Source: Solitalea lacus
GTDB lineage: Bacteria > Bacteroidota > Bacteroidia > Sphingobacteriales > Sphingobacteriaceae
NCBI RefSeq assembly: GCF_022014595.1
Contig: NZ_CP091740.1
Span: forward strand, 2,840,200 to 2,904,199
DNA: 64,000 nt
Direction: 5' to 3'
Shown: in pieces, positions 1 through 64,000 of the stretch
Layout of the letters: every line of letters begins with the position of its first letter
Numbering within the stretch: the stretch's first letter is position 1
Program-made: the position numbers and the translations under genes
Notes under the pieces: generated by a model
Databases searched by the model: none
What the model saw: the letters and a program-made list of their open reading frames with translations, nothing else
What the model was told of the DNA's origin: nothing

Positions 1-604
1 TAGGAACAGCAGCTATCAGATTGAATATTTTCTGAAATACGGCATAAACAATGGCAAACCCTAGACCTTGGTAAGCCGTTTTAGAAAAGTCGCCGCCCTT
101 TTCACCGGCAATTAATACCGATGCACATGCTGTACCTTCAGGGTAGGGAAGATTTCCATGCTCCTTAACAATTAGCGACCTGCGCAATGGAATCATCATT
201 AAGGTGCCCAAAACTCCACCCATTGCAGCTAAGGTAAATATGGTAAGATAATTAAAGTAATCAGCACCAACACTTTTTCCTCCATCACCAATGGACAGAA
301 ACAGAAATGCAGGCAAGGTAAAAGCCACACCAGATGCAATAGATTCGCCTGCAGAGCCAGTTGTTTGGATAATGTTGTTTTCCAGGATAGTGGTCTTAAA
401 AAGTTTTCTACCCAGCGAAATGGCCATTACTGAAATCGGAATGGATGCAGAAACAGTGAGACCGGCTTTAAGAGCCAGGTACACATTGGCTGCTCCGAAA
501 ATAATACCAAATATTCCGCCCAATAATATGGACTTGACTGTAAACTCGGCCAAATCAGAGCTGGCAGCAACATAAGGCTTAAACTGAGGTGTAGAATCTT
601 GCAT
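1..604 (-). CDS. OPT family oligopeptide transporter, N-terminal part (runs off the left edge)
   Basis: The minus strand is open from an ATG at 604 to the window edge, about 201 codons, with no stop. The product starts [21 protein letters not shown] and continues as a polytopic membrane protein. It carries blocks typical of the OPT/YSL family: [17 protein letters not shown] near residue 45, [16 protein letters not shown] near residue 80, and [17 protein letters not shown] near residue 160. OPT proteins are inner-membrane symporters for oligopeptides or metal chelates. Only about the first third of a family-length protein is in the window. It fits the other peptide-use genes here (DPP IV, POT, S46), but the substrate is not visible. 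Confidence 0.85.
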
Positions 605-899
605 GTTTTAATTTTTGTTTTCTTTCACTACAAAATCATGTAAACAACTTAATATCTGTTGGTTTCAATAGTGAAAGTAATCAGGTTTCTTGGTTATCTA
701 TTTTAGTAAAGATATTTAATTCTTTGTAGTTACAAAACGTTGCTTAAAGTTCAATACTACTGGCAAAAACCAATATTCCATGAAGTTTGGTTTATGGTTG
801 AAACAATAAATAAAGTTTTAAATCATCATATTTGCAAAGGGATTTAAGGAAGAATAATGTTATTCCTCCAACAAAATCAAATTCAATTTAACAAGCAAT

Positions 900-1388
900 A
901 TGAACAAGGCAGTTTTCCTCGACCGAGATGGCGTTTTAAATAAAGAACTAGGTGATTACGTTTGTACGTTGAATGATTTTCAAGTTCTGGAGCACAATTT
1001 CGAGCCGTTGAAAGTTCTTCGTGACAGGGGATTTTTACTGATTGTAGTGACCAATCAAGGAGGGTTAGCAAAAGGTTGGTATACCGAAGCTACTTTGCAA
1101 AGCATGCACACCGAATTACGACGTATTTATGCAGAGCATGGTATTGAATTTGCTGAAATTTACTACTGCAATCATCACCCTGAATACACAGGCAGTTGTT
1201 TTTGTCGAAAACCAGGATCTTTACTACTGGAAAAAGCTATTGCACGGTTTAATATTGATAAAACAAAATCATACTTTATTGGCGACCGTGAACGGGATGT
1301 TATAGCAGGAGAAAATGCTGGTGTTACAGGAATTTTAATTGATAGTGATCAACCAATTTCAGAAATTATGCACTTAATTACCGCCTGA
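900..1388 (+). CDS. gmhB: D-glycero-D-manno-heptose 1,7-bisphosphate phosphatase (HAD family)
   Basis: A 162-residue HAD-IIIA phosphatase, normal length for GmhB. The nucleophile and acid pair is D8/D10 in FLDRDGVLN, the second HAD motif is VVTNQGG at 49-55, and motif IV is IGDRERD at 127-133. The loop C90-H92...C100-F-C102 matches the structural zinc site of GmhB. The family removes the 1-phosphate from heptose bisphosphate for ADP-heptose, an LPS core precursor, in the cytoplasm. The next gene starts 4 bp after the stop, suggesting cotranscription. A 7-of-8 match to TAnnTTTG lies at 827-834. Relatives acting on other phosphosugars (HisB-N-like) are possible. Confidence 0.85.
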   Translation: MNKAVFLDRDGVLNKELGDYVCTLNDFQVLEHNFEPLKVLRDRGFLLIVVTNQGGLAKGWYTEATLQSMHTELRRIYAEHGIEFAEIYYCNHHPEYTGSCFCRKPGSLLLEKAIARFNIDKTKSYFIGDRERDVIAGENAGVTGILIDSDQPISEIMHLITA

Positions 1389-1392
1389 TTGT

Positions 1393-2490
1393 ATGTCTAA
1401 ACAGTTTCAAATAGCTTGTTACAAAGTATTGACATTGCTTTTAATATTCACTTTGTTCAGAATATTATCTAGATGGTCATTCTTTATCGATCATATTTAC
1501 CATGAGCATTTGTATAAAGCTATTTCTACTGTGCAGCGTTTAATCACAGGCTGGTTGCCTTTTAGTTTTGGAGACATACTTTATACGATAATTATCTCAA
1601 TAGCTTTAATTGGAATCATTCGTTATATAAAACACTTAATAAAACAGAAAGAAAACCGTTTTTCGGTTATTGGTTTAGGCTTTTTGAACAGTTTTTCATG
1701 GATAATTTTAGCCTACCTAATCTTTCAACTTTTATGGGGGTTTAATTATTTCAGACAGCCCTTAAGTGAACAACTTAATCTCAATACTGAAAGGGGAGAC
1801 AAAGAGCAATTACATAAACTAGCTCAATTTTTAGCTGCCGAAGTAAATAAAACTCATTTACAGCTCACCGGCGATTCTTTAAAACAATACCGATCAAACA
1901 AAGGAGCCCAGGAGCTATATGCAATCGCTCAACGGGGTTACCAACAACCGGATTCATTTTCGATCAATTATTTTTCTACAAAAACATCGGTTTATAATAT
2001 ATTGATGAATTATGCCGGAATTGCTGGTTATTACAACCCGTTTTCGGGTGAAGCGCAGGTGAATACCAACCCTCCTCAATTTACCCAACCTTTTACCATT
2101 TGCCATGAAATAGCACACCAAACAGGGATCTCTGCTGAAGAAGAAGCTAATTTTGTTGGTTACCTGACCGCCCTGAAAACAAACAATTCTTTCTTTAAAT
2201 ACTCAGCTCAGCTTGAGGCTTTCATATACACCGCATCAGAATTGGGGAGATTGGACTCAGTAGCACGCAAACAATGTTATTTAAGTTTAAATAAGGGGGT
2301 CAGGGCAGACCTTAAAGAATACCGTGCTTTTTGGCGTAAATATGAAAATGCTGTTGAGCCTTATATTGAATGGTATTATGACTGGTTCTTAAAATCGAAC
2401 AATCAGCCAAAAGGCATAAGAAGCTATAATGAATTTGTGAACTTGCTACTAGGTTACTATCAACACAATAAAAAGGGTGACAAAAAATAG
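1393..2490 (+). CDS. DUF3810 family membrane protein with HExxH motif
   Basis: A 365-residue protein with three hydrophobic segments in the first 120 residues (about 10-30, 57-80 and 95-118), then a soluble domain. The soluble part carries CHEIAHQTG, with an HExxH motif at H238-H242, followed by EEEANFVGYL. A glutamate about 20 residues downstream fits a gluzincin-like metalloprotease site. The family (DUF3810) is common in Bacteroidota and has no established function. The motif suggests a membrane-anchored zinc protease, which is inference. It starts 4 bp after gmhB and converges on the minus-strand gene 6 bp downstream, with no terminator visible between them. Confidence 0.8.
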   Translation: MSKQFQIACYKVLTLLLIFTLFRILSRWSFFIDHIYHEHLYKAISTVQRLITGWLPFSFGDILYTIIISIALIGIIRYIKHLIKQKENRFSVIGLGFLNSFSWIILAYLIFQLLWGFNYFRQPLSEQLNLNTERGDKEQLHKLAQFLAAEVNKTHLQLTGDSLKQYRSNKGAQELYAIAQRGYQQPDSFSINYFSTKTSVYNILMNYAGIAGYYNPFSGEAQVNTNPPQFTQPFTICHEIAHQTGISAEEEANFVGYLTALKTNNSFFKYSAQLEAFIYTASELGRLDSVARKQCYLSLNKGVRADLKEYRAFWRKYENAVEPYIEWYYDWFLKSNNQPKGIRSYNEFVNLLLGYYQHNKKGDKK

Positions 2491-2496
2491 CTGAAA

Positions 2497-3471
2497 CTAT
2501 AACGGCCCTTTCCCTTGTGTACCCATCTGGTATACAACTGAAATAGATGGCCCATTATATCCCCACTTTAAGTTTGCTTTCTTACTGTTTTTCTCCATAT
2601 CTATTTTGAAATTAAACCCTGTATAACCAAGAGTTACCCCAACTCGTTCCCAGGCCCTATACTTAACAGCCAAATTGGCTCCAATAATTTGTCCTTTAAT
2701 GTCTTCAATTTTAAGTTGAAAGTAATCTATTTCTCCCAATACAGCCCATTTTTGAGAAAAAGCATAGCCACCCCATAATCCAAAATCGGGTAGGGGAGCT
2801 GTAAAACCATAATCAGTGGCTGCATTAAACCCCTGGGTATTTCCCTGCCCTGCAATACCAGCATTCATCTTAACCAAATGAAAACCAAAGGACGCACCAG
2901 CCTCAACTTTTGGATTAGAAATAAACGCGTAACCATAAGAGAACCTCAAAATATCTGTATCAAAAAAAGCATCAACATTTGCATTTACAGGATAAATACT
3001 GTCTCCAAAATGGATTTCTTTGTCAAGAGTTCCAGATGAACTCCGATGGATCGTGAAATAATTAAATTCGAGCTTATGCCTTTTTCCTAAATGAGTACTA
3101 AATCCCAAAAGGAAGGTTTGTGTATTCTTATTAAGATTTAAATCGTCTTCGAAATCAATCTCTGTTCCTGTTGAACCGTCAGAAGCTCCTACTTGAACCT
3201 TAGTATTATTAATAGGGAAGAAACCTCCTCCAGTAACGGAGAACTTACTTACAAACCAAGGTTTATTTTCTATCTTCTCTTTGGCTGTTTGCCCCTTCTC
3301 CTTCATTAACGGCGAGGTTGCATTTAAGAAACTTATCTTCAGAGGCGGTGATTTTAGGAAAGTTTGAGCATCCAATTTATATGAATTTGGCTCATAAATA
3401 ACTTGAGCATTGCTATTGTTTATCACACCAAACAACAACAATGAGAGAGAGTAGATTAAATGTTTTTTCAT
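2497..3471 (-). CDS. Outer-membrane beta-barrel-like protein, function unknown
   Basis: A 324-residue protein starting with a clear signal peptide (MKKHLIYSLSLLLFGVINNSNAQ). The rest shows alternating polar and hydrophobic residues, with repeated aromatic-ended strands such as HKLEFNYFTIHR and LRFSYGYAF, ending in ISVVYQMG. This is the pattern of a small outer-membrane barrel of the type Bacteroidota genomes carry in many copies. No substrate or partner can be read from sequence. It stands alone between the convergent DUF3810 gene and the transaldolase unit. Confidence 0.65.
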   Translation of the reverse strand: MKKHLIYSLSLLLFGVINNSNAQVIYEPNSYKLDAQTFLKSPPLKISFLNATSPLMKEKGQTAKEKIENKPWFVSKFSVTGGGFFPINNTKVQVGASDGSTGTEIDFEDDLNLNKNTQTFLLGFSTHLGKRHKLEFNYFTIHRSSSGTLDKEIHFGDSIYPVNANVDAFFDTDILRFSYGYAFISNPKVEAGASFGFHLVKMNAGIAGQGNTQGFNAATDYGFTAPLPDFGLWGGYAFSQKWAVLGEIDYFQLKIEDIKGQIIGANLAVKYRAWERVGVTLGYTGFNFKIDMEKNSKKANLKWGYNGPSISVVYQMGTQGKGPL

Positions 3472-3574
3472 GAAGCAAGTACTTTCTACCTAATATAGTC
3501 ATAATCAATAAGTTTATAAATATCAGTATTAGTTTTTTTAAGTATTTTTTATCACAAATTTCAGAATTACGAAA

Positions 3575-3599
3575 AAAGTCGGCTTTATAGGCCGACTTT
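3575..3599 (-). terminator. Intrinsic terminator downstream of the transaldolase gene
   Basis: A perfect 9-bp stem (AAAGTCGGC / GCCGACTTT) with a 7-base loop. Read on the minus strand it is followed by a run of T, and it lies 35 bp after the transaldolase stop. Confidence 0.75.
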
Positions 3600-3633
3600 C
3601 ATATTACTAAACTTATAATTAATTAAAACAGGC

Positions 3634-4302
3634 TTATTTAACTGCTGCTGCTGCAGCTTTTGCATGGTCAGCCAAGAATTGTTGTAAACCGATATCAGTT
3701 AACGGGTGTTTTAACAATGCTTTAATAGCTGAAAGCGGACCGGTCATTACATCAGAACCAATTTTAGCACATTCAATAATATGCATTGGGTGACGAACTG
3801 AAGCCGATAAAATTTGAGTTTCGTATCCGTAGTTATCGTAAATCAAACGAATGTCTTCAATTAACTGTAAACCGTCAGTTGAAATATCGTCTAAGCGACC
3901 TAAGAATGGAGATACAAAAGTAGCACCTGCTTTTGCAGCCAATAAAGCTTGACCAGCAGAGAATACTAATGTACAGTTTGTACGAATTCCTTTTGAAGAA
4001 AAGTATTTTAATGCTTTAACACCATCTGCGATCATTGGAACTTTAACAACAATTTTCTTGTCGATAGCTGCTAAACGCTCACCTTCCTCAATCATACCTT
4101 CAAAATCGGTAGAAATTACTTCGGCACTAACGTTATCATCTACTAAATCACAAATTGCTTTGTAATGAGCCATTACGTTTTCTTCGCCGGTAATTCCTTC
4201 TTTGGCCATCAATGAAGGGTTTGTGGTTACACCGTCTAATACTCCTAAATCCTGAGCTTCTTTAATTTGTGCCAAATTGGCTGTATCGATGAAAAACTTC
4301 AT
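3634..4302 (-). CDS. fsa: Fructose-6-phosphate aldolase / small transaldolase (TalC-Fsa type)
   Basis: A 222-residue class I aldolase of the short transaldolase family, full length. It begins [16 protein letters not shown], and the [13 protein letters not shown] block is at residues 24-36. The Schiff-base lysine is K87 in IVVKVPM. The family either moves a dihydroxyacetone unit between sugar phosphates (pentose phosphate pathway) or cleaves fructose 6-phosphate, and sequence alone does not separate the two. The protein is cytosolic. The SRP RNA lies just upstream on the same strand with its own promoter, and a strong terminator follows the gene. Confidence 0.9.
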
Positions 4303-4388
4303 TATTATTTAAAATATGAGATTTTGCTTATTTGAAATGTTGGAATTATTGGCTTAGAGGATTTTGCGCTTGCCATAAAATAAAAAAA

Positions 4389-4488
4389 TGGGTAAGCACC
4401 TTATATCGCACCGCTACAACCATCTACCCTTGCTTCCTTCCGAACCTGGGGGAGTTCAACGGGAGCTGGTCGTACAAGACTTACCCGG
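4389..4488 (-). ncRNA. ffs: Signal recognition particle RNA, small bacterial type (4.5S-like)
   Basis: Read on the minus strand, the RNA contains the invariant SRP domain IV hairpin with the GGTTCGGAAGGAAGCA core (the complement lies at 4431-4446). The ends pair: GGGTAAG near the 5' end (about 4486-4480) with CTTACCC at the 3' end (4396-4390). A T-rich run follows directly, giving a natural 3' end. TACTTTTG, a perfect Bacteroidota -7 element, sits at 4498-4491 immediately upstream. The RNA partners with Ffh in cotranslational membrane targeting. The exact ends are estimates within a few bases. Confidence 0.9.
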
Positions 4489-4490
4489 CA

Positions 4491-4498
4491 CAAAAGTA
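4491..4498 (-). promoter_or_regulatory. TAnnTTTG promoter element for SRP RNA
   Basis: TACTTTTG on the minus strand matches the Bacteroidota -7 consensus exactly and ends a few bases before the SRP RNA 5' stem. Confidence 0.6.
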
Positions 4499-4573
4499 CG
4501 TTTTTTTATTAATTATGCTAAAATATTTTAAAATAATTTCAACATATTGATAATCAACTAACAACCTTAAATT

Positions 4574-5155
4574 TTAGAATTTAACAACACAATTTGGCAA
4601 AGCTTTCTTAATTCTTTCTTGTTCATTCTTATCAAGACTATTGCCTACAAGTCCTAACTCTTTTAAATTTTTTAAGTCGCTAATATTGTCTGGCAACTTT
4701 GTTAACCTGCATCCATACAGATACAAGAATTCTAGGTTTTTAAGTTTAGTTAGATTGTTAATATCCTGCAAACCTGCATTGTCCGTTAAGTCTATTGATT
4801 TTAAGTTGCTAAGCTCTGTCAATTCTTTTGGAATGGTCGTAATGGCGTTTAGCGTTAAGCCGAGCTCCTTAAGATTTTTTAAATTCTTAATGTTACTCGG
4901 AATCTCATTAATCTGCCAACAATTTGTACTTCCATAATCGCAGTCCATCCCATTTATAGCTAAGTATCGCAAGTTGGTCATTTGAAAAACGCTGTCAGGT
5001 ATTCTTTCGCTTTCTAACTCCATTGTCGAAGTAGAATAAGTCGTATCCATATTAACCTTGTCAGCATAATGAAGCTTTGCTGTCGTTGGCGTACAGGCTG
5101 CGATAATGAAAGGTGCCGCAAAAAAAATGTTGGTTATAAGTTTTGAAGTCTTCAT
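4574..5155 (-). CDS. Leucine-rich repeat lipoprotein
   Basis: A 193-residue protein with a lipoprotein signal (IIAAC, lipidated C21). From about residue 60 it carries at least five leucine-rich repeats of about 22-23 residues, of the form LKNLKELGLTLNAITTIPKEL, LSNLKSIDLTDNAG and LKNLKELGLVGNSL. LRR solenoids usually bind proteins, so this is a small surface or periplasmic binding module whose ligand is unknown. It lies 18 bp downstream of the PEGA protein gene on the same strand, so the two are probably one operon of cell-envelope proteins. No enzymatic motif is visible. Confidence 0.75.
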   Translation of the reverse strand: MKTSKLITNIFFAAPFIIAACTPTTAKLHYADKVNMDTTYSTSTMELESERIPDSVFQMTNLRYLAINGMDCDYGSTNCWQINEIPSNIKNLKNLKELGLTLNAITTIPKELTELSNLKSIDLTDNAGLQDINNLTKLKNLEFLYLYGCRLTKLPDNISDLKNLKELGLVGNSLDKNEQERIKKALPNCVVKF

Positions 5156-5173
5156 AGAAAAGAAACATTCTAG

Positions 5174-6253
5174 CTAGTTTGTGGTGGTAGAAAAAGATAC
5201 AATTATGTAACCCTTTCCAAAAATATCACCATTTTGAATCGAGACGGAACTTTTTTGAAAATTAATAAAATATGTGCCGTTTGATTCTTTAACATCTTCC
5301 TTTGAAACTATTGAAAGCATCCAATCTTTTAATTCATTAAAATAAGTCCTCGTTTTTTCAATATCCCCATTTTTTATATGTAACAAATGTGAATAAGCTA
5401 ATGAGCCTTTTATAATAGCTAATGAGAACGGCCCCTCATATTTAAAACTTTGAGGATTTCTAAGATAAACCGTCGCGCCATTTTCTGTGGTTGTAATATT
5501 CATTTTTTTAGTTATTCCTGGATTTTGATTTCTAAAATCAGACTCCGTTCTAAAATTGAATTTACATAGAGTTGCAAGGCTATCGAATACCAAAACTTTC
5601 CTAGCATCGAGTTCTTCTCGTACTTTTCTTTCTTCAATTGAATTTTTAACAGTGATTTCGCTGCTTAACATGTTGGCGAATACGGAAGTAGTCTCATTAG
5701 CCAATATTTCAACAATCTTTTTAATTTTCTTATCGTTAAGTGAAAACTCAATGGTATAATTCCCGGCAGGAACAGATTCAGCCAACCATTGATCTTTAGT
5801 TTTGGACAGGTTATCGGCGTTCTCAATATTAGAAATGGACAACTTGATTTCGATAGGTACAGATTGTATGATTAGTTTACCGGTTTCAATTTTAACCTGT
5901 TCATTTGTTGACTGGGAATTTCCCTGCTCGGAAAATAATACTGTGTGTTTAGAAAACGGCTTAACTTTATAAGCAAGTACTTCTCCGGCTTTTACCGTAA
6001 CGACTTCTTCGTAAGGCGCATAACCATCCTTGACGATTTTCAATTTATTCTGGCCAGGTGATACATTCTCAATTACATATCCACCAATATCTGCTGAAGT
6101 TTTTCCTTTGAACAGTCCGTTCAGGAAAACGGATAATCCAGCTTCGCCATTTACTTGTATGTAGGAATTTTGAGCTTGCAGATTTGAAAGGGACAAAAAC
6201 AGAAAGAAAAGTGTAAAAACTAGTTTGTTTAAAACTGGTTTGGGTAATAGCAT
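5174..6253 (-). CDS. Secreted PEGA-domain protein
   Basis: A 359-residue protein with a signal peptide (about residues 1-28, cleaved after NLQAQ). Residues about 30-95 form a PEGA-type beta module: VNGEAGLSVFLNGLFKGKT, then NVSPGQNKLKIVKDGYAPYEE. A second, weaker copy of the fold may lie near residues 125-190 (SVPAGNYTIEFSLNDKKIKK). The C-terminal 150 residues are of unknown type. PEGA domains occur on surface and periplasmic proteins. It is the first gene of a two-gene unit with the LRR lipoprotein. The function is not known. Confidence 0.65.
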   Translation of the reverse strand: MLLPKPVLNKLVFTLFFLFLSLSNLQAQNSYIQVNGEAGLSVFLNGLFKGKTSADIGGYVIENVSPGQNKLKIVKDGYAPYEEVVTVKAGEVLAYKVKPFSKHTVLFSEQGNSQSTNEQVKIETGKLIIQSVPIEIKLSISNIENADNLSKTKDQWLAESVPAGNYTIEFSLNDKKIKKIVEILANETTSVFANMLSSEITVKNSIEERKVREELDARKVLVFDSLATLCKFNFRTESDFRNQNPGITKKMNITTTENGATVYLRNPQSFKYEGPFSLAIIKGSLAYSHLLHIKNGDIEKTRTYFNELKDWMLSIVSKEDVKESNGTYFINFQKSSVSIQNGDIFGKGYIIVSFSTTTN

Positions 6254-6290
6254 ATAACTTTAGTACTGATTAGGTTAACGCGCCAAATAT

Positions 6291-6379
6291 AGTATTCTTA
6301 GGATAAATGTAGAATACTTTAGGATAGGTGATTAAATTAGGACAGCAATTTTTAAAGATCTTAATAATTACTGTCCTAA
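6291..6379. repeat. Pair of inverted repeats in the PEGA / XRE intergenic region
   Basis: AGTATTCT (6291-6298) is repeated inverted as AGAATACT (6311-6318). TTAGGACAG (6337-6345) is repeated inverted as CTGTCCTAA (6371-6379). They sit between divergent genes, so they could be operators or a minor hairpin terminator. No T-run follows either one. Confidence 0.45.
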
Positions 6380-6473
6380 GAATAGGGACAAAAAAATACA
6401 ATGCCTTATGCCTCCTTTGGGATTTGCGGGGAGAGATTGATGCATACCAACTTTAAAACTTGCATACATATTT

Positions 6474-6519
6474 TGTTACAAATTTGATAAAAAACTAAAA
6501 AAAGTATTATTTTGTAACA
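6474..6519. promoter_or_regulatory. Candidate XRE operator half-sites
   Basis: TGTTACAAA (6474-6482) and its exact inverse TTTGTAACA (6511-6519) lie 34-79 bp upstream of the XRE regulator start. Extended by flanking bases, the first site is itself nearly palindromic (TTTGTTACAAA). Spacing and position fit autoregulation by the XRE protein, which is inference. Confidence 0.4.
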
Positions 6520-6552
6520 TCATTAACAAATCTCAATAACAAATCAATACTT

Positions 6553-6885
6553 ATGACAACCGGTGCAATTTTAAAAGCATTCCGTGAAAGGAATAATCTT
6601 TCGCAGGAGTCGGTGGCTTCTTTTCTGGAAGTGAAACGGGAAATGTTGAGTTATTATGAAAATGATAGTAGAGTAGCTCCCCTAGATGTCTTAGAAAAAC
6701 TGGCTGATTTATACGGTGCCGAACTTGCCGATTTTTTTGAAACGGACAACGATCAAATCCAGACAAATATTGCTTTTGCTTTTAGGGCTGAAGGTATTCA
6801 AGAAAGTGACTTACATCAGATAGCGCAATTCAGAAAGATTGTTAAAAATTACTTTAAGCTTATAGAACTGGAAACTCATGCTTAG
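6553..6885 (+). CDS. XRE-family transcriptional regulator of an ImmA/IrrE module
   Basis: A 110-residue protein with an N-terminal helix-turn-helix at about residues 6-62 (ILKAFRERNNLSQESVASFL, then LDVLEKLADLYG), the usual XRE layout. Its last 8 bases overlap the ImmA/IrrE gene, and the PIN gene overlaps that one in turn, so the three form one transcript. In known XRE/ImmA pairs the peptidase cleaves or relieves the repressor. Here the XRE protein would repress its own operon through the inverted sites at 6474-6519. The operator and regulation are inferred. Confidence 0.85.
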   Translation: MTTGAILKAFRERNNLSQESVASFLEVKREMLSYYENDSRVAPLDVLEKLADLYGAELADFFETDNDQIQTNIAFAFRAEGIQESDLHQIAQFRKIVKNYFKLIELETHA

Positions 6886-7609
6886 TCATTATCATTTGCA
6901 AGTAGAAGCATCTCAGTTTAGATTAATCCAAGGCATTGGAGTAAGTGAGCCTATTCGGCTAAAAAGTTGGTTACCTAAACTTGGAGTCGTTGCCCTATTT
7001 AGGCCCTTGAGCGATAATTTCTCTGGCATGGCGGTAAAGCAAGGTGAGCAGAAGTTTATCATCATAAATTCAGAACATCGATTGAGCAAACAACATTTTA
7101 CGGTCGCCCATGAACTGTATCATTTATTTATACAAAAAGACTTTACTGCAGAAGTAAGCCATGCTGGACGATTCGATAAAAAAGATAAAACTGAGTTTGA
7201 AGCAGATTGGTTTGCCGCTTATTTATTAATGCCTGAGGATGGGATACTTTCTTTAATTCCTAAAGAAGAACTTTCAAAAAATAAGATCTCATTGTCTACT
7301 CTAGTAAAAATAGAACAATATTTTGCCTGTAGTAGAACTGCATTATTAATTAGGTTAGAGAAACTGGGATTGATCGATTACTCCAAGTATGAAGCGTATA
7401 CAAAAAATGTCATTGCTAGCGCTTTAATGCTTGGTTATGATGATACTTTGTATAAAAAAGGTAATGAGAACCTTGTTATAGGAGACTATGGGGTAAGAGC
7501 CAAAAAATTGTTTGATAAGGGCACTATATCTGAATCCCATTTCATTAGTTTGATGAATGATATTGGTGTGGACATTTCTAGGATAACTAATGACAATGAG
7601 CAAGAATAA
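6878..7609 (+). CDS. ImmA/IrrE family metallopeptidase
   Basis: A 243-residue protein with the zinc site AHELYHLF (H78, E79, H82) and a third-ligand region EFEADWFAAYLLMP about 30 residues later, the hallmark of ImmA/IrrE (COG2856) peptidases. The family cleaves XRE repressors in mobile elements and stress circuits. The C-terminal third (about residues 130-243) resembles the helical substrate-recognition region but is not distinctive. It overlaps the XRE gene upstream by 8 bp and the PIN remnant downstream by 20 bp. The natural target is probably the XRE protein next door. Confidence 0.85.
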   Translation: MLSHYHLQVEASQFRLIQGIGVSEPIRLKSWLPKLGVVALFRPLSDNFSGMAVKQGEQKFIIINSEHRLSKQHFTVAHELYHLFIQKDFTAEVSHAGRFDKKDKTEFEADWFAAYLLMPEDGILSLIPKEELSKNKISLSTLVKIEQYFACSRTALLIRLEKLGLIDYSKYEAYTKNVIASALMLGYDDTLYKKGNENLVIGDYGVRAKKLFDKGTISESHFISLMNDIGVDISRITNDNEQE

Positions 7610-8130
7610 CCAGAAGCCTAAAATACTATTGGATTCTGATGTTGTCAGGCACTTTATCAATGGAGGCAAATTCTGACGCTATCTAAAATTTTCCCTAACC
7701 GCTTTGTGATGCTTGATAAAGTAAAGACGGAATTGTGCAGAAGTAAAAGCATAGAAACTCAGGTTGTCAATTTTCTTAGTATGACTAAAGTGCCTATAAT
7801 TCCTTTCCTTCCCAACGTGAAATAATTGTAGAATATGCTCTGCTTACGAAAAAATTTGGTGAAGGAGAAAGTGCCTGTATGGCGGTTGCAAGGCATCAAA
7901 AACAATTTATTGCAAGCAGTAATCTTAAAGATATTAGTGCCTATTGTTCACTACATGGTATTCACTACCTCACCACAATGGACATCCTTTTAGAAGCCTA
8001 TCATAAGGAAATTTTTACTAAAGCCGAGTGTGATACATTTATCTTAGAGGTAAAATCGAAAGGAAGTATTCTGCCTTGTAATACCTTGGATGAATTTATA
8101 GAGTTACAAAAGAAAAACAGAAAATTATAA
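7590..8130 (+). pseudogene. PIN-domain nuclease gene broken by two frameshifts
   Basis: Translating across three frames rebuilds one PIN-like protein. Frame 1 (from ATG 7590 or 7596 to the stop at 7674) gives PKILLDSDVVRHFINGG with the first acidic residue. Frame 2 (about 7668-7825) gives ILTLSKIFPNRFVMLDKV. Frame 3 (about 7816-8130) gives GEGESACMAVAR and ASSNLKDI, the usual central and distal acidic motifs of PIN RNases. Two single-base lesions, near 7670 and near 7810, separate the pieces. A partial product could start at ATG 7879. The gene overlaps the ImmA/IrrE gene by 20 bp, so it was the third member of the operon and probably the toxin. Confidence 0.8.
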
Positions 8131-8225
8131 TTATACCGCTGTAAGCTCCATCAATTTTTCTTCAGAGTGAATATTTAGCTGTGGCTTCGCCTAATGGCTT
8201 TTTTGCAACACTGGGGTTATATTTG

Positions 8226-8894
8226 CTATTTCTCAGCAGGATTTTTCTTCCCTAAAATCAATTTTTCAACTGCTTTATCAATCCTTGCCACACGAGTTTT
8301 ATCTTGTTTGGCTGTTAAAATCCAAAGTACATATTCTTTTTTGTTGGTGTAAGAGAGCTTTTGAAATGCCGTGAGTGATGCTGGATGTGATTGCATGGCA
8401 TTATTCAAATCAGGAGGGAGGTTGACCTGACGATTTTCTACATCAATAAATTCAGAAAACTCATTTTGCTTAATTTCTTCATTACACACCTCCGACTTCT
8501 TAATCTGATCATAAGGTCTGAAACGCAAAGCGGTCCAGGTATCATCAACAGATGCTGCGGCCACTCCACTCAATTTAAATTCGTCGAGTTCTTTCCAGCT
8601 ATCCATCAAACTTAAATCCGATTTAATGCTTGAAGTTTTCTTTGGATAACAAATCCAGAAAACTGTATTTGGCTTTAAGGCATTAACTACGACACTTAAG
8701 TCTCTTATCAGTTCCTCCATATTTTTAACAAACAGGAGCACAACATCATTCTTTAATCCTTTTAATTCAAAATTAAGTGTAACCTCCTCTGGTAAGGGTT
8801 CTATTAATGACATAAAACCTGTTGGGGCATTAACCAATAAAAGTTGGTTACCAGGCTGAATTCTCAACTTTTTATGAAGTGGATTTTGAGGCAT
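8226..8894 (-). CDS. YdeI/OmpD-associated family protein with DUF3052-like N-terminus
   Basis: A 222-residue cytosolic protein. Residues about 1-130 resemble the DUF3052-type domain (LRIQPGNQLLLVNAPTGF, then LKPNTVFWICYPKKTSSIKSD). Residues about 140-220 form the YdeI/OmdA-like helical domain (QVNLPPDLNNAMQ, FQKLSYTNKKEYVLWI, KTRVARIDKAVEKL). The YdeI domain has been linked to bacteriocin protection in other bacteria, but the biochemical role is unknown. It stands 18 bp downstream of the RNA methyltransferase gene on the same strand, so they may be cotranscribed. Confidence 0.75.
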   Translation of the reverse strand: MPQNPLHKKLRIQPGNQLLLVNAPTGFMSLIEPLPEEVTLNFELKGLKNDVVLLFVKNMEELIRDLSVVVNALKPNTVFWICYPKKTSSIKSDLSLMDSWKELDEFKLSGVAAASVDDTWTALRFRPYDQIKKSEVCNEEIKQNEFSEFIDVENRQVNLPPDLNNAMQSHPASLTAFQKLSYTNKKEYVLWILTAKQDKTRVARIDKAVEKLILGKKNPAEK

Positions 8895-8912
8895 TTTGTG
8901 ATTTATTTAAGC

Positions 8913-9446
8913 TTAACTTAATTTTAATTTAGAACAAAAGTCCCAACCAACTATACCCATACTTACTACAATATTAAAAGAGTGTTTGGTACCAAACTGA
9001 GGAATTTCAAGGCATTTGTCAACCATTTTCATTACATCGTCTCCAACACCATTCACTTCATTTCCGAATATTAACGCATATTTTTTACCATTAATAGGTT
9101 TAAAATCCTGCAACATAATACTGTTTTCAGCCTGTTCAATTGCAAGTACTTCATAGCCTTCAGCATGTAAATCAGCAACCGCTTCTTCAGTAGTAGCAAA
9201 ATAAAACCAATCAACTGATTGTGTTGCTCCTAAAGCTGTTTTTTCAATATCACGATGAGGAGGTTGAGCCGTTATTCCACATAAATAAATACCTTCAAGT
9301 GCAAAGGCATCGGATGTTCTGAAAATCGAACCTATATTATTCATACTTCTAACGTTATCTAAAACGATAACAATAGGAAGTTTTTCTTGATCCTTAAATT
9401 CTTCAACACTTACCCTGTTCAATTCATCCAATTTCAGTTTCCGCAT
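8913..9446 (-). CDS. SpoU/TrmH-type (SPOUT) RNA 2'-O-methyltransferase
   Basis: About 177 residues from the ATG at 9446. The open frame continues upstream to 9548, but the family-like sequence starts at MRKLKLDELNR, and a TATTTTTG promoter element at 9471-9464 lies inside the longer frame, so I chose the internal start. SPOUT motifs are present in order: NNIGSIFRTSDAF, LIFGNEVNGVGDDV, and QFGTKHSFNIVVSMGI. The product transfers methyl from S-adenosylmethionine to a ribose 2'-OH in tRNA or rRNA. The target nucleotide cannot be told. It is divergent from the dioxygenase gene. Confidence 0.85.
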   Translation of the reverse strand: MRKLKLDELNRVSVEEFKDQEKLPIVIVLDNVRSMNNIGSIFRTSDAFALEGIYLCGITAQPPHRDIEKTALGATQSVDWFYFATTEEAVADLHAEGYEVLAIEQAENSIMLQDFKPINGKKYALIFGNEVNGVGDDVMKMVDKCLEIPQFGTKHSFNIVVSMGIVGWDFCSKLKLS

Positions 9447-9463
9447 TTTATTATGTTTTGGCG

Positions 9464-9471
9464 CAAAAATA
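9464..9471 (-). promoter_or_regulatory. TAnnTTTG element upstream of the SPOUT methyltransferase
   Basis: TATTTTTG on the minus strand is an exact match, 18 bp before the chosen start codon. It lies inside the longer open frame and helps reject that start. Confidence 0.45.
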
Positions 9472-9555
9472 ATTAAAGTTAGAATTAGACGTGGAAATTT
9501 TGAATTTAAGCAGCTTAAATACTTAGATAAATTTAAATGTTTAAACATGTATTTG

Positions 9556-9563
9556 TATATTTG
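9556..9563 (+). promoter_or_regulatory. TAnnTTTG element upstream of the dioxygenase gene
   Basis: TATATTTG matches the Bacteroidota -7 consensus and lies 18 bp before the start codon of the DODA-type dioxygenase. No clear -33 TTTG is seen. Confidence 0.5.
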
Positions 9564-9580
9564 TAGAAATCAAAGAAAAA

Positions 9581-10399
9581 ATGGAAACCTTAAAAAGCTG
9601 GGTACAGTCGTTAACAACTGCAACTAACAGTCCTATAATGCCTGCTTTATTTGTAGGTCATGGTAGCCCTATGAATGCAATTGAAGAAAACGATTATACA
9701 AAAGCTTGGAAATTGATAGGGGAGTTGGTTGCAGTTCCAAAAGCAATTTTGGTTGTTTCTGCCCATTGGCTAACCAGAGGGACTTATGTTACTGCTATGG
9801 AAAAACCGCGTACCATTCATGATTTCGGAGGTTTTCCAAGGCAATTATTCGAAGTAGAGTATCCGGCACCGGGCAGTGTTGAGTTTGCTACACTAACAAA
9901 ACAGCAAGTTAAACTTGCTCAAATTGAGCTCGATCACGAATGGGGTTTGGATCATGGGACTTGGTCTGTTTTAGTAAAAATGTTTCCTCAAGCTGATATT
10001 CCTGTGTTTCAATTAAGCATTGACTTCACTAAACCCATTAGCTGGCATTACGAACTAACTAAGGAACTTAATTTTTTACGTTCTAAGGGCGTTTTAATAA
10101 TTGGTAGCGGAAATATTGTTCACAATTTACGAATGGTGAATTTTCATGAACAAGGCGGTTATGACTGGGCTAATGAATTTGATGAAACTGTAAAAGAGCT
10201 GCTAATACAAAACAACCATAGTAAATTAATAAATTTTGAAAGTCTTGGTAAAAGCGCACTTTTATCAATCCCAACAACCGAACATTATATCCCGTTAATC
10301 TACACCATAGGCTTAATGAAAGACAATGAAAACGTGTCATTCCCAATAGAGGGGATGGATTTAGGTTCCATTTCAATGAGATCTGTACTAATTAATTAA
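9581..10399 (+). CDS. ygiD: 4,5-DOPA dioxygenase extradiol-type enzyme
   Basis: A 272-residue member of the LigB-like class III extradiol dioxygenase superfamily, full length. It has FVGHGSPMNAIE near residue 25, VVSAHWLTRG near 60, DHGTWSVLVKMFP near 125 and IGSGNIVHNLR near 170, which supply the metal-binding histidines. The family opens catechol rings such as DOPA using Zn or Fe and O2. E. coli YgiD is the closest named relative and its physiological role is uncertain. The gene is monocistronic and divergent from the methyltransferase. Confidence 0.88.
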   Translation: METLKSWVQSLTTATNSPIMPALFVGHGSPMNAIEENDYTKAWKLIGELVAVPKAILVVSAHWLTRGTYVTAMEKPRTIHDFGGFPRQLFEVEYPAPGSVEFATLTKQQVKLAQIELDHEWGLDHGTWSVLVKMFPQADIPVFQLSIDFTKPISWHYELTKELNFLRSKGVLIIGSGNIVHNLRMVNFHEQGGYDWANEFDETVKELLIQNNHSKLINFESLGKSALLSIPTTEHYIPLIYTIGLMKDNENVSFPIEGMDLGSISMRSVLIN

Positions 10400-10449
10400 A
10401 AGACTGAATAAAGGATGTAAGGGAAGATATTTTGATTTTCTATTTAACA

Positions 10450-10468
10450 TAATGTTAATTATAGGAAA
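10450..10468 (+). repeat. Left copy of a 19-bp direct repeat bracketing an islet
   Basis: TAATGTTAATTATAGGAAA is repeated exactly at 13295-13313. Similarity extends upstream as TTAAC with a 1-base length difference. The two copies enclose about 2.8 kb of accessory genes. They may be insertion or excision boundaries. Confidence 0.55.
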
Positions 10469-10511
10469 AAAAGAAAAGTAAAAAGTTGACGTTTTAAGCA
10501 GAACAAAAACA

Positions 10512-10525
10512 ATTGTTTAAACAAT
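10512..10525. promoter_or_regulatory. 14-bp palindrome overlapping a start codon
   Basis: ATTGTTTAAACAAT is a perfect palindrome ending in the ATG of the 10524 open frame. It is a possible operator or ribosome-site block. Function is inferred from position only. Confidence 0.3.
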
Positions 10526-10931
10526 GAATGTGATTTTTGTACACTTTATACAACGACAAATGAAACAACTATCTGTGAGCGTAGCCACGCAAACGGATAA
10601 AGGCATTTACCAGCTATTTTTAGGTAACGGCGCTAGAATTGAATTTTCTTCAAAACGATCTGCTGAAGCATTCGCCGCCGATACATCACGTTTTTTACAA
10701 GATTGCCTATTTGAGGTAAACACCTTTTTATCTGTAATTTATTCACTCTACCGCCAACATTGGCTATTCTAATAAAAGGATATAAAAGACACTTATAATC
10801 TTTATCTGCTCTCTCAGCTAGTCAACCACTTAACATCGTTCGATGTAGCCGTTTCAACATACGGCTACAGCAGAGCGGCGGAAATTGTTCCGATTAATGT
10901 TTATAAATTAGAACGCCGCGTAAAATTCTAA
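10524..10931 (+). pseudogene. Small hypothetical gene interrupted by tandem in-frame TAA TAA
   Basis: The frame opening at ATG 10524 (or ATG 10560) ends at TAA TAA (10770-10775), then stays open in the same frame to TAA at 10929-10931. The continuation (KDIKDTYNLYLLSQLVNHL, SFDVAVSTYGYSRAAEIVP, NVYKLERRVKF) looks protein-like, so a gene of about 120-135 codons may have gained stops. Alternatively the first 82 codons are a complete gene and the rest is chance. I recognise no family. It lies inside the repeat-bracketed islet. Confidence 0.4.
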
Positions 10932-11078
10932 CTAAATACGCCCCGGCGAATGATAATTTTACCAACGTAACCACATTGTTTTTAACGGTAAAGGTTAAGC
11001 CTTTGGGAACTTTAAGAGATTGCGCCGAAACGGCAAAAAAGGAAAATAATAAGATAATTAAGGCAGTAGCTTTTTCAT
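10932..11078 (-). pseudogene. Remnant of a small secreted-protein gene (frameshifted after five codons)
   Basis: On the minus strand, ATG AAA AAG CTA CTG at 11078 stops almost at once. A one-base shift then gives LIILLFSFFAVSAQSLKVP and KGLTFTVKNNVVTLVKL, which is a signal peptide with a cleavage site followed by a mature start. The frame runs to 10894 but its last part overlaps the plus-strand frame there, so the 3' end is probably lost. Family unknown. Confidence 0.4.
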
Positions 11079-11094
11079 TGTCGTTGTATAGGTT

Positions 11095-11340
11095 TTATGA
11101 TTGCATGTTTTCAATATAATCAACTCCCTCAGAAGTGATAAATGCGGACGCTCCATCCTTTGTAATTGATGCCTTAATGAAACCTTTATGCTCAAGTTCC
11201 CTCGCAAGGGCATTGCTTTCGTTAATATTTACTTCAATTCCTTTTTCTTGCAAAATTTCAATAATGGAATGATACCCCCCATCAAATTTCTTACTATAAA
11301 GATATTGAAGTATAAAGGTCAATTTTACTTCCTGTGTCAT
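11095..11340 (-). CDS. Small hypothetical protein, winged-helix-like
   Basis: An 81-residue protein with no signal or membrane segment. The pattern TFILQYLYSKK...IIEILQEKGIEV...ALARELEHKGFI...KDGASAFITSEGVDYIE resembles a small winged helix: two helices, a recognition-like helix, then a two-strand wing. I recognise no named family. It lies in the islet, in the same direction as the neighbour at 11414 but 73 bp downstream of it. Confidence 0.55.
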   Translation of the reverse strand: MTQEVKLTFILQYLYSKKFDGGYHSIIEILQEKGIEVNINESNALARELEHKGFIKASITKDGASAFITSEGVDYIENMQS

Positions 11341-11413
11341 AGTGAATTAGATTATGATGTTATGGATTCTAGTTCATTAATATACAAAAAACAGCAAATA
11401 TATTGTTCCTGAA

Positions 11414-11809
11414 TTAATAAAGGGTTGTTCCTAGTTCAGTGCTCACAGCTTTAGAAATAGAAACGTTTATACTTACTCCTCTCGGACTATCAGGCGCGTG
11501 TACATATTTTGCATCATGCGAAAACATATCCTGAACTGGTACAATTTCACTTTTAAAAACTTCCCCATTTTCTTTGATATAGTCTACTTTAACCTCAATA
11601 TAGTCGAATTTTTCATCAACTTTATTTACTAAGGTTAAGTCTACATTACTTATACCGCCAAATGTTTTATCAGCTAAATACTTAGCGTTCACGCTAATGC
11701 AGTCGGAAGCCGTGTAATAGTTAGGCTTCTTAAATTCTTTGGATTGAGTTACAAAATAAATAACGGAGATACCGCCAATAATGGCAAAAAGAATAAGTAA
11801 ACGTTTCAT
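11414..11809 (-). CDS. Hypothetical membrane-anchored protein
   Basis: A 131-residue protein with one N-terminal hydrophobic segment (about residues 4-21, LLILFAIIGGISVIYFV) and no obvious cleavage site, so probably an inner-membrane anchor. The outer part is beta-rich (NVDLTLVNKVDEKFDYIEVKV, VFKSEIVPVQDMF). This resembles small FxLYD-like or immunoglobulin-like extracytoplasmic modules, but not firmly. Function is unknown. It lies in the islet, divergent from the coupled pair at 12098. Confidence 0.6.
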   Translation of the reverse strand: MKRLLILFAIIGGISVIYFVTQSKEFKKPNYYTASDCISVNAKYLADKTFGGISNVDLTLVNKVDEKFDYIEVKVDYIKENGEVFKSEIVPVQDMFSHDAKYVHAPDSPRGVSINVSISKAVSTELGTTLY

Positions 11810-11990
11810 AGTCGTTGTTTTAATAATGGAGCTATTTTAAGTAAAGGTTTTACAAATAGCAAAACATTTTTGGAGATTTAGCAAAGGTATTATAAAACAA
11901 AATTCAATTTCATATGGTATTAATGTTGTTGATATTTATATATAATAATTAATAATTGTTATAATTGTGCACGGTAATACAATTTGTAAT

Positions 11991-12042
11991 ACACTTAGTA
12001 ATACAAGTAACACTAAGTAATATTTAGTAACACTTAGTAATA
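11991..12042. repeat. AT-rich repeats spaced about 19-20 bp (iteron- or operator-like)
   Basis: ACACTTAGTAATA occurs at 11991-12003 and again at 12030-12042, with ACACTAAGTAATA at 12010-12022. A partial copy (TTAGTAAC) at 12024-12031 and GTAATAC half-sites near 11973-11991 add to it. The starts are 19 and 20 bp apart, roughly two helical turns. The block is 55-107 bp upstream of the coupled pair at 12098, so it is probably a binding array for a regulator. No CRISPR-like spacers are present. Confidence 0.5.
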
Positions 12043-12097
12043 TTATATATTACCATAGAAATATAATTAGTATATAATACTATATAATAGTATATTA

Positions 12098-12628
12098 ATG
12101 TATATACTAGAATACCAAAGACAAATGAAAGCAGCTACACATAAACCTGAATTGAAATTTAAAGGAGAGGATGTAGTTCAAGTATTGGACCTTCTTCATT
12201 CTTTCTTTTCACATGCGGCTCAGAGTGCAAAATTCAGTCAACAGCTACATGAAATTGGAGCAAGCACCGAATTGGCTGAATTTGTTAAAAAAGTAATAGA
12301 CCAAGATCCATTAGACTTGGTTGCGGATAATTACAATAGGAATCTAGAAATGATTAAGCAAACTATAGATGTAATTGTACAAAAGCTTTTTTCTACTCAC
12401 AAAGAGAATATTAAAAAAGCATATAGAGTACAAAGTGAGGGTGGACTATCAGTTTATGATGTAATCTTAAAGGATAGATCATTAGAAAGTCGTGCACCTT
12501 TTTTCGATTTTCAAGATGATTATGAAAAAACTGAACTTGGTAAGCAATTTCCTTTAATTATAAGATTCACAAGAGAAGCGAACCAAGATAAAATACAAAT
12601 GATAAAAGAGATAGAGTTGAGTCATTAA
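12098..12628 (+). CDS. Hypothetical protein, first gene of a coupled pair with a HEPN-like protein
   Basis: A 176-residue soluble, mainly helical protein that I do not recognise. The N-terminal part (KFKGEDVVQVLDLLHSFFSH, then KFSQQLHEIGAST) and the middle (NRNLEMIKQTIDVIVQKL) look amphipathic, and the C-terminus is beta-like (LGKQFPLIIRFTREANQD). An alternative start is ATG 12125. Its stop codon shares a base with the start of the next gene (TAATG), so translation is coupled and the products probably act together. The AT-rich repeats just upstream suggest tight control. It is possibly the partner or antidote of the HEPN-like protein, but nothing in the sequence proves this. Confidence 0.6.
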   Translation: MYILEYQRQMKAATHKPELKFKGEDVVQVLDLLHSFFSHAAQSAKFSQQLHEIGASTELAEFVKKVIDQDPLDLVADNYNRNLEMIKQTIDVIVQKLFSTHKENIKKAYRVQSEGGLSVYDVILKDRSLESRAPFFDFQDDYEKTELGKQFPLIIRFTREANQDKIQMIKEIELSH

Positions 12629-13014
12629 TGAATAGACATATTAATCAGGCTCAACATAACGAAACGTTCTTAGCCTTTATTGAAAACCATTCTCCTGATG
12701 ATTACAATGACTGGAAAATTACAGTCATTTTTTATATAGCCGTTCACTATATTCAAGCATTTTACTTAGAACATGGAATTACGGTTGACAATCATAAGCA
12801 AAGGGCCGAAGTGATGCAAAATCGAAATGGTGAACCTGTTTCACGTCTCTGTTTTACTGCCTATCAATCATTATACTGGTTATCAATAGATTCAAGGTAT
12901 ACTGCACAAGGGTGCATTGCTACTCACAGAGATCAATTAGTTGACAATGTAGAGGATGCAAAGGATGCACTAATTAAGGTAAAGGAGTTTGTAATGAACT
13001 ATTTTAACAGTTAA
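12628..13014 (+). CDS. HEPN-like protein
   Basis: A 128-residue all-helical protein with the layout of one HEPN subgroup: DDYNDWKITVIFYIAVHYIQAF, a short loop with NHKQRAEVM, YQSLYWLSIDSRYTAQG, and a final long helix DQLVDNVEDAKDALIKVKEFV. HEPN proteins are often RNases or their partners in toxin-antitoxin and abortive-infection systems. The catalytic RX4-6H motif is not in its usual place: the only nearby pair, RYTAQGCIATH, is too widely spaced. It may therefore be a binding rather than catalytic HEPN. The start overlaps the stop of the preceding gene. Confidence 0.55.
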   Translation: MNRHINQAQHNETFLAFIENHSPDDYNDWKITVIFYIAVHYIQAFYLEHGITVDNHKQRAEVMQNRNGEPVSRLCFTAYQSLYWLSIDSRYTAQGCIATHRDQLVDNVEDAKDALIKVKEFVMNYFNS

Positions 13015-13328
13015 GCATTAATATTTTATATATTAGTAACCACATTCGTTGCGTTGTCGTTGACACAAAAGACAGTATCCAAAATAGTGCGCAACTTTGC
13101 ACAAACAAACCCCTCCTATCTTTTCAAAAAAAGCATTCAAAAAATATTTTCTTTTAACTATTGTTTTTTCGTTTCAGTTTCTTTGTTGTTTAGATTAGAG
13201 CTATTCTGCAAGGCCAAAAACGCGTGCACTCTTGAATCTCAAAAACGGCCTTTAAAGCATCAAAAACGAGCTTTTCTTCTTTCTTCCTTAACGGTAATGT
13301 TAATTATAGGAAATTAATATATAGTAAA
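13015..13328. other. Non-coding stretch at the right end of the islet
   Basis: Apart from the 19-bp repeat at 13295-13313, I see no gene. The plus-strand open frame of 87 codons (13054-13317) has a Phe/Lys/Ser-rich composition from T-rich low-complexity DNA and is not convincing. Confidence 0.5.
13295..13313 (+). repeat. Right copy of the 19-bp direct repeat bracketing the islet
   Basis: An exact copy of the sequence at 10450-10468. It ends 15 bp before the terminator of the next minus-strand gene. Confidence 0.55.
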
Positions 13329-13355
13329 AAAACCGTCGTTATCAGAGACGGTTTT
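13329..13355 (-). terminator. Intrinsic terminator
   Basis: A 9-bp stem (AAAACCGTC / GACGGTTTT) followed on the minus strand by a T-run. It lies just after the stop of the 13368-14627 gene. Confidence 0.75.
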
Positions 13356-13367
13356 ATTTTGAAAGTC

Positions 13368-14627
13368 CTATTTTATCGTATATCTTATTAAAAACTGGTA
13401 ATAATTGATACTTGATTTTACTCCAGAGTAAGGTGATACTCCATTTGAGCGATCATTTCGTAGGTCAAACTTGAATTTTCTATAATTTGCACCTAAGGCA
13501 AAAACCAATGCTTGCTCATACTTTCTAAATTCATTAAAAAATGGTAGACGTCCTGAATGACTTGCCACAACAGTATTTTCTGAATAATAATTATAATCAA
13601 CATTTATTGCAAAGCCATTAGAGATACCTAAACCAATAAAGGGTTTTATAAGTCCATTCGGGTATTGATATCTAAGCAGATTAACCATTTTAATATAACT
13701 AGCCATTATTCGAAGATCAGAGACATTATGAAACTCATCAATTTTATAAGATCCTTCAGAAACTGTTGAATACGAACTATAAATCAATTGATTATCTATA
13801 GAAAATTGCTTCCGATTACGAGGCAGATAATACGTAAGGGCGACTCCTATAGTGGGGCTAAAAGAGTTTTTAAATTTATAAGGCAAACTCAGGACATTAC
13901 CTCCACCACTAAATGATGGATTGATAGTATTAAAACCTACCAATACGTCAAATTCTAATGGAGTATTCCTCCTAACAATCTTATTGGGGTTACTTATTTC
14001 TTCATTATGCTTCTCAAATATTCTTACAATGTTTGTTGTTCCGAATAATACAGTATTAATTTTAGCGGCAAGTGATGGTTTGGGGTTTAAAAGGCCTATT
14101 AATTGCTCTCTGAATGTGTTTAATTCGGCAACATAACTTCCTCCACCTCGCTCAATTAATGCTTTTTGGTGAATAAGCTCTTTTGCTTTTCCCTCATGAT
14201 CAACAATATATAAGTGATCAACTGCAAGCTTATCATGAAACAAGTATAAATCATAATCACTTTTTATCAGTAAGTGCAAAAAAACAGTTGAATCTTTTAC
14301 GTTAATTGGCATTACATTAGGTTCCATCTGGTTGATATTTTTGGTTCCAACATTCATATCAACCGTAAACTGCTTATAAGATTCTTCATCTGTACCAAAA
14401 GCAATTATTTCATTGATAGTATATGTTGTTTCCGCACCACCACCACTTTGGCGAAAAGTAACTTTTGACGGATTGGATTCCCAATTTCGATCATCCAGTT
14501 CTCCTTTAATTGTATCTCCGTTAAACTTTTTTATAATATATCCGGGAACAAAATTGGTTTGGGCAAATGTTTTAACCGATACTAACACAAAAGTTAATGC
14601 AATTACTATAAGTAAATATTTTTTCAT
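13368..14627 (-). CDS. Secreted / outer-membrane protein of unknown function
   Basis: A 419-residue protein with a signal peptide cleaved after about residue 23 (VKTFAQ). The N-terminal third has PGYIIKKFNGDTIKGELDDR, TYTINEIIAFG and YKQF. This is a pattern often seen in Bacteroidota outer-membrane proteins that read like small beta modules. From about residue 225 there are alternating strands (EFDVLVGFNTINPSF, IGVALTYYLPR, FKFDLRNDR) ending in YQFLIRYTIK with the hydrophobic end typical of barrels. It probably sits in the outer membrane. It is monocistronic, with its own terminator. Confidence 0.65.
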   Translation of the reverse strand: MKKYLLIVIALTFVLVSVKTFAQTNFVPGYIIKKFNGDTIKGELDDRNWESNPSKVTFRQSGGGAETTYTINEIIAFGTDEESYKQFTVDMNVGTKNINQMEPNVMPINVKDSTVFLHLLIKSDYDLYLFHDKLAVDHLYIVDHEGKAKELIHQKALIERGGGSYVAELNTFREQLIGLLNPKPSLAAKINTVLFGTTNIVRIFEKHNEEISNPNKIVRRNTPLEFDVLVGFNTINPSFSGGGNVLSLPYKFKNSFSPTIGVALTYYLPRNRKQFSIDNQLIYSSYSTVSEGSYKIDEFHNVSDLRIMASYIKMVNLLRYQYPNGLIKPFIGLGISNGFAINVDYNYYSENTVVASHSGRLPFFNEFRKYEQALVFALGANYRKFKFDLRNDRSNGVSPYSGVKSSINYYQFLIRYTIK

Positions 14628-14681
14628 TTAATGAAATACTTTTAACAATAAAAACAATTTGATTTTTTATTTGGCAACAAA

Positions 14682-14705
14682 AAAACCTCAATTTCTTGAG
14701 GTTTT
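14682..14705 (-). terminator. Intrinsic terminator of bioB
   Basis: A 10-bp stem (AAAACCTCAA / TTGAGGTTTT) with a 4-base loop, followed on the minus strand by T residues, 21 bp after the bioB stop. Confidence 0.8.
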
Positions 14706-14726
14706 ATATAATATCTAAAAAGAATT

Positions 14727-15716
14727 TTAGCTCACAACAGCTTGCGTTTTTTTTCGTTCCTTGAACGATTCACGAGCCGTTAAACCTAAAATATCGAACA
14801 TTTGCATATCTTCATTAAAAGTCGGATTTGGAGTGGTTAATAATTTTTCACCGGCAAAAATTGAATTAGCACCAGCCATAAAACACAATGCCTGATCCGA
14901 CATGCTCATTTCCGTACGACCAGCAGATAAACGAACCACTGATTTAGGCATTACAATACGAGCTGTAGCAATCATTCTTACCATATCTTGAATTGGTACA
15001 CGTGGTTGATTTTCCATAGGAGTTCCTTTTACAGGTACCAAAGCATTAATTGGAACTGATTCAGGGTGTTTAGGCATGTTTGCCAGGGTATGTAACATTG
15101 AAATACGATCTTCAGTCGTTTCACCTAAGCCAACAATCCCTCCAGAACAAACCGAAATTTTAGCTTTACGCACATTTTCAATTGTATTTAATCGATCATC
15201 AAAATTACGAGTGGTAATGATTCGTTTGTAGTCGTCTTCTGATGTATCCAGATTATGGTTGTAAGCATACAAACCAGCATCAGCTAAGCGTTGAGCCTGA
15301 TTTTCGTTCAACATACCCAAAGTACAACAAACTTCCATATCAAGTTCATTTACTGCTTTAACCATTTCCAAAACGCGGTCAAAGTCACGATTATCACGCA
15401 CTTCACGCCAAGCAGCCCCCATACATAAACGAGAGGCCCCACCCTCCTTCGCTTTTTGAGCAGCTGATATTACTTGGTCAACCTGCATTAATGCCTGTAC
15501 TTCCACATCTGTGTGGTAACGTGCCGCTTGCGGACAGTAAGAGCAATCTTCCGGGCAACCTCCGGTCTTAATAGAAAGTAAACTGCTGATCTGCACTTCA
15601 GCATAATCTTCGTTTTCACGGTGTATTGTTGCCGCGCGATAGATCAAATCCATCAGCGGAGTATTATAAACTTCGGCAATTTCTTCTTTCGTCCAGTTGT
15701 GTCTTACTTCAGCCAT
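14727..15716 (-). CDS. bioB: Biotin synthase
   Basis: A 329-residue radical SAM enzyme, full length. The [4Fe-4S] cluster cysteines are C54, C58 and C61 in [12 protein letters not shown]. Further BioB blocks are [34 protein letters not shown] and [15 protein letters not shown]. Near the C-terminus are [12 protein letters not shown] and the family's Asn-rich block [12 protein letters not shown]. It inserts sulfur into dethiobiotin, the last step of biotin synthesis, in the cytosol. No other bio genes are adjacent, and I see no BirA-type operator. Confidence 0.97.
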
Positions 15717-15828
15717 TATTGAAAGTATTAGATAATTTGGTTTAATGAAAAGAGGCCTGAATGGGTCAAAAACAAGGTATTTCTTCTTCCGCTTTCAGGC
15801 TTCAAGTATAATAAAAATCTATTGAGCG

Positions 15829-16458
15829 TTAAACTTTTGCTTTTTTTATGATTTCAAGCGCGCGATTTCCATGATTGAATATCAAATCAACGACACTTAA
15901 ATCACGAATAAAGCCATGTTGCGTTGCGAATACTTGATAGTATTCATCACTTTTTACTAAGGCCTCTTTTTTAGGGTGAATCAGTTCTCTTAAGTCAGAT
16001 ACGCCCATTGCGTAGGTTGCCTCGTAGTTATCGGTATAATTGTATTGCTTATTCAGTTTTAAACTTTTAAACAAAAAATCGTTTAGCTTTTCGTTAAAGT
16101 CGAATAAAAACTCGAATCGGTTTTCATAAAAAGGTCTTAATTCATCTTCATAAAATTCAAAATATGCAGAACTCCTATAGGAGCTTTCCAATGATTTCCA
16201 ATGGATTTTTTGCCAATTGGCATCATAGCTTATTTTAACATCTTTAAGCTTGGTATGATTCTTAGATCCTTTTACCACCGGAATGCTCAGGGCCAATAAA
16301 CCATTTGGTGAATAAATATGAGCTCTGTTACGGTAAGTTTGCTTTGGAAAATGTTCATATTTTTCAACTTTTATCTCTTGTCCAGTATGCTGAATTACCG
16401 CAGCAAACCAACTTACAGGTGGCAGATAGCACGAAGGGAGAATTAATCCGGTTTCCAT
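15829..16458 (-). CDS. WbqC family protein
   Basis: A 209-residue protein of the WbqC-like family (PF08889 type): ILPSCYLPPVSWFAAVIQH at the N-terminus, then KVEKYEHFPKQTYRNRAHIYSPNG. The middle has KISYDANWQKIHWKSLESSYR, and further on is AYFEFYEDELRPFYE. Members occur in polysaccharide clusters and across Bacteroidota genomes, often as single genes. The biochemical activity is not firmly known. It lies upstream of bioB on the same strand with 112 bp between, so shared transcription is uncertain. Confidence 0.85.
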   Translation of the reverse strand: METGLILPSCYLPPVSWFAAVIQHTGQEIKVEKYEHFPKQTYRNRAHIYSPNGLLALSIPVVKGSKNHTKLKDVKISYDANWQKIHWKSLESSYRSSAYFEFYEDELRPFYENRFEFLFDFNEKLNDFLFKSLKLNKQYNYTDNYEATYAMGVSDLRELIHPKKEALVKSDEYYQVFATQHGFIRDLSVVDLIFNHGNRALEIIKKAKV

Positions 16459-16564
16459 CGGGCCAAAATTAATGAAATTTTAATGTGAGCCTTTAACTTT
16501 TTGCTTCAATGTTCATTTCTTTGTAAAGAAACAGTTATTACAGATCAATAATCTTTCAATAACC

Positions 16565-16572
16565 TATATTTG
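16565..16572 (+). promoter_or_regulatory. TAnnTTTG element upstream of the lipid A acyltransferase
   Basis: TATATTTG lies 24 bp before the TTG start. Confidence 0.5.
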
Positions 16573-16595
16573 TTGCCACATATAATAATATCGAA

Positions 16596-17453
16596 TTGAA
16601 AAAAATTACCTTTTATTTAGCTCTTCCGCTTCTTTATTTAATCGCTCTACTCCCCTTTCCTATTCTATATTTAGTCTCCGATTTTTTTAAGATAATCATT
16701 TTTGATTTGGTGGGTTACAGAAAAAAAGTTATTCTAACCAATCTAAAAAATAGCTTTCCCAACAAATCTGATCAAGAAATTAAGGCAATTGCAAGCAAAT
16801 TTTATCGCAACTTTACCGATATGCTATTGGAATGTGTTAAAATGCTAACCATTTCTGAAAAGCAGCTAAACGAAGTATTTGTTGTTAGCAATAAAGAAAT
16901 AGTAAAGAATTACCATGATGCCGGTAGAAGCGTAATTGGTGTTGTTGGCCATATGATTAATTGGGAATTGGCATGTTTAGCTCATAGTAACGCTTTCACC
17001 TATCCGTCATTAATAGTTTACAAACCATTGCAAAATGAAAATTTTGACAAATTGGTTTTAAACATGCGCACAAGGTTCGGTGCGGTTTTAGTTCCAATGA
17101 AACAAACGTTTAGAAAATTAACCGAATACCGTAATAAACCTTTTAATCTAATTCTTGCAGGTGATCAATATCCAGGCAAGGGAGAAAGTGTATATAAAAC
17201 AACATTTCTCAACCAAGAAACCTATGTATTCTTAGGAACAGAAAAAATTGCTAAAATGACTAATAGTGCTATCGTGTTTTGTGATCTCAGGAAAGTAAAA
17301 CGAGGTAAATATGCCATTACATATGTACCGCTGTTTGAGAATCCTAAAGATACAGCTGATGGTGAAATTACAGAAACACATATTAGATACTTAGATAAAG
17401 TAATTCATGAACAACCCGACATTTGGTTGTGGTCGCACAGAAGATGGAAATAA
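16596..17453 (+). CDS. Lipid A biosynthesis acyltransferase (LpxL/HtrB-type)
   Basis: A 285-residue member of the lysophospholipid acyltransferase superfamily used in late lipid A acylation. An N-terminal hydrophobic segment (about residues 8-35) anchors it to the inner membrane. The catalytic HX4E is H119 to E124 in GHMINWELA. Other blocks are RTRFGAVLVPMKQTFRKL and ILAGDQYPGKG, then IWLWSHRRWK at the C-terminus, as expected. The start is a TTG, and the promoter-like motif 24 bp upstream supports it. Secondary acyl chains are added to Kdo-lipid A. Acyl specificity cannot be told. Confidence 0.88.
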   Translation: MKKITFYLALPLLYLIALLPFPILYLVSDFFKIIIFDLVGYRKKVILTNLKNSFPNKSDQEIKAIASKFYRNFTDMLLECVKMLTISEKQLNEVFVVSNKEIVKNYHDAGRSVIGVVGHMINWELACLAHSNAFTYPSLIVYKPLQNENFDKLVLNMRTRFGAVLVPMKQTFRKLTEYRNKPFNLILAGDQYPGKGESVYKTTFLNQETYVFLGTEKIAKMTNSAIVFCDLRKVKRGKYAITYVPLFENPKDTADGEITETHIRYLDKVIHEQPDIWLWSHRRWK

Positions 17454-17547
17454 GTAGATTCATAAATGATAAATGCTTTAAAGTAAACAAAGATTTATAG
17501 CTGTGTTTACTTTAAAACTTCTTACTAATAAATAAAAAACATACCTA

Positions 17548-18552
17548 ATGCAGCCCAGAGTAGCAGTAGTAATATTAAACTGGAACGGAAAACGATTTCT
17601 TGAGCAATTTCTACCTTCGATAATTCAATCAACTTATAAAAATCTAGAAATAATTGTTGGTGATAATGCATCGACCGATGGCTCAGTGGAATATGTAAAA
17701 ACCAACTTTCCACAAGTTACTGTTTTAATTAATGACCAAAATTATGGCTATGCAGGGGGGTACAACCATATTTTAGCCCGTGTTCATGCCGATTATTTTG
17801 TTCTGTTAAATTCAGATATAGAAGTAACACCTAACTGGATTGAGCCGATTATTGAACAAATGGAATCAGATGAATTGATTGCCATTGCTCAACCTAAATT
17901 AAAAGATTTTAACCGCAAAGATTACTTTGAATATGCAGGGGCGGCAGGTGGATACCTTGATTACCTGGGTTATCCTTTTTGTAGAGGACGTATTTTTGAT
18001 TCAATTGAAAAAGATGAAGGTCAGTACGAATCTTCTTCAGAAATTTTCTGGGCATCAGGCGCCGCTATGTTCATCAAGAAAAAGTATTTCGATTTAGTTG
18101 GAGGTTTGGACGCCGACTTATTTGCCCACATGGAGGAAATTGATTTATGCTGGCGCCTAAAGAACCAGGGATTTAAAGTGGTGTACTGTCCAAATTCAGA
18201 GGTTTATCACGTAGGAGGCGGAACATTACAGGCTGAAAGTCCGTTTAAAACATACCTCAATTTCAGAAACAACCTGGCCATTTTATGCAAAAACTTACCT
18301 TCAGGTAACGTTTTTGGAGTATTGTTTATTCGTTTTTGGCTTGATTTACTAGCCTGGTTTAAATTTATTGCCGAAGGAAAACTCAAGCATGCCATTTCAA
18401 TAAACAAGGCGCATACCCACTTTCTTTTGGATCTCAAAAAATGGACTAGAAAGCGTACAAAAGTACAAATGCCCAATACCAATGGCTTTTGGAAAAGCAG
18501 CATTGTTTGGGCTTATTTTGCTCAGAAGAAGAAAGTTTTCACTGACCTTTAA
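17548..18552 (+). CDS. Glycosyltransferase family 2, rhamnosyltransferase-like
   Basis: A 334-residue GT-A enzyme, likely at the membrane face. Motifs in order: VILNWNGKRFLEQFLPSI (residues 8-25), GDNASTDGSVEYV (about 38-50), the metal-binding LLNSDIEVTPNWIEPI (about 90), and GGLDADLFAHMEEIDLCWRL (about 190), where the acidic pair acts as catalytic base. The C-terminus has a hydrophobic stretch (FGVLFIRFWLDLLAWFKFI). The family builds surface polysaccharide or O-antigen. Donor and acceptor cannot be read from sequence. It lies 94 bp downstream of the lipid A acyltransferase, and both concern the outer envelope. Confidence 0.9.
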   Translation: MQPRVAVVILNWNGKRFLEQFLPSIIQSTYKNLEIIVGDNASTDGSVEYVKTNFPQVTVLINDQNYGYAGGYNHILARVHADYFVLLNSDIEVTPNWIEPIIEQMESDELIAIAQPKLKDFNRKDYFEYAGAAGGYLDYLGYPFCRGRIFDSIEKDEGQYESSSEIFWASGAAMFIKKKYFDLVGGLDADLFAHMEEIDLCWRLKNQGFKVVYCPNSEVYHVGGGTLQAESPFKTYLNFRNNLAILCKNLPSGNVFGVLFIRFWLDLLAWFKFIAEGKLKHAISINKAHTHFLLDLKKWTRKRTKVQMPNTNGFWKSSIVWAYFAQKKKVFTDL

Positions 18553-18560
18553 CTCACCGT

Positions 18561-18989
18561 CTAGTTATATTGTTCAAGAAGATACCTAATTACATCTGTT
18601 GTGGTTACAATGCCTACTAATTCGCCGTTTTTAACAACCGGCAAAGCATGGTATTCTTCATTAGTAAAAATTTCTGCCAAATCTTTTATTGACATTTCTG
18701 GTGTAACAGTATGAGGCTTGGAAGTCATTACCTGTCCAATGCTTAACATTTCTAAAATGGCATCTTCAGAGCTATCCTGATTATCAAACAAGGAACCAAA
18801 TGTCAACCGGTCTATATCCGTTCGACTAATTATTCCACTTACCTCCTGCCCTTTCACCACTGGAATATGCCTTATTGAATGAGTCTTCAGTAGTTTCACC
18901 ACCTCCTGCAGTCCATCATCCTCGCTAACAGTAACAACTGATTTGGTCATTATTTGGCTAACTGAATCTAATTTTTTCATAGTTGTCAA
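18561..18989 (-). CDS. CBS-pair domain protein
   Basis: A 142-residue protein that is almost entirely two CBS domains: residues about 10-65 (MTKSVVTVSEDDGLQEVVK, VKGQEVSGIISRTDIDR) and about 85-140 (MTSKPHTVTPEMSIKDLAE, VKNGELVGIVTTTDVIRYL). CBS pairs bind adenine nucleotides and report energy state, usually to partner proteins. No catalytic domain is attached. It converges with the glycosyltransferase, with 8 bp between stops. The partner is unknown. Confidence 0.9.
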   Translation of the reverse strand: MTTMKKLDSVSQIMTKSVVTVSEDDGLQEVVKLLKTHSIRHIPVVKGQEVSGIISRTDIDRLTFGSLFDNQDSSEDAILEMLSIGQVMTSKPHTVTPEMSIKDLAEIFTNEEYHALPVVKNGELVGIVTTTDVIRYLLEQYN

Positions 18990-19160
18990 TTATTATACAA
19001 TATAAAGGATTTTATCAGGTTAATTCTATTTGATTCTCAAACACTTAAGTAATTAAATAGATTTTATCTATTATTAAATAAAAAATATCAATTTGAATTA
19101 TAATTCAAGAACTTTCACTTTTGCAACATCAAAAAGAAAAACAATCAAAAGAAAGTTAAC

Positions 19161-19715
19161 ATGCAAAACAGAATTTTATCAGTAGGTTCACAATTCCCAG
19201 AATTTAAAAAACAAGCTGTTGTATCAATTGAAAAAGGCAGTGAGTTTTACGATATCACCTCACAAGACCATATTAATGCTAACCAATGGATGGTAATGTT
19301 TTGGTGGCCTAAAGATTTCACGTTTGTTTGTCCTACCGAGATTGCTGAATTTAACAATAAATATCAGGATTTCAAAGATCGTGATGCTCAGTTAATTGGC
19401 GCCTCAACAGACAGTGAATTTGTTCACTTGGCTTGGAGAAAAAACCACGATGATTTACGTAATCTTAAATTCCCAATGTTAGCAGATACCTCAAAGTCCT
19501 TAGCTGAAGAATTGGGTATTTTAGAAGCCAATGAAAAAGTTGCCTACCGTGTGACTTATATCATCGATCCTCATGGAATTATTCGTTGGGTAAGTTTAAA
19601 TGATTTAAGTGTTGGCCGTAATGTTACTGAAGTATTGCGCGTGTTAGACGCATTACAAACCGATGAGCTATGCCCTTGCAACTGGACAAAAGGAGAAGAA
19701 ACAATTAAGGCATAA
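19161..19715 (+). CDS. ahpC: Peroxiredoxin (AhpC/TSA type)
   Basis: A 184-residue thioredoxin-fold peroxidase. The peroxidatic cysteine is C57 in DFTFVCPTE, and the LAWRKNHDDL and IIDPHGIIRWVSL blocks match AhpC. The C-terminal CPCNWTKGEE provides a CxC pair that could resolve the sulfenic acid. The protein is cytosolic and reduces hydrogen peroxide and organic peroxides. The next gene, an AhpD-like protein 64 bp downstream, is probably its reductant, since no AhpF gene is present nearby. A perfect inverted repeat sits between the two genes. Confidence 0.92.
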   Translation: MQNRILSVGSQFPEFKKQAVVSIEKGSEFYDITSQDHINANQWMVMFWWPKDFTFVCPTEIAEFNNKYQDFKDRDAQLIGASTDSEFVHLAWRKNHDDLRNLKFPMLADTSKSLAEELGILEANEKVAYRVTYIIDPHGIIRWVSLNDLSVGRNVTEVLRVLDALQTDELCPCNWTKGEETIKA

Positions 19716-19723
19716 ATAATAAA

Positions 19724-19757
19724 GAGTTTTGAACTCTTTTACCACAGTTCAAAACTC
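19724..19757. other. Inverted repeat between ahpC and the AhpD-like gene
   Basis: GAGTTTTGAAC (19724-19734) is perfectly inverted as GTTCAAAACTC (19747-19757). No T-run follows. It may be a partial terminator or a hairpin that sets the ahpC to ahpD ratio. Confidence 0.5.
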
Positions 19758-19779
19758 CTAATTCCTTTCAAAAAATTTT

Positions 19780-20364
19780 ATGATAATAGTAAAAAATGAA
19801 ACATTAGCTTCGTTATTGGAGCAATTAAATATCAACGAAAATAGTATTTCGCAAGAGCTGGTTAAATTGGCTGAAGCCGATAGCAAATACTTAAAAGATT
19901 TGAAAATTAATGTCCAAAATGCATTGAATTATCCAAATCTTACAAAAAAAGAAACTGCTTTACTCGCATTGTCTGTGGCAATCAATGAGAAAAACACCGT
20001 TTTAATTCCTGTATTTGAACAAATGGCAATTGACAATGGTGCCACTCTTGATGAATTGGCTGAAACGGTTGCTATTGTATCAATGATGAATGTAAATAAC
20101 GTGTTTTACCGTTTCCGTCATTATACCAACAAAGACTTCTATAACCAAACACCTGCCGGTATTAAAATGAGTGTGATGATGAATCCTGTTTTAGGCAAAG
20201 AGTTTTTCGAGCTTATGAGTTTAGCAATTTCGGCAGTAAATGGATGTGAAATGTGCGTAAATGCTCACGAGGATTCAGTTTTAAAGCATGAAAGTACACA
20301 AGCTCGTGTTTATGATGCAATACGTTTAACAGCAATTATAAAAGGTTTTGCGGCTATAATTTAA
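19780..20364 (+). CDS. AhpD-like carboxymuconolactone decarboxylase family protein
   Basis: A 194-residue helical protein with the redox site CEMCVNAHE (C156, C159, H163), the AhpD signature. AhpD uses this CxxC to reduce AhpC, taking electrons from lipoamide dehydrogenases. The first 100 residues are a helical half without cysteines, as in the two-domain AhpD fold. Order and spacing after ahpC (64 bp) support an AhpC-AhpD peroxidase system for oxidative stress. I see no OxyR-like site. Confidence 0.85.
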   Translation: MIIVKNETLASLLEQLNINENSISQELVKLAEADSKYLKDLKINVQNALNYPNLTKKETALLALSVAINEKNTVLIPVFEQMAIDNGATLDELAETVAIVSMMNVNNVFYRFRHYTNKDFYNQTPAGIKMSVMMNPVLGKEFFELMSLAISAVNGCEMCVNAHEDSVLKHESTQARVYDAIRLTAIIKGFAAII

Positions 20365-20383
20365 TGCAGTGCCACCGAGTAGG

Positions 20384-20406
20384 CAGGTAATCATTTTGAT
20401 TACCTG
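20384..20406. other. Hairpin within a possible group II intron 3'-end remnant
   Basis: CAGGTAATCA / TGATTACCTG is a perfect 10-bp stem with a 3-base loop. Read on the minus strand, the surrounding sequence (about 20450 to 20370) shows GATGTATGGTGATGTGAGGGG, then this hairpin, then CCTACTCGGT. That order resembles the domain V / domain VI 3' end of bacterial group II introns. The domain V stem is degenerate here (several G-U pairs and two mismatches), so this is a relic at best. No intron-encoded protein is left. Confidence 0.3.
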
Positions 20407-20456
20407 TCCCCTCACATCACCATACATCCCGTTCGACATACCCAGTACATTAAACA

Positions 20457-20640
20457 TTAATATTTCGGACACCCTTCTTTAGGAGCTACATACTCGACTA
20501 CGTACTGTTCTCAATAATCTTTGCGAATATTTCTCCACTAAAAAGCTAGGTGGTTTTATGGAATGCCTTTTCAAAGGCATTGTAAGCATCCTTTTCTGCA
20601 AGAAGGAAGTTTTCTGCTGTCGACCTGTTTAGCCCCGGCG
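20457..20640 (-). pseudogene. Degenerate coding remnant, family unknown
   Basis: On the minus strand, pieces of plausible protein appear in shifting frames: AENFLLAEKDAYNAFEKAF, then after a stop SGEIFAKIIENS, then after a one-base shift YVVEYVAPKEGCPKY and a stop at 20457-20459. The pieces are collinear, so this looks like the 3' part of a decayed gene. I do not recognise it. The rest of the 432-bp gap (20365-20796) shows no gene. Confidence 0.35.
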
Positions 20641-20772
20641 TTCATTTTCATAGCTTAGAGTTGAAGAAACCTAAGATTCTATTCAGTCTTTTCGCTTACC
20701 GCGCACCATGCCTTTTTTCACGCAAAGCCAGAAAAAATCTTTGAATAATTCCCGTATTGGGAACTTTATTTT

Positions 20773-20780
20773 TACCTTTG
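20773..20780 (+). promoter_or_regulatory. TAnnTTTG element upstream of higB
   Basis: TACCTTTG lies 16 bp before the TTG start of the toxin gene. Confidence 0.5.
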
Positions 20781-20796
20781 TCCAAAACTTAGAAAC

Positions 20797-21090
20797 TTGA
20801 GAGTAATTGCTAAAAAAATATTAAGGGACTTTTGGGAATCACATACTGATTGCGAACAACAATTAAAGTCCTGGTTTCAGGAAGCAAGTAAAGCCACATG
20901 GAAAAATCCTAACGGAATTAAGCAAGAATATCCAAGTGCAAGTATTTTAAATGATAATCGTGTTGTTTTCAACATAAAAGGAAATAATTATAGATTAATT
21001 GTGAAAATAAATTATGATTATCAAATGGTTTGGATTCGTTTTATTGGGACGCATTCAGAATATGATAAAATTAATGCTAACGAAATTTAA
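20797..21090 (+). CDS. higB: HigB-family toxin (mRNA interferase)
   Basis: A 97-residue protein matching the HigB_toxin family: VIAKKILRDFWESH at the N-terminus, SWFQEASKATWKNPNGIKQEYP in the middle, then NRVVFNIKGNNYRLIVKIN and VWIRFIGTHSEYDKINA near the end. The family cleaves ribosome-bound mRNA. It starts with TTG, which may keep its synthesis low, and precedes its antitoxin gene by 5 bp: the reversed toxin-first order typical of hig loci. It lies next to mobile-element debris, suggesting acquisition by transfer. Confidence 0.9.
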   Translation: MRVIAKKILRDFWESHTDCEQQLKSWFQEASKATWKNPNGIKQEYPSASILNDNRVVFNIKGNNYRLIVKINYDYQMVWIRFIGTHSEYDKINANEI

Positions 21091-21095
21091 GAGTT

Positions 21096-21452
21096 ATGGA
21101 AATTAAACCTATAAAAACGGATACAGATTATAATCAAGCTCTTGAAAGACTTGAAATGATTTTTGATGCTAAAATTGGTACACCAGAAGGTGACGAACTT
21201 GAAGTACTCGGAATTTTAATCGATCAATACGAAAATGAACACTTCCCTATTGGTTTACCAGATCCAATCGAAGCAATTAAATTCAGAATGGAACAAATGG
21301 GTTACAATCAAAACGATTTGGCTAACATTGTGGGTTTAAAAAGTCGTGCAAGTGAAATTTTAAATCGCAAAAGAAAATTATCACTTGAAATGATTAGAAA
21401 ATTACACGACGTTTTACATATTCCGACTGATGTTCTAATTCAATCATATTAA
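21096..21452 (+). CDS. higA: HigA-family antitoxin (XRE)
   Basis: A 118-residue protein. The N-terminal half (about 1-60) binds or neutralises the toxin in this family (EGDELEVLGILIDQYENEHF is typical). The C-terminal half is an XRE helix-turn-helix (AIKFRMEQMGYNQNDLANIV, SRASEILNRKRKLSLEMIRKL). It would neutralise HigB and repress the operon. It starts 5 bp after higB and is followed by a strong terminator at 21500. Confidence 0.9.
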   Translation: MEIKPIKTDTDYNQALERLEMIFDAKIGTPEGDELEVLGILIDQYENEHFPIGLPDPIEAIKFRMEQMGYNQNDLANIVGLKSRASEILNRKRKLSLEMIRKLHDVLHIPTDVLIQSY

Positions 21453-21499
21453 ATCACGACGGATAACAGCGGTAGCTGTTGCACAACTACACTTAAGAA

Positions 21500-21538
21500 A
21501 AGCCCCTGAGAATTGAACGAGCAATTTTCAGGGGCTTT
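21500..21538 (+). terminator. Strong terminator after higBA
   Basis: A 15-bp stem (AGCCCCTGAGAATTG / CAATTTTCAGGGGCT, one G-U pair) followed by T5. It also has an A-rich flank, so it may act in both directions. Confidence 0.85.
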
Positions 21539-21591
21539 TTGTTTGGGATAAGTTTAGTAAATCAACAAGCACCATTCCTATTCTACATGAA

Positions 21592-22011
21592 TTAAGCCTT
21601 TAGAAAGCTCTCAACTGCCAACCGGTAACCATCAATACCAAATCCTACAATTATTCCTGCACAGTTTTTTGAAAGATATGAATGATGACGAAACTCTTCA
21701 CGTGCATGCACATTTGAAATATGTACTTCAATTACAGGCGTTTTGATGGCAGCTATTGCATCGGCAATGGCAATTGATGTGTGTGTGTAAGCTCCTGCGT
21801 TTAAAATAATTCCATCGTACAAAAAACCCACTTCATGCAATTTGTTTATTAATTCACCTTCAATGTTACTCTGAAAGTATTCCAAATCGATTATTGGATA
21901 TTTAATTTTTAACTCATCAAAATATTGCTCAAATGTTAAACTTCCATAAATTTCAGGCTCGCGCTTACCAAGTAAATTCAAATTTGGACCGTTAATAATA
22001 AGTAGTTTCAT
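21592..22011 (-). CDS. aroQ: 3-dehydroquinate dehydratase, type II
   Basis: A 139-residue enzyme, normal for the dodecameric type II family. IINGPNLNLLGKREPEIYGS is at the N-terminus, with the catalytic tyrosine Y23 in EIYGS. Then come QSNIEGELINKLHE, ILNAGAYTHTSIAI, EVHISNVHAREEFRHHSY and GFGIDGYRLAVE. It dehydrates 3-dehydroquinate in the shikimate pathway. It is divergent from xerD. TAATTTTG on the minus strand at 22024-22017 gives a promoter very close to the start. Confidence 0.96.
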   Translation of the reverse strand: MKLLIINGPNLNLLGKREPEIYGSLTFEQYFDELKIKYPIIDLEYFQSNIEGELINKLHEVGFLYDGIILNAGAYTHTSIAIADAIAAIKTPVIEVHISNVHAREEFRHHSYLSKNCAGIIVGFGIDGYRLAVESFLKA

Positions 22012-22109
22012 GTAAACAAAATTAAGATGTTTATTTGCCTATAAGACTATTTTCTTTCGAAAATGGCAATAATAATTTTTGATTATCAACACTACAAAAC
22101 TACAATTAA

Positions 22110-22117
22110 TATATTTG
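22110..22117 (+). promoter_or_regulatory. TAnnTTTG element upstream of xerD
   Basis: TATATTTG lies 30 bp before ATG 22148. It falls inside a longer open frame and so argues for the internal start. Confidence 0.5.
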
Positions 22118-22147
22118 CCTCCAACCCTACTTTTTACCTGCAGAGTT

Positions 22148-23047
22148 ATGTTGTGGAGTTCATACTTAAAAGCATATAAATCGTATTTACAGTTAGAGAA
22201 ATCATTATCTCCTAATTCGGTAAATGCATATGTAAATGATGTAACTAAACTTATTCAATTTCTCGATTATAAACAGTTATCCTTAACTCCTCAATCCATT
22301 AAACTTACTCATTTTAAAGAATTTATTATCTGGATTAACGAACTGGGTATGGAAGCAAGCTCTCAAGCCCGTGTGCTTTCAGGGTTAAAATCTTTTTTTC
22401 ATTTTCTATTGTTAGAAGATATCATTACGGACAACCCTACCCTTTTGCTTGAAAGCCCAAAGCTAGCCCGAAAACTTCCTGATACCTTAAGTGTTCATGA
22501 GATCAACTTACTAATTGAAGCTATTGACCTGTCAAAATCAGAAGGAATACGCAATAAAGCAATATTAGAAACCATGTATGGTAGCGGTTTACGAGTTTCA
22601 GAATTGGTAAACCTCAGGCTATCGGGTTTACATATTGGTGATGAGTTTCTTAAAGTGATTGGAAAAGGTAATAAAGAGCGATTGGTTCCAATGAGTGCCC
22701 AGGCAATTAAACATCTGCTGATTTATAAAGAAACCATCAGGAATCATCAAGAAATTAAACCAGGCAATGAGGATATTGTGTTTCTAAACCGCCGAGGAGC
22801 CAAATTAAGCCGGGTAATGGTCTTTTTAATAATTAAGGACCTAGCCGAAAAAGCTGGAATCAAGAAAAGCATAAGTCCACACACTCTGCGCCATTCATTT
22901 GCTACTCATTTAGTTGAAGGCGGAGCCGACTTACGTGCAGTGCAGGAAATGTTAGGTCACGAATCCATTACCACTACTGAAATTTATACCCATTTAGACA
23001 GGGAATTTCTGCGGCAGACCATTATTGACTTTCATCCAAGAGCATAA
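22148..23047 (+). CDS. xerD: Tyrosine recombinase XerD
   Basis: About 299 residues from ATG 22148, the family's usual length. The frame stays open to 22079, but that part contains the promoter motif and does not look like the family. The N-terminal SAM-like DNA-binding domain is at about 3-90 (YLQLEKSLSPNSVNAYVNDV). Catalytic residues lie in TMYGSGLRVSELVNLRL (Arg), GKGNKERLVPM (Lys), PHTLRHSFATHLVEGGADLR (His, Arg), MLGHESITTTEIYTH (His, Tyr). With XerC it resolves chromosome dimers at dif. It is a housekeeping recombinase rather than a mobile-element integrase. Confidence 0.92.
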   Translation: MLWSSYLKAYKSYLQLEKSLSPNSVNAYVNDVTKLIQFLDYKQLSLTPQSIKLTHFKEFIIWINELGMEASSQARVLSGLKSFFHFLLLEDIITDNPTLLLESPKLARKLPDTLSVHEINLLIEAIDLSKSEGIRNKAILETMYGSGLRVSELVNLRLSGLHIGDEFLKVIGKGNKERLVPMSAQAIKHLLIYKETIRNHQEIKPGNEDIVFLNRRGAKLSRVMVFLIIKDLAEKAGIKKSISPHTLRHSFATHLVEGGADLRAVQEMLGHESITTTEIYTHLDREFLRQTIIDFHPRA

Positions 23048-23104
23048 ACATCCTGTTCCAACCCTAACCATTGTTTGTTTTAGTGAAATAACCACTCATT
23101 TCTA

Positions 23105-23773
23105 CTACAACAACCAAAGATTCCTTTTCTTTTTGGGAATAAAATAAACGGCCCCAAGAAACAAAAACACATTTACAAAAATGTTGCCGTAGGCAAATGG
23201 TACAATAATTTTGTTAAGAAACTCATTGCTTGTTGATTCATACAATTGAAAAATGCTTTGAAACATCAAATAAATAAAAGAAATCAAGAATCCGCAGCAA
23301 ATCAAAAATTTAGAATTAGTGAATAAAGCAGCCTTCTCCGTTAGCACAACTTTATTTAACTGATGGATACTTAAAATACCAATTAGGAAAGCGGATAAAG
23401 ACTTGGTGTAGATATTTACCCCAATAAAATGGAGGTCAAAAATATTGTTATTAATTATACTTTCTACAAGCCAGGAGATAAGTATTAATGCTAAAAATGA
23501 CCAATATAGTTGTCTCTTTTTATAAAATAAACCCCAAACTTTAAACTGATACATTGGAATACCAAATTCCAGAAGTATCATGTATCTATGAACAATAAGG
23601 TTGTTATGTATTAAATGGGCTAGTATAATATTCAAACACTCTGCAATTAAGCCGACAAATAAAAGCCACAAAAAGGGATGGTAGCTTTTATCTGAATTTT
23701 TATAGCGTACCATCCCTAGTAAAGTTGCAGGCAGTATACTGTAAGAGCTTAAATACCAAATATCAAGTTGCAT
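23105..23773 (-). CDS. Hypothetical polytopic membrane protein
   Basis: About 222 residues from ATG 23773. A longer frame to 23812 would overlap the upstream gene by 29 bp, so I prefer the internal start. Six or seven hydrophobic segments alternate with short loops (YLSSYSILPATLLGMV, PFLWLLFVGLIAECLNIILAH, LYWSFLALILISWLVESII, AFLIGILSIHQL, FLICCGFLISFIYLMF, FVNVFLFLGAVYF). The protein sits in the inner membrane and has no motif I can name. It follows the 23784 gene by 10 bp, so they are probably cotranscribed. Such small proteins recur in Bacteroidota without known function. Confidence 0.65.
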   Translation of the reverse strand: MQLDIWYLSSYSILPATLLGMVRYKNSDKSYHPFLWLLFVGLIAECLNIILAHLIHNNLIVHRYMILLEFGIPMYQFKVWGLFYKKRQLYWSFLALILISWLVESIINNNIFDLHFIGVNIYTKSLSAFLIGILSIHQLNKVVLTEKAALFTNSKFLICCGFLISFIYLMFQSIFQLYESTSNEFLNKIIVPFAYGNIFVNVFLFLGAVYFIPKKKRNLWLL

Positions 23774-23783
23774 AAATATTACT

Positions 23784-24239
23784 CTAACAACGTGGAGGGC
23801 ATGGCAAACCATTTTCCACCACTATCGGGTCTCCACTTTCTGAAACACCTGTTCCTGTCATAAGGATGTTAATTTGTGGCCCACCCTGTAGACCTTTGGA
23901 TTCAATTGCTTTGGGCCAAATCGGCTTGCCTTCAATGTCAATTGGCACTAGTATCAAATGAAATCGTTCTTTCTGTGGATTTTCAGCAGTTTGATACCCG
24001 TTTTCTCCTTGTCCAAAATAAATTCTTATGCCTTCACAACCGTCAGTTGCTAACAGTTGCAAAATAGCATCTCGTTTAAAGGCCTCTGATTTAGGAATCA
24101 TAGGGGGCTCGTTTTCCAACTTGTTCCAGGAAAAAACAATGCCATTTCGGTAATGATTGTTTTCGAATTTTTCAATAAAACTCTTGGCTTTGTCACAATC
24201 GATCTTATGATCGTGATCACTGGGAAAGAAATTAGTCAT
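23784..24239 (-). CDS. Hypothetical cytosolic protein
   Basis: A 151-residue soluble protein that I do not recognise beyond its frequent occurrence in Bacteroidota. Visible blocks are HDHKIDCDKAKSFIEKFE, GIVFSWNKLENEPPMIPKSE and AILQLLATDGCEGIRIYFG. The C-terminus is GLPCPPRC, whose two cysteines could bind a metal or form a disulfide. It is the upstream gene of a likely two-gene unit with the membrane protein at 23105. Function unknown. Confidence 0.65.
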   Translation of the reverse strand: MTNFFPSDHDHKIDCDKAKSFIEKFENNHYRNGIVFSWNKLENEPPMIPKSEAFKRDAILQLLATDGCEGIRIYFGQGENGYQTAENPQKERFHLILVPIDIEGKPIWPKAIESKGLQGGPQINILMTGTGVSESGDPIVVENGLPCPPRC

Positions 24240-24486
24240 AGTTTTTAGATATTAGAGGTAGAACCACAGGTTAATACCTATTAAATTTACTTAGACATTT
24301 TATTCTTTTTCAAATTATTTTACTCGGATAATCAAATAATTTAAACTCCCATTAATTAAATCTTGAATTAGCGCATTTAATAGATTTTGTATATATTTAA
24401 TAGAAAGCAATTTACATCGTTAAGAGGGATATTTAAATCTCTATTAACTTTAGTATTCTAATAATATTATTCTATTAATACCAATT

Positions 24487-25158
24487 ATGATCAACAATTT
24501 CGCTCTTAAAAAAAGTGTTGGCACCAGGTGCTTAGCATTGTTTATTATTTCTTCAATCATTTTAAGTGCTTGTTCTCCTGCTACAAAAGTTACAGCCACA
24601 TGGAAAGCTAATGATGCAACCAAAACTTACAAAAACCTGTTTATTGTAGCTGTGAGTAAAAACTTGGCTTATAGAAAAACTGTAGAAGATAAAATGGCAA
24701 CTGCACTGGCTGCACAAGGAGCTACAGTGACCAAAAGTACCAGTGTACTTTCTCCGGAAATGACTAAAGAAAAAATAGATAAAGAAAAACTCTTGCAAAA
24801 ATTCAGAGAAGCAGGCTGCGATGGTATTATCGCAATTGCTTTAGTTAATAAAGATTCTGAAACCCGATATGTTCCTGGAACCACCACGTATGCACCAGGT
24901 GGTTATTATGGTAGTTTTTGGGGATACTATGGCGGCGTAGGAGTATATGACCCAGGCTATTACACAACTGATAAAACTTATTATCTTGAGACCAACTTAT
25001 ATGATGTGAATAGCGAAAAATTAGTATGGTCAGCGCAGTCAGAAACTCTTAACCCTTCCAATATTGACAAGAATGCAACAGAGTTTGCCGACCTGATTGT
25101 TGCAAAAATGGTAAGTGAAGGTGTAATACAATCAACAACTCCGCCTAAAAAGAAATAG
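24487..25158 (+). CDS. Lipoprotein of unknown function (DUF4136-like)
   Basis: A 223-residue lipoprotein with lipobox ILSAC (C29). The body starts VTATWKANDATKTYKNLFIVAV, with RKTVEDKMATALAAQG and later FREAGCDGIIAIALVNK, and ends YDVNSEKLVWSAQSETL. This resembles the DUF4136 fold of outer-membrane-attached lipoproteins. A Gly/Tyr-rich insert (PGGYYGSFWGYYGG) lies near residue 140. Periplasm or surface location is likely, and the role is unknown. It is monocistronic and ends in a strong terminator. Confidence 0.75.
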   Translation: MINNFALKKSVGTRCLALFIISSIILSACSPATKVTATWKANDATKTYKNLFIVAVSKNLAYRKTVEDKMATALAAQGATVTKSTSVLSPEMTKEKIDKEKLLQKFREAGCDGIIAIALVNKDSETRYVPGTTTYAPGGYYGSFWGYYGGVGVYDPGYYTTDKTYYLETNLYDVNSEKLVWSAQSETLNPSNIDKNATEFADLIVAKMVSEGVIQSTTPPKKK

Positions 25159-25184
25159 TCAACAGTTTTTTAATGATTTACTAT

Positions 25185-25212
25185 GAAAGCCGGCTAAATT
25201 GTCGGCTTTCTT
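25185..25212 (+). terminator. Intrinsic terminator after the 24487 lipoprotein gene
   Basis: A 10-bp stem (GAAAGCCGGC / GTCGGCTTTC, one mismatch or G-U) followed by TTTATT. Confidence 0.75.
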
Positions 25213-25299
25213 TATTAGGTTTAAATCAATTTTATAACCATTTGAAACTATCATTTTTGTGACAAACAAAAGTTCAAATTCATAATATTTATCAATAAT

Positions 25300-25307
25300 T
25301 ATATTTG
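25300..25307 (+). promoter_or_regulatory. TAnnTTTG element upstream of the 25327 gene and the DPP IV operon
   Basis: TATATTTG lies 20 bp before ATG 25327. Confidence 0.5.
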
Positions 25308-25326
25308 AGGTTGAATAATATGTTCG

Positions 25327-26238
25327 ATGAAAAGAGTAATAACCATTTTTGCATGTTTTTGCCTGGGGATTTCAGCGCTATTTGCCCAATCAAAAACAGA
25401 TGAGCAGTTTAAGAAGTTTGAAAAGACCCTAAAAAAAATTGACGCTGAATCTATCAACGGTGAAAACGAACTTGAACGAAGGAATGCTACTTACATGTTT
25501 ATTAAAACATTGGTGCAAGCCTTAAAATTACCTGGCTCGTTTAATTATCCTTTTGATTCGCTAAAAACAACGATTTCCATTGTCAAGGATCCGGCAAACA
25601 AGTTCAGAATTTTCAGCTGGCCTTTTGCACAAGAAAATGGAACTTACCGATACTATGGGGCCGTTCAGATAAATAATCCAAAAGGATTAGAATTATATCC
25701 ACTTAAGGATTATACCGACTTGATTAAAAACATTAATGACACTGTTACCTCAAATGAATATTGGGTAGGTGCTCAATATTATGATATAATTCCTCCTAAT
25801 TCATCAAACGAACCATACTTATTACTCGGTTGGAAAGGTAATGACAACCAAACCTCCATGCGTGTAATCGAACCAATGAGCATTGCTGATGGAAAAATTA
25901 CCATGGGTGCACCTGTTTTACAAGACAGTACAGGAAAATTGCATAATCGTTTTGTTTTTGAGTACAGTAAAGCCGCTTCAATGATGGTTAAATACAGTGC
26001 TTCTAAAAAATGGATTGTTTTTGATCATTTAGTTCCAACTGATCCAAGTAAAAAAGGAAATTATGAGTTTTATGCTCCAGATCTGTCATATGATGGGTTT
26101 AAATATGATAAAGGCAAGTGGGTTTTCATATCGGACCTGAATTTGAGTAACGATCCGTCAATTACAGACGAGTTATTTAATGATCCAAAAAAAATGACAA
26201 ATCCCCAGCAAACTCCGGTTAAGAAAAGAAAAAATTAA
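25327..26238 (+). CDS. Secreted protein of unknown function, cotranscribed with DPP IV
   Basis: A 303-residue protein with a signal peptide (cleavage after about residue 20, LFAQ). Residues 20-60 are helical and charged (TDEQFKKFEKTLKKIDAESI). The rest is beta-rich with FRIFSWPFAQENGTYRYYGA near residue 100, YYDIIPPNSSNEPYLLLGWKG near 155 and KGNYEFYAPDLSYDGF near 245, and a Lys-rich end. I do not recognise a family with a known role. It precedes the dipeptidyl peptidase gene by 32 bp and shares its promoter, so a link to periplasmic peptide use is plausible but unproven. Confidence 0.7.
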   Translation: MKRVITIFACFCLGISALFAQSKTDEQFKKFEKTLKKIDAESINGENELERRNATYMFIKTLVQALKLPGSFNYPFDSLKTTISIVKDPANKFRIFSWPFAQENGTYRYYGAVQINNPKGLELYPLKDYTDLIKNINDTVTSNEYWVGAQYYDIIPPNSSNEPYLLLGWKGNDNQTSMRVIEPMSIADGKITMGAPVLQDSTGKLHNRFVFEYSKAASMMVKYSASKKWIVFDHLVPTDPSKKGNYEFYAPDLSYDGFKYDKGKWVFISDLNLSNDPSITDELFNDPKKMTNPQQTPVKKRKN

Positions 26239-26270
26239 ATCCTCCAATCCAATACATTAATAAGGTAAAT

Positions 26271-28442
26271 ATGAGAAAAATGTTAATTCCCGCTTTTTTA
26301 CTGCTGGTGCCGTTCATCGGTTCAGCTCAAAAAAAGCCTATTACTTTAGATGAAATTTACACCAAACGAAGTTTTGCTGCTTCAGGTGTTTTTGGCTTAA
26401 ACTCAATGAAGGATGGTAAGCATTATTCTTCCATTTTTAATGACAGGGCTAAAAACGATACCTATGTATTGAAATACGAATATGCTTCAGGCTTGGTAAA
26501 AGATACTATTCTAAAAAATAGTAAACTGAATTATCAGGGAAAAACCATTCAGCTTGACGATTATTCATTTAGCAATGACGAGAGTAAAGTGTTAATTGCG
26601 ACTGAAACAGAGCCAGTATACCGTCGATCGAGTTTAATAAACAATTTCATCCTCGACAAAAAAACAAGCAGCTTGGTTGCACTTTCAGAAAATGGAAAGC
26701 AAAAATATGCTGACTTTGCTCCTGACGCCTCCAAAGTTGCCTTTGTTCGTGATAATAACATCTTTATTAAAGATTTAACAACCGGAGATGAGAAAAAAAT
26801 CACTACCGATGGTGTGAAAAATAAAATTATCAATGGAGGAACTGATTGGGTTTACGAAGAGGAATTTGAATTTGCCAGAGCTTTCTTTTGGTCTCCTGAT
26901 GGGAAAAAGATTGCTTACTACAGGTTTGATGAAACTGAAGTTCCTGAAATCAGCATCCCGGTTTATAACAATTTATATCCTGAAGAGTACCGATATAAGT
27001 ACCCTAAGGCAGGTGAAAAGAATGCCATTGTAAGTATCCACGTTTACGATTTGGTTAACGGTAAAACAACCACGGTTGATATAGGCCCTGAAAAGGATCA
27101 ATACATTCCGCGTATAAAATGGACGAATGACTCCAATACTTTATGCGTGTTCCGAATGAACCGCCATCAAAATAAATTGGAGTATTTACTAGCCAATGCC
27201 CAAACCGGTTCAACCAAACTAATTTTAACTGAAACTGACAAACGTTATATCGATGTAAATGACGATCTTACGTTCCTAAGCGACAATAAATCGTTTATAA
27301 TTACCAGTGAACAGGATGGTTATTGTCATATTTATATGTATGATTTAAGTGGAAAACTGGTTCGTCAGATTACAAAAGGTGCATGGGAAGTTACTTCTCT
27401 TTACGGGATAGATGAAAAAACTAAAACCATTTATTACCAAGCGGCAGAAATCTCTCCAACTAAACGTGAGATTTATTCAATCAAACTTGATGGAAGCAGC
27501 AAAAAAAGACTAACAAGTGCAGAAGGTTCAAACAATGCCACCTTTAGCAGCGATTTCTCTTATTTTATTAACACTTACAGTAACGCCAACACACCGGCCT
27601 CGTTTGTATTGAGAGATAAAAATGGTAAGGAAGTTCGTTTACTTGAGGATAACCAAAAGCTTAAAACTCAACTTTCCAACTATGCATATCAAGGCAAAGA
27701 GTTTATTCAAGTTCCAATGCCTGACGGCTTAAAGCTTAATGCTTGGATGATCAAACCGGCCAATTTTGATCCCAATAAAAAATATCCAATATTCATGTAT
27801 GCTTATGGTGGACCTGGCAGTCAGCAGGTACTGGATGGCTGGAACGGTGGTGATTTGTGGTATCAATCCATAGCCGATAAAGGGTATATTGTTTTTTGTA
27901 TGGATAACCGAGGAACAGGAGCCCGTGGTGCTGATTTCAAGAAAGTGACCTACATGCAGTTAGGTAAATATGAGATTCAGGACCAAATAGATGCTGCCAA
28001 ATGGTTAGGAACACAATCATACGTTGATGCAGCCCGTATTGGTTATTATGGGTGGAGTTTTGGTGGATACATGGCTTCATTAGCAATTACGCGCGGGGCT
28101 GATGTATTTAAAATGGCTATTGCCGGAGCACCGGTAACCTCTTGGAGATATTATGATACCATTTACACGGAGCGTTTTTTACGTACCCCGCAAGAGAATC
28201 CTTCAGGATATGATGATAACTCCCCTATCAATTATGCTGATAAATTCAAAGGGAAGTATTTATTGATTCATGGTACTTTTGATGATAATGTGCATTTCCA
28301 GAATTCTGCGGAGATGGCTTTAGCACTTATCAAAAAAAATAAACAGTTTGAAAGTTTCTACTATCCAAATGAGCATCATGGGGTAAAATACCGCATGCAG
28401 TTACAAACAATGATGGTCGACTTTGTTCTTAAAAATTTGTAG
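26271..28442 (+). CDS. Dipeptidyl peptidase IV (S9B family)
   Basis: A 723-residue secreted serine peptidase with a signal peptide (about 1-19, FIGSAQ). Residues about 40-480 form the beta-propeller, including the DPP IV glutamate motif DWVYEEEFEF near residue 195, which anchors the substrate amino terminus. The alpha/beta-hydrolase domain follows: S596 in GWSFGGYMAS, D671/D672 in HGTFDDNVH, and H703 in NEHHGV. It removes X-Pro or X-Ala dipeptides from peptides in the periplasm. It follows the 25327 gene by 32 bp. Two peptide transporters lie downstream. Family length and all motifs are intact. Confidence 0.95.
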   Translation: MRKMLIPAFLLLVPFIGSAQKKPITLDEIYTKRSFAASGVFGLNSMKDGKHYSSIFNDRAKNDTYVLKYEYASGLVKDTILKNSKLNYQGKTIQLDDYSFSNDESKVLIATETEPVYRRSSLINNFILDKKTSSLVALSENGKQKYADFAPDASKVAFVRDNNIFIKDLTTGDEKKITTDGVKNKIINGGTDWVYEEEFEFARAFFWSPDGKKIAYYRFDETEVPEISIPVYNNLYPEEYRYKYPKAGEKNAIVSIHVYDLVNGKTTTVDIGPEKDQYIPRIKWTNDSNTLCVFRMNRHQNKLEYLLANAQTGSTKLILTETDKRYIDVNDDLTFLSDNKSFIITSEQDGYCHIYMYDLSGKLVRQITKGAWEVTSLYGIDEKTKTIYYQAAEISPTKREIYSIKLDGSSKKRLTSAEGSNNATFSSDFSYFINTYSNANTPASFVLRDKNGKEVRLLEDNQKLKTQLSNYAYQGKEFIQVPMPDGLKLNAWMIKPANFDPNKKYPIFMYAYGGPGSQQVLDGWNGGDLWYQSIADKGYIVFCMDNRGTGARGADFKKVTYMQLGKYEIQDQIDAAKWLGTQSYVDAARIGYYGWSFGGYMASLAITRGADVFKMAIAGAPVTSWRYYDTIYTERFLRTPQENPSGYDDNSPINYADKFKGKYLLIHGTFDDNVHFQNSAEMALALIKKNKQFESFYYPNEHHGVKYRMQLQTMMVDFVLKNL

Positions 28443-28464
28443 AATAATTCCACACATAATATTA

Positions 28465-28500
28465 AACAAAGCACGTTCAACAGACGTGCTTTGCTATTTT
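28465..28500 (+). terminator. Terminator after the DPP IV gene
   Basis: A 9-bp stem (AAAGCACGT / ACGTGCTTT) followed by a T-rich run. The rest of the gap to 28775 is AT-rich, with no gene. A 7-of-8 promoter match, TACTTTAG, is at 28698-28705 upstream of the first POT gene. Confidence 0.75.
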
Positions 28501-28775
28501 TATAGCAAAATTCTTATTCAAATAATTATATTTTACAAACCAAAATACTAACTATCAGCATATTAAAATTTAACTTATTTTAATAGCAGTTTTAATAAAA
28601 TCATTTTAAAAACCTGGAAATCAATATTTAATGTAAAAAAGTTAAGATGATATGATTTTCTTGCGTTTAAAACATTTTCTTAACAGAAAAATATTTCTAC
28701 TTTAGCGGCTTTGGGAAAATCTTTTCCCTCTAAACCAATCTAAAAACAAATAAGTAATAAGACCAGAAAACCAAG

Positions 28776-30434
28776 ATGGCTCAGAAGCAAGCTAAACATC
28801 CTAAAGGACTTCCATTTTTATTTTTATCTGAAATGTGGGAACGCTTCGGCTATTATCTAATGATTGGCATATTCACCTTATATCTTAAAGATGTTAAGGC
28901 TGGTTTCGCCATGACAGAGGCTGAATCTGCAGATTTATACGGAACGTTTATTGCCTTGGTTTTTTTAACCCCATTTGTAGGTGGTTTAATTGCCGATAGG
29001 TATTGGGGTTACGCAAAATCAATCATTATTGGCGGGATTATGATGGGTATTGGATATTGCTTAATGGCAATTCACAGTTTACCTATCCTCTACCTTTCCA
29101 TGACATTAGTAATACTAGGGAACGGTTTCTTTAAGCCAAATATTTCAACCCTACTGGGGAATATTTATACCACACCTGAGTTTCAAGAGAAAAAAGATGA
29201 GGGTTATAATATTTTTTACATGGGAATAAATATTGGAGCCTTTATTTGCAATTTCTTCGGTGCCGCTTTATATATTATGCTGGGTTGGGGTTATGCATTT
29301 GTGGCTGCCGGTGTTGGTATGTTCATAGGCGTAACCGTATTCTTGTTAGGATTACGTCACTATAAAGCTTTTGATGTTAAGAAAGGTGTGCAGGAAGGAG
29401 ATATGCCATTTAGCAAAATTATCTATTTAATCCTTCTTCCTTCCATTTTTGCTGGTATTATCGGATGGATTCTTCCACAATCATTACTTGGACATCCTTT
29501 AGTTGGCTCTAACAGCACAGATGCGTTTATTTTTGCCTGCATTCCGGTAATTTACTTTTACTCTTCTTTATACTTTAAAGCCTCAGCTTCAGAAAAAAGA
29601 CCAATAGCAGCACTGCTTACAATTTTTGCTGTGGTAGTTCTTTTTTGGGCGGTTTTCAAGCAAAATGGTTCGGCTTTAAATACTTGGGCAGACCGCTATA
29701 CTGATCGACACGTTTCTAACCCAACTGCGGAGCAAGTTTTCAACAAGCTAAAATTTTCTCAAACAGTAACTTACGTAAAAGATTCTGTTGCTCAATATGA
29801 TGAAGCCTTCCGTTTGCAAAAAGTAAATGGTGTTGTCCAAAAAGAATATAATTACCCCGTTTATTTTAAAAATGTTAATAAAGAGCACTTACCTTCAGAA
29901 GGAAGCAATGCTGAACTTTGGGCAACCAACCTAAGTCAATCAATAAATCCGGGATGGGTAATTTTGTTAACACCTGTTGTGGTCGCCTTCTTTACCTGGC
30001 TAAGAGGAAAAGGCAAAGAACCTTCAACCGCGTCAAAAATCATATTCGGAATTTTTATTTCAGCATTATCTGTATTGGTAATGGTTGGAGCCGTTTATGC
30101 CGGCCACAACGGAACTGAAAAAGTTTCGGTTTTATGGTTGGTAGCTGGTTACGGTATAATTACCATTGGTGAATTATTCTTGAGTCCGATGGGACTGTCT
30201 TTGGTGTCAAAGCTAAGTCCTGCTCGTATTACCTCATTAATGATGGGCGGATGGTTTTTAGCAACGTCAATCGGAAATAAATTATCAGGCGTATTAGCTA
30301 CCCTTTGGGATACATACGATCACAAAACCAGTTTCTTTTGGGTAAACTTTGCTTTATTAATGTTTTCAGCGTTAATCGGTTTTGCATTGTTGAAATGGTT
30401 GAACGGAATTATGAAGGAAAAAGGCATTAAGTAA
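28776..30434 (+). CDS. POT family proton-dependent peptide transporter (first of two)
   Basis: A 552-residue inner-membrane MFS protein with the PTR2 layout. The N-terminal FLSEMWERFGYYLMIGIFTLY carries the ExxER-like motif, followed by PFVGGLIADRYWGYAKSI and the family signature NGFFKPNISTLLGNIYT. FYMGINIGAFICNFFGAALY comes next, and GELFLSPMGLSLVSKLSP appears in the C-terminal half. An extra loop at about 330-385 is periplasmic or cytoplasmic. It imports di- or tripeptides with protons. It stands 57 bp before a second POT gene and after DPP IV, which generates dipeptides. Confidence 0.93.
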   Translation: MAQKQAKHPKGLPFLFLSEMWERFGYYLMIGIFTLYLKDVKAGFAMTEAESADLYGTFIALVFLTPFVGGLIADRYWGYAKSIIIGGIMMGIGYCLMAIHSLPILYLSMTLVILGNGFFKPNISTLLGNIYTTPEFQEKKDEGYNIFYMGINIGAFICNFFGAALYIMLGWGYAFVAAGVGMFIGVTVFLLGLRHYKAFDVKKGVQEGDMPFSKIIYLILLPSIFAGIIGWILPQSLLGHPLVGSNSTDAFIFACIPVIYFYSSLYFKASASEKRPIAALLTIFAVVVLFWAVFKQNGSALNTWADRYTDRHVSNPTAEQVFNKLKFSQTVTYVKDSVAQYDEAFRLQKVNGVVQKEYNYPVYFKNVNKEHLPSEGSNAELWATNLSQSINPGWVILLTPVVVAFFTWLRGKGKEPSTASKIIFGIFISALSVLVMVGAVYAGHNGTEKVSVLWLVAGYGIITIGELFLSPMGLSLVSKLSPARITSLMMGGWFLATSIGNKLSGVLATLWDTYDHKTSFFWVNFALLMFSALIGFALLKWLNGIMKEKGIK

Positions 30435-30491
30435 TAAAACAATTAATATAGATAAATAAACCTACTTTTAAATAAGCACATTTTAATAAAA

Positions 30492-32192
30492 ATGAATCAA
30501 AATCAACCGATTGCACGAGAGCAAGCTCAAGTAAGCTCAAAACACCCTAAGGGACTTTGGGTATTGTTCGGAACTGAGATGTGGGAGCGCTTCAACTTCT
30601 ATGGAATGAGAACGCTGTTAACATTATTCATCGTAAATTCTTTATTGATGAGTAAAGAAGAGTCATCTCTAATTTACGGCGGATTCCTAGGCTTGTGTTA
30701 TTTAACACCTATGCTAGGTGGATTTATTTCCGACAGATTCCTTGGGAACAGATATTGTATTATGCTCGGAGGATCATTAATGGCCATAGGTCAGCTATTG
30801 TTATTCTTCAGTGCAAGTACATTTAGCACTAACTTGGATCTGGCCAAAATTTTATTATATGTTGCTTTAGGTGTTATCATATTTGGTAACGGTTTCTTTA
30901 AGCCTAATATTTCTTCAATGGTGGGAAGCCTTTACCCTTCGCAAGAAAAAAGCAAATTGGATACAGCTTTTACAATTTTCTACATGGGTATAAATGTAGG
31001 AGCATTCTTAGGTCAATTCATTTGCCCAATGCTTGGCGACGTTGTTAATGCGGATGGAACCAGGGACATTTTCGCATTTAAATGGGGTTTCTTAGCAGCT
31101 TCATTTGCCATGGTTATTGGTACCTTAACGTTCTATTTATTAAAAGATAAATACGTAATTACTCCAGAAGGACGTCCAATTGGTGGATTGCCTAAGCACA
31201 ATCAGGCAGCAGACTTTGCTGAAGGTGAAGCTCAAACAGCGCACTTTACTTCTACTGCATTAATTGTTTCAGTGATTTCTTTTATTGGATTAGCATTAGT
31301 TTTCAATAAAGTATTTGGTCAGAATGTTATCTACTCAATTATTTATGGTAGTGGTTTGACTTTGGCAGGCTTAATTCTATCTGATAAATCATTGACAAAA
31401 GTTGAAAGAGATAGAATCTTAGTAATTTATATAGTTTCATTCTTTGTTATCTTCTTTTGGGCAGCATTTGAACAAGCTGGTTCTTCATTAACCTTTATTG
31501 CAGACAACCAAACCGACAGAAACTTTTTAGGATGGCAAATGCCACCTTCGATGGTGCAGATCTTCAACGGAATTTTCGTTGTAATGTTTGCTGTTCCATT
31601 CAGTATGTTATGGGATAAATTAAGAGCTAACGGAAAAGAACCAATCTCTCCATTCAAACAAGCTATTGGTTTATTATTAATTGCAATCAGTTATTTCATT
31701 ATTGCTCATAATGTAAAAGACTTAGGAAATTCAGGCCTTTTAGCTATAAAATGGTTGATATTATTATATTTAATTCAAACATTTGGCGAATTATGTTTAT
31801 CTCCTATTGGTTTATCATTAGTAGGTAAATTAGCTCCTAAACGCTTTGCATCACTCTTATTTGGTGTATTCTTCTTGTCGAATGCATCAGGTTATGCCCT
31901 TGCTGGAACTTTAGGATCAATATTGCCTGCAACCGGAGAGCAATTTACAAAGGCAAAAACAGCAGGAATTGATTTGCAAGCAATTTTAGATAAAACTGTT
32001 ACGCCAACTGCTGAACAGTTAAAATTCTTACAAGAAGCTAATATCAGCGCTACTAACCCTGTTTTTGCAGGATTCGAAATTCATAACTTGTTCGAATTCT
32101 TCATGGTATTCGTTGTGCTTTGTGGAGTTGCATCAGTACTTTTATTTGCCTTAACACCACGATTGAAAAAAATGATGCATGGTGTAAAATAA
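30492..32192 (+). CDS. POT family proton-dependent peptide transporter (second of two)
   Basis: A 566-residue paralogue of the preceding gene, with FGTEMWERFNFYGMRTLLTLF, PMLGGFISDRFLGNRYCI, NGFFKPNISSMVGSLY, FYMGINVGAFLGQFI and FGELCLSPIGLSLVGKLAPKRF. The Met/Arg pair GMRTLLTLF near residue 38 differs from copy 1 (YLMIGIFTLY), so the two may differ in substrate range. About 40 residues near the C-terminus (TKAKTAGIDLQAILDKTV) are an insertion. It lies 57 bp downstream of copy 1, with a strong terminator after it. Confidence 0.93.
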   Translation: MNQNQPIAREQAQVSSKHPKGLWVLFGTEMWERFNFYGMRTLLTLFIVNSLLMSKEESSLIYGGFLGLCYLTPMLGGFISDRFLGNRYCIMLGGSLMAIGQLLLFFSASTFSTNLDLAKILLYVALGVIIFGNGFFKPNISSMVGSLYPSQEKSKLDTAFTIFYMGINVGAFLGQFICPMLGDVVNADGTRDIFAFKWGFLAASFAMVIGTLTFYLLKDKYVITPEGRPIGGLPKHNQAADFAEGEAQTAHFTSTALIVSVISFIGLALVFNKVFGQNVIYSIIYGSGLTLAGLILSDKSLTKVERDRILVIYIVSFFVIFFWAAFEQAGSSLTFIADNQTDRNFLGWQMPPSMVQIFNGIFVVMFAVPFSMLWDKLRANGKEPISPFKQAIGLLLIAISYFIIAHNVKDLGNSGLLAIKWLILLYLIQTFGELCLSPIGLSLVGKLAPKRFASLLFGVFFLSNASGYALAGTLGSILPATGEQFTKAKTAGIDLQAILDKTVTPTAEQLKFLQEANISATNPVFAGFEIHNLFEFFMVFVVLCGVASVLLFALTPRLKKMMHGVK

Positions 32193-32210
32193 AAACCAGC
32201 AATACGACAT

Positions 32211-32250
32211 TAAAAAAAAGGAGTTCGCAAAACGAACTCCTTTTTTTTAA
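32211..32250 (+). terminator. Strong terminator after the POT pair
   Basis: GGAGTTCG / CGAACTCC with flanking A-run and T8, giving a stem of 13 or more base pairs. Confidence 0.85.
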
Positions 32251-32321
32251 TTGAAAATAATCGTTTGGGTTAATTTTTTACCAATAGTTAAAGTATATTC
32301 GCATTCCAAATAAAATAAACA

Positions 32322-33056
32322 GTGTTTTCAGATAGTATCGTCATAATACCCACATATAATGAGAAAGAGAATGTAGAGCGAATGATTCGAAAAGTTTTCT
32401 CTTTGGATTATCCTTTTCATCTATTAATTATTGACGATGGCTCTCCAGATGGTACAGCCAGCATTGTTAAGCAACTTCAAAAAGAATATCCCGGACAACT
32501 TTTTTTAGAAGAACGCAGTGGAAAACTTGGTTTGGGAACAGCTTATATTCATGGATTCAAATGGGCACTGGCTCGTAACTATGAATACATTTTTGAAATG
32601 GATTGTGATTTTTCACATAATCCGGACGACTTGATTCGTTTAAGGGAAGCTTGTGTAAACGGTGCCGATTTGGCTGTGGGTTCACGATATATTACAGGTG
32701 TAAATGTGGTGAACTGGCCAATGGGTAGAGTTTTAATGTCTTATTTTGCATCCCGTTATTGCCGGATTATTACAGGCGTTGAAATACATGATTACACAGC
32801 GGGTTTTAAATGTTATCGAAAACGCGTATTACAAACTATAGACTTGGATAAAATTAAGTTTATTGGTTATGCGTTTCAAATTGAGATGAAATTTACTGCA
32901 GTAAAGCATGGTTTCAAATTGGTTGAAGTACCTATTATTTTCACCGATCGTACAGCAGGAACATCAAAAATGAGCACAAAAATTTTCCGTGAAGCGATCT
33001 TTGGAGTTATACAGCTTAAAATAAGAAGCTGGTTCAAGAAATATCAACAGGCTTAA
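32322..33056 (+). CDS. Polyprenol-phosphate mannosyltransferase-like GT2
   Basis: A 244-residue GT-A enzyme starting at a GTG codon. Motifs are IIPTYNEKENVERMI (about 7-21), IDDGSPDGTASIV (about 36), EMDCDFSHNPDDLIRL (about 90; the DxD region), GSRYITGVNVVNWP (about 118), and DYTAGFKCYRKRVL plus IGYAFQIEMKF further on. This is the dolichol-phosphate mannose synthase subgroup (Dpm1-like), without membrane-anchor helices. It likely moves mannose or a related sugar to a polyprenol phosphate for surface glycan or glycoprotein synthesis. It is followed by a 13-bp hairpin. Confidence 0.88.
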   Translation: MFSDSIVIIPTYNEKENVERMIRKVFSLDYPFHLLIIDDGSPDGTASIVKQLQKEYPGQLFLEERSGKLGLGTAYIHGFKWALARNYEYIFEMDCDFSHNPDDLIRLREACVNGADLAVGSRYITGVNVVNWPMGRVLMSYFASRYCRIITGVEIHDYTAGFKCYRKRVLQTIDLDKIKFIGYAFQIEMKFTAVKHGFKLVEVPIIFTDRTAGTSKMSTKIFREAIFGVIQLKIRSWFKKYQQA

Positions 33057-33069
33057 TAAACTTTGCCTT

Positions 33070-33099
33070 AAAGAAACAAGGATATCTCCTTGTTTCTTT
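33070..33099 (+). terminator. Hairpin terminator after the mannosyltransferase
   Basis: A perfect 13-bp stem (AAAGAAACAAGGA / TCCTTGTTTCTTT) with a 4-base loop. The T-rich arm provides the release run. Confidence 0.7.
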
Positions 33100-33211
33100 C
33101 CTAACACGCCTAAAATGATCAAGTGGTAAACCTTGAACATTTCTACTAAATACCATATTAATTTTCGGTTCATTTTTTGCCGTTGAATGGTGATTCTTCG
33201 GTAGAAAAATC

Positions 33212-33219
33212 TACTTTTG
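33212..33219 (+). promoter_or_regulatory. TAnnTTTG element upstream of mgtE
   Basis: TACTTTTG lies 50 bp before ATG 33269. Confidence 0.5.
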
Positions 33220-33268
33220 CAAAAAATAAAAATTCACACCCATGTAGCATCATTATTAATCGGAAATC

Positions 33269-34651
33269 ATGATTGAAACAACTCAAATCCAGGAAATCTT
33301 AGAACTGATTGAGCAAAAAAAGTTTTTTGCATTACGTAAAATTATCAAAGACTGGCACCCGAGTGAGCTCGCAGAGTTGTTTGAAGATATTCCGATTGAT
33401 GACCGTGCCATCGTTTTCAGGGTACTCCCCCGTGAATTAGCTTCAGATACTTTTGAATACCTTGATATTAAAATCCAGAAGGATTTAATGAAGGGATTAG
33501 GTCAGGAACGTGTAGCTGACATTTTGAACGAAATGTGGGCCGATGACCGTACTGCCTTATTTGAAGAACTACCAGGCCCTGTTGTAAAGCAATTATTGGA
33601 ATTGCTTAGTCCGGAAGAGCGCCGCGTTGCCAGTACCTTATTAGGTTATCCTGAAAATTCGGTAGGCCGTTTAATGCTTCCAAACTATATTTCAGTAAAG
33701 GAATATTGGACAGTTGAACGGGTTTTGGACCATATACGTCGCTACGGACACCTTACAGAATCCTTAGGAATTTTATACGTTATCAATGGTTCAGGGAAAC
33801 TAATTGATGAAATAAGAATCAATGACATCCTTCTCGCTCCACTGGAAAAAAAAGTAAACGAAATAATGGATGGCAACTTTGTCTTCCTGCATGCTAATGA
33901 CGACAAAGAGGAAGCCATTGAAGTTTTTAAACAATATGACAGGGTTTCGTTGCCGGTTGTAAACTCGGATAATGTTCTGATTGGAATTGTAACGATTGAT
34001 GACGTACTCGATATTGTTGAGGAAGAAGATACCGAAGATATTCAAAAATTTGGTGGTATGGAGGCCTTGGAAGACTCCTACATTGAAACCCCTCTTTTTG
34101 AAATGATAAAAAAACGAGCTGGCTGGTTAATTATCCTATTCATTGGAGAAATGCTCACTGCCACTGCTATGGGGTACTTTGAAGATGAAATTGATAAAGC
34201 CGTTGTCCTGGCTTTATTTGTTCCATTAATTATTTCAAGCGGAGGTAATTCAGGTTCTCAAGCAGCGACATTAATTATCCGATCATTAGCTTTAGGTGAA
34301 ATTTCTCTAGCCGATTGGTGGAAAGTAATGCGTAAGGAAATTATTTCTGGCATAATATTGGGATCCATGTTGGGTATCGTTGGTTTCGCACGCATTGCAA
34401 TTTGGCATTCCATTTTTCCTAATATGTATGGCCCTCACTGGTTACTCATAGCCATTGTAGTAGGTACATCGTTAATTGGTGTAGTGCTTTGGGGAACTTT
34501 ATCCGGTTCAATGATGCCATTATTATTGCAAAAACTTGGATTTGACCCTGCAACCTCATCAGCTCCGTTTGTTGCCACACTTGTTGATGTTACCGGTTTG
34601 GTAATTTATTTTACTGTAGCATCATTAGTACTGAGCGGAATATTGCTGTAA
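33269..34651 (+). CDS. mgtE: Magnesium transporter MgtE
   Basis: A 460-residue Mg2+ channel, full length. The N domain (about 1-130) has superhelical repeats (HPSELAELFEDIPIDDRAIV). The CBS pair is at about 135-255 (VGRLMLPNYISVKEYWTV, DRVSLPVVNSDNVLIG). A plug helix near 265-285 precedes five membrane helices. The pore signature PLIISSGGNSGSQAATLIIR is near 325. Cytosolic Mg2+ bound between the N and CBS domains closes the channel. I see no Mg2+ riboswitch structure in the leader. Confidence 0.95.
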   Translation: MIETTQIQEILELIEQKKFFALRKIIKDWHPSELAELFEDIPIDDRAIVFRVLPRELASDTFEYLDIKIQKDLMKGLGQERVADILNEMWADDRTALFEELPGPVVKQLLELLSPEERRVASTLLGYPENSVGRLMLPNYISVKEYWTVERVLDHIRRYGHLTESLGILYVINGSGKLIDEIRINDILLAPLEKKVNEIMDGNFVFLHANDDKEEAIEVFKQYDRVSLPVVNSDNVLIGIVTIDDVLDIVEEEDTEDIQKFGGMEALEDSYIETPLFEMIKKRAGWLIILFIGEMLTATAMGYFEDEIDKAVVLALFVPLIISSGGNSGSQAATLIIRSLALGEISLADWWKVMRKEIISGIILGSMLGIVGFARIAIWHSIFPNMYGPHWLLIAIVVGTSLIGVVLWGTLSGSMMPLLLQKLGFDPATSSAPFVATLVDVTGLVIYFTVASLVLSGILL

Positions 34652-34673
34652 AAATTTCTTAACTATAAAATTT

Positions 34674-34712
34674 AAAACAGACTGTTCACACAATGTGCAG
34701 TCTGTTTTTGTT
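34674..34712 (+). terminator. Terminator after mgtE
   Basis: AAAACAGACTG / CAGTCTGTTTT, an 11-bp stem followed by T residues. Confidence 0.8.
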
Positions 34713-34788
34713 TATTGTTATTATCCTTAATGACACTAGCTCAGGAATGACAATGTCCTTGATTATCATTAAGGTATATACGCAAAAT

Positions 34789-34826
34789 AAAAGAGCGGCT
34801 CTACAATTATTGCAGAGCCGCTCTTT
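34789..34826 (-). terminator. Terminator after the gyrA / TPR unit
   Basis: AAAAGAGCGGCTCT pairs with AGAGCCGCTCTTTT, a 14-bp stem. It is 22 bp after the TPR gene stop. Confidence 0.8.
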
Positions 34827-34847
34827 TATATGATAAAATCAAGAAGC

Positions 34848-35981
34848 TTATTCGATCGCTTTTAAAGCTGCATCAATCTGAGCATACTTTTCTTTTTGGT
34901 TAGTACGAGCATATACTTCTTTCAAAGAAATCATTACGTTACGATCTTTAGGATTGACTTCATAAGCTTTCTCTAAATAAGGAAGCGCTTCAGATGCTTT
35001 TTTCTGGAATTTAGCACGCTCTGCATCATATTCTTTTACTTTATTAGAAGGAAGCATATTGGCTTTCTTAATAATTTCAGCAGCTTCATTGTAGTATAAA
35101 GCACCTAAATTATAGTTAGCATCAAAATAGTTTGGATCGATTTCTAATGCTTTTTTGTAAGCAGCAATGGCTTCAGCTTGCTTTTTGATATTTTCATAAG
35201 TTACTCCTAAAGTAAAATATAAGGTTTTATTCTTAGGATCCGTAGCAATAGCCTTATTCAGCTTTTCAATAATAACATCAGATTTTCCTTCATTTAAATA
35301 AAAGTTGATCTCATCGATCATCAAAGTGTTATCTGAAGGAAATAACTTACGACCTTTTTCCAATGCGGCAACTGCAGCCTCTTTATTACCATCAGCTTTA
35401 TATAACTCAGCCAATTGGTGATAAATGTATGGCTCCTTGTTAAAATTCATATCTGCAAGCTTTTGGTAAGAAGCTTTGGCTGTTGCGTTATCTTTAAGTT
35501 TCTCAGCCATAATACCAATGTTTAGGTATAATGATGTATCCTGAGGATTCACTTCAGAAGCAAACTTAAATTCTTTCAATGCGGTTTGATAATCTTCAGC
35601 ATTATTGGCCGCAATACCTTTATTGTAAGCAGAAGCATAAATGTTGAAGTATGCATTTTTCATCTCGGTCTCATCCAACTGCTTTTTGGTATCAAGCTCT
35701 TTAGCTTTATTCAAAGATTCATAGGCAACCTTTGCAGGATCATAATCCAAATTCTTTTTTGTAGTATCTAAAGCAATAGAGCCGTAAATTTTACCTTTTA
35801 AATAAAAAGTTTTAGCTTGATTTGCAGTCTTTGGATGAACAGCGGCTTTATCAATTGACTCTTTAGCTTTATCAAGCTGACCGAGCATCACCATTTTTTC
35901 GGCGTTATCTAATTCCGCATTTTGTGCTTTAGCAACAACAGCGGCTGCTAAAAACAATCCAGATAACAAGATTTTTTTCAT
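34848..35981 (-). CDS. Secreted tetratricopeptide-repeat protein
   Basis: A 377-residue protein with a signal peptide (about 1-19, AVVAKAQ). TPR motifs cover residues about 120-375: YQTALKEFKFASEVNPQDTS, ALEKGRKLFPSDN, KLNKAIATDPKNKTLYFTLG, EAIAAYKKALEIDPNYFDAN and ALPYLEKAYEVNPKDRN. TPR solenoids hold protein partners. This one acts in the periplasm, partner unknown. It lies 27 bp downstream of gyrA on the same strand, with one shared terminator, so it is probably the second gene of a gyrA operon. Confidence 0.85.
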   Translation of the reverse strand: MKKILLSGLFLAAAVVAKAQNAELDNAEKMVMLGQLDKAKESIDKAAVHPKTANQAKTFYLKGKIYGSIALDTTKKNLDYDPAKVAYESLNKAKELDTKKQLDETEMKNAYFNIYASAYNKGIAANNAEDYQTALKEFKFASEVNPQDTSLYLNIGIMAEKLKDNATAKASYQKLADMNFNKEPYIYHQLAELYKADGNKEAAVAALEKGRKLFPSDNTLMIDEINFYLNEGKSDVIIEKLNKAIATDPKNKTLYFTLGVTYENIKKQAEAIAAYKKALEIDPNYFDANYNLGALYYNEAAEIIKKANMLPSNKVKEYDAERAKFQKKASEALPYLEKAYEVNPKDRNVMISLKEVYARTNQKEKYAQIDAALKAIE

Positions 35982-36008
35982 TTCAGAATATACTATTTAT
36001 CTTATTAA

Positions 36009-38576
36009 TTAATTTTCTTCACTATCAGATGACGCTTGAGACTCATCTCCGGTTGCATCTTCATTAGCAGAAGAATCAGCTAAATTTACAACATCTTCAC
36101 CTTCAGTATCTTCTCCTGCATCCTCAATTTTAGCTACTGAAGCAATTTCATCATCTTCATTAAGCTTGATCAAACGAACACCTTGGGTTGCTCTTCCCAT
36201 TACACGCAACTCATCAACACCAATACGTATAGTAATACCTGATTTATTGATAATCATCAAATCATCAGTTTCCTTAACATCCTTAATAGCTATTAATTGG
36301 CCTGTTTTTTCGGTTACGTTAATGGTTTTAACACCCTTACCACCACGATTGGTTACGCGATACTCATCTATATCAGAACGTTTTCCATATCCTTTTTCTG
36401 ATACCACCAATACTGCTGTTTCTTTATCATCAACAGCAATCATTCCAACCACCTCATCGTCAATTCCACTCAAGGTAACACCACGCACCCCTGCCGCAGT
36501 ACGTCCCATCGGACGAACCGTGCTTTCGTTAAAGCGAATTGCTCTTCCTGATCTAAGGGCCATTAAAATTTCTGAACTACCTGTGGTTAAACGAGCCTCC
36601 AACAACTGATCACCTTCATTAATAGAAATAGCATTGATACCATTGATACGAGGACGCGAGTAAGCTTCCAGGGTGGTTTTCTTAATGGTACCTTTCTTGG
36701 TACACATCATAATATAATTGCTTTCAAGGTAAGCCTCATCCTTCAACGTTTTTATCGTGACAAATGCCTTCACCTTATCGTCGCTTTCAATCTGAATTAG
36801 ATTTTGCATTGCACGGCCTTTGGATATACGGCTACCCTCCGGAATTCCATAAACTTTCATCCAGAAACAGCGTCCTTTCTCGGTGAAGAACAACATATAA
36901 TTATGCGTTTGAGCAATAAATAAGTGCTCAATAAAGTCTTCTTCACGGGTACTGCCACCCATTGATCCACGACCTCCCCTACCTTGCTTGCGATATTCGG
37001 TAAGTTTAGTACGTTTAATGTAACCGGCATGAGAAATAGTAATTACAACATCTTCATTTTCAATTAAAGATTCAATGTCTATTTCGCCTTCAGCGTGAAC
37101 AATTTGAGTTTTACGTTCATCACCAAATTTATCTTTTACTTCGTTTAGCTCATCCTTAATGATTCCCATTCTTAAGCCTTCATCAGCCAAAATAGCTTTT
37201 AAACGTTCAATGGTAGCCATTAATTCAGCATATTCATCTTTAATCTTGTCTCGTTCAAGTCCGGTTAAACGACGAAGCGTCATATCCAAAATTGCACGAG
37301 CCTGAATATCGCTTAATCCAAATTTGTCCATTAAACCTACGCGAGCCTCATCTGGAGTTGGAGAGTTTCGAATTAAAGAGATAACTTCATCAAGATGATC
37401 AAGTGCAATTAATAATCCTTCAAGAATATGGGCACGCTTTTCAGCTTCTGAAAGCTCAAACTTAGTACGTCTGATTACTACCTCGTGGCGATGCTCTACG
37501 TAATAGTGGATCATATCCTTCAAGTTCAACAACATCGGGCGCCCTTTTACTAAGGCTATATTATTGATACTGAACGATGTTTGTAATGCTGTGTACTTAT
37601 AAAGATTATTTAAAACCACATTAGCATTAGCATCACGTTTCACCTCGTAAACAATACGCATACCTTCGCGGTCCGACTCGTCCCTGATTTCAGAAATTCC
37701 TTCAATCCTCTTCTCGTTAATCATCTCAGCCGTACGTTCAATCATCACTGCCTTATTAACCTGGTATGGAATCTCATTTACGATAATGCGTTCACGACCA
37801 TTTTCCAAGGTTTCGATTTCGGCATTGGCACGCATTACCACCCGGCCGCGACCGGTAGTAAAGGCATCTTTAATTCCTTCATATCCGTAAATAGTTGCTC
37901 CGGTAGGAAAATCAGGCCCCTTAACGTACTTCATCAACTCATCAATAGTGATGTCGCGATTATCAATATAAGCAACCGTTGCATCTATTACCTCAGATAA
38001 GTTATGAGGAGCCATATTGGTGGCCATACCTACAGCAATACCTGAAGCACCATTTACAAGAAGGTTAGGGATTTTTGAAGGAAGTACAGTTGGCTCTTCA
38101 AGAGAGTCATCGAAGTTAAGCTGGAAATCAATAGTGTCCTTATTGATGTCTGCCAGCATCTCTTCTGCAATACGGCGCAAACGAGCCTCCGTATAACGCA
38201 TTGCTGCCGGGTTATCACCATCAATTGAACCAAAGTTTCCTTGTCCATCAACAAATGGGTACCGCAATGACCAATTTTGGGCCATACGCACCATAGTGTC
38301 ATAAACGGAACTATCACCGTGTGGGTGATATTTACCTAAAACCTCCCCTACAATACGGGCAGATTTTTTATAGGGTTTACTACTGCCTACTCCTAGTTCA
38401 AGCATACCGAACAAAACCCGGCGGTGTACCGGTTTCAATCCGTCGCGAACATCAGGCAAGGCTCTGGAAACGATTACCGACATCGAATAATCGATGTAAG
38501 CTGCTTTCATTTCCTCTTCAATATTAATAGGAATGATTTTACTTCCGTTTATCTGTTCGTTATTCTCTTCTGCCAT
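36009..38576 (-). CDS. gyrA: DNA gyrase subunit A
   Basis: An 855-residue type IIA topoisomerase subunit. The active-site tyrosine is Y128 in [10 protein letters not shown]. The quinolone region [10 protein letters not shown] keeps the sensitive residues S89 and D93. The GyrA box QGRGGRG is near residue 530, which marks gyrase rather than ParC, and the six-bladed pinwheel follows. The tail is acidic ([19 protein letters not shown]). With GyrB it introduces negative supercoils. The gene is followed by the TPR gene after 27 bp. Confidence 0.97.
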
Positions 38577-38711
38577 TTATTGATCTTTGGTGATTCAAAA
38601 ATTATAAGAATGCCTGCGAATTTAACAAAATTGAATGATAATTCAGTCTTAAAACTATGCCTTAAAGCATAATATTAGCAATTTAATTTATTTATTATTC
38701 CTTCAAAAACA

Positions 38712-38748
38712 AAACGATCACTAAGCAAGAAAATGTTAGTGATCGTTC
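38712..38748 (-). terminator. Terminator of hemF
   Basis: AACGATCACTAA / TTAGTGATCGTT, a 12-bp stem, followed on the minus strand by a T-rich run, 25 bp after the hemF stop. Confidence 0.8.
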
Positions 38749-38772
38749 CTTTAAATTCTTCTGAAAATTTAC

Positions 38773-39672
38773 TTACACCCAGTTAACTCCCTTTTTCAAC
38801 AGTTCAAGTGTTTTAGCCTCTTCTGTTCCGGGTGATGGTTGGTAATTATAAGCCCAATTTGCTTGAGGAGGCATGCTCATTAAGATAGACTCTATGCGGC
38901 CATTAGTCTCCAATCCAAACTTGGTGCCCGCATCATAACATAAATTAAACTCGACATACCTGCTCCTGCGTAGATATTGCCAATTTTTATGCTCAGGAGT
39001 GAACTCCTTAATTCTGTTTTGTTCTATTAAGGGCACATATACCTTGGTAAAGGTTTCACCAACAGCTTTTACAAATTCCCATCGGTCATTCATAGTAAAA
39101 TGCTCAGATTCTCCTAAACGATCGAAGAAAATACCTCCCACTCCACGCGTTTCATTACGATGTTTGATAAAGAAATAATCATCAGCCCAACGTTTAAACT
39201 GCTCATAATAATGCTCATTGAACTGATCGCAGGTATTTTTCAGTGATTGATGGAAAAATTTAGCCTGTTCTTCATTTACGTAATGAGGAGTTAGGTCAAT
39301 ACCCCCTCCAAACCATTTCAAATCCGCCTCCGGAGTTTCAAAATACCGAACATTCATATGAATGATTGGTACCAAGGGATGATTAGGGTGAATTACGATA
39401 GACACTCCAGTAGCAAAAAAAGTTGTCTTTTGCTCTAATTTAAAAGATTTTTGAACCGGTTCTGGTAATTCACCATGCACCGCAGAAAACATCACACCGC
39501 CTTTTTCTAAAACGGATCCGTTTTGCAACACCCTGCTTCTACCACCGCCACCTTCTGCCCTAACCCAATTTTCTTCCAGAAACTTACCGCTGCCGTCGGC
39601 TGCTTCTAGTTTCCGGCAAATATCATCTTGCAATCCCCGAAACCAATCGGCAATATGTTCTTTTGTTAGCAT
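38773..39672 (-). CDS. hemF: Coproporphyrinogen III oxidase, oxygen-dependent
   Basis: A 299-residue enzyme of normal length. Family blocks are GGGGRSRVLQNGSVLEKGGV near residue 40, SVIHPNHPLVPIIHMNVRYFE near 95 and WFGGGIDLTPHY near 120. KHRNETRGVGGIFFD (about 170) and SRYVEFNLCYDAGTKFGLETNGR (about 238) follow. It converts coproporphyrinogen III to protoporphyrinogen IX with O2, for heme, in the cytosol, and implies aerobic heme synthesis. A TATTTTTG element at 39685-39678 is very close to the start. Confidence 0.96.
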   Translation of the reverse strand: MLTKEHIADWFRGLQDDICRKLEAADGSGKFLEENWVRAEGGGGRSRVLQNGSVLEKGGVMFSAVHGELPEPVQKSFKLEQKTTFFATGVSIVIHPNHPLVPIIHMNVRYFETPEADLKWFGGGIDLTPHYVNEEQAKFFHQSLKNTCDQFNEHYYEQFKRWADDYFFIKHRNETRGVGGIFFDRLGESEHFTMNDRWEFVKAVGETFTKVYVPLIEQNRIKEFTPEHKNWQYLRRSRYVEFNLCYDAGTKFGLETNGRIESILMSMPPQANWAYNYQPSPGTEEAKTLELLKKGVNWV

Positions 39673-39774
39673 ACCGACAAAAATAATCTTTAATTATGAG
39701 TTTTATCAACGTAAATAAACCATAGTCGCAGTTTCAAATGATAAGTAACTATGCACATCGAACCTTGTTACTGG

Positions 39775-41034
39775 CTACTTTTCCACGTAGTCCAGTTCTT
39801 TCCCGTAGGTTTCCTCCAAATTATATAAAGCAATATAGGCTAAAGCAATTGTAGTTGCACCTACGATTAATCCACTATTTATAATACCGAAATTAGGTTT
39901 CAGAAAGTTAAAGAAAAGCAATACTGGAACTAAAGAACCTCTTACAAAATTTGGAATGGTGGTAGCTACTGTTGCTCTGATATTAGTTCCGAACTGTTCT
40001 GCTCCCATTGTTACAAACACAACCCAATAACCTGTCGACAAGCCCATTATAAAGCACATGATGTGGAAGAAACGGGCATTAAAACTTTTAGACAATAAAA
40101 AGTATAAAACCGATAGAAGAGTGGCGGTTAAAAAGATAAATACCATCTTTTTACGGGTTTTGAACACTTGGCTCAATGATCCACACAACAAATCACCAAG
40201 TGCTATACCAATATAAGCATACATAATTCCATTACCAGGGCTCAATGTTTCAGTAGCCCCCATTGCTTTTCCAAAATCATTAGCAAAGGTTACTACCACT
40301 CCAATTACAAACCAAACCGGTACGGCAATTAATATAGAGCTTAAAAAACGCGAAAAACGGCTCCATGAAGTGAACAACATAAAGAAATCCCCTCTGGCAA
40401 CTTCGACATCTTTAATTTTATGAAACATACCCGACTCAATTACTCCAACACGCATTAGCAACAAAACCAATCCCATCACACCACCAATTATGTATGAAGT
40501 TTGCCAAGAGTAATGGCCCCCAACCTGGGCGGCCACAACAGCTCCAAATAAACCGATACCAGCAATCAGCATAGTTCCATATCCCCTATTTTCTTTGCTC
40601 ATTGTTTCAGTAATAAGTGTCACACCCGCTCCTAGCTCTCCTGCTAAACCCACGCCCGCAATAAAACGTAAAGCGGCATATTGATCAACAGTTGTCACAA
40701 AGCCGTTGGCAATATTTGCTAATGAATATGTTATGATCGAACCGAATAAAACCCACAATCTCCCCTTCTTATCACCAAGGATACCCCATAAAATACCACC
40801 GGTAAGCATCCCTATCATTTGGCAATTAATTAAAAATGAACCGATGGATGACAGTTCATCAGGGTTGGTGATACCCAATCCATTTAAACTTTTAATACGG
40901 ATTACCGAAAACAGAATAAGATCATAGATATCAACAAAATAGCCTAGTGCGGCTACAATAATTAATAAGGTTATGTTTCGATTAGTAGTTGATTTCTTTT
41001 GCTCCACTTGATTAATAGGTTCAGAAAGTTGCAT
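39775..41034 (-). CDS. MFS transporter
   Basis: A 419-residue inner-membrane carrier with twelve predicted helices. MFS motif A is GGILWGILGDKKGRLWVLFG near residue 80, and a second signature is RFIAGVGLAGELGAGVTLITE near 120, as in the sugar or metabolite:H+ symporters (SHS/AAHS-like). The half repeat shows GYWVVFVTMGAEQFGTNIRAT near residue 335. Substrate is not evident. It is upstream of hemF on the same strand, with 102 bp between, and divergent from the DUF4442 gene. Confidence 0.88.
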   Translation of the reverse strand: MQLSEPINQVEQKKSTTNRNITLLIIVAALGYFVDIYDLILFSVIRIKSLNGLGITNPDELSSIGSFLINCQMIGMLTGGILWGILGDKKGRLWVLFGSIITYSLANIANGFVTTVDQYAALRFIAGVGLAGELGAGVTLITETMSKENRGYGTMLIAGIGLFGAVVAAQVGGHYSWQTSYIIGGVMGLVLLLMRVGVIESGMFHKIKDVEVARGDFFMLFTSWSRFSRFLSSILIAVPVWFVIGVVVTFANDFGKAMGATETLSPGNGIMYAYIGIALGDLLCGSLSQVFKTRKKMVFIFLTATLLSVLYFLLSKSFNARFFHIMCFIMGLSTGYWVVFVTMGAEQFGTNIRATVATTIPNFVRGSLVPVLLFFNFLKPNFGIINSGLIVGATTIALAYIALYNLEETYGKELDYVEK

Positions 41035-41225
41035 ACAAAAATTAGTTTAAGCTCGCTAATATAGGTATGTAACAATAAAACCCAAATTTCTAACTGCACA
41101 ATGCCTGATTCACCCAATAAATAAAAGGAATTAATTATGTATGCATAATATTTTCCTTGAGACTGTTGAATAACTCCTTCAAAATTGTAGTTTAGGGGTT
41201 TGATCAAGCCCAGCATTTATTGAGA

Positions 41226-41711
41226 ATGAAAATATCAAATAACACGCTTAAATGGTTAATGAGGTTTTATCCACCGCTTTTTTTTCAACGTATATGGGTA
41301 AAGCATATTTCGGAAGACTTTAAAACCATTGAGGTTAAGGTTAGCAAGAGCTTGTTGAACAAAAACTATAACGGAACTATTTTTGGTGGGACTATTTTTA
41401 GCGCTGCAGATCCTTTTTATTCCATAATGTTTTGGCAGCATTTTCGTCATAAAAGCTTTAAAGTGCTGGGCTGGTTAAAAAGTGCGGATATTCAATACAA
41501 AAAACCGGGAAATACCAACCTAACTCTTATATTTACCCTAACCGATGAAGATGTAAACGAGGCTGAACAAGCATTAAATACAATAGGTAAGTTTTCGAAA
41601 GCATATCCTGTTGAGGCCAGAAATACCAAAGGAGAGCTTTGCGCCATGATTTATACCGAAGTATGGATGCGAAAAATTAGTCCGGAACAACATTCTCAGG
41701 CGGGTTTCTAA
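41226..41711 (+). CDS. DUF4442 / hotdog-fold thioesterase-like protein
   Basis: About 161 residues from ATG 41226 (a TTG at 41220 also reads in frame, but ATG is preferred). The hotdog core reads FQRIWVKHISEDFKTIEVKV, NGTIFGGTIFSAADPFYSIM and SADIQYKKPGNTNLTLIF. The GGTIFSAAD helix matches the central helix of thioesterase-like hotdog domains, and the protein matches DUF4442. The substrate is probably an acyl-thioester. The activity is inferred from fold only. The AlbA_2 gene starts 12 bp later in the same direction. Confidence 0.8.
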   Translation: MKISNNTLKWLMRFYPPLFFQRIWVKHISEDFKTIEVKVSKSLLNKNYNGTIFGGTIFSAADPFYSIMFWQHFRHKSFKVLGWLKSADIQYKKPGNTNLTLIFTLTDEDVNEAEQALNTIGKFSKAYPVEARNTKGELCAMIYTEVWMRKISPEQHSQAGF

Positions 41712-41723
41712 ACCTTTACTGCC

Positions 41724-42347
41724 ATGAACCTCAAACGATTGATACTAGAAGGAGAAAGTGCAACCCTCGATTTCAAAAAAACCATTACCAGTTGTGAAAA
41801 AATAGCCAAAACAATGGTTTCGTTTGCAAATACACGTGGTGGTAAATTATTAATTGGAGTAGCCGATAATGGTTCTATCAAGGGAGTAAAATCAGAGGAT
41901 GAAGAACGATACATGATTACTCAGGCCGCTCATATTTATTGTCGTCCACAACTGGAACCAATCTTTGAGGAAGTAATAATTGACGATAAAATTGTCCTTG
42001 TGGTTGAAATTAAAGAAAGTGATGTTAAACCTCATTATGCCCTTGGCGAAGACAATAAATGGTGGGTCTACATTCGAATTAAAGACCATAGTGTACTGGC
42101 CAGCAAAATTGTAGTTGATGTGCTAAGTAAGGAAACCAAAGGAGATGATGTATTGATTGAATACTCATCTAAAGAAAAGGCCCTTTTAGAATACCTTGCA
42201 AATAACGACCGAATTACACTTCCGGAATACACCAAAATGCTCAATATTTCCAAGCGAGCAGCATCACGTATTTTAGTAAATTTGGTTTTAACGGGTGTTA
42301 TAAGGGTACACACTACTGAAAAACTGGAATTTTACACGGCAAGCTAA
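41724..42347 (+). CDS. AlbA_2 (Schlafen-type) domain transcriptional regulator
   Basis: A 207-residue protein. Residues about 8-120 are an AlbA_2 (Schlafen ATPase-like) domain: EGESATLDFKKTITSCEKIAK, then VSFANTRGGKLLIGVADNG and VLVVEIKESDVKPHYAL. Residues about 150-205 form a winged helix (EKALLEYLANNDRITLPEY, LNISKRAASRILVNLV). The domain pair occurs in bacterial regulators with poorly known ligands. It lies 12 bp after the DUF4442 gene. I find no defence-related neighbour, so this is probably an ordinary regulator. Confidence 0.85.
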   Translation: MNLKRLILEGESATLDFKKTITSCEKIAKTMVSFANTRGGKLLIGVADNGSIKGVKSEDEERYMITQAAHIYCRPQLEPIFEEVIIDDKIVLVVEIKESDVKPHYALGEDNKWWVYIRIKDHSVLASKIVVDVLSKETKGDDVLIEYSSKEKALLEYLANNDRITLPEYTKMLNISKRAASRILVNLVLTGVIRVHTTEKLEFYTAS

Positions 42348-42393
42348 CTTGTAACCTGTTTGTAGCAACGTACAATTAAAAGTCACCGAAAAG

Positions 42394-42401
42394 TATCTTT
42401 G
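42394..42401 (+). promoter_or_regulatory. TAnnTTTG element upstream of the MATE gene
   Basis: TATCTTTG lies 110 bp before ATG 42512, which implies a leader of about 100 bases. A 20-codon open frame in the leader (ATG 42410) is too short to judge. Confidence 0.45.
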
Positions 42402-42511
42402 TCATATTAATGGCTGCACATCGGCGCGTTCCGGCTCAACTCCATTTTTTCATATTATTTGGTATCAGATAGATAAATTTATTTTTATTTCGATACGTTC
42501 TATTAAAGATC

Positions 42512-43900
42512 ATGCATCAATTATACTATAAATACAGGGATCAATATAAAAGCAATTTTCAATTAGCCTATCCAGTTGTTATTTCGCAGTTGGGACATGT
42601 TGCTGTTGCTATTGCCGATAGCATTATTATCGGTCAGAAAACCGGAAGTGATGTATCATTGGCAGCAGTTGCATTAGGCAGCAGTATATTCACTCTTTTT
42701 ATGGTAACGGGCATAGGAATCTCCTATGGATTAACCCCTTTAATTGCTCAGGAAAACGGACGTAAAAATAAAGCTGAATGTGGTAAACTGTTAGCCAATA
42801 GTCTTAAAATAAACATCACTGCAGGCTTTATTTTGTTTTTAATTATTTTCTTCGGGTTATTTCTGATTCAATATCTCAACCAACCAGAGGCAGTGGCTAA
42901 ACAAGCAAAACCTTTTTTGGGATTGTTGGGATTTTCAATAATACCTTTAATGGTTTTTCTCACTTTTAAGCAGTTTACAGAAGGGCTGGGATTTACAAAA
43001 CAAGCTATGAGTATTACCATTTGGGGTAACCTAATAAATATTTTGGTTGGAGTAACCTTAGTATTTGGACTGTTCGGGATAAAACCGATGGGGGTTGTTG
43101 GCGTGGGTATTGCAACCTTAACAGATCGTATTTTAATGGCCATTGCCATGAGCACTTATGTATTTCGCTCAGAAAGATTTAAAGAATACTTAAAAGAATT
43201 CAAACTTAAAGCATACTCATGGCAACAGTGTAAAAAAATACTAGGAATTGGCATTCCAGTTTCAATGCAATACATTTTTGAGGTGAGTGCATTTAGTGGG
43301 GCAGCTATTATGGTGGGGTGGTTAGGCGCTAAAGAGCTTGCTGCACATCAAATTGCTTTAAGTTTAGCTTCATTAACATTTATGATGGCAAGTGGAATTT
43401 CTGCAGCAGCTGGAATAAAGTCCGGAAATTATTTTGGTCAACAAAACTATAAGGAGCTACGCTTTTCGGCTGTTGCAAGCTACCATATGGTAATTGTCTT
43501 TATGCTAACTTGTGCCTTCATTTTCACTGTGTTCAATTATTTTCTGCCGTCGTTATACATAAAAAATAATGATGTAATTACCATTGCAGCCGGCTTGTTG
43601 ATTATTGCTGCATTTTTTCAATTGTTTGATGGAATGCAAGTGGTTGGCTTGGGTATTTTACGAGGCATGGGAGACGTAAAAGTTCCAACTGCAATCACTC
43701 TTATGGCTTATTGGATTATTGGTTTGCCTTTGGGTTATGTATTGGGTTTTAAATTGAATATGGGAGTATTTGGAATTTGGTGGGCCTTACTAACTGGCTT
43801 ATTGGTAGCGGCAGTTTTACTGTTGATTCGCTTTAATAGCTTAACAAGAAAGTTAGAACACTCATTAAGTAATCAAACGTCAGAAGTTGCTTCAAACTAA
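42512..43900 (+). CDS. MATE family efflux transporter
   Basis: A 462-residue inner-membrane exporter with twelve helices in two related halves. Family blocks are LAYPVVISQLGHVAVAIADS near residue 18, AVALGSSIFTLFMVTGIGISYG near 57, and in the second half GIPVSMQYIFEVSAFSGAAIM near 247 and AAHQIALSLASLTFMMASGIS near 280. MATE proteins export cationic drugs or metabolites using Na+ or H+. Substrate unknown. It overlaps the convergent HDAC-like gene by 4 bp. Confidence 0.92.
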   Translation: MHQLYYKYRDQYKSNFQLAYPVVISQLGHVAVAIADSIIIGQKTGSDVSLAAVALGSSIFTLFMVTGIGISYGLTPLIAQENGRKNKAECGKLLANSLKINITAGFILFLIIFFGLFLIQYLNQPEAVAKQAKPFLGLLGFSIIPLMVFLTFKQFTEGLGFTKQAMSITIWGNLINILVGVTLVFGLFGIKPMGVVGVGIATLTDRILMAIAMSTYVFRSERFKEYLKEFKLKAYSWQQCKKILGIGIPVSMQYIFEVSAFSGAAIMVGWLGAKELAAHQIALSLASLTFMMASGISAAAGIKSGNYFGQQNYKELRFSAVASYHMVIVFMLTCAFIFTVFNYFLPSLYIKNNDVITIAAGLLIIAAFFQLFDGMQVVGLGILRGMGDVKVPTAITLMAYWIIGLPLGYVLGFKLNMGVFGIWWALLTGLLVAAVLLLIRFNSLTRKLEHSLSNQTSEVASN

Positions 43901-44799
43901 AAATACAGGTCATTTGCAAGCCTAAAAGTATTGCAATGGGCCTCAACAATATCGGCTACCCGCGGCGAGTATCCACCGCCCATACTCACAGAAACAGGTA
44001 TATTATGCAATTTGCACTGTTCAAAAACAAACCTGTCTCGCTCTTTACAACCAGCCTTAGAAACAGATAATTTACCCAGTTTATCTGTTTCTAAAATATC
44101 CACTCCAGACAGATAAAAGATAAACTCTGGTTTCTCACATTCTATTAAGCGCGGTAAAGTTTCTTTTAACAAGCTTAAATACAAGGCATCATTGGTGTTA
44201 TCCGGTAATTCAATATCTAAATCGGAACGTTCTTTTTTATAAGGCCAATTGGTTTTTCCATGCATAGAAAATGTAAAAACCGCAGGGTTATGTTGAAAAA
44301 TTTCAGCCGTTCCATTTCCCTGATGCACATCCAAATCTACGATCAAAATTTTATTTACTATCTTCTTATGCAGCAAGTAATTGGTAGCAATTGCAATATC
44401 ATTCAATAGGCAAAACCCCTCTCCTTTATTGGTAAATGCATGATGCGTACCTCCAGCAACATTCATTGCCACTCCATGTTCTAGGGCGAAATAACAGCAG
44501 TCAATAGTTCCCTGAGCAATTGTAAGTTCCCTTTCAACCAATTGCTTTGAAAGAGGAAATCCTGTACGACGTTCTTCTTGAGGTGAGAGTGTAAGTGTTT
44601 TCAGTTTATTCCAATAATCATTATCATGAGTTAATAAGATAATTTCTTCTTCAACCGGAACCGGACGAAAAAGATTTTCCACTGAAATAGAACCTTCATG
44701 CAGTAGTTGTTCAGGAATGAGTTCATACTTGATCATCGGAAACCGATGACCTTCAGGCAGTGGATGTGAGTAAATCGGATCGAAAGAAATTTTTAACAT
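43897..44799 (-). CDS. Histone deacetylase-like (class II HDAC superfamily) amidohydrolase
   Basis: About 300 residues from ATG 44799. The frame continues to 44823, but a TACTTTTG promoter element (44820-44813) lies there. Catalytic blocks: AGGTHHAFTNKGEGFCLLND with the tandem His, LIVDLDVHQGNGTAEIF with the zinc Asp and His, FIFYLSGVDILETDKLG, and SMGGGYSPRV. Such bacterial HDAC-like enzymes deacetylate polyamines, acetoin-pathway proteins or small amides. The substrate here is not known. It converges with the MATE gene (4-bp overlap). Confidence 0.88.
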   Translation of the reverse strand: MLKISFDPIYSHPLPEGHRFPMIKYELIPEQLLHEGSISVENLFRPVPVEEEIILLTHDNDYWNKLKTLTLSPQEERRTGFPLSKQLVERELTIAQGTIDCCYFALEHGVAMNVAGGTHHAFTNKGEGFCLLNDIAIATNYLLHKKIVNKILIVDLDVHQGNGTAEIFQHNPAVFTFSMHGKTNWPYKKERSDLDIELPDNTNDALYLSLLKETLPRLIECEKPEFIFYLSGVDILETDKLGKLSVSKAGCKERDRFVFEQCKLHNIPVSVSMGGGYSPRVADIVEAHCNTFRLANDLYF

Positions 44800-44812
44800 C
44801 AAACTCAAAACC

Positions 44813-44820
44813 CAAAAGTA
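44813..44820 (-). promoter_or_regulatory. TAnnTTTG element upstream of the HDAC-like gene
   Basis: TACTTTTG on the minus strand, 13 bp before ATG 44799. It supports the internal start. Confidence 0.45.
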
Positions 44821-44855
44821 CATATTTGGTTTAAGTTGAGATAAAATGCCTATAC

Positions 44856-45161
44856 CTAATTATGATGCATCTGCATTTTTTTCAGTAGCTCGTCTGATAT
44901 TGGATCGGAGTAAATTCCATAAGCACTTACAAAAACTCCTTTTTTACCATCAACAGATTGGATAGCGTAAACGGCAGCTTGTTCATCCGGATCTGTCATA
45001 CCTTCAAACCGATAAACCTCCATAATTTCGAACTGCTCTGGATGCCAAAACAAATCATGCTCTTCACAAGCAAGATGATCTTGTTTAAGATTGAAATTGA
45101 GCGTATATCCACGCTCATTCAGTCCGTTGAGGGCATCAACTATAGTATCGTAGCTGTACAT
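44856..45161 (-). CDS. Small conserved hypothetical protein
   Basis: A 101-residue acidic soluble protein: TIVDALNGLNERGYTLNFNL, then FWHPEQFEIMEVYRFEGMTD and GKKGVFVSAYGIYSD. Bacteroidota genomes carry close relatives, which as I recall are sometimes labelled phosphoribosylpyrophosphate synthetase. It has none of that enzyme's motifs and is far too short, so I do not accept the label. Function unknown. Confidence 0.7.
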   Translation of the reverse strand: MYSYDTIVDALNGLNERGYTLNFNLKQDHLACEEHDLFWHPEQFEIMEVYRFEGMTDPDEQAAVYAIQSVDGKKGVFVSAYGIYSDPISDELLKKMQMHHN

Positions 45162-45275
45162 ATTCGACTATTTTACCTAAATTTAATTCAGTTTTTTACC
45201 AAAACCAAACAGATAGTGGTTAATATTTAATCTCTCTTAGCAATAAAGCAAGTATAATTAAAAAATCAAAAGCTG

Positions 45276-45283
45276 TATCTTTG
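45276..45283 (+). promoter_or_regulatory. TAnnTTTG element upstream of queD
   Basis: TATCTTTG lies 16 bp before ATG 45300. Confidence 0.5.
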
Positions 45284-45299
45284 CGGCTTATTTTAAGTG

Positions 45300-45752
45300 A
45301 TGGCAAAAATCAGACTTACCAAATATTTCAACTTTGAAACAGCTCATGCTTTATATGGATACGACGGAAAATGCCGTAATGTGCATGGACATAGCTACGA
45401 ATTATATGTTACCATAATAGGTGATGCCATTAATGATGCAACTCATGTAAAAAATGGGATGGTGATGGATTTTGGCGATTTGAAGAAAATTGTTAAATCA
45501 GAAATTGTAGATGTGTTTGACCATGCTACGGTTTTAAATAGAAATTCACCACACATTAAACTGGCTGGTCAATTGATGGAACACATGGAACGTGTTTTAT
45601 TAACTGATTATCAACCAACATGTGAAAACATGCTAGCTGATTTTGCAGAACGGATAAAAAAACGTTTACCTGAGAATATTAAACTCCATTCATTAAAGTT
45701 AAACGAAACCCCAACTTCTTACGCTGAGTGGTTTAACAGCGATAATGAATAA
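45300..45752 (+). CDS. queD: 6-carboxytetrahydropterin synthase (QueD)
   Basis: 150 residues from ATG 45300 (a GTG directly before it also reads in frame). The zinc histidines lie in NFETAHALYGYDGKCRNVHGH (residues about 11-31), with the catalytic Cys before NVHGH. DFGDLKKIVKSEIVDVFDHA and PTCENMLADFAERI match the 6-pyruvoyl-tetrahydropterin synthase fold. It makes 6-carboxytetrahydropterin from dihydroneopterin triphosphate, the first committed step of queuosine synthesis. No other que gene is adjacent. I see no PreQ1 riboswitch in the short leader. Confidence 0.92.
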   Translation: MAKIRLTKYFNFETAHALYGYDGKCRNVHGHSYELYVTIIGDAINDATHVKNGMVMDFGDLKKIVKSEIVDVFDHATVLNRNSPHIKLAGQLMEHMERVLLTDYQPTCENMLADFAERIKKRLPENIKLHSLKLNETPTSYAEWFNSDNE

Positions 45753-45854
45753 AAAGGGGCTCAAAAGTCTCATAATAATATAATTTAGCCCAAAATTAAA
45801 GCTGCCCTTTTGACAGTTTTTTTATAAACTTGCATAAGGCAACAGCAATTATGT

Positions 45855-46367
45855 ATGGAAGAGCTTAGGCTATGGTTGGATTCTTATGATGATATCTACT
45901 CCGACTTCGATTCGCGCCATTATTTAAATCGAAGAGTTTCAGAAGATTTTATGCATGAACTCAATATGGCGCTCAAAACCAAGCCGGAGGAAGTTACAGA
46001 TCTTTTTTTGCTCCTACCTCAAAACATTCGTAACGCAGAAATAGAAAAAGTAATTGCCACTAGTCTGAAAGGGTTCTTTATCAATCAATACCACCTTACC
46101 GATGCCAACTGCCGCAAAAAACTACACAGTGGAATAGAGTGGCTGGTAGCGGGCATTGCTATTATGGCCATTAACACCTATATTGGTTATAAGAGTGCAA
46201 ATTCAATTCCGCTGGTTGCCATAAAAGTATTATTGGAACCAGCCGGTTGGTTTACGATCTGGATGTCGCTCGACTTTTTGTTTTTTGATCTTAAAGCCCT
46301 AAAAAAGGAAAGGAAATTCTTCAATGGGCTGTCGGAAATAAACATTCATTTTAAGGAATGGGAATGA
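45855..46367 (+). CDS. Hypothetical protein with a C-terminal membrane hairpin
   Basis: A 170-residue protein. The N-terminal 95 residues are soluble and charged (DSYDDIYSDFDSRHYLNRRV, NAEIEKVIATSLKGFF). The C-terminal part has two hydrophobic stretches, about residues 95-113 (EWLVAGIAIMAINTYIGY) and 118-145 (PLVAIKVLLEPAGWFTIWMSLDFLFF), then a charged tail. I recognise no family. It is monocistronic, 102 bp after queD. Confidence 0.6.
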   Translation: MEELRLWLDSYDDIYSDFDSRHYLNRRVSEDFMHELNMALKTKPEEVTDLFLLLPQNIRNAEIEKVIATSLKGFFINQYHLTDANCRKKLHSGIEWLVAGIAIMAINTYIGYKSANSIPLVAIKVLLEPAGWFTIWMSLDFLFFDLKALKKERKFFNGLSEINIHFKEWE

Positions 46368-46398
46368 TGTTATTTAAAACCATACTTTTTTCATTTAG

Positions 46399-46661
46399 AT
46401 TGCTTACGGGATTTCAAAAACCTTGAAGGAACTCCCTTTTAAGGTTAAAAATATATTTAAAACTGTATTGGAAATTTCGCCCGAATGTCACATTAAACAC
46501 CAGATGACATTACAAAAATACCTTGACAATGCAGTTTCAAAAAACATAAACCTGCCGGAGGATGCAAGTATTTCATACCATCGATTTCATCTATAAAACT
46601 GCATGGCGGCAAAAAGCAAAAGGAATCACAATTCCGTTATCATTCAAAGGGAATACTTGAA
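46399..46661 (+). pseudogene. Relic of adenosylcobalamin-dependent (class II) ribonucleotide reductase, C-terminal part
   Basis: The plus strand is open from 46399 to a stop at 46594, with a peptide that lines up with class II RNR: FKTVLEISPECHIKHQMTLQ and KYLDNAVSKNINLPEDASI, the conserved NAVSKTINLP region. A frame change then gives TAWRQKAKGITIPLSFKG, matching the following AWELGCKGITVYR-type segment. Only about 85 codons survive, with at least one frameshift and no 5' part. It is therefore a leftover of a deleted nrdJ-type gene. The remaining bases to 46710 hold no gene. Confidence 0.7.
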
Positions 46662-46710
46662 AAAGGGATTAAAAGAAATTTGAAAGCACAAGGTGTGTAT
46701 TGAGTAAAAT

Positions 46711-47145
46711 TTATCCTTGTTTTTCAAATCTTCCAACTTTTTTGCTTAAGCGGATACGGTAAACAACCGCCACTTTCATGGTACCCAAACCATGAGAAGG
46801 CAGCACTGTTTCACTAACTATAAAGGGCATCAGTTGCTTTATTAACAATTCCATGGCTTTGTTTCGCTCCTCTTCATTTGTTAACTCCTCAAATTCTCCC
46901 CATGCAATCACACTTTCCCAATTGGCCATGTTCACTATTTCTTCAACTTCAAAACATACTTCCGGGTTTTGTCGCATCATATTAATTTTCATGCCATCGC
47001 GTGAGTGGGCATAAACATATTCACCATCATAAGCATAGCTTACCGGCACAATGTATGTCGTATCATTCGCATGGCAACCAATACGGCCAATGGTTTGACT
47101 TTTCAAAAGCTCTTCAATTTCTATAGTATTTAATGCTCCTAACAT
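46711..47145 (-). CDS. Pyridoxamine 5'-phosphate oxidase-family flavin-binding protein
   Basis: A 144-residue split-barrel protein: IEELLKSQTIGRIGCHANDT, then YIVPVSYAYDGEYVYAHSRD, KINMMRQNPEVCFEVEEI and WESVIAWGEFEEL. This is the NimA-like subgroup of the PNPOx family, which binds FMN and may reduce nitro compounds or quinones. It lacks the pyridoxamine-phosphate-binding C-terminus of true PdxH, so PdxH activity is unlikely. It stands alone beside the RNR relic. Confidence 0.85.
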   Translation of the reverse strand: MLGALNTIEIEELLKSQTIGRIGCHANDTTYIVPVSYAYDGEYVYAHSRDGMKINMMRQNPEVCFEVEEIVNMANWESVIAWGEFEELTNEEERNKAMELLIKQLMPFIVSETVLPSHGLGTMKVAVVYRIRLSKKVGRFEKQG

Positions 47146-47742
47146 ATAATAATATTTTATGGATTATTTCTAGTCTCATATTCTATTCCAAAGCCAAAGG
47201 AACATTGGACATAATATGATCTTTCATTTCTACAACTCAATTAAAATTAAATTAATTTGTAGAACAAAGCCAATGATTACGATCAGTTCCAGTTGTGACA
47301 CTTATCATAATTAATTTTTTGGTTGATTTACCTATGGAAATCATTCATATAGCTATTTGGCATTAGGATATCTGCAGTAGTTTGAGTATCAGACCTAACA
47401 AGAGAACAATTTAAAGTCAATGAGAATTCCACCAAAGAGGAAGTCTTTCAACTGCACCGTTCAGTTCAAATCCTAAAAGGCTTCCTTTCTTTGTTTTTGG
47501 TGGACGGCACCGAGATGGATTAAATCTTTTCGCAAGAAAAAATTTTGATTTCGAGAACGAATCGCAACCATATCAATTCTGAGCATATTCAAACTTCATC
47601 TTCAAAACCGATAGTAATAGCGATAGTAAAGAAAAAGAAAAAACCCGTAAGATATTAACCTACAGGTTTTTTATAAAATTTGACTGCACCCCTATCTGGA
47701 CTTGCAAAGTTGCCTGGAAGGAGGACAACCTTTTTATATTCT
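47146..47742. other. Long intergenic region with a possible decayed fragment
   Basis: No intact gene is visible. A plus-strand frame near 47381-47521 gives VSDLTREQFKVNENSTKEEV and FQLHRSVQILKGFLSLFLVD before a stop. It has no start and no recognisable family, so it may be the 3' end of a lost gene. Together with the RNR relic at 46399 it marks this as a region of gene loss. An imperfect terminator hairpin for kynU sits at 47645-47675. Confidence 0.35.
47645..47675 (-). terminator. Imperfect terminator downstream of kynU
   Basis: AACCCGTAAG pairs with CCTACAGGTT (two mismatches), with A-rich and T-rich flanks. Confidence 0.4.
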
Positions 47743-49014
47743 TTAAATTGTTGCCAATATTTCTCCAAAACGGTAAACATCTTCAAATGTATTATATAAA
47801 GGAACCGGAGCAAAGCGCATGACATTCGGCTCTCTCCAATCACCTATAACTCCATTATCTGCCAGTTTATCAAATACTGTTTTAGGCTCGGGATGATGAG
47901 CTATAATCGACAACTGACATCCACGCTGTTTTTTATCACGTGGAGTTACAATTTCGTACACAATTTTACCAGCTTTTTCATTTACACCATCGATTATGTA
48001 TTCAAGGTAAGCCGTTAATACTTCACTTTTCGCTCTTAGGTTTTCAAATCCAGCACGATCAAAAATATCCAATGAAGCTTTATGTGCTGCAAGTAACAAC
48101 ATTTGTGATGTGCTTAGCTGCCAGCCTTCAGCCCCCTCCTCGGGTTTAAACTTGCGAGTCATTAAAAAACGTGTAGCTTTTTCATATCCCCACCAACCGG
48201 CAAATCGCTGAATTTCAGCATTGTTAAAATTGTTTTCATGAACAAAAATACCGCTAATTCCCCCTGGACTAGAGTTCATGTATTTATAAGAACACCACAT
48301 TGCAAAATCGACACCCCAATTATGAAGTTGCAAAGGAACATTACCCATTGCATGGGCCAAATCAAAACCTACAGTAATTCCATATTGTTTAGCATGTTTG
48401 GTAATAGTTTCCATGTCAAACAATTGTCCCGATAGATAATTAATCCCTCCCATTAGAATCAGCGCCAGTTCGTCTTTATGTTGATCAATTGTAGCTAGTA
48501 TATCTTCCGTACGCAATAAATTTTCACCATTACGAGGCCCTAACTCAATAACTGCATCTTCTGGATTAAACCCATGAAACTGAACCTGAGAATCAATAGC
48601 ATATTGATCCGACGGAAAAGCTCTGGCTTCCATAAGAATTTTATACCGTTGTTTAGTTGGACGATAAAAACTTACCATCATCATATGCAGGTTCACAGTT
48701 AAATTATTCATAGGCGTAACCTCTTTAGGTTTGGCACCGCAGATTTTTGCCAATGACTGCTGCAACGACTCATGAAAATACATCCACTCAACACCTTTGG
48801 TAAACCAGCCTTCAACGGCATAATTCTGCCATTGATCTAACAAGGTATTAATATGATTCTTTGTTGATTTTGGCTGTAACCCTAGAGAGTTTCCGCATAG
48901 GTAAATAATATCTTTTCCATTATGCTGTGGAATTAAGAACTCATCTCTGAATGATTTAAGATTATCCTGCTCATCCAATTGCAGAGCAAAACTAAGTGTA
49001 TTTTCAAAATTCAT
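47743..49014 (-). CDS. kynU: Kynureninase
   Basis: A 423-residue PLP enzyme, full length. ICGNSLGLQPKSTKNHI-type N-terminal motif is near residue 40. FDLAHAMGNVPLQLHNWGVDFA precedes the PLP lysine in WCSYKYMNSSPGG (near residue 240). The tail has GDWREPNVMRFAPVPLYNTFEDV. It cleaves kynurenine or 3-hydroxykynurenine to anthranilate or 3-hydroxyanthranilate, in tryptophan breakdown or NAD synthesis. No kmo or haao gene is adjacent. A TACTTTTG promoter element is at 49045-49038. Confidence 0.95.
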   Translation of the reverse strand: MNFENTLSFALQLDEQDNLKSFRDEFLIPQHNGKDIIYLCGNSLGLQPKSTKNHINTLLDQWQNYAVEGWFTKGVEWMYFHESLQQSLAKICGAKPKEVTPMNNLTVNLHMMMVSFYRPTKQRYKILMEARAFPSDQYAIDSQVQFHGFNPEDAVIELGPRNGENLLRTEDILATIDQHKDELALILMGGINYLSGQLFDMETITKHAKQYGITVGFDLAHAMGNVPLQLHNWGVDFAMWCSYKYMNSSPGGISGIFVHENNFNNAEIQRFAGWWGYEKATRFLMTRKFKPEEGAEGWQLSTSQMLLLAAHKASLDIFDRAGFENLRAKSEVLTAYLEYIIDGVNEKAGKIVYEIVTPRDKKQRGCQLSIIAHHPEPKTVFDKLADNGVIGDWREPNVMRFAPVPLYNTFEDVYRFGEILATI

Positions 49015-49037
49015 GTTTAGGCTTAAAGAATGATGAA

Positions 49038-49045
49038 CAAAAGTA
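49038..49045 (-). promoter_or_regulatory. TAnnTTTG element upstream of kynU
   Basis: TACTTTTG on the minus strand, 23 bp before the start codon. Confidence 0.5.
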
Positions 49046-49089
49046 AAAAAAATGGATTGGTATTGTAATTTGAAGACATAAAAAACGGG

Positions 49090-49716
49090 TTAAGTCCTCT
49101 TAACCCGTTTACTCACAAACTTATTGGTTGAAATATAGAATCTCCATGGTAATAAAGCATACTCTCCGGCATAGTCAACACCTACGCGTGGAGCTGCAAC
49201 AATATTATTTCCCAAAATTTTAATTCCCTGATCTTCAATCCAAATCTCATCTGAACATAAGCTTTTAGCATTTTGCGATTTGGTAATTCCAAGCGCTTTT
49301 GCTGTTGCACCGGGTCCTGAAGTGATTCTAGGATGAATTTTATCAAGATTTCGACGCTGCAATTGAATCTCGACTCCTTCTATTGGTTCAATCGAACGGA
49401 TCAGTACTGCATGCGGTACATCCTTCACATTTGTGACCACATTAAATAAATAATGCATACCATAGCAAAAATAAACATATGCTGTTCCGCCATGAAGAAA
49501 CATAGTTTCAGTCCGAGGGGTTCGCTTTAAATTGTAGGCATGACTAGCTTTGTCATCAGGCGCACAGTAGGCTTCTGTCTCTGTAATCATCCCTCCGGTA
49601 AGTACACCGTCAATTTTAGTATACAGAAACTTCCCTAATAAGTCTTTACTAATTTGCACCACATCTTCCCGAAGATAAAATGCAGCATCCAGTTTAGTAC
49701 CTGTTTTAGTGACCAA
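49090..49716 (-). CDS. DNA-3-methyladenine glycosylase (AAG/MPG family)
   Basis: A 208-residue base-excision repair enzyme, full length for bacterial MPG. It has LGKFLYTKIDGVLTGGMITE near residue 27, then TEAYCAPDDKASHAYNLKRT, where the glutamate is the general base region. AYVYFCYGMHYLFNVVTN and RITSGPGATAKALGITKSQN follow. It removes alkylated purines from DNA. The only usable start is a TTG at 49716, since no ATG lies near the family's N-terminus. It is 31 bp downstream of the fRMsr gene, so the two may be cotranscribed. Confidence 0.9.
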   Translation of the reverse strand: MVTKTGTKLDAAFYLREDVVQISKDLLGKFLYTKIDGVLTGGMITETEAYCAPDDKASHAYNLKRTPRTETMFLHGGTAYVYFCYGMHYLFNVVTNVKDVPHAVLIRSIEPIEGVEIQLQRRNLDKIHPRITSGPGATAKALGITKSQNAKSLCSDEIWIEDQGIKILGNNIVAAPRVGVDYAGEYALLPWRFYISTNKFVSKRVKRT

Positions 49717-49747
49717 AGCTTAAAGTAATTAACTAAAAATTAATAAA

Positions 49748-50224
49748 TTAAAAATTTATCAGTTTTACGATCTGTTCAAGAAACCGAGCATCGGTTTCAT
49801 CAAACTGAGCCTGCTCATCACTATCGATGTCCAAAACTGCTACAATAATTCCGTTTTTCCGTACAGGAACAACAATTTCTGATTTAGAAAGAGAACTACA
49901 TGCAATATGTCCCGGAAATTCATCCACATTATCAACAATGATAATTTCTTGCTGTTTCCAAGCTGTTCCGCAAACACCTTTACCAAAACTTATTCTGGTA
50001 CAAGCAATTGGACCTTGAAAAGGACCCAGAACGAGCTCTTGATCTTTCACAAGATAGAACCCTACCCAAAAAAAATTAAAAGTTTGTTTTAACGCTGCAG
50101 AAACATTTGCAAGGTTGGCTATCAGATCATCTTCCCCATTCAACAAACCTTCTATCTGTGGTAATAATGATTGATATTGAATTGTTTTGTCCTTAGTATC
50201 AATTAGTTTTAGTTCTTCAGCCAT
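49748..50224 (-). CDS. msrC: GAF-domain free methionine-(R)-sulfoxide reductase
   Basis: A 158-residue single GAF domain. The fRMsr signature is present: NFFWVGFYLV, then GPIACTRISFGKGVCGTAW and VDNVDEFPGHIACSSLSKSEIV. The catalytic and resolving cysteines are in IACTRI, GVCGTAW and IACSSL. It reduces the R form of free methionine sulfoxide in the cytosol, using thioredoxin. It is the upstream gene of a likely repair pair with the alkyladenine glycosylase. Confidence 0.9.
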   Translation of the reverse strand: MAEELKLIDTKDKTIQYQSLLPQIEGLLNGEDDLIANLANVSAALKQTFNFFWVGFYLVKDQELVLGPFQGPIACTRISFGKGVCGTAWKQQEIIIVDNVDEFPGHIACSSLSKSEIVVPVRKNGIIVAVLDIDSDEQAQFDETDARFLEQIVKLINF

Positions 50225-50231
50225 ATTTTTA

Positions 50232-50239
50232 TACTTTTG
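50232..50239 (+). promoter_or_regulatory. TAnnTTTG element on the plus strand upstream of the S46 peptidase leader
   Basis: TACTTTTG about 290 bp before ATG 50526, and about 215 bp before the hairpin at 50453. If used, the leader RNA would end at that hairpin. Confidence 0.35.
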
Positions 50240-50452
50240 TTGTTGAAAGGAATAAATTAAAACTGAGTAGCATTCTCTACATATTGCGAATATAAAATTA
50301 ATCTTAAGGGGAAATAAATCTTGGCATAGTTTTTATGCATATATAAACAACTTAGAAAGTTTAGAAATTTTGCACTTACGTAAGTAACACTAAAGTTTAC
50401 GTAATGTTATAAATAAAGATTTTTTTGGTTTTTGGTTTGGTTTAATTGTTGG

Positions 50453-50485
50453 AAAAGCACCCACCACCCCGGTGGGGCTTTTTCA
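50453..50485 (+). terminator. GC-rich hairpin with T-run in the leader of the S46 peptidase gene
   Basis: AAAAGC (bulged A) CCCACC pairs with GGTGGG GCTTTT around an ACCCC loop, followed by T5. It is an intrinsic terminator 41 bp upstream of the peptidase start and not downstream of any plus-strand gene. It may act as an attenuator or end a small RNA. Confidence 0.6.
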
Positions 50486-50525
50486 TTTTATATGTACCTT
50501 AGCATTCTCAAATCACTCAATAAAT

Positions 50526-52700
50526 ATGAAGAAATACTTGCTAAGCATTCCGCTAGGAATTAGTTTAATTGTCTCTTCGGCTTACACCAATAAAGTAACG
50601 CCGCCTGACGAAGGGATGTTTCCGTTAAGTGAGATTAATAAACTTGACTTAAAAAAAGCTGGATTAAAAATTAATCAATCTGACATTTATAACCCCAACG
50701 GTATCAGTTTAATTGATGCATTGGTACAAATTAGTGGCTGTACAGGTTCTTTTGTATCAAATGACGGGTTAATTGTTACCAACCACCACTGTGCATTTAG
50801 CGCTGTCCAATTGGCAAGTACTCCTGAGGCCAATTATCTTGAAAACGGCTTCGTTGCCCGTACCCGCGAACAAGAAATTGAGGCCAAAGGCTTAACAGTA
50901 CGTATTACTGATTCATATGAAGATGTATCAACTAAAGTATTAAATGCAGCTTCAACCACAAATGACCCGGCTGAGCGCATTCGTATTATTCAAAATAAAT
51001 GTGCAGAGCTTGAGCGTGAGGCAGAAGCAAACGATAAATCAATCAAGGCTCAGGTTTCTGAAATGTTTATTGGAAAATCGTACGTATTATTTAAATACAA
51101 AACCATAAAGGATATTCGCTTAGTTTATATCCCACAACGCTCAATTGGCGAGTTTGGTGGCGAGACGGATAACTGGGTTTGGCCTCGTCATACTGGCGAT
51201 TTTTCATTTGTACGTGCCTATGTTGCCAAAGACGGTTCATCAGCTACCTATTCAAAAGACAATGTGCCATATAAACCTAAAAAGTTTTTGAAAGTTAATC
51301 CAAAAGGCGTTGCCGAAAATGACTTTGCATTTATTTTAGGATATCCTGGCAGGACATTTCGTCATAGACCGGCACAATATTTACAATACCAAGAACAATA
51401 CTTGCTCCCATATATTTCAGAGTTGTACACTTTCGAAAATAAAACCATGGAAGAAACAGCAGGGAACAATGTTGCACTGCAATTAAAACAAGCGACTCGT
51501 ATTAAACGCAATGCAAACCGTTTAAAAAACTACCAGGGTAAACTTCAAGGATTAAAAGCAATTGATCTTGTTGAACAAAAAAGAGCTGAAGACGAGGAAA
51601 TGCAAAAGTTTATTAATGCTGATGCAAAGCTAAAGCAGCAATACGGTTCGCTTTTGCAAAACATCGACAATCTTTATAAAGAGGTATTTACAGATGCTCA
51701 ACGTGATTTATGGTTGTCTGAAATTTTTAACAGCACCAACCTCCTGGCTGTAGCAAATGCCTTAAATACGTTTAAAAAACAACTCGAAGCAGCTCCTAAT
51801 AAAACAGCTTATTACAATCAGAATAAAGATCGATTTAAAAAAGCGATTGACGGTTTTTACGAGAGTTATGTGTACGAATCGGATAAAAAGATTTTCAAAC
51901 ACATGATGGCAGATGGCTTTAAATTACCACAAAACCAGAAGGTTGATGCCCTTCAACGTTTGTTGATAATGGATACGGGTATTGAAACTAGTGCAACCGA
52001 AGCTACTAATAGAATACTAAGTACTTCACTTAAAGATCCTGAATTTACAAACAAGCTTCTCACTGGATCAAGCGAAACTGATTTATTAGCCTTCAATGAG
52101 CCAATTATGAACTTTGTAAAAGAACTAAGTGAACAACAAGCTCAATTGGATCCAATTAAACAGAAACGTGAAGGGACCTTGAATAAACTCATGGGAGATT
52201 ACGTAACGGTTAAAGAGCTGTATAAAAAGAAAGATTTTATTCCTGATGCGAACAGTACTTTACGCCTTACATATGGTTACATCAAAGGGTATACACCTGC
52301 AGATGCAACCTATTATGCTCCATTCACTGGCATTAAAGGAATTATCGAAAAAGGTGCTACTGGTAATCCTGATTTCAAATACCCCCCAATCATCAAAGAT
52401 TTATATAATAAGAAAGATTTTGGCATGTTCAAAAATCCTAAAACCGAAGATGTCCCGGTTGCATTATTATATAATATGGATACAACCGGAGGAAACTCTG
52501 GCAGCCCGATCATGGATGCAAATGGCAATTTAATTGGAGTCAACTTTGACCGTGCCTACAGTGCAACAATTAACGATTTTGCATGGAACAATAGCTACAG
52601 CCGCTCAATTGGAGTAGACATACGCTATGTATTATGGGTAGCACAAAAGGTTGATAAAGCTGATTTTATATTGAAAGAATTAGGTGTTACTAAGTATTAA
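50526..52700 (+). CDS. S46 family dipeptidyl peptidase (DPP7/DPP11), probably DPP11-like
   Basis: About 724 residues from ATG 50526. The frame runs to 50472 but the signal peptide starts at MKKYLLSIPLGISLIVSSAY. The catalytic His is in VTNHHCAF (H87/H88) and the nucleophile serine is in TGGNSGSP. Eighteen residues after that serine, VNFDRAYS has Arg, the residue that in P. gingivalis DPP11 sets Asp/Glu preference at P1, whereas DPP7 has Gly. It acts in the periplasm, releasing dipeptides from peptide N-termini. A leader hairpin precedes it and a terminator follows. Confidence 0.93.
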   Translation: MKKYLLSIPLGISLIVSSAYTNKVTPPDEGMFPLSEINKLDLKKAGLKINQSDIYNPNGISLIDALVQISGCTGSFVSNDGLIVTNHHCAFSAVQLASTPEANYLENGFVARTREQEIEAKGLTVRITDSYEDVSTKVLNAASTTNDPAERIRIIQNKCAELEREAEANDKSIKAQVSEMFIGKSYVLFKYKTIKDIRLVYIPQRSIGEFGGETDNWVWPRHTGDFSFVRAYVAKDGSSATYSKDNVPYKPKKFLKVNPKGVAENDFAFILGYPGRTFRHRPAQYLQYQEQYLLPYISELYTFENKTMEETAGNNVALQLKQATRIKRNANRLKNYQGKLQGLKAIDLVEQKRAEDEEMQKFINADAKLKQQYGSLLQNIDNLYKEVFTDAQRDLWLSEIFNSTNLLAVANALNTFKKQLEAAPNKTAYYNQNKDRFKKAIDGFYESYVYESDKKIFKHMMADGFKLPQNQKVDALQRLLIMDTGIETSATEATNRILSTSLKDPEFTNKLLTGSSETDLLAFNEPIMNFVKELSEQQAQLDPIKQKREGTLNKLMGDYVTVKELYKKKDFIPDANSTLRLTYGYIKGYTPADATYYAPFTGIKGIIEKGATGNPDFKYPPIIKDLYNKKDFGMFKNPKTEDVPVALLYNMDTTGGNSGSPIMDANGNLIGVNFDRAYSATINDFAWNNSYSRSIGVDIRYVLWVAQKVDKADFILKELGVTKY

Positions 52701-52711
52701 TGATAATTTAT

Positions 52712-52752
52712 AAAAGGTGAATGATGGGCATACACTATCATTCACCTTTTAT
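52712..52752 (+). terminator. Terminator after the S46 peptidase gene
   Basis: AAAAGGTGAATGA / TCATTCACCTTTT, a 13-bp stem followed by ATTTT. Confidence 0.8.
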
Positions 52753-52767
52753 TTTATTCAATCTATA

Positions 52768-52992
52768 ATGAACCAAGAGACAGGAAAAATAATTATAGGA
52801 ATAGGACTGACAGTTATACTTACAGGTGTACTTATTTATTTTTTTTATGATAAACTAAATTGGATAGGCCGATTACCCGGAGATATACGTATTGAGAAAG
52901 AGAATTTCAGATTTTATTTCCCTATCACCACTATGATTCTGGCCAGTTTACTTATTACAATTATCAACCTGATTATTAAACGTTTTTTTTAG
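52768..52992 (+). CDS. DUF2905 family small membrane protein
   Basis: 74 residues from ATG 52768. The longer frame from 52717 crosses the terminator hairpin, so I reject that start. Two hydrophobic segments (KIIIGIGLTVILTGVLIYFF and FPITTMILASLLITIINLI) flank the conserved loop LNWIGRLPGDIRIEKENFRF, the DUF2905 signature. It is an inner-membrane protein of unknown role, widespread in bacteria. Confidence 0.85.
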   Translation: MNQETGKIIIGIGLTVILTGVLIYFFYDKLNWIGRLPGDIRIEKENFRFYFPITTMILASLLITIINLIIKRFF

Positions 52993-53044
52993 ATTAGACT
53001 ATCACGAGAATTTAAAAGGCTTTGTAAACTTTATCAAAAATAAA

Positions 53045-53071
53045 GGCCGTCTCGTTAATAACAAGACGGCC
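53045..53071 (-). terminator. Terminator after the repeat lipoprotein gene
   Basis: GGCCGTCT / AGACGGCC, followed on the minus strand by TTTATTTTTG, 23 bp after the stop. Confidence 0.75.
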
Positions 53072-53093
53072 AATCTAATTAAGTAAGAATTAA

Positions 53094-53291
53094 TTACTTT
53101 TTAGTTGTATCAACTTTAGCTGAATCAACAACAGCAGCAGCTGAATCAACTACAGCAGCAGCTGAATCAACTACAGCAGCAGCTGAATCAACTTTAGCTG
53201 AGTCAGCAGAACCTTCAGCTTTTTTACCTTCACCACAAGCAACAACTGCAAATACACCAGCAGCTAACATTAAAGCAAATACTTTTTTCAT
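53094..53291 (-). CDS. Small lipoprotein with DSAAAVV heptad repeats
   Basis: 65 residues from ATG 53291. The frame runs to 53324, but a lipoprotein signal starts at MKKVFALMLAAGVFAVVAC (C19). The mature part is GEGKKAEGSADSAKV, then three copies of DSAAAVV, then DSAKVDTTKK. The three 21-bp repeats are at 53119-53181. Low-complexity Ala/Val/Asp tails occur in abundant small lipoproteins of Bacteroidota, role unknown. It has a strong terminator and is probably well expressed. Confidence 0.75.
   Translation of the reverse strand: MKKVFALMLAAGVFAVVACGEGKKAEGSADSAKVDSAAAVVDSAAAVVDSAAAVVDSAKVDTTKK
53119..53181 (-). repeat. Three tandem 21-bp repeats inside the small lipoprotein gene
   Basis: The unit GCTGAATCAACTACAGCAGCA (plus-strand reading) occurs at 53119-53139, 53140-53160 and 53161-53181, with one base difference in the first. 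A partial fourth unit follows to 53199. Each adds DSAAAVV to the protein. Confidence 0.9.
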
Positions 53292-53443
53292 TTTTGTTTT
53301 AGTTTTAAAATTTTTAAGATTCAATTTGATCTTAATACCACAGATATTAAAAGGTAACCCAAGAATTTGAAAAAATATTTAAAAATTTTTTTTCCTATAA
53401 TTGGGTTACCATTTCCGTTTAAACGTATTAAATAGAGCACAGA

Positions 53444-54037
53444 GTGATAAAGGATTCATATTCATCGGATAATGAACTGATTAAAGGGATAATTGAAAAT
53501 TCAGATGAGGCATTGCGCCAACTCTACAAAATGTATTTCCCCAGCATACTTCAGTTTGTATTGAACAATAACGGTGATGAAGATGATGCTAAAGATATTT
53601 ATCAGGAAGCTATTATAGTAGTTTATGATAAAATCAAATCAGGTTCATTTGAGCTAAATAGTAAATTAAAAACATTTATTTACTCCGTGTGCAGGCGTTT
53701 GTGGCTCAAACGTTTAAAACTGATGAGTCGTAGTGCTGGCAATGTAACCGATTTTCAGGATTTTATTCCGGTAGAGGATGATCTTGAACGTCATGAAGAA
53801 AAAGATGCTCAACTAAATTTAATGGAAGGAGCACTTATAAAGCTTGGCGAACCGTGTAAAACCATCATTGAGGATTATTATTTACACAATCAATCAATGC
53901 AAGAAATTGCAGAGAAATTCGGATATACAAATGCTGAAAATGCCAAAAACCAGAAATATAAGTGTTTAATGCGATTGAAAAAGATATTCTTTCAATCAAG
54001 TGGAAAAACGGAAGAAATTTATGTACGGCGATCTTAA
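53444..54037 (+). CDS. ECF-type RNA polymerase sigma factor
   Basis: A 197-residue sigma-70 family protein starting at GTG. Region 2 lies at about 20-90 (EALRQLYKMYFPSILQFVLN, DAKDIYQEAIIVVYDKI, KTFIYSVCRRLWLKRLK) and region 4 at about 130-185 (KLGEPCKTIIEDYYLHNQSM, EIAEKFGYTNAENAKNQKYK). It directs transcription of a small regulon. Its end overlaps the protease gene by 17 bp, so the two are co-regulated, and the protease probably takes the place of the usual anti-sigma factor. Confidence 0.92.
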   Translation: MIKDSYSSDNELIKGIIENSDEALRQLYKMYFPSILQFVLNNNGDEDDAKDIYQEAIIVVYDKIKSGSFELNSKLKTFIYSVCRRLWLKRLKLMSRSAGNVTDFQDFIPVEDDLERHEEKDAQLNLMEGALIKLGEPCKTIIEDYYLHNQSMQEIAEKFGYTNAENAKNQKYKCLMRLKKIFFQSSGKTEEIYVRRS

Positions 54038-55121
54038 CTTATTTAACGAAATTGAACGATACCTTAATGGTGAGATGACGGCAGAAGAACGTCAACGTTT
54101 TGATTTGTTACGGGGAGAAGATGTAGACCTTGATCATCAGGTAGTTGAACAAGAGCAATTTAGAAACCGATTGACTTCCGTAGCTGATAGAAGAAACCTT
54201 AAAGCTAAACTTGACTTAATACATTCAGAACTGGATGTACCTGAAATTAAAAAAGTTGTCAAGCCAGAAGAAGTAAAAATCATTCAGCTCTTCAGACGGT
54301 ACAGTTCGAACATTGCAGTGGCAGCTTCGGTAGCTATATTAACTGTATTTGGTACCCTCCTCGTTTCCAAAAACTTTTCCGGAAAACAAAGCTCTACATA
54401 TAGTGCACTGCGCAGAGATATGGAATCGATCAAGCGATCACAAAATGCATTGATTCGAAACATTAACAGTTCAAAGAGCCAAAACAAGTTACCAGCTAAT
54501 CCTGGTTCTTTCGGAGGCACAAGCTTTGTATTGAGCGGAGATGGCTATTTAATCACCAATTTTCACGTAGTAAATGGAGCAGATTCAATTTACATACAAA
54601 ACGAAAAAGGTGATGCATTTAAAGTAAAAACCGTTTACAGTGATCCAAAATTTGACCTTGCTGTTTTAAAAATCGATGACCCATCATTTAAATCATTTGG
54701 TTCACTGCCTTATACCTTTAAAAAGTCAAAATCTGATTTGGGTGAGGAAGTATTTACACTTGGCTTCCCTCGTGATGAAATGGTATACGGAAAAGGTTAC
54801 TTAAGCTCTGCAACAGGTTTTGGAGGCGATACAATTGCCTATCAGGTTTCTATCCCTGCAAACCCAGGAAACAGTGGCGGACCGGTGGTTGACGGCAAAG
54901 GAAATGTAGTTGGTGTAATTAGTGGAAAACAAACCTTAATTGAAGGTGCAACCTTTGCAGTTCGATCTCAAAGTGTATTGAAGTTTATCAATTCAATTCC
55001 TGAAGATTCACTGAAGAACAAAATCATTGTAAACAAGAAAAATTCATTATCAGGATTAAGCCGTACACAACAAATCAAAAAGCTACAAGATTATGTTTAT
55101 ATGGTAAAAGTTTATAATTAA
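54021..55121 (+). CDS. Membrane-anchored trypsin-like serine protease with anti-sigma-like N-terminus
   Basis: 366 residues from ATG 54021 (a GTG at 54000 reads in frame but lies deeper in the sigma gene). Residues 1-60 are cytoplasmic and read like the start of anti-sigma factors (NEIERYLNGEMTAEERQRFD). A membrane segment lies at about 90-108 (NIAVAASVAILTVFGTLLV). The periplasmic protease domain has His in LITNFHVVNGAD, Asp in FDLAVLKIDD and Ser in PANPGNSGGPVVDGKG, as in HtrA/DegP, but no PDZ domain follows. It overlaps the ECF sigma gene by 17 bp. I infer a sigma/anti-sigma-protease pair for envelope stress. Confidence 0.82.
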   Translation: MYGDLNLFNEIERYLNGEMTAEERQRFDLLRGEDVDLDHQVVEQEQFRNRLTSVADRRNLKAKLDLIHSELDVPEIKKVVKPEEVKIIQLFRRYSSNIAVAASVAILTVFGTLLVSKNFSGKQSSTYSALRRDMESIKRSQNALIRNINSSKSQNKLPANPGSFGGTSFVLSGDGYLITNFHVVNGADSIYIQNEKGDAFKVKTVYSDPKFDLAVLKIDDPSFKSFGSLPYTFKKSKSDLGEEVFTLGFPRDEMVYGKGYLSSATGFGGDTIAYQVSIPANPGNSGGPVVDGKGNVVGVISGKQTLIEGATFAVRSQSVLKFINSIPEDSLKNKIIVNKKNSLSGLSRTQQIKKLQDYVYMVKVYN

Positions 55122-55144
55122 TCTTGAAAAGAAGGTTATAACAT

Positions 55145-55175
55145 AAAAAAGTCCGGCAAAAATTGTCGGACTTTT
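55145..55175 (+). terminator. Terminator after the sigma/protease operon
   Basis: AAAAGTCCG / CGGACTTTT with a short A-rich loop, followed by ATTTTT. Confidence 0.8.
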
Positions 55176-55201
55176 ATTTTTACTGAGCTTTATTTTAATA
55201 A

Positions 55202-56377
55202 TTAGTTCAAGTTTTCAATTACAATTGCAGAAGCACCACCTCCTCCATTGCATATACCAGCTACACCATACTTACCGTTTTGTTGTTTCAAGACAGAAAG
55301 TAAGGTGATAACAATACGTGCACCTGACATTCCAATAGGGTGACCTAAAGCAACTGCGCCACCGTTAACATTAACTTTAGCAGGATCTAATTCGAGAATT
55401 TGATTGTTGGCAAGTGAAACAACAGAAAATGCTTCATTTATTTCAAAGGCATCAACGGCTTTAATATCGATATTACCTTTTGCTAATGCATTGGGAATTG
55501 CTTTGGCTGGTGCGGTGGTAAACCATTCTGGCGCTTGTTGAGCATCAGCAAAAGAAACAATCCTAGCAAGGGGCTTAACACCTAATTCTTTGGCTTTTTC
55601 AGCACTCATTAAAACTACCGCAGCTGCTCCGTCATTAATACTAGATGCATTAGCTGCTGTTACAGTGCCTTCTTTCTTAAACACCGCACGTAAACCTGTA
55701 ATTTTATCAAATTTCACAGCTTTCGGTTCCTCATCATCATATACTACTGTTACTCCACCTTTGCCTTCTATTTCAACCGGAACGATTTCCTCTTTAAATA
55801 AACCTTTTTCCTGAGCATTTAATGCACGTTTGTATGATTCAATGGCAAAGTTATCCTGATCCTCACGAGAAATTTTGCATTCTGCCGCACACAATTCAGC
55901 AGCTGACCCCATGTGGTAATCATTGTAAACATCCCATAATCCATCTTTTATCATAGCGTCCACCACCTGTTGGTTACCTAAACGATATCCCTGGCGGGCT
56001 TTATCCAAATAATAAGGCGCATTGCTCATGCTTTCCATTCCACCGGCAACAACTATATCATTCTGACCAGTCATAATAGATTGTGCTCCCAACATTAGCG
56101 CTTTAGTTCCTGATGCACATACTTTATTAACTGAAGTAGCTGGAAGGTAAGGCAGGCCAGCAAAAATTGCAGCTTGTGTTGCAGGAGCTTGCCCTAAGTT
56201 AGCCGACAGAACATTGCCCATGAATACTTCCTGAACTAATTCGGGGTTTATTCCAGCCCTTTCAACAGCAGCTTTTATGGCTATTGCACCCAATTTGGTT
56301 GCAGACAATGATGATAGACTTCCACCCATACTCCCAATTGGTGTACGAGCAACCGAAACGATAACAACTTCTTTCAT
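55202..56377 (-). CDS. Acetyl-CoA C-acetyltransferase (thiolase)
   Basis: A 391-residue thiolase, full length. The nucleophile is C87 in NKVCASGTKAL, H346 is in LGHPIGMSGAR, and the general base is C376 in GICNGGGGASA. VEAFEINEAFS-type motif VDAFEINEAFSVV is near residue 310. It condenses two acetyl-CoA or cleaves acetoacetyl-CoA, and whether the role is fatty-acid breakdown or acetoacetyl-CoA synthesis is not clear. It converges with the protease operon and is divergent from the HD phosphodiesterase gene. Confidence 0.95.
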   Translation of the reverse strand: MKEVVIVSVARTPIGSMGGSLSSLSATKLGAIAIKAAVERAGINPELVQEVFMGNVLSANLGQAPATQAAIFAGLPYLPATSVNKVCASGTKALMLGAQSIMTGQNDIVVAGGMESMSNAPYYLDKARQGYRLGNQQVVDAMIKDGLWDVYNDYHMGSAAELCAAECKISREDQDNFAIESYKRALNAQEKGLFKEEIVPVEIEGKGGVTVVYDDEEPKAVKFDKITGLRAVFKKEGTVTAANASSINDGAAAVVLMSAEKAKELGVKPLARIVSFADAQQAPEWFTTAPAKAIPNALAKGNIDIKAVDAFEINEAFSVVSLANNQILELDPAKVNVNGGAVALGHPIGMSGARIVITLLSVLKQQNGKYGVAGICNGGGGASAIVIENLN

Positions 56378-56520
56378 GCTAATTATATAAGGTTATATTG
56401 ATTGATATATGCCCTGCAAGTTAGGCAAATTTTGGCTTTCTCAAACTTTCCTTAGTTGTAAAAAAACGTCTAATTATATATATGCGCAATATTGTGCAAA
56501 TTTGTATTTTCAAGCGATTA

Positions 56521-56528
56521 TATATTTG
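56521..56528 (+). promoter_or_regulatory. TAnnTTTG element upstream of the HD phosphodiesterase gene
   Basis: TATATTTG lies inside the longest open frame (from 56482), 7 bp before the GTG at 56536. It argues for the later start. Confidence 0.45.
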
Positions 56529-56535
56529 TCATAAC

Positions 56536-58647
56536 GTGATTATTAACAGTAAGGTTTTAAGGTTTTTTCGAGTTAAATACGCTCAAATGTACCACATTAT
56601 TATGCTTTTAATTTGTATTGTAGTGGTGGTATTGATTCTTCCTAAAGAAAAAAGATTTAAATATGAGTATGAAAAAGGCAAAGTTTGGATGCATCCTGAC
56701 CTTATTTCTCCTTTTAACTTCGCCATAGAAAAAACCAATAAAGAGCTGGAAGCTGATAAAAACGAAGCAATTAGTGCTGTACTTCCTGTTTATAAAGTTG
56801 ATGACAAGGTAACTTCTGTAGAACAAGAGGCTTTCAAGATAGACTTTGACATCAAATGGAAGTCAAGATTCCAAGGGAACGGTAACCGCGCTAAAAACTT
56901 CAGAGTTGGGATTGATTTGATCGATGAATTTTATAAACGCGGTATCATTGAGTTAAATAATCACTATCAAAAAAACAAGCTTGCTGATTATTACTTAACG
57001 CTGGTGCAAAACAATGTAGCAACTAATGTAAATTCTTCTACGTTATTTACTCCGTCCCGGGCATTAGATTATGTACGAATCAAATTGAGAAAAGAGTCTG
57101 ATGTAGAAATTGCATTTCTAATAGATATCATTCAAGATCACATTCAACCAAATGTTATTTTCGATGAAAACTTAACCCAAAAACTTGAAAAGAAAGCCAT
57201 TGAAAGTATTTCTCTTTACCGAGGCATGGTACAAAAAGGAGAATTGATTGTTTCTAATAAAGATGTGGTTACAGATGATGTCTATAAAAAAATAGAATCC
57301 CTTCGAAAAGAATACGAACAGACCGGTTTATTTTCAGGTAAACGACAAATCGTGGCATTGGGACAATTAATTCTGGTTGGAATTTCACTGTCCTTACTAA
57401 TGGTCTTTCTATACTTATTCAGAAAAGATCTTTATTACGATTATCGACAACTTTCCTTAATACTTATCATTGTTTCAGGAATGCTAATTACCCTTTCATG
57501 GGCTATAAAAATTGAGCTTCCAAGTTTGTATTATATACCCTACTGCATCGTTCCTATTATTATCAGATTATTGTTTGATGCCCGCTTGGCATTGAACATT
57601 CACATTTTGGTTGTACTTGTAGCCGGCTTCTTCGTTCCCAATGGCTTTGAATTCACCTTTTTTCAAATTACAGCCGGAATGACTGCCATTTACAGTATTC
57701 AAAACTTATTAAGACGCTCTCAATACCTTGTTTCGGCTTTCTTCATATTATTGACTTATCTGGTTTGTTTTATTGGAATTTCCTTTATACATGAAGGTAG
57801 TTTTACAAAAATAGACTGGATAGCATTCTCACCTTTTGTTCTGAGTGTTTTATTATCATTACTTGCCTATCCTATGATTTATTTATTTGAAAAGCTATTT
57901 GGTGTAACCTCGGATATTACCTTAATGGAACTTTCCAATACCAATAACCCATTATTAAGGGAGTTAGCCTTTAAAGCTCCAGGCACTTTCCAACATTCTA
58001 TGCAAGTGGCCAACTTAGCCGAAGCAGCCATTTATAAAATTGGAGGTAATGCACTGCTAGTTCGTACCGGAGCCTTATATCATGACATAGGAAAAATGAA
58101 AGCGCCTAACTATTTTGTTGAAAACCAGAAAAAAACCGGCAATCCACATGATGAGTTAACCTACGAAGAAAGCGCCAGAATAATTATTCGCCACGTAACA
58201 GATGGAGTTGAGCTTGCTGAAAAAAATAATATCCCGGAATCGGTAATCGATTTTATTAAAACCCACCACGGAACAACACGTGTGGATTATTTCTATCAGT
58301 CATTCCTAAAAAACTTCCCTGATCGCATTTTTGATGAGCAGGTATTTCGCTATCCGGGCCCTATTCCATTTTCTAAAGAAACCGGCGTATTAATGCTAGC
58401 CGATTCGGTTGAGGCTGCATCAAGAACACTAAAGGATCCCGATGGCCGTAGTATTGATCTATTAGTAGATAAAATCATTAATTATAAACTAGAACAACAA
58501 CAACTTATTAATACCGACATTACCTTAAAAGATATTGAAATCATTAAGCAAATCTTTAAACAAATGCTCATGAGCATCTATCATGTACGTGTAGAATATC
58601 AATCCACAGCTATTAAAACTCCGGAAAATCCGGTTTTTGAGTCATAG
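56536..58647 (+). CDS. PgpH-like 7TM-HD cyclic-di-AMP phosphodiesterase family protein
   Basis: About 703 residues from GTG 56536. An ATG at 56587 is the alternative, and the extra 18 codons from 56482 overlap the promoter motif. One helix (about 20-38) is followed by an extracytoplasmic 7TMR-HDED domain (about 40-270), then seven membrane helices (about 275-460). The cytoplasmic HD domain is at about 480-680: FQHSMQVANLAEAA, LYHDIGKMKAPNYF, IKTHHGTT and VLMLADSVEAASRT. Characterised relatives hydrolyse cyclic di-AMP. The HD metal ligands are intact. Signal unknown. Confidence 0.9.
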   Translation: MIINSKVLRFFRVKYAQMYHIIMLLICIVVVVLILPKEKRFKYEYEKGKVWMHPDLISPFNFAIEKTNKELEADKNEAISAVLPVYKVDDKVTSVEQEAFKIDFDIKWKSRFQGNGNRAKNFRVGIDLIDEFYKRGIIELNNHYQKNKLADYYLTLVQNNVATNVNSSTLFTPSRALDYVRIKLRKESDVEIAFLIDIIQDHIQPNVIFDENLTQKLEKKAIESISLYRGMVQKGELIVSNKDVVTDDVYKKIESLRKEYEQTGLFSGKRQIVALGQLILVGISLSLLMVFLYLFRKDLYYDYRQLSLILIIVSGMLITLSWAIKIELPSLYYIPYCIVPIIIRLLFDARLALNIHILVVLVAGFFVPNGFEFTFFQITAGMTAIYSIQNLLRRSQYLVSAFFILLTYLVCFIGISFIHEGSFTKIDWIAFSPFVLSVLLSLLAYPMIYLFEKLFGVTSDITLMELSNTNNPLLRELAFKAPGTFQHSMQVANLAEAAIYKIGGNALLVRTGALYHDIGKMKAPNYFVENQKKTGNPHDELTYEESARIIIRHVTDGVELAEKNNIPESVIDFIKTHHGTTRVDYFYQSFLKNFPDRIFDEQVFRYPGPIPFSKETGVLMLADSVEAASRTLKDPDGRSIDLLVDKIINYKLEQQQLINTDITLKDIEIIKQIFKQMLMSIYHVRVEYQSTAIKTPENPVFES

Positions 58648-58746
58648 CATGAAAAAATTATAAAAAATAATTAACTGAAAGTGAGCAAGTGAGCTAAAAA
58701 GGGCAAAAATTATTTGAAAAAGTTTTTGGTGCAAGCATCTTATTTC

Positions 58747-58754
58747 TATATTTG
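58747..58754 (+). promoter_or_regulatory. Promoter of the tRNA cluster (TTTG N18 TATATTTG)
   Basis: TATATTTG is preceded by TTTG at 58725-58728 with an 18-base spacer, close to the Bacteroidota sigma-A consensus. It lies 44 bp before tRNA-Ser. Confidence 0.65.
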
Positions 58755-58798
58755 CAGTCCCGTTACGAAACGGAGTTCTTACAAAGGTTTTTAAAGCA

Positions 58799-58886
58799 GG
58801 TGAGGTGCCTGAGAGGCCGAAAGGAACGGTTTGCTAAACCGTCGTACGCCAAAAGTGTACCGAGGGTTCGAATCCCTCCCTCACCG
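58799..58886 (+). tRNA. tRNA-Ser (anticodon GCT)
   Basis: The acceptor stem GGTGAGG pairs with CCTCACC, discriminator G. The anticodon loop TTGCTAA reads GCT, and the variable arm is long, as in type II tRNAs. The T loop is GGTTCGAATCC. It decodes AGC/AGT. It is first in a three-tRNA transcript. Confidence 0.95.
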
Positions 58887-58896
58887 CTAAAGTTTT

Positions 58897-58970
58897 CGGG
58901 GTGTAGCGTAGCCCGGTATCGCGCCACATTTGGGATGTGGAGGTCGTAGGTTCGAATCCTGCCACCCCGA
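58897..58970 (+). tRNA. tRNA-Pro (anticodon TGG), copy 1
   Basis: Acceptor CGGGGTG / CACCCCG with discriminator A. The anticodon loop TTTGGGA reads TGG. The D arm and TTCGAATC T loop are intact. Confidence 0.95.
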
Positions 58971-59002
58971 CTAAAAACTTTAGAACTCTTTAAGTAACGC
59001 CT

Positions 59003-59076
59003 CGGGGTGTAGCGTAGCCCGGTATCGCGCCACATTTGGGATGTGGAGGTCGTAGGTTCGAATCCTGCCACCCCGA
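59003..59076 (+). tRNA. tRNA-Pro (anticodon TGG), copy 2
   Basis: Identical to copy 1 over all 74 bases, 32 bp downstream, and followed by the cluster terminator. Confidence 0.95.
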
Positions 59077-59101
59077 CAACAGGCTTAACAAGCAAAGTCA
59101 A

Positions 59102-59135
59102 AAACCTCTAAATTATATTATTTAGAGGTTTTTTT
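59102..59135 (+). terminator. Terminator of the tRNA cluster
   Basis: AAACCTCTAAA / TTTAGAGGTTT, an 11-bp stem followed by T5. Confidence 0.85.
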
Positions 59136-59182
59136 CATTTTCTCCTATCGTCTAAAATCAAAACAAATCAAATTTATGATGA

Positions 59183-59190
59183 GCTAACAC
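59183..59190. repeat. Left target-site duplication of the IS (GCTAACAC)
   Basis: Exact 8-bp copy of 60618-60625. Confidence 0.9.
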
Positions 59191-59224
59191 GGATCAATCC
59201 CAAAACCTGTGGAGCAACCCTTTC

Positions 59225-60158
59225 TTAAGCAAATAATTTAGTAAGCCTGAAAAGGAAAAAAGGTACATCCTTCACACCCCTGAATTGACTCCGGAAGGCT
59301 TTGATTTTAGCATTGAACGATTCGGCCGAAGCGTTGGTGCTGCGGTTGTCAAAGTAGTTCAGGATCCGTTCGTAATGGAGCTGTATGGTTTTGGACAGGG
59401 TATTAAACGTTTTAAAGCCGGCCTTTTCCACCTGGTCATACCATTGGGAAGCGCGTTAAGGCCAGGGATTTAGATGAGGAGTGGTTGTAAATCCAGGAGA
59501 GCTTTTGAGCCAATGCATAAGCCTGTCCCAGATCTGGATATAGCTCAAAGAGAAGACTTGCCCGTTTTTCTTGTTCCTGGCTCCAGTTCACCTGGGCTTT
59601 ATACAGCAGGTGACGGCTGCGGGCCAGCAATTGCTTGAGCGTATCCCCGTTGGCATAGATCTTCGGATGATATTCTGCTTGGGTTTTTCGGGCCTTTTCC
59701 AAGGCCTTGTTTTCCGCCTCTATGGCCTTCCAGCGATGCTGGATGCGAATTTCCTGCAAGGCCTCTCCCCCCAGTTGTTGCACATGAAAACGATCGATCA
59801 CCTGTTTGGCATAGGGAAAACAATGTTTGACAATAAGGTTCATACTTCCTGCCAGGTCCATGGTTACTTCTTTTACTTCGTTCCGTAACCGTTTGGGAAG
59901 TCGCTTGAGCAGGGGAATGATCCCATCGGACTGCGTGCCCTTGACGATGGCCACAACGGTCCCTTTTTTGCCCCTGGCGTCTTTATTTGTGATGATGGTA
60001 TAGAGTTCCCCTAAGGACAACGAAGTTTCGTCAATGGAAAGATAAGGTCCCCTGTTTTGGGGAAACAAAAGTCCTTTTTCGATATCGTTGCCCGCTTTCC
60101 AGGAGTTAAAATTACTTAAGCGGTTCCGGTAGCTGCGATGAAGTTTCTTGCCATTCAC
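59225..60158 (-). pseudogene. ISAon1-type DDE transposase with a frameshift
   Basis: The frame starting at GTG 60158 gives YLSIDETSLSLGELYTII (first Asp), VTMDLAGSMNLIVKHCFPYA (second Asp) and VIDRFHVQQLGGEALQ, then ends at 59436 after LALTRFPMV. The remaining C-terminus reads in another frame, starting SQWYDQVEKAGFK, with NASAESFNAKIKAFR carrying the DDE glutamate and a stop at 59225. One base is missing or extra near 59440-59450. Without the shift the catalytic Glu is lost, so this copy is probably inactive unless frameshifting occurs. Confidence 0.85.
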
Positions 60159-60186
60159 GCCATAGAAACCGGCGATGGTTTGCAGG

Positions 60187-60573
60187 CTATGCGCCTGTGT
60201 ATCGGCTGAATGCTTTTAAAAAAGCCGCAAAATCCTTGGTAATGCGGGTGCCTTGGGCCACTAAATCCCAATTGCGGTAAACGACTTTGCCGGTATCCTC
60301 ATTCATCCATCGGCGGCGGGTAATGTGCAGGTATACCTGAAAACCCCGAATGGGAAAATCCTGCAAAGTGATGGGCTCAAAAAAGCCTTTGGAGTGCAAT
60401 TTGTTTGCCGAATACTCTTCAGGGGTCTTGTTGACTTCCTTTAAATAGATATGGATTGCGGCGTCTTTTTTCTCCACGTCGGTTAATTCGAAATATTCCT
60501 CAATGGATTCAGGAAGGATCAGTGGGATCAGGGCTTTATAGGACTCGTGCATGGTGTTTTTTAGGATGCACAA
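60187..60573 (-). CDS. ISAon1-type transposase N-terminal region protein
   Basis: A 128-residue protein encoded at the 5' side of the IS: LILPESIEEYFELTDVEKKD, then KGFFEPITLQDFPIRGFQVY and HITRRRWMNEDTGKVVYRNW. This is the zinc-less N-terminal, DNA-binding half typical of ISAon1-type elements, where the transposase is split in two frames. The C-terminal half would follow by a frame change near 60190-60158 or by its own GTG start. The protein probably recognises the IS ends. Confidence 0.8.
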   Translation of the reverse strand: MCILKNTMHESYKALIPLILPESIEEYFELTDVEKKDAAIHIYLKEVNKTPEEYSANKLHSKGFFEPITLQDFPIRGFQVYLHITRRRWMNEDTGKVVYRNWDLVAQGTRITKDFAAFLKAFSRYTGA

Positions 60574-60617
60574 AAATGAACTTTTATTGCTTACTCCACA
60601 ACTTTTGGGATTGATCC

Positions 60618-60625
60618 GCTAACAC
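60618..60625. repeat. Right target-site duplication of the IS (GCTAACAC)
   Basis: Exact 8-bp copy of 59183-59190. Confidence 0.9.
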
Positions 60626-60900
60626 TCCTAGAACTCCTTAAAGTCTTTTTTTGTGCTTTTTATACCAAAATTGGAAGAAGGGTCGCTTAAAAACTATCGG
60701 ACAACTGACCGCTACCTTTAAGGTCGTTTAATGGGATTACCCCCTCCTATTTTAAACAATTAAAACATAAAAGACGAGGCATAGTAGACCTCGATAATGT
60801 GTGAATTATGTAATTATTAGATTTAGTTATGTAACATTCCTGCTGGTTTATAGTGATACATTTATTCTGTAATTGTTAAACTACCATTAAGATAAAAATC

Positions 60901-61101
60901 ATGGAAGAAACCAAATCAACAGGAACGTTCGGGCACGGAAAATGGTCTGAACAAAAAGCTAAGCTTATTGCAAAGTTTCCTGTTTTAACAGAAGCCGATG
61001 TTCACTACGAACAGAGTAATAGAGAAGAAATGTTGAGAAAGATTGAAGCCAAATTGGGTAAAACCAAAGAGGAATTAAATTTAATTATTCAAGAACTATA
61101 A
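60901..61101 (+). CDS. CsbD-like small stress protein
   Basis: A 66-residue charged protein with the CsbD layout: GHGKWSEQKAKLIAKFPVLT, then EADVHYEQSNREEMLRKIEA and a final helix LGKTKEELNLIIQEL. CsbD-like proteins are small, soluble and induced by general stress in many bacteria, and the molecular role is unknown. It stands alone 275 bp after the IS. The gap between holds no gene. Confidence 0.75.
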   Translation: MEETKSTGTFGHGKWSEQKAKLIAKFPVLTEADVHYEQSNREEMLRKIEAKLGKTKEELNLIIQEL

Positions 61102-61248
61102 TAATATGATAATGGGTCAATACCTTTTGGCTCATTATTCTTTTGAAATTTTTAAAGCTATTTCTTAAACGCTAGAAAGGTATATTGAGTTAGTGGCATA
61201 AGCAGTAGCGAGTTAAATGAATGTTTTTAAACAAACTTATTTAATAAG

Positions 61249-61676
61249 ATGAAAAAGTTAATTATGTCCTTAGTTATAACAGGTTTTATAGTGGGAATGA
61301 GTGCTTTGGCCTTTGGCCAAGAGGGTTTATTAAAAATAATTACCCCCCCCAGGACATTAAGGTTTTAGCAAATAATGTAGATTCTTTAGACTATGCACAG
61401 TTTAAGAAAGATGCCCAGGAAAAAATTCAGAGTAATGATAAAGATATTGCCGATTTAAAAGCAAAAATGAAATCAAAAGCTAAAGAAGGCAATACTAAGG
61501 CCAGTAGCCGATACAGTAAAAATATTGAGAATCTGGAAGCTAAAAACGATGATCTGCGTCAGCGAATTACCGATTACAAATATAATAACAGTGATTGGTC
61601 GTCATTTAAGCAAAAGTTCAATCATGACATGTATGATTTAGGCAAAGCATTTAAAGGATTTACTTCCCAAAAGTAA
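61249..61676 (+). pseudogene. Secreted coiled-coil protein split by a frameshift at a C8 tract
   Basis: ATG 61249 opens a signal peptide (MKKLIMSLVITGFIVGMSAL, cleavage near AFGQ) and runs into eight C residues at 61343-61350, after which the frame soon stops. One more C would join it to the downstream frame: QDIKVLANNVDSLDYAQFKK, then a charged coiled coil (ENLEAKNDDLRQRITDYKYN), stop at 61676. A separate start at ATG 61467 is possible but would lack the signal. The joined protein would have about 142 residues. Cause: mutation, phase variation, or a sequencing error in the homopolymer. Confidence 0.6.
61343..61350 (+). repeat. C8 homopolymer tract in a low-GC coding region
   Basis: Eight consecutive C, at the exact point where two frames of one gene meet. 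Such runs are rare in this low-GC sequence. Confidence 0.8.
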
Positions 61677-61944
61677 ACAAGCCAAGGTTCACCATCATAT
61701 AAAGGGGTGAACCTTTTATAATTTATCATTTTTGAAATAATATAATACTTTTCGAGTGAAGGTTGTAAGCAAAATAATTGTCAAAAGTCAGTAGGCCATA
61801 TTAGTGTGTTTAAACTTGCCCAATACCACCAATGCAACGAAAGCTTTAAAATGATATAATAGGGGTCAATCATTGGATTACAACATTTAGGAGCTTTATA
61901 AGTGATCTTGAAATAAACAAGCTATTTGTGTATATTTTAGCATA

Positions 61945-63834
61945 ATGCAGCTAAAGAATAACAGAAGTCGGCCTATAATTTGTTTTGCTTTATTTGCTTA
62001 CATATTCTTTTGTTCATTTCCTCTCATAGTACAAGCTGTTAACGGCACTTGGGGACTTACAAATTTTTCTTTTTACAGTGACACACTTTCTTCCGATTCG
62101 GGAAATAAAATGAGTTTTCGCATCGAATCACTAAGATTAAGATATAGCAATTCGAGAGATACACTGATTAAAATATTGAAGAATACTGCCTATGATATTC
62201 TAAGTGAAAGACCATATCGGCCATACCAAGGTAAGGTGATCCGTGATATCATTATCGCTCAGGTGAATGTTTTTAACAAAGACACAAAGGAAAATCGTCA
62301 ACAACGTAATAGCATTCAAAAACTTCAACATCTTCTGGACTTTTTGCACGTAAACACCAAAACAAAGGTTATCAAGGAAGGATTGTTTTTCAGCAAGAAC
62401 GATACAGTGAGTCCATATCTTATGTCATATAACGCGTATTACCTGCGTAATTTACCCTTCTTCCAGGCAGCAGAAATTTCCATAAAACCTCTTTCACATA
62501 CTAAGGACTCTGTCGATGTAGTAATCATTATTCAGGATGCTTTTGAATTCGGAGCAAGCTTTGCCCACTCTAAGGTGACACTATACAATGTCAATTTTCT
62601 GGGAGGAGGTCAGCGAATTGATGTGGCGATGAGCATTGACAAGTATCGTAATCCGACTGTAGGAACGGCCGCTTCATATGTCAAATATAATATTTGGGGG
62701 AGTTTTGTGGACGCAGCCATTGGCTATACTACATTAAACGACGCAGTTCCTATTGATACTGGGGTTTATGAAACTTCTTTATTTATGCATATGGACAGGC
62801 AACTCTATAAACCTACCGTGCGGATAGGTGGTGGCTTAACCATTTCATACAATTACTCCATGAATGTTGATTCCCAATCTGCTGGTTCTTATCGAAACTA
62901 TGCCTACAAATATTTTGATGTTTGGGGAGCCTGGGCATTTAATGTGCAGAAACTGCTTAAAACAGGTTTTGAGAATCGTACTCGCAAAGCGATATCATTA
63001 AGGTATAGCTTGATTGATTTTAGTCGCCAACCACAACAGCAGATTTACCGGCTAGATCCAGTTTATAACAATCGCCAGTATGTAATCGGACAATACAACT
63101 TTTTCCTACAAAGCTATTTCAAAACCCATTATGTGTATGGATTTGGCCGCATAGAAGATATTCCCAGTGGCTACAATTTGGCACTAACAGCAGGTGTGGA
63201 GAGATGGATTAACAGGGAACGGATTTACACAGGAGCACAATTTGAACGCTCAAAGATATTTACCAAAGGCAATTTTATGATAACAACCATTGGCCTTGGC
63301 GGTTTTTTTAGAAATGAGTTTGAAGATGTGGTGATGGAGTTTAAAAATGATTATTACAGTAATCTTCATACCCTTAGTCGATGGAAGCTTCGCTACATGG
63401 TCGGTTTAAACTATATGATTGGCATAAACCCCCATTTTAATAAATCAATTAACCTTAACACTGAAAAAGGCATCATAGGCTTTGATTCTGATTTGCTACA
63501 TGGATATCAACGCCTTAAGCTTACAGGTGAGGCTAATTGCTATGCTCCTTTCCAGTTATTAGGGTTTAAATTTAATTTTTTCGCAGTTGCCCAGGTAGCG
63601 CAGCTTGGAGACAATGATGAACTCCTTTTCGGGAACCGTCTGTACTCCGTACTGGGAACTGGCGTACGCATTAGAAATGAAAGTCTCGCGTTTCGTACCT
63701 TAGAAATAGTGGCTTATCTCTACCCCGGAGGACCTTCAGATATGAAAAATACTGGTTTTCAGATCAGGGGCATCCCCAATATACGATTCAGAACTACGCC
63801 CATTCAACGTCCTGAATTTATACGCTTTGAATAA
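61945..63834 (+). CDS. BamA/Omp85-like outer-membrane protein
   Basis: A 629-residue protein with a long signal segment (about 1-32). A helical linker (about 60-125) leads to one POTRA-like domain at about 130-205: KVIKEGLFFSKNDTVSPYLM, LRNLPFFQAAEISIKPL and DSVDVVIIIQDAF, the order seen in Omp85 proteins. From about 210 the sequence is beta-barrel, with Gly/aromatic strands (VNFLGGGQRIDVAMSI, YIWG-type turns), ending in IRFRTTPIQRPEFIRFE. The C-terminus does not end in the usual aromatic residue, since Phe is second to last. It may assemble or export an outer-membrane partner. Specificity unknown. Confidence 0.75.
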   Translation: MQLKNNRSRPIICFALFAYIFFCSFPLIVQAVNGTWGLTNFSFYSDTLSSDSGNKMSFRIESLRLRYSNSRDTLIKILKNTAYDILSERPYRPYQGKVIRDIIIAQVNVFNKDTKENRQQRNSIQKLQHLLDFLHVNTKTKVIKEGLFFSKNDTVSPYLMSYNAYYLRNLPFFQAAEISIKPLSHTKDSVDVVIIIQDAFEFGASFAHSKVTLYNVNFLGGGQRIDVAMSIDKYRNPTVGTAASYVKYNIWGSFVDAAIGYTTLNDAVPIDTGVYETSLFMHMDRQLYKPTVRIGGGLTISYNYSMNVDSQSAGSYRNYAYKYFDVWGAWAFNVQKLLKTGFENRTRKAISLRYSLIDFSRQPQQQIYRLDPVYNNRQYVIGQYNFFLQSYFKTHYVYGFGRIEDIPSGYNLALTAGVERWINRERIYTGAQFERSKIFTKGNFMITTIGLGGFFRNEFEDVVMEFKNDYYSNLHTLSRWKLRYMVGLNYMIGINPHFNKSINLNTEKGIIGFDSDLLHGYQRLKLTGEANCYAPFQLLGFKFNFFAVAQVAQLGDNDELLFGNRLYSVLGTGVRIRNESLAFRTLEIVAYLYPGGPSDMKNTGFQIRGIPNIRFRTTPIQRPEFIRFE

Positions 63835-64000
63835 ACCTGCAAGAATAGAAATTCACAACGCTATATTAGTTTTCCTTTTGCTGATATACAGAATACAATT
63901 AAAAATTTATTCATTGACGGATTTTTAAACTGAAAAAAAGTTATTCAAAGATGTTTCTCATGCATTTGCGAGGTGCAGATTAAATTTCCGATATTATAGA
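63835..64000. other. Window end, non-coding
   Basis: AT-rich sequence without a visible gene, terminator or repeat. Confidence 0.5.

Follow-up and report, generated by a model that had tools for sequence, protein, structure and literature searches.

In the chromosome of Solitalea lacus, two small adjacent genes, here named A and B, probably form a mobile two-gene toxin-antitoxin or abortive-infection unit, which consists of a HEPN ribonuclease toxin and a non-enzymatic pseudo-MNT inhibitor (MNT, minimal nucleotidyltransferase). The pair lies in a stretch of 64,000 nucleotides (hereafter the window; all coordinates without a locus name refer to it), which is part of a single-contig 4.4-Mb chromosome. 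The features of the pair are as follows.

12098..12628, + strand: gene A (partner), open reading frame (ORF) of 176 aa
12628..13014, + strand: gene B (HEPN protein), ORF of 128 aa
12626..12630, + strand: TAATG, sequence containing the stop of gene A and the start of gene B

An earlier note, made from the sequence, had recognized the common TAATG; the two ORFs overlap by 1 nt, and gene B may be translationally coupled to gene A at this site. The true start of gene A is probably Met10 (base 12125, giving 167 aa), because its close homologs begin at this position, their first residue being aligned to Met10. Over 48 homologous pairs, the spacing between the two genes ranges from -41 to +28 nt with a median of -1, and the genes overlap in 27 of them.

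In the mechanism that we propose, gene B would encode a HEPN ribonuclease-type toxin using the alternative AF0298/HEPN-T site instead of Rx4-6H, and gene A, which would be made first, would encode its dedicated inhibitor. Loss, degradation, or sensing-away of A, for example during phage infection, would then allow B to cleave RNA, and growth would stop. Such a unit would be mobile and often phage-borne.

The predicted HEPN fold and putative site of gene B

The AlphaFold2 model of gene B, which was based on a 27-row alignment, has a pLDDT of 92.4 and a pTM of 0.87 and contains helices at residues 2–21, 27–48, 56–64, 73–91, and 97–127. The top match of this model in a Foldseek search against PDB was the HEPN protein AF_0298 (2hsb, E = 1.6e-3). 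The next were 1ufb (an entry titled without a family), 1o3u, sacsin HEPN, and HEPN toxins, and the earliest plainly unrelated match was in row 16. VIA-align superposed the model on 2hsb over 119 residues at 2.5 Å with a Z score of 14.4, which for gene B is the only score above the level of about 13 under which helical bundles may match by chance. The first five VIA-align rows are HEPN entries, again with the exception of 1ufb, and the sixth is 3mfn, a protein of unknown function (Z = 11.5). The model thus strongly supports the HEPN fold that had been suggested for the 128-residue protein. At the sequence level, gene B is sub-threshold to the Pfam model PF05168 (13.2 bits, cut-off 22). This model matched 12 of 23 family members at E values up to 1 (best 7.2e-5), and PDB sequence searches with the HEPN and partner profiles gave nothing better than E = 0.12.

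Among 53 aligned homologs (a set that includes the near-identical L047 and L062), N11, D28, W29, T32, Y36, H56, and Y91 are invariant and H40 and R90 are each kept in 52 sequences; the column counts of D28, W29, T32, Y36, and H40 are biased because the viral members were found with a DNA pattern and had to carry those residues, and N11, H56, R90, and Y91 were not demanded by it. A classical Rx4-6H motif starting from R90 is present in only 4 of the 53 sequences, which are scattered, and it is not conserved. In AF0298-like HEPN-T and AbiV proteins, according to the published account of these families, the motif His is missing and the basic residue is kept, and a conserved His in the insert between helices 2 and 3 has been proposed as an alternative active site; other HEPN families are also described there as lacking Rx4-6H (Anantharaman et al. 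2013, PMC3710099). In the model of gene B, H56 occupies the segment between the second and third helices, and R90 the end of the third. In an alignment, they correspond to the His and Arg of the ordinary HEPN-T protein from locus L104 (genome G739), a protein whose own search yields 2hsb at E = 0.0013. As judged from the modelled helices and this alignment, H56 and R90 fit the published AF0298-type alternative site. Their conservation at this site points to catalysis or tight substrate binding, and the putative site would comprise H56 (helix 2–3 segment) and R90 (helix 3 end), probably together with H40, D28, and Y91. The earlier view of a HEPN protein without RX4-6H is therefore correct for the classical motif; the protein is not motif-less, having the AF0298-type His and Arg.

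The HEPN-T/UPF0332 family (PF05168), represented by AF_0298, provides the best fold match of gene B and has the same His in the helix 2–3 segment and Arg at the end of helix 3, as seen with L104. Gene B differs from it in its sub-threshold Pfam score, in its DW..T..FY.A.H signature, and in having 'RY' where HEPN-T has R...DY. Gene B belongs to the HEPN fold and, by its site, on the HEPN-T side. A motif-less HEPN-T family which is mostly bacterial, Cpin_6617, appears in Table 1 of PMC3710099. AbiV, an abortive-infection HEPN, has been described as carrying an alternative His of the same kind (PMC3710099).

The partner and its predicted MNT-like domain

No Pfam, PADLOC, or NCBIfam family was found above threshold for gene A, in agreement with its earlier description as an unknown protein. 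It had also been described as helical, which does not apply to the whole protein: The model has a helical N-terminal half and an alpha/beta, MNT-like C-terminal domain (about residues 81–175). The mean pLDDT of this AlphaFold2 model (12-row alignment) is 76.5; by ten-residue blocks it reaches 87–98 for residues 81–160 and 42–65 for residues 1–70, being below 50 for residues 1–23 and low until about residue 70. The confident part begins with a long helix (71–100), two strands (105–111 and 118–124), and a helix (129–143), and ends with a strand (153–157), a helix (160–165), and a strand (168–171).

The best three VIA-align matches of gene A were structures of MNTs, enzymes that accompany and silence HEPN toxins in nature, namely 8xeh_E (89 residues, 2.8 Å), 8xeo_B (Z = 7.9), and 2rff (Z = 7.5), with a top Z of 8.2 for 8xeh_E that is near the level which the tool calls common and compares with 6.8 for the best ribosomal row. 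HI0073 (1no5) and DNA polymerase beta came next at 6.5, among ribosomal domains at 6–6.8. VIA-align re-aligns Foldseek matches only, and the Foldseek results were weak (E about 0.05–0.3), with an unrelated protein in the first row and HI0073 1no5 and the Shewanella MNT 5yep_A (E = 0.07–0.11) within the first five. Against a viral structure library, none of the best 50 of 415 matches was better than E = 0.028 or had an informative name. The MNT matches modestly suggest an MNT-like fold for the C-terminal domain. The suggestion is strengthened by the gene order, since the position 5' of HEPN is where an MNT would be expected: In known modules, as described in PMC3710099, MNT is almost always 5' of HEPN.

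Examination of 48 partner sequences revealed that none contains the strict catalytic motif GSx9-11DxD. A loose version, G[ST]x7-13[DE]x[DE], is present in four of them, with different letters each time, and the modelled strand-turn-strand of gene A (105–111/118–124) has 6 residues where MNTs have the G-loop. The pair resembles and differs from the HEPN-MNT modules (HepT-MntA, type VII) in several respects. Both have a HEPN fold and a small gene directly 5' of HEPN, and the best, though modest, structural matches of the C-terminal domain of gene A are MNTs. On the other hand, the partners lack GSx10DxD, the gene B family lacks a conserved RX4HXY, and gene A carries a helical N-terminal half in addition. 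The pair would act in the manner of HEPN-MNT, but we did not file it there because the partners lack the catalytic motif.

A true type VII system, in which A transfers nucleotides to B via a diverged active site, would agree with the structural matches of A, with the MNT-HEPN gene order, and with the conserved tyrosines Y36 and Y91 in B. It is improbable, however, considering the absence of the strict motif, the inconsistent letters of the loose one, and the short G-loop segment in the model; in a studied MNT, mutation of the motif is reported to have abolished AMPylation (PMC11586414). Because the MNT-like domain appears to have lost the catalytic GSx10DxD, gene A would most likely keep the HEPN protein silent through binding, in the manner of type II systems, and not by AMPylation. 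Among the matches listed in a search of the open-licence PMC literature, none described a HEPN antitoxin that is an inactive MNT.

The partners fall into three types, which hhalign did not relate to each other (E = 0.056, 0.038, and 0.74; probability about 1 or less), so that a common origin of these types rests on their position and on a layout assigned by eye. Partners are also more variable than the HEPN proteins, with a mean column identity of 15% (24 partners) versus 23% (27 HEPN proteins).

Pairing and distribution in bacteria and phages

Within the order, 400 genomes were searched with a four-sequence HEPN profile, which gave 24 places in 23 genomes (the seeds are counted); without the spurious G038, 23 credible places in 22 genomes remained. 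A partner is located directly upstream of HEPN at all 23 of these Bacteroidota places (21 partners are intact, one is cut by a contig end, and one is frameshifted). A wider HEPN profile matched 7 of 345 genomes of the phylum, which included two known loci (the window's own and G016), two new pairs (L101 and L102), L103, L104, and one spurious match. A single-sequence search of 150 genomes reached three besides the window's own, and two HEPN queries gave no match in a plasmid collection. Two profile matches without a HEPN ORF, L032 (G038) and L105 (G750), were discarded as spurious; L006, a match which is out of frame within an MFS gene, was also rejected.

Two of the loci found have unusual arrangements. 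In L103 (G710, 1126–1869, reverse strand), a partner and an N-terminally truncated HEPN are contained in one open frame, which represents either a deletion fusion or a degraded locus. L104 (G739, 680–2147, reverse strand) contains two ordinary HEPN-T genes in tandem and, behind each of them, a gene for a small partner of 93–104 aa that by eye looks alpha/beta. This arrangement parallels the A-B pair in reversed order; the locus was set apart from the gene B family and from the 48 pairs.

Viral contigs yielded 27 loci with a genuine HEPN ORF, a set that includes five contigs common to two separate searches. An ORF is present directly upstream of HEPN in 25 of the 27, that is, in all 25 with enough upstream sequence; in L057 and L058, the available stretch ends too close to HEPN. 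L061 and 17 of 23 further stretches found with the DNA pattern were not counted as relatives, having no complete ORF or scoring at most 14.6 bits versus 53.9–88.0 for the six accepted. The earlier note had considered that homologs of the two genes might occur mostly apart; they occur together, both in the bacterial places and in the viral contigs.

Starting from the partner gave the same association. The profile of the window-type partner matched 6 of 400 genomes, with HEPN adjacent in all six, and the type-A partner profile matched 14 of 300, 12 of them beside HEPN. The remaining two (G356 and G373) have a broken partner gene, and the 3.3 kb examined contain either no HEPN or a remnant of it. 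Over the 48 pairs, HEPN similarities and partner similarities are correlated (Mantel r = 0.84, reached by 0 of 2000 permutations; Spearman 0.48), which shows joint inheritance, not contact. L016, L017, L052, L057, L058 (a viral copy of the L017 type), and L062 were left out of this set, being cut, frameshifted, near-identical to L047, or with a partner ORF outside the analysis. Thus, A and B are two small co-directional adjacent genes that are inherited together, with exceptions in G356, G373, and G391.

In G391, an intact HEPN gene accompanies a frameshifted partner. A lethal toxin is hard to reconcile with this arrangement, unless the partner fragment is still functional or the base in question is erroneous. 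This case, together with the lack of a conserved Rx4-6H and the published view that some HEPN families are non-catalytic (PMC3710099), would suit a system that is no toxin at all, in which a non-catalytic HEPN and an adaptor serve RNA binding or phage gene regulation. Such a role seems hardly probable, as H40, H56, R90, and Y91 are kept in 52–53 of 53 homologs and H56 and R90 are placed at the published alternative site. We prefer the toxin and its inhibitor.

In Thermus phage Tsatsa and a Microcystis phage, the small gene and HEPN adjoin an integrase gene. Based on these two records and the window chromosome, the hosts concerned belong to at least three phyla. The Tsatsa HEPN (Tsatsa_33), which has relatives in IN93-like proviruses, belongs to the same family as gene B according to tblastn (E = 4e-3, 29.8% over 72%); it has the conserved columns of gene B and a small overlapping gene 5' of HEPN. 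HEPN proteins of this type have been proposed to be effectors of a defense active in lysogeny (PMC11437467), and the part of that report dealing with the proposed effector does not discuss the overlapping partner gene. Another HEPN effector carried by a prophage is Tha of Staphylococcus aureus. As described in PMC11087260, Tha differs in being a single protein of 301 aa with the classical motif RNSIMH and in having an inhibitor, Ith, encoded by an overlapping antisense gene. As the pair recurs both in bacterial genomes and in phages of several phyla, a widespread toxin-antitoxin or phage-defense unit without a name is the probable interpretation.

One alternative is that the pair is an abortive-infection system with A as its sensor or trigger: A and B would be inert as a complex, from which B is released when A recognizes a phage product. 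The greater divergence of the partners is what an arms race would produce, the pair is carried by phages beside an integrase gene and, in G061, within a prophage late region, and the Tsatsa HEPN is proposed in PMC11437467 to be a lysogeny-stage defense effector. However, no trigger is known, fast divergence is usual for antitoxins too, and the overlap and 5' position suit an inhibitor equally. We consider this alternative rather unlikely, although less so than the two discussed above, and favor A as a dedicated inhibitor.

We also analyzed the neighbors of the pair in 21 of the 23 loci, using 138 of 146 selected ORFs (8 long ones were left out; L008 and L133 were not included as the ORF filter lost their HEPN gene). 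Among the 25 commonest of 42, 127, and 152 families, there were phage and defense genes (terminase, endolysin, minor tail, restriction-methylation, PD-Lambda-2, and SocA-like) as well as transport, biosynthesis, and SusD genes. Because neighbors mix phage, defense, and housekeeping genes, no enrichment in defense islands was shown in the 21 loci. In L007 (G061, 3207–13579), the pair is inside a prophage late region, downstream of the terminase small subunit; the genes on both sides of it resemble tail genes by eye. PADLOC 2.0.0 gave no matches for either window protein at E = 10 and weak, single matches in relatives (best E = 0.0011 and 0.002).

The interpretation offered in the earlier note is partly supported: The architecture, the pairing, and the HEPN fold are retained, the toxicity and defense role are putative, and the views of the HEPN motif and of the helical partner are amended. 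The toxin-antitoxin or abortive-infection architecture itself agrees with the pairing, gene order, overlap, islet repeats, and phage carriage; an enrichment in defense islands was not shown.

The islet, its flanking repeats and the intergenic array

The gene pair is located inside a 2.8-kb islet bracketed by direct repeats, and an array of shorter repeats is present in the divergent intergenic region (288 bp) upstream of gene A.

10450..10468, + strand: left copy of the 19-bp direct repeat TAATGTTAATTATAGGAAA, exact sequence match
13295..13313, + strand: right copy of the 19-bp direct repeat TAATGTTAATTATAGGAAA, exact sequence match
11991..12045, no strand: AT-rich direct-repeat array, period about 20 bp, 2.8 copies, detected by Tandem Repeats Finder

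The repeat-bracketed islet proved sharper than had been claimed. The two exact copies of TAATGTTAATTATAGGAAA are the only ones in the 4.4-Mb genome, and both flank the islet; its last 18 bp also have two genome copies, and a reversed control has none. Of 60 genomes searched, two contain an exact copy, the own genome (counted in the 60) and the congener G003. In G003, this single copy is separated from the 3' end of bioB by about 90 bp. Congener G001 has a single copy with one mismatch at about the same distance from bioB, and no copy was found in the G002 stretch with up to three mismatches allowed.

When positions 5–20 kb of the window were compared with six 16-kb stretches from three congeners, counterparts were present for 8.2–10.4 kb and 14.7–20 kb, and no match was found for about 10.47–13.3 kb. 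Genes A and B were not found in the three congeners. This pattern agrees with the integration of a small element, the repeats being att-like or target repeats. Such a reading is complicated by the varying placement of a 419-aa gene between the right repeat and bioB, whose counterpart adjoins bioB in G002 and not in G001 or G003, and by the left flank of the islet, which is at other locations in the congeners. No integrase was seen in the list of ORFs inside the islet.

The array at 11991–12045 has a Tandem Repeats Finder score of 82, whereas the highest score among 200 dinucleotide shuffles of this intergenic sequence was 70, so that the iteron-like array noticed earlier is real. As a conserved feature it was rejected: For 25 homologous partner genes, the preceding 300 bp contained nothing comparable and scored 46 at best, and the array is therefore local. 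It may be considered a candidate operator. The divergent gene (11414–11809, - strand) encodes a hydrophobic stretch at its start, as expected from its previous description as small and membrane-anchored.

Additional elements were observed in the window. The leader motif ACAACGAC has three matches, versus 0.09 expected, and these are directly 5' of three ATG codons (10550–10562, + strand; 11076–11087, - strand; 11807–11818, - strand). The copy at 11087 heads a frame of six codons and resembles a dead gene start. At 6553–7609, a Cro/C1-type HTH gene overlaps the M78 (ImmA/IrrE) peptidase gene that comes after it; pairs of this kind are common in mobile elements. A Bacteroidales small SRP RNA (105.7 bits) is present at 4386–4493 (- strand).

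Taken further, and more tentatively than the function of the pair itself, these genes may represent an unnamed widespread lineage of HEPN toxins with a His-His-Arg site and a pseudo-nucleotidyltransferase antitoxin, carried as cargo by phages with hosts in several phyla, in which AMPylating silencing was perhaps replaced by, or arose from, stoichiometric binding. If this is true, a HEPN set with a catalytically dead MNT-like partner would show how enzymatic and binding antitoxins interconvert. It would also offer an experimentally tractable alternative HEPN active site, and a phage-carried candidate defense unit missed by the copies of Pfam, NCBIfam, and PADLOC that were searched.
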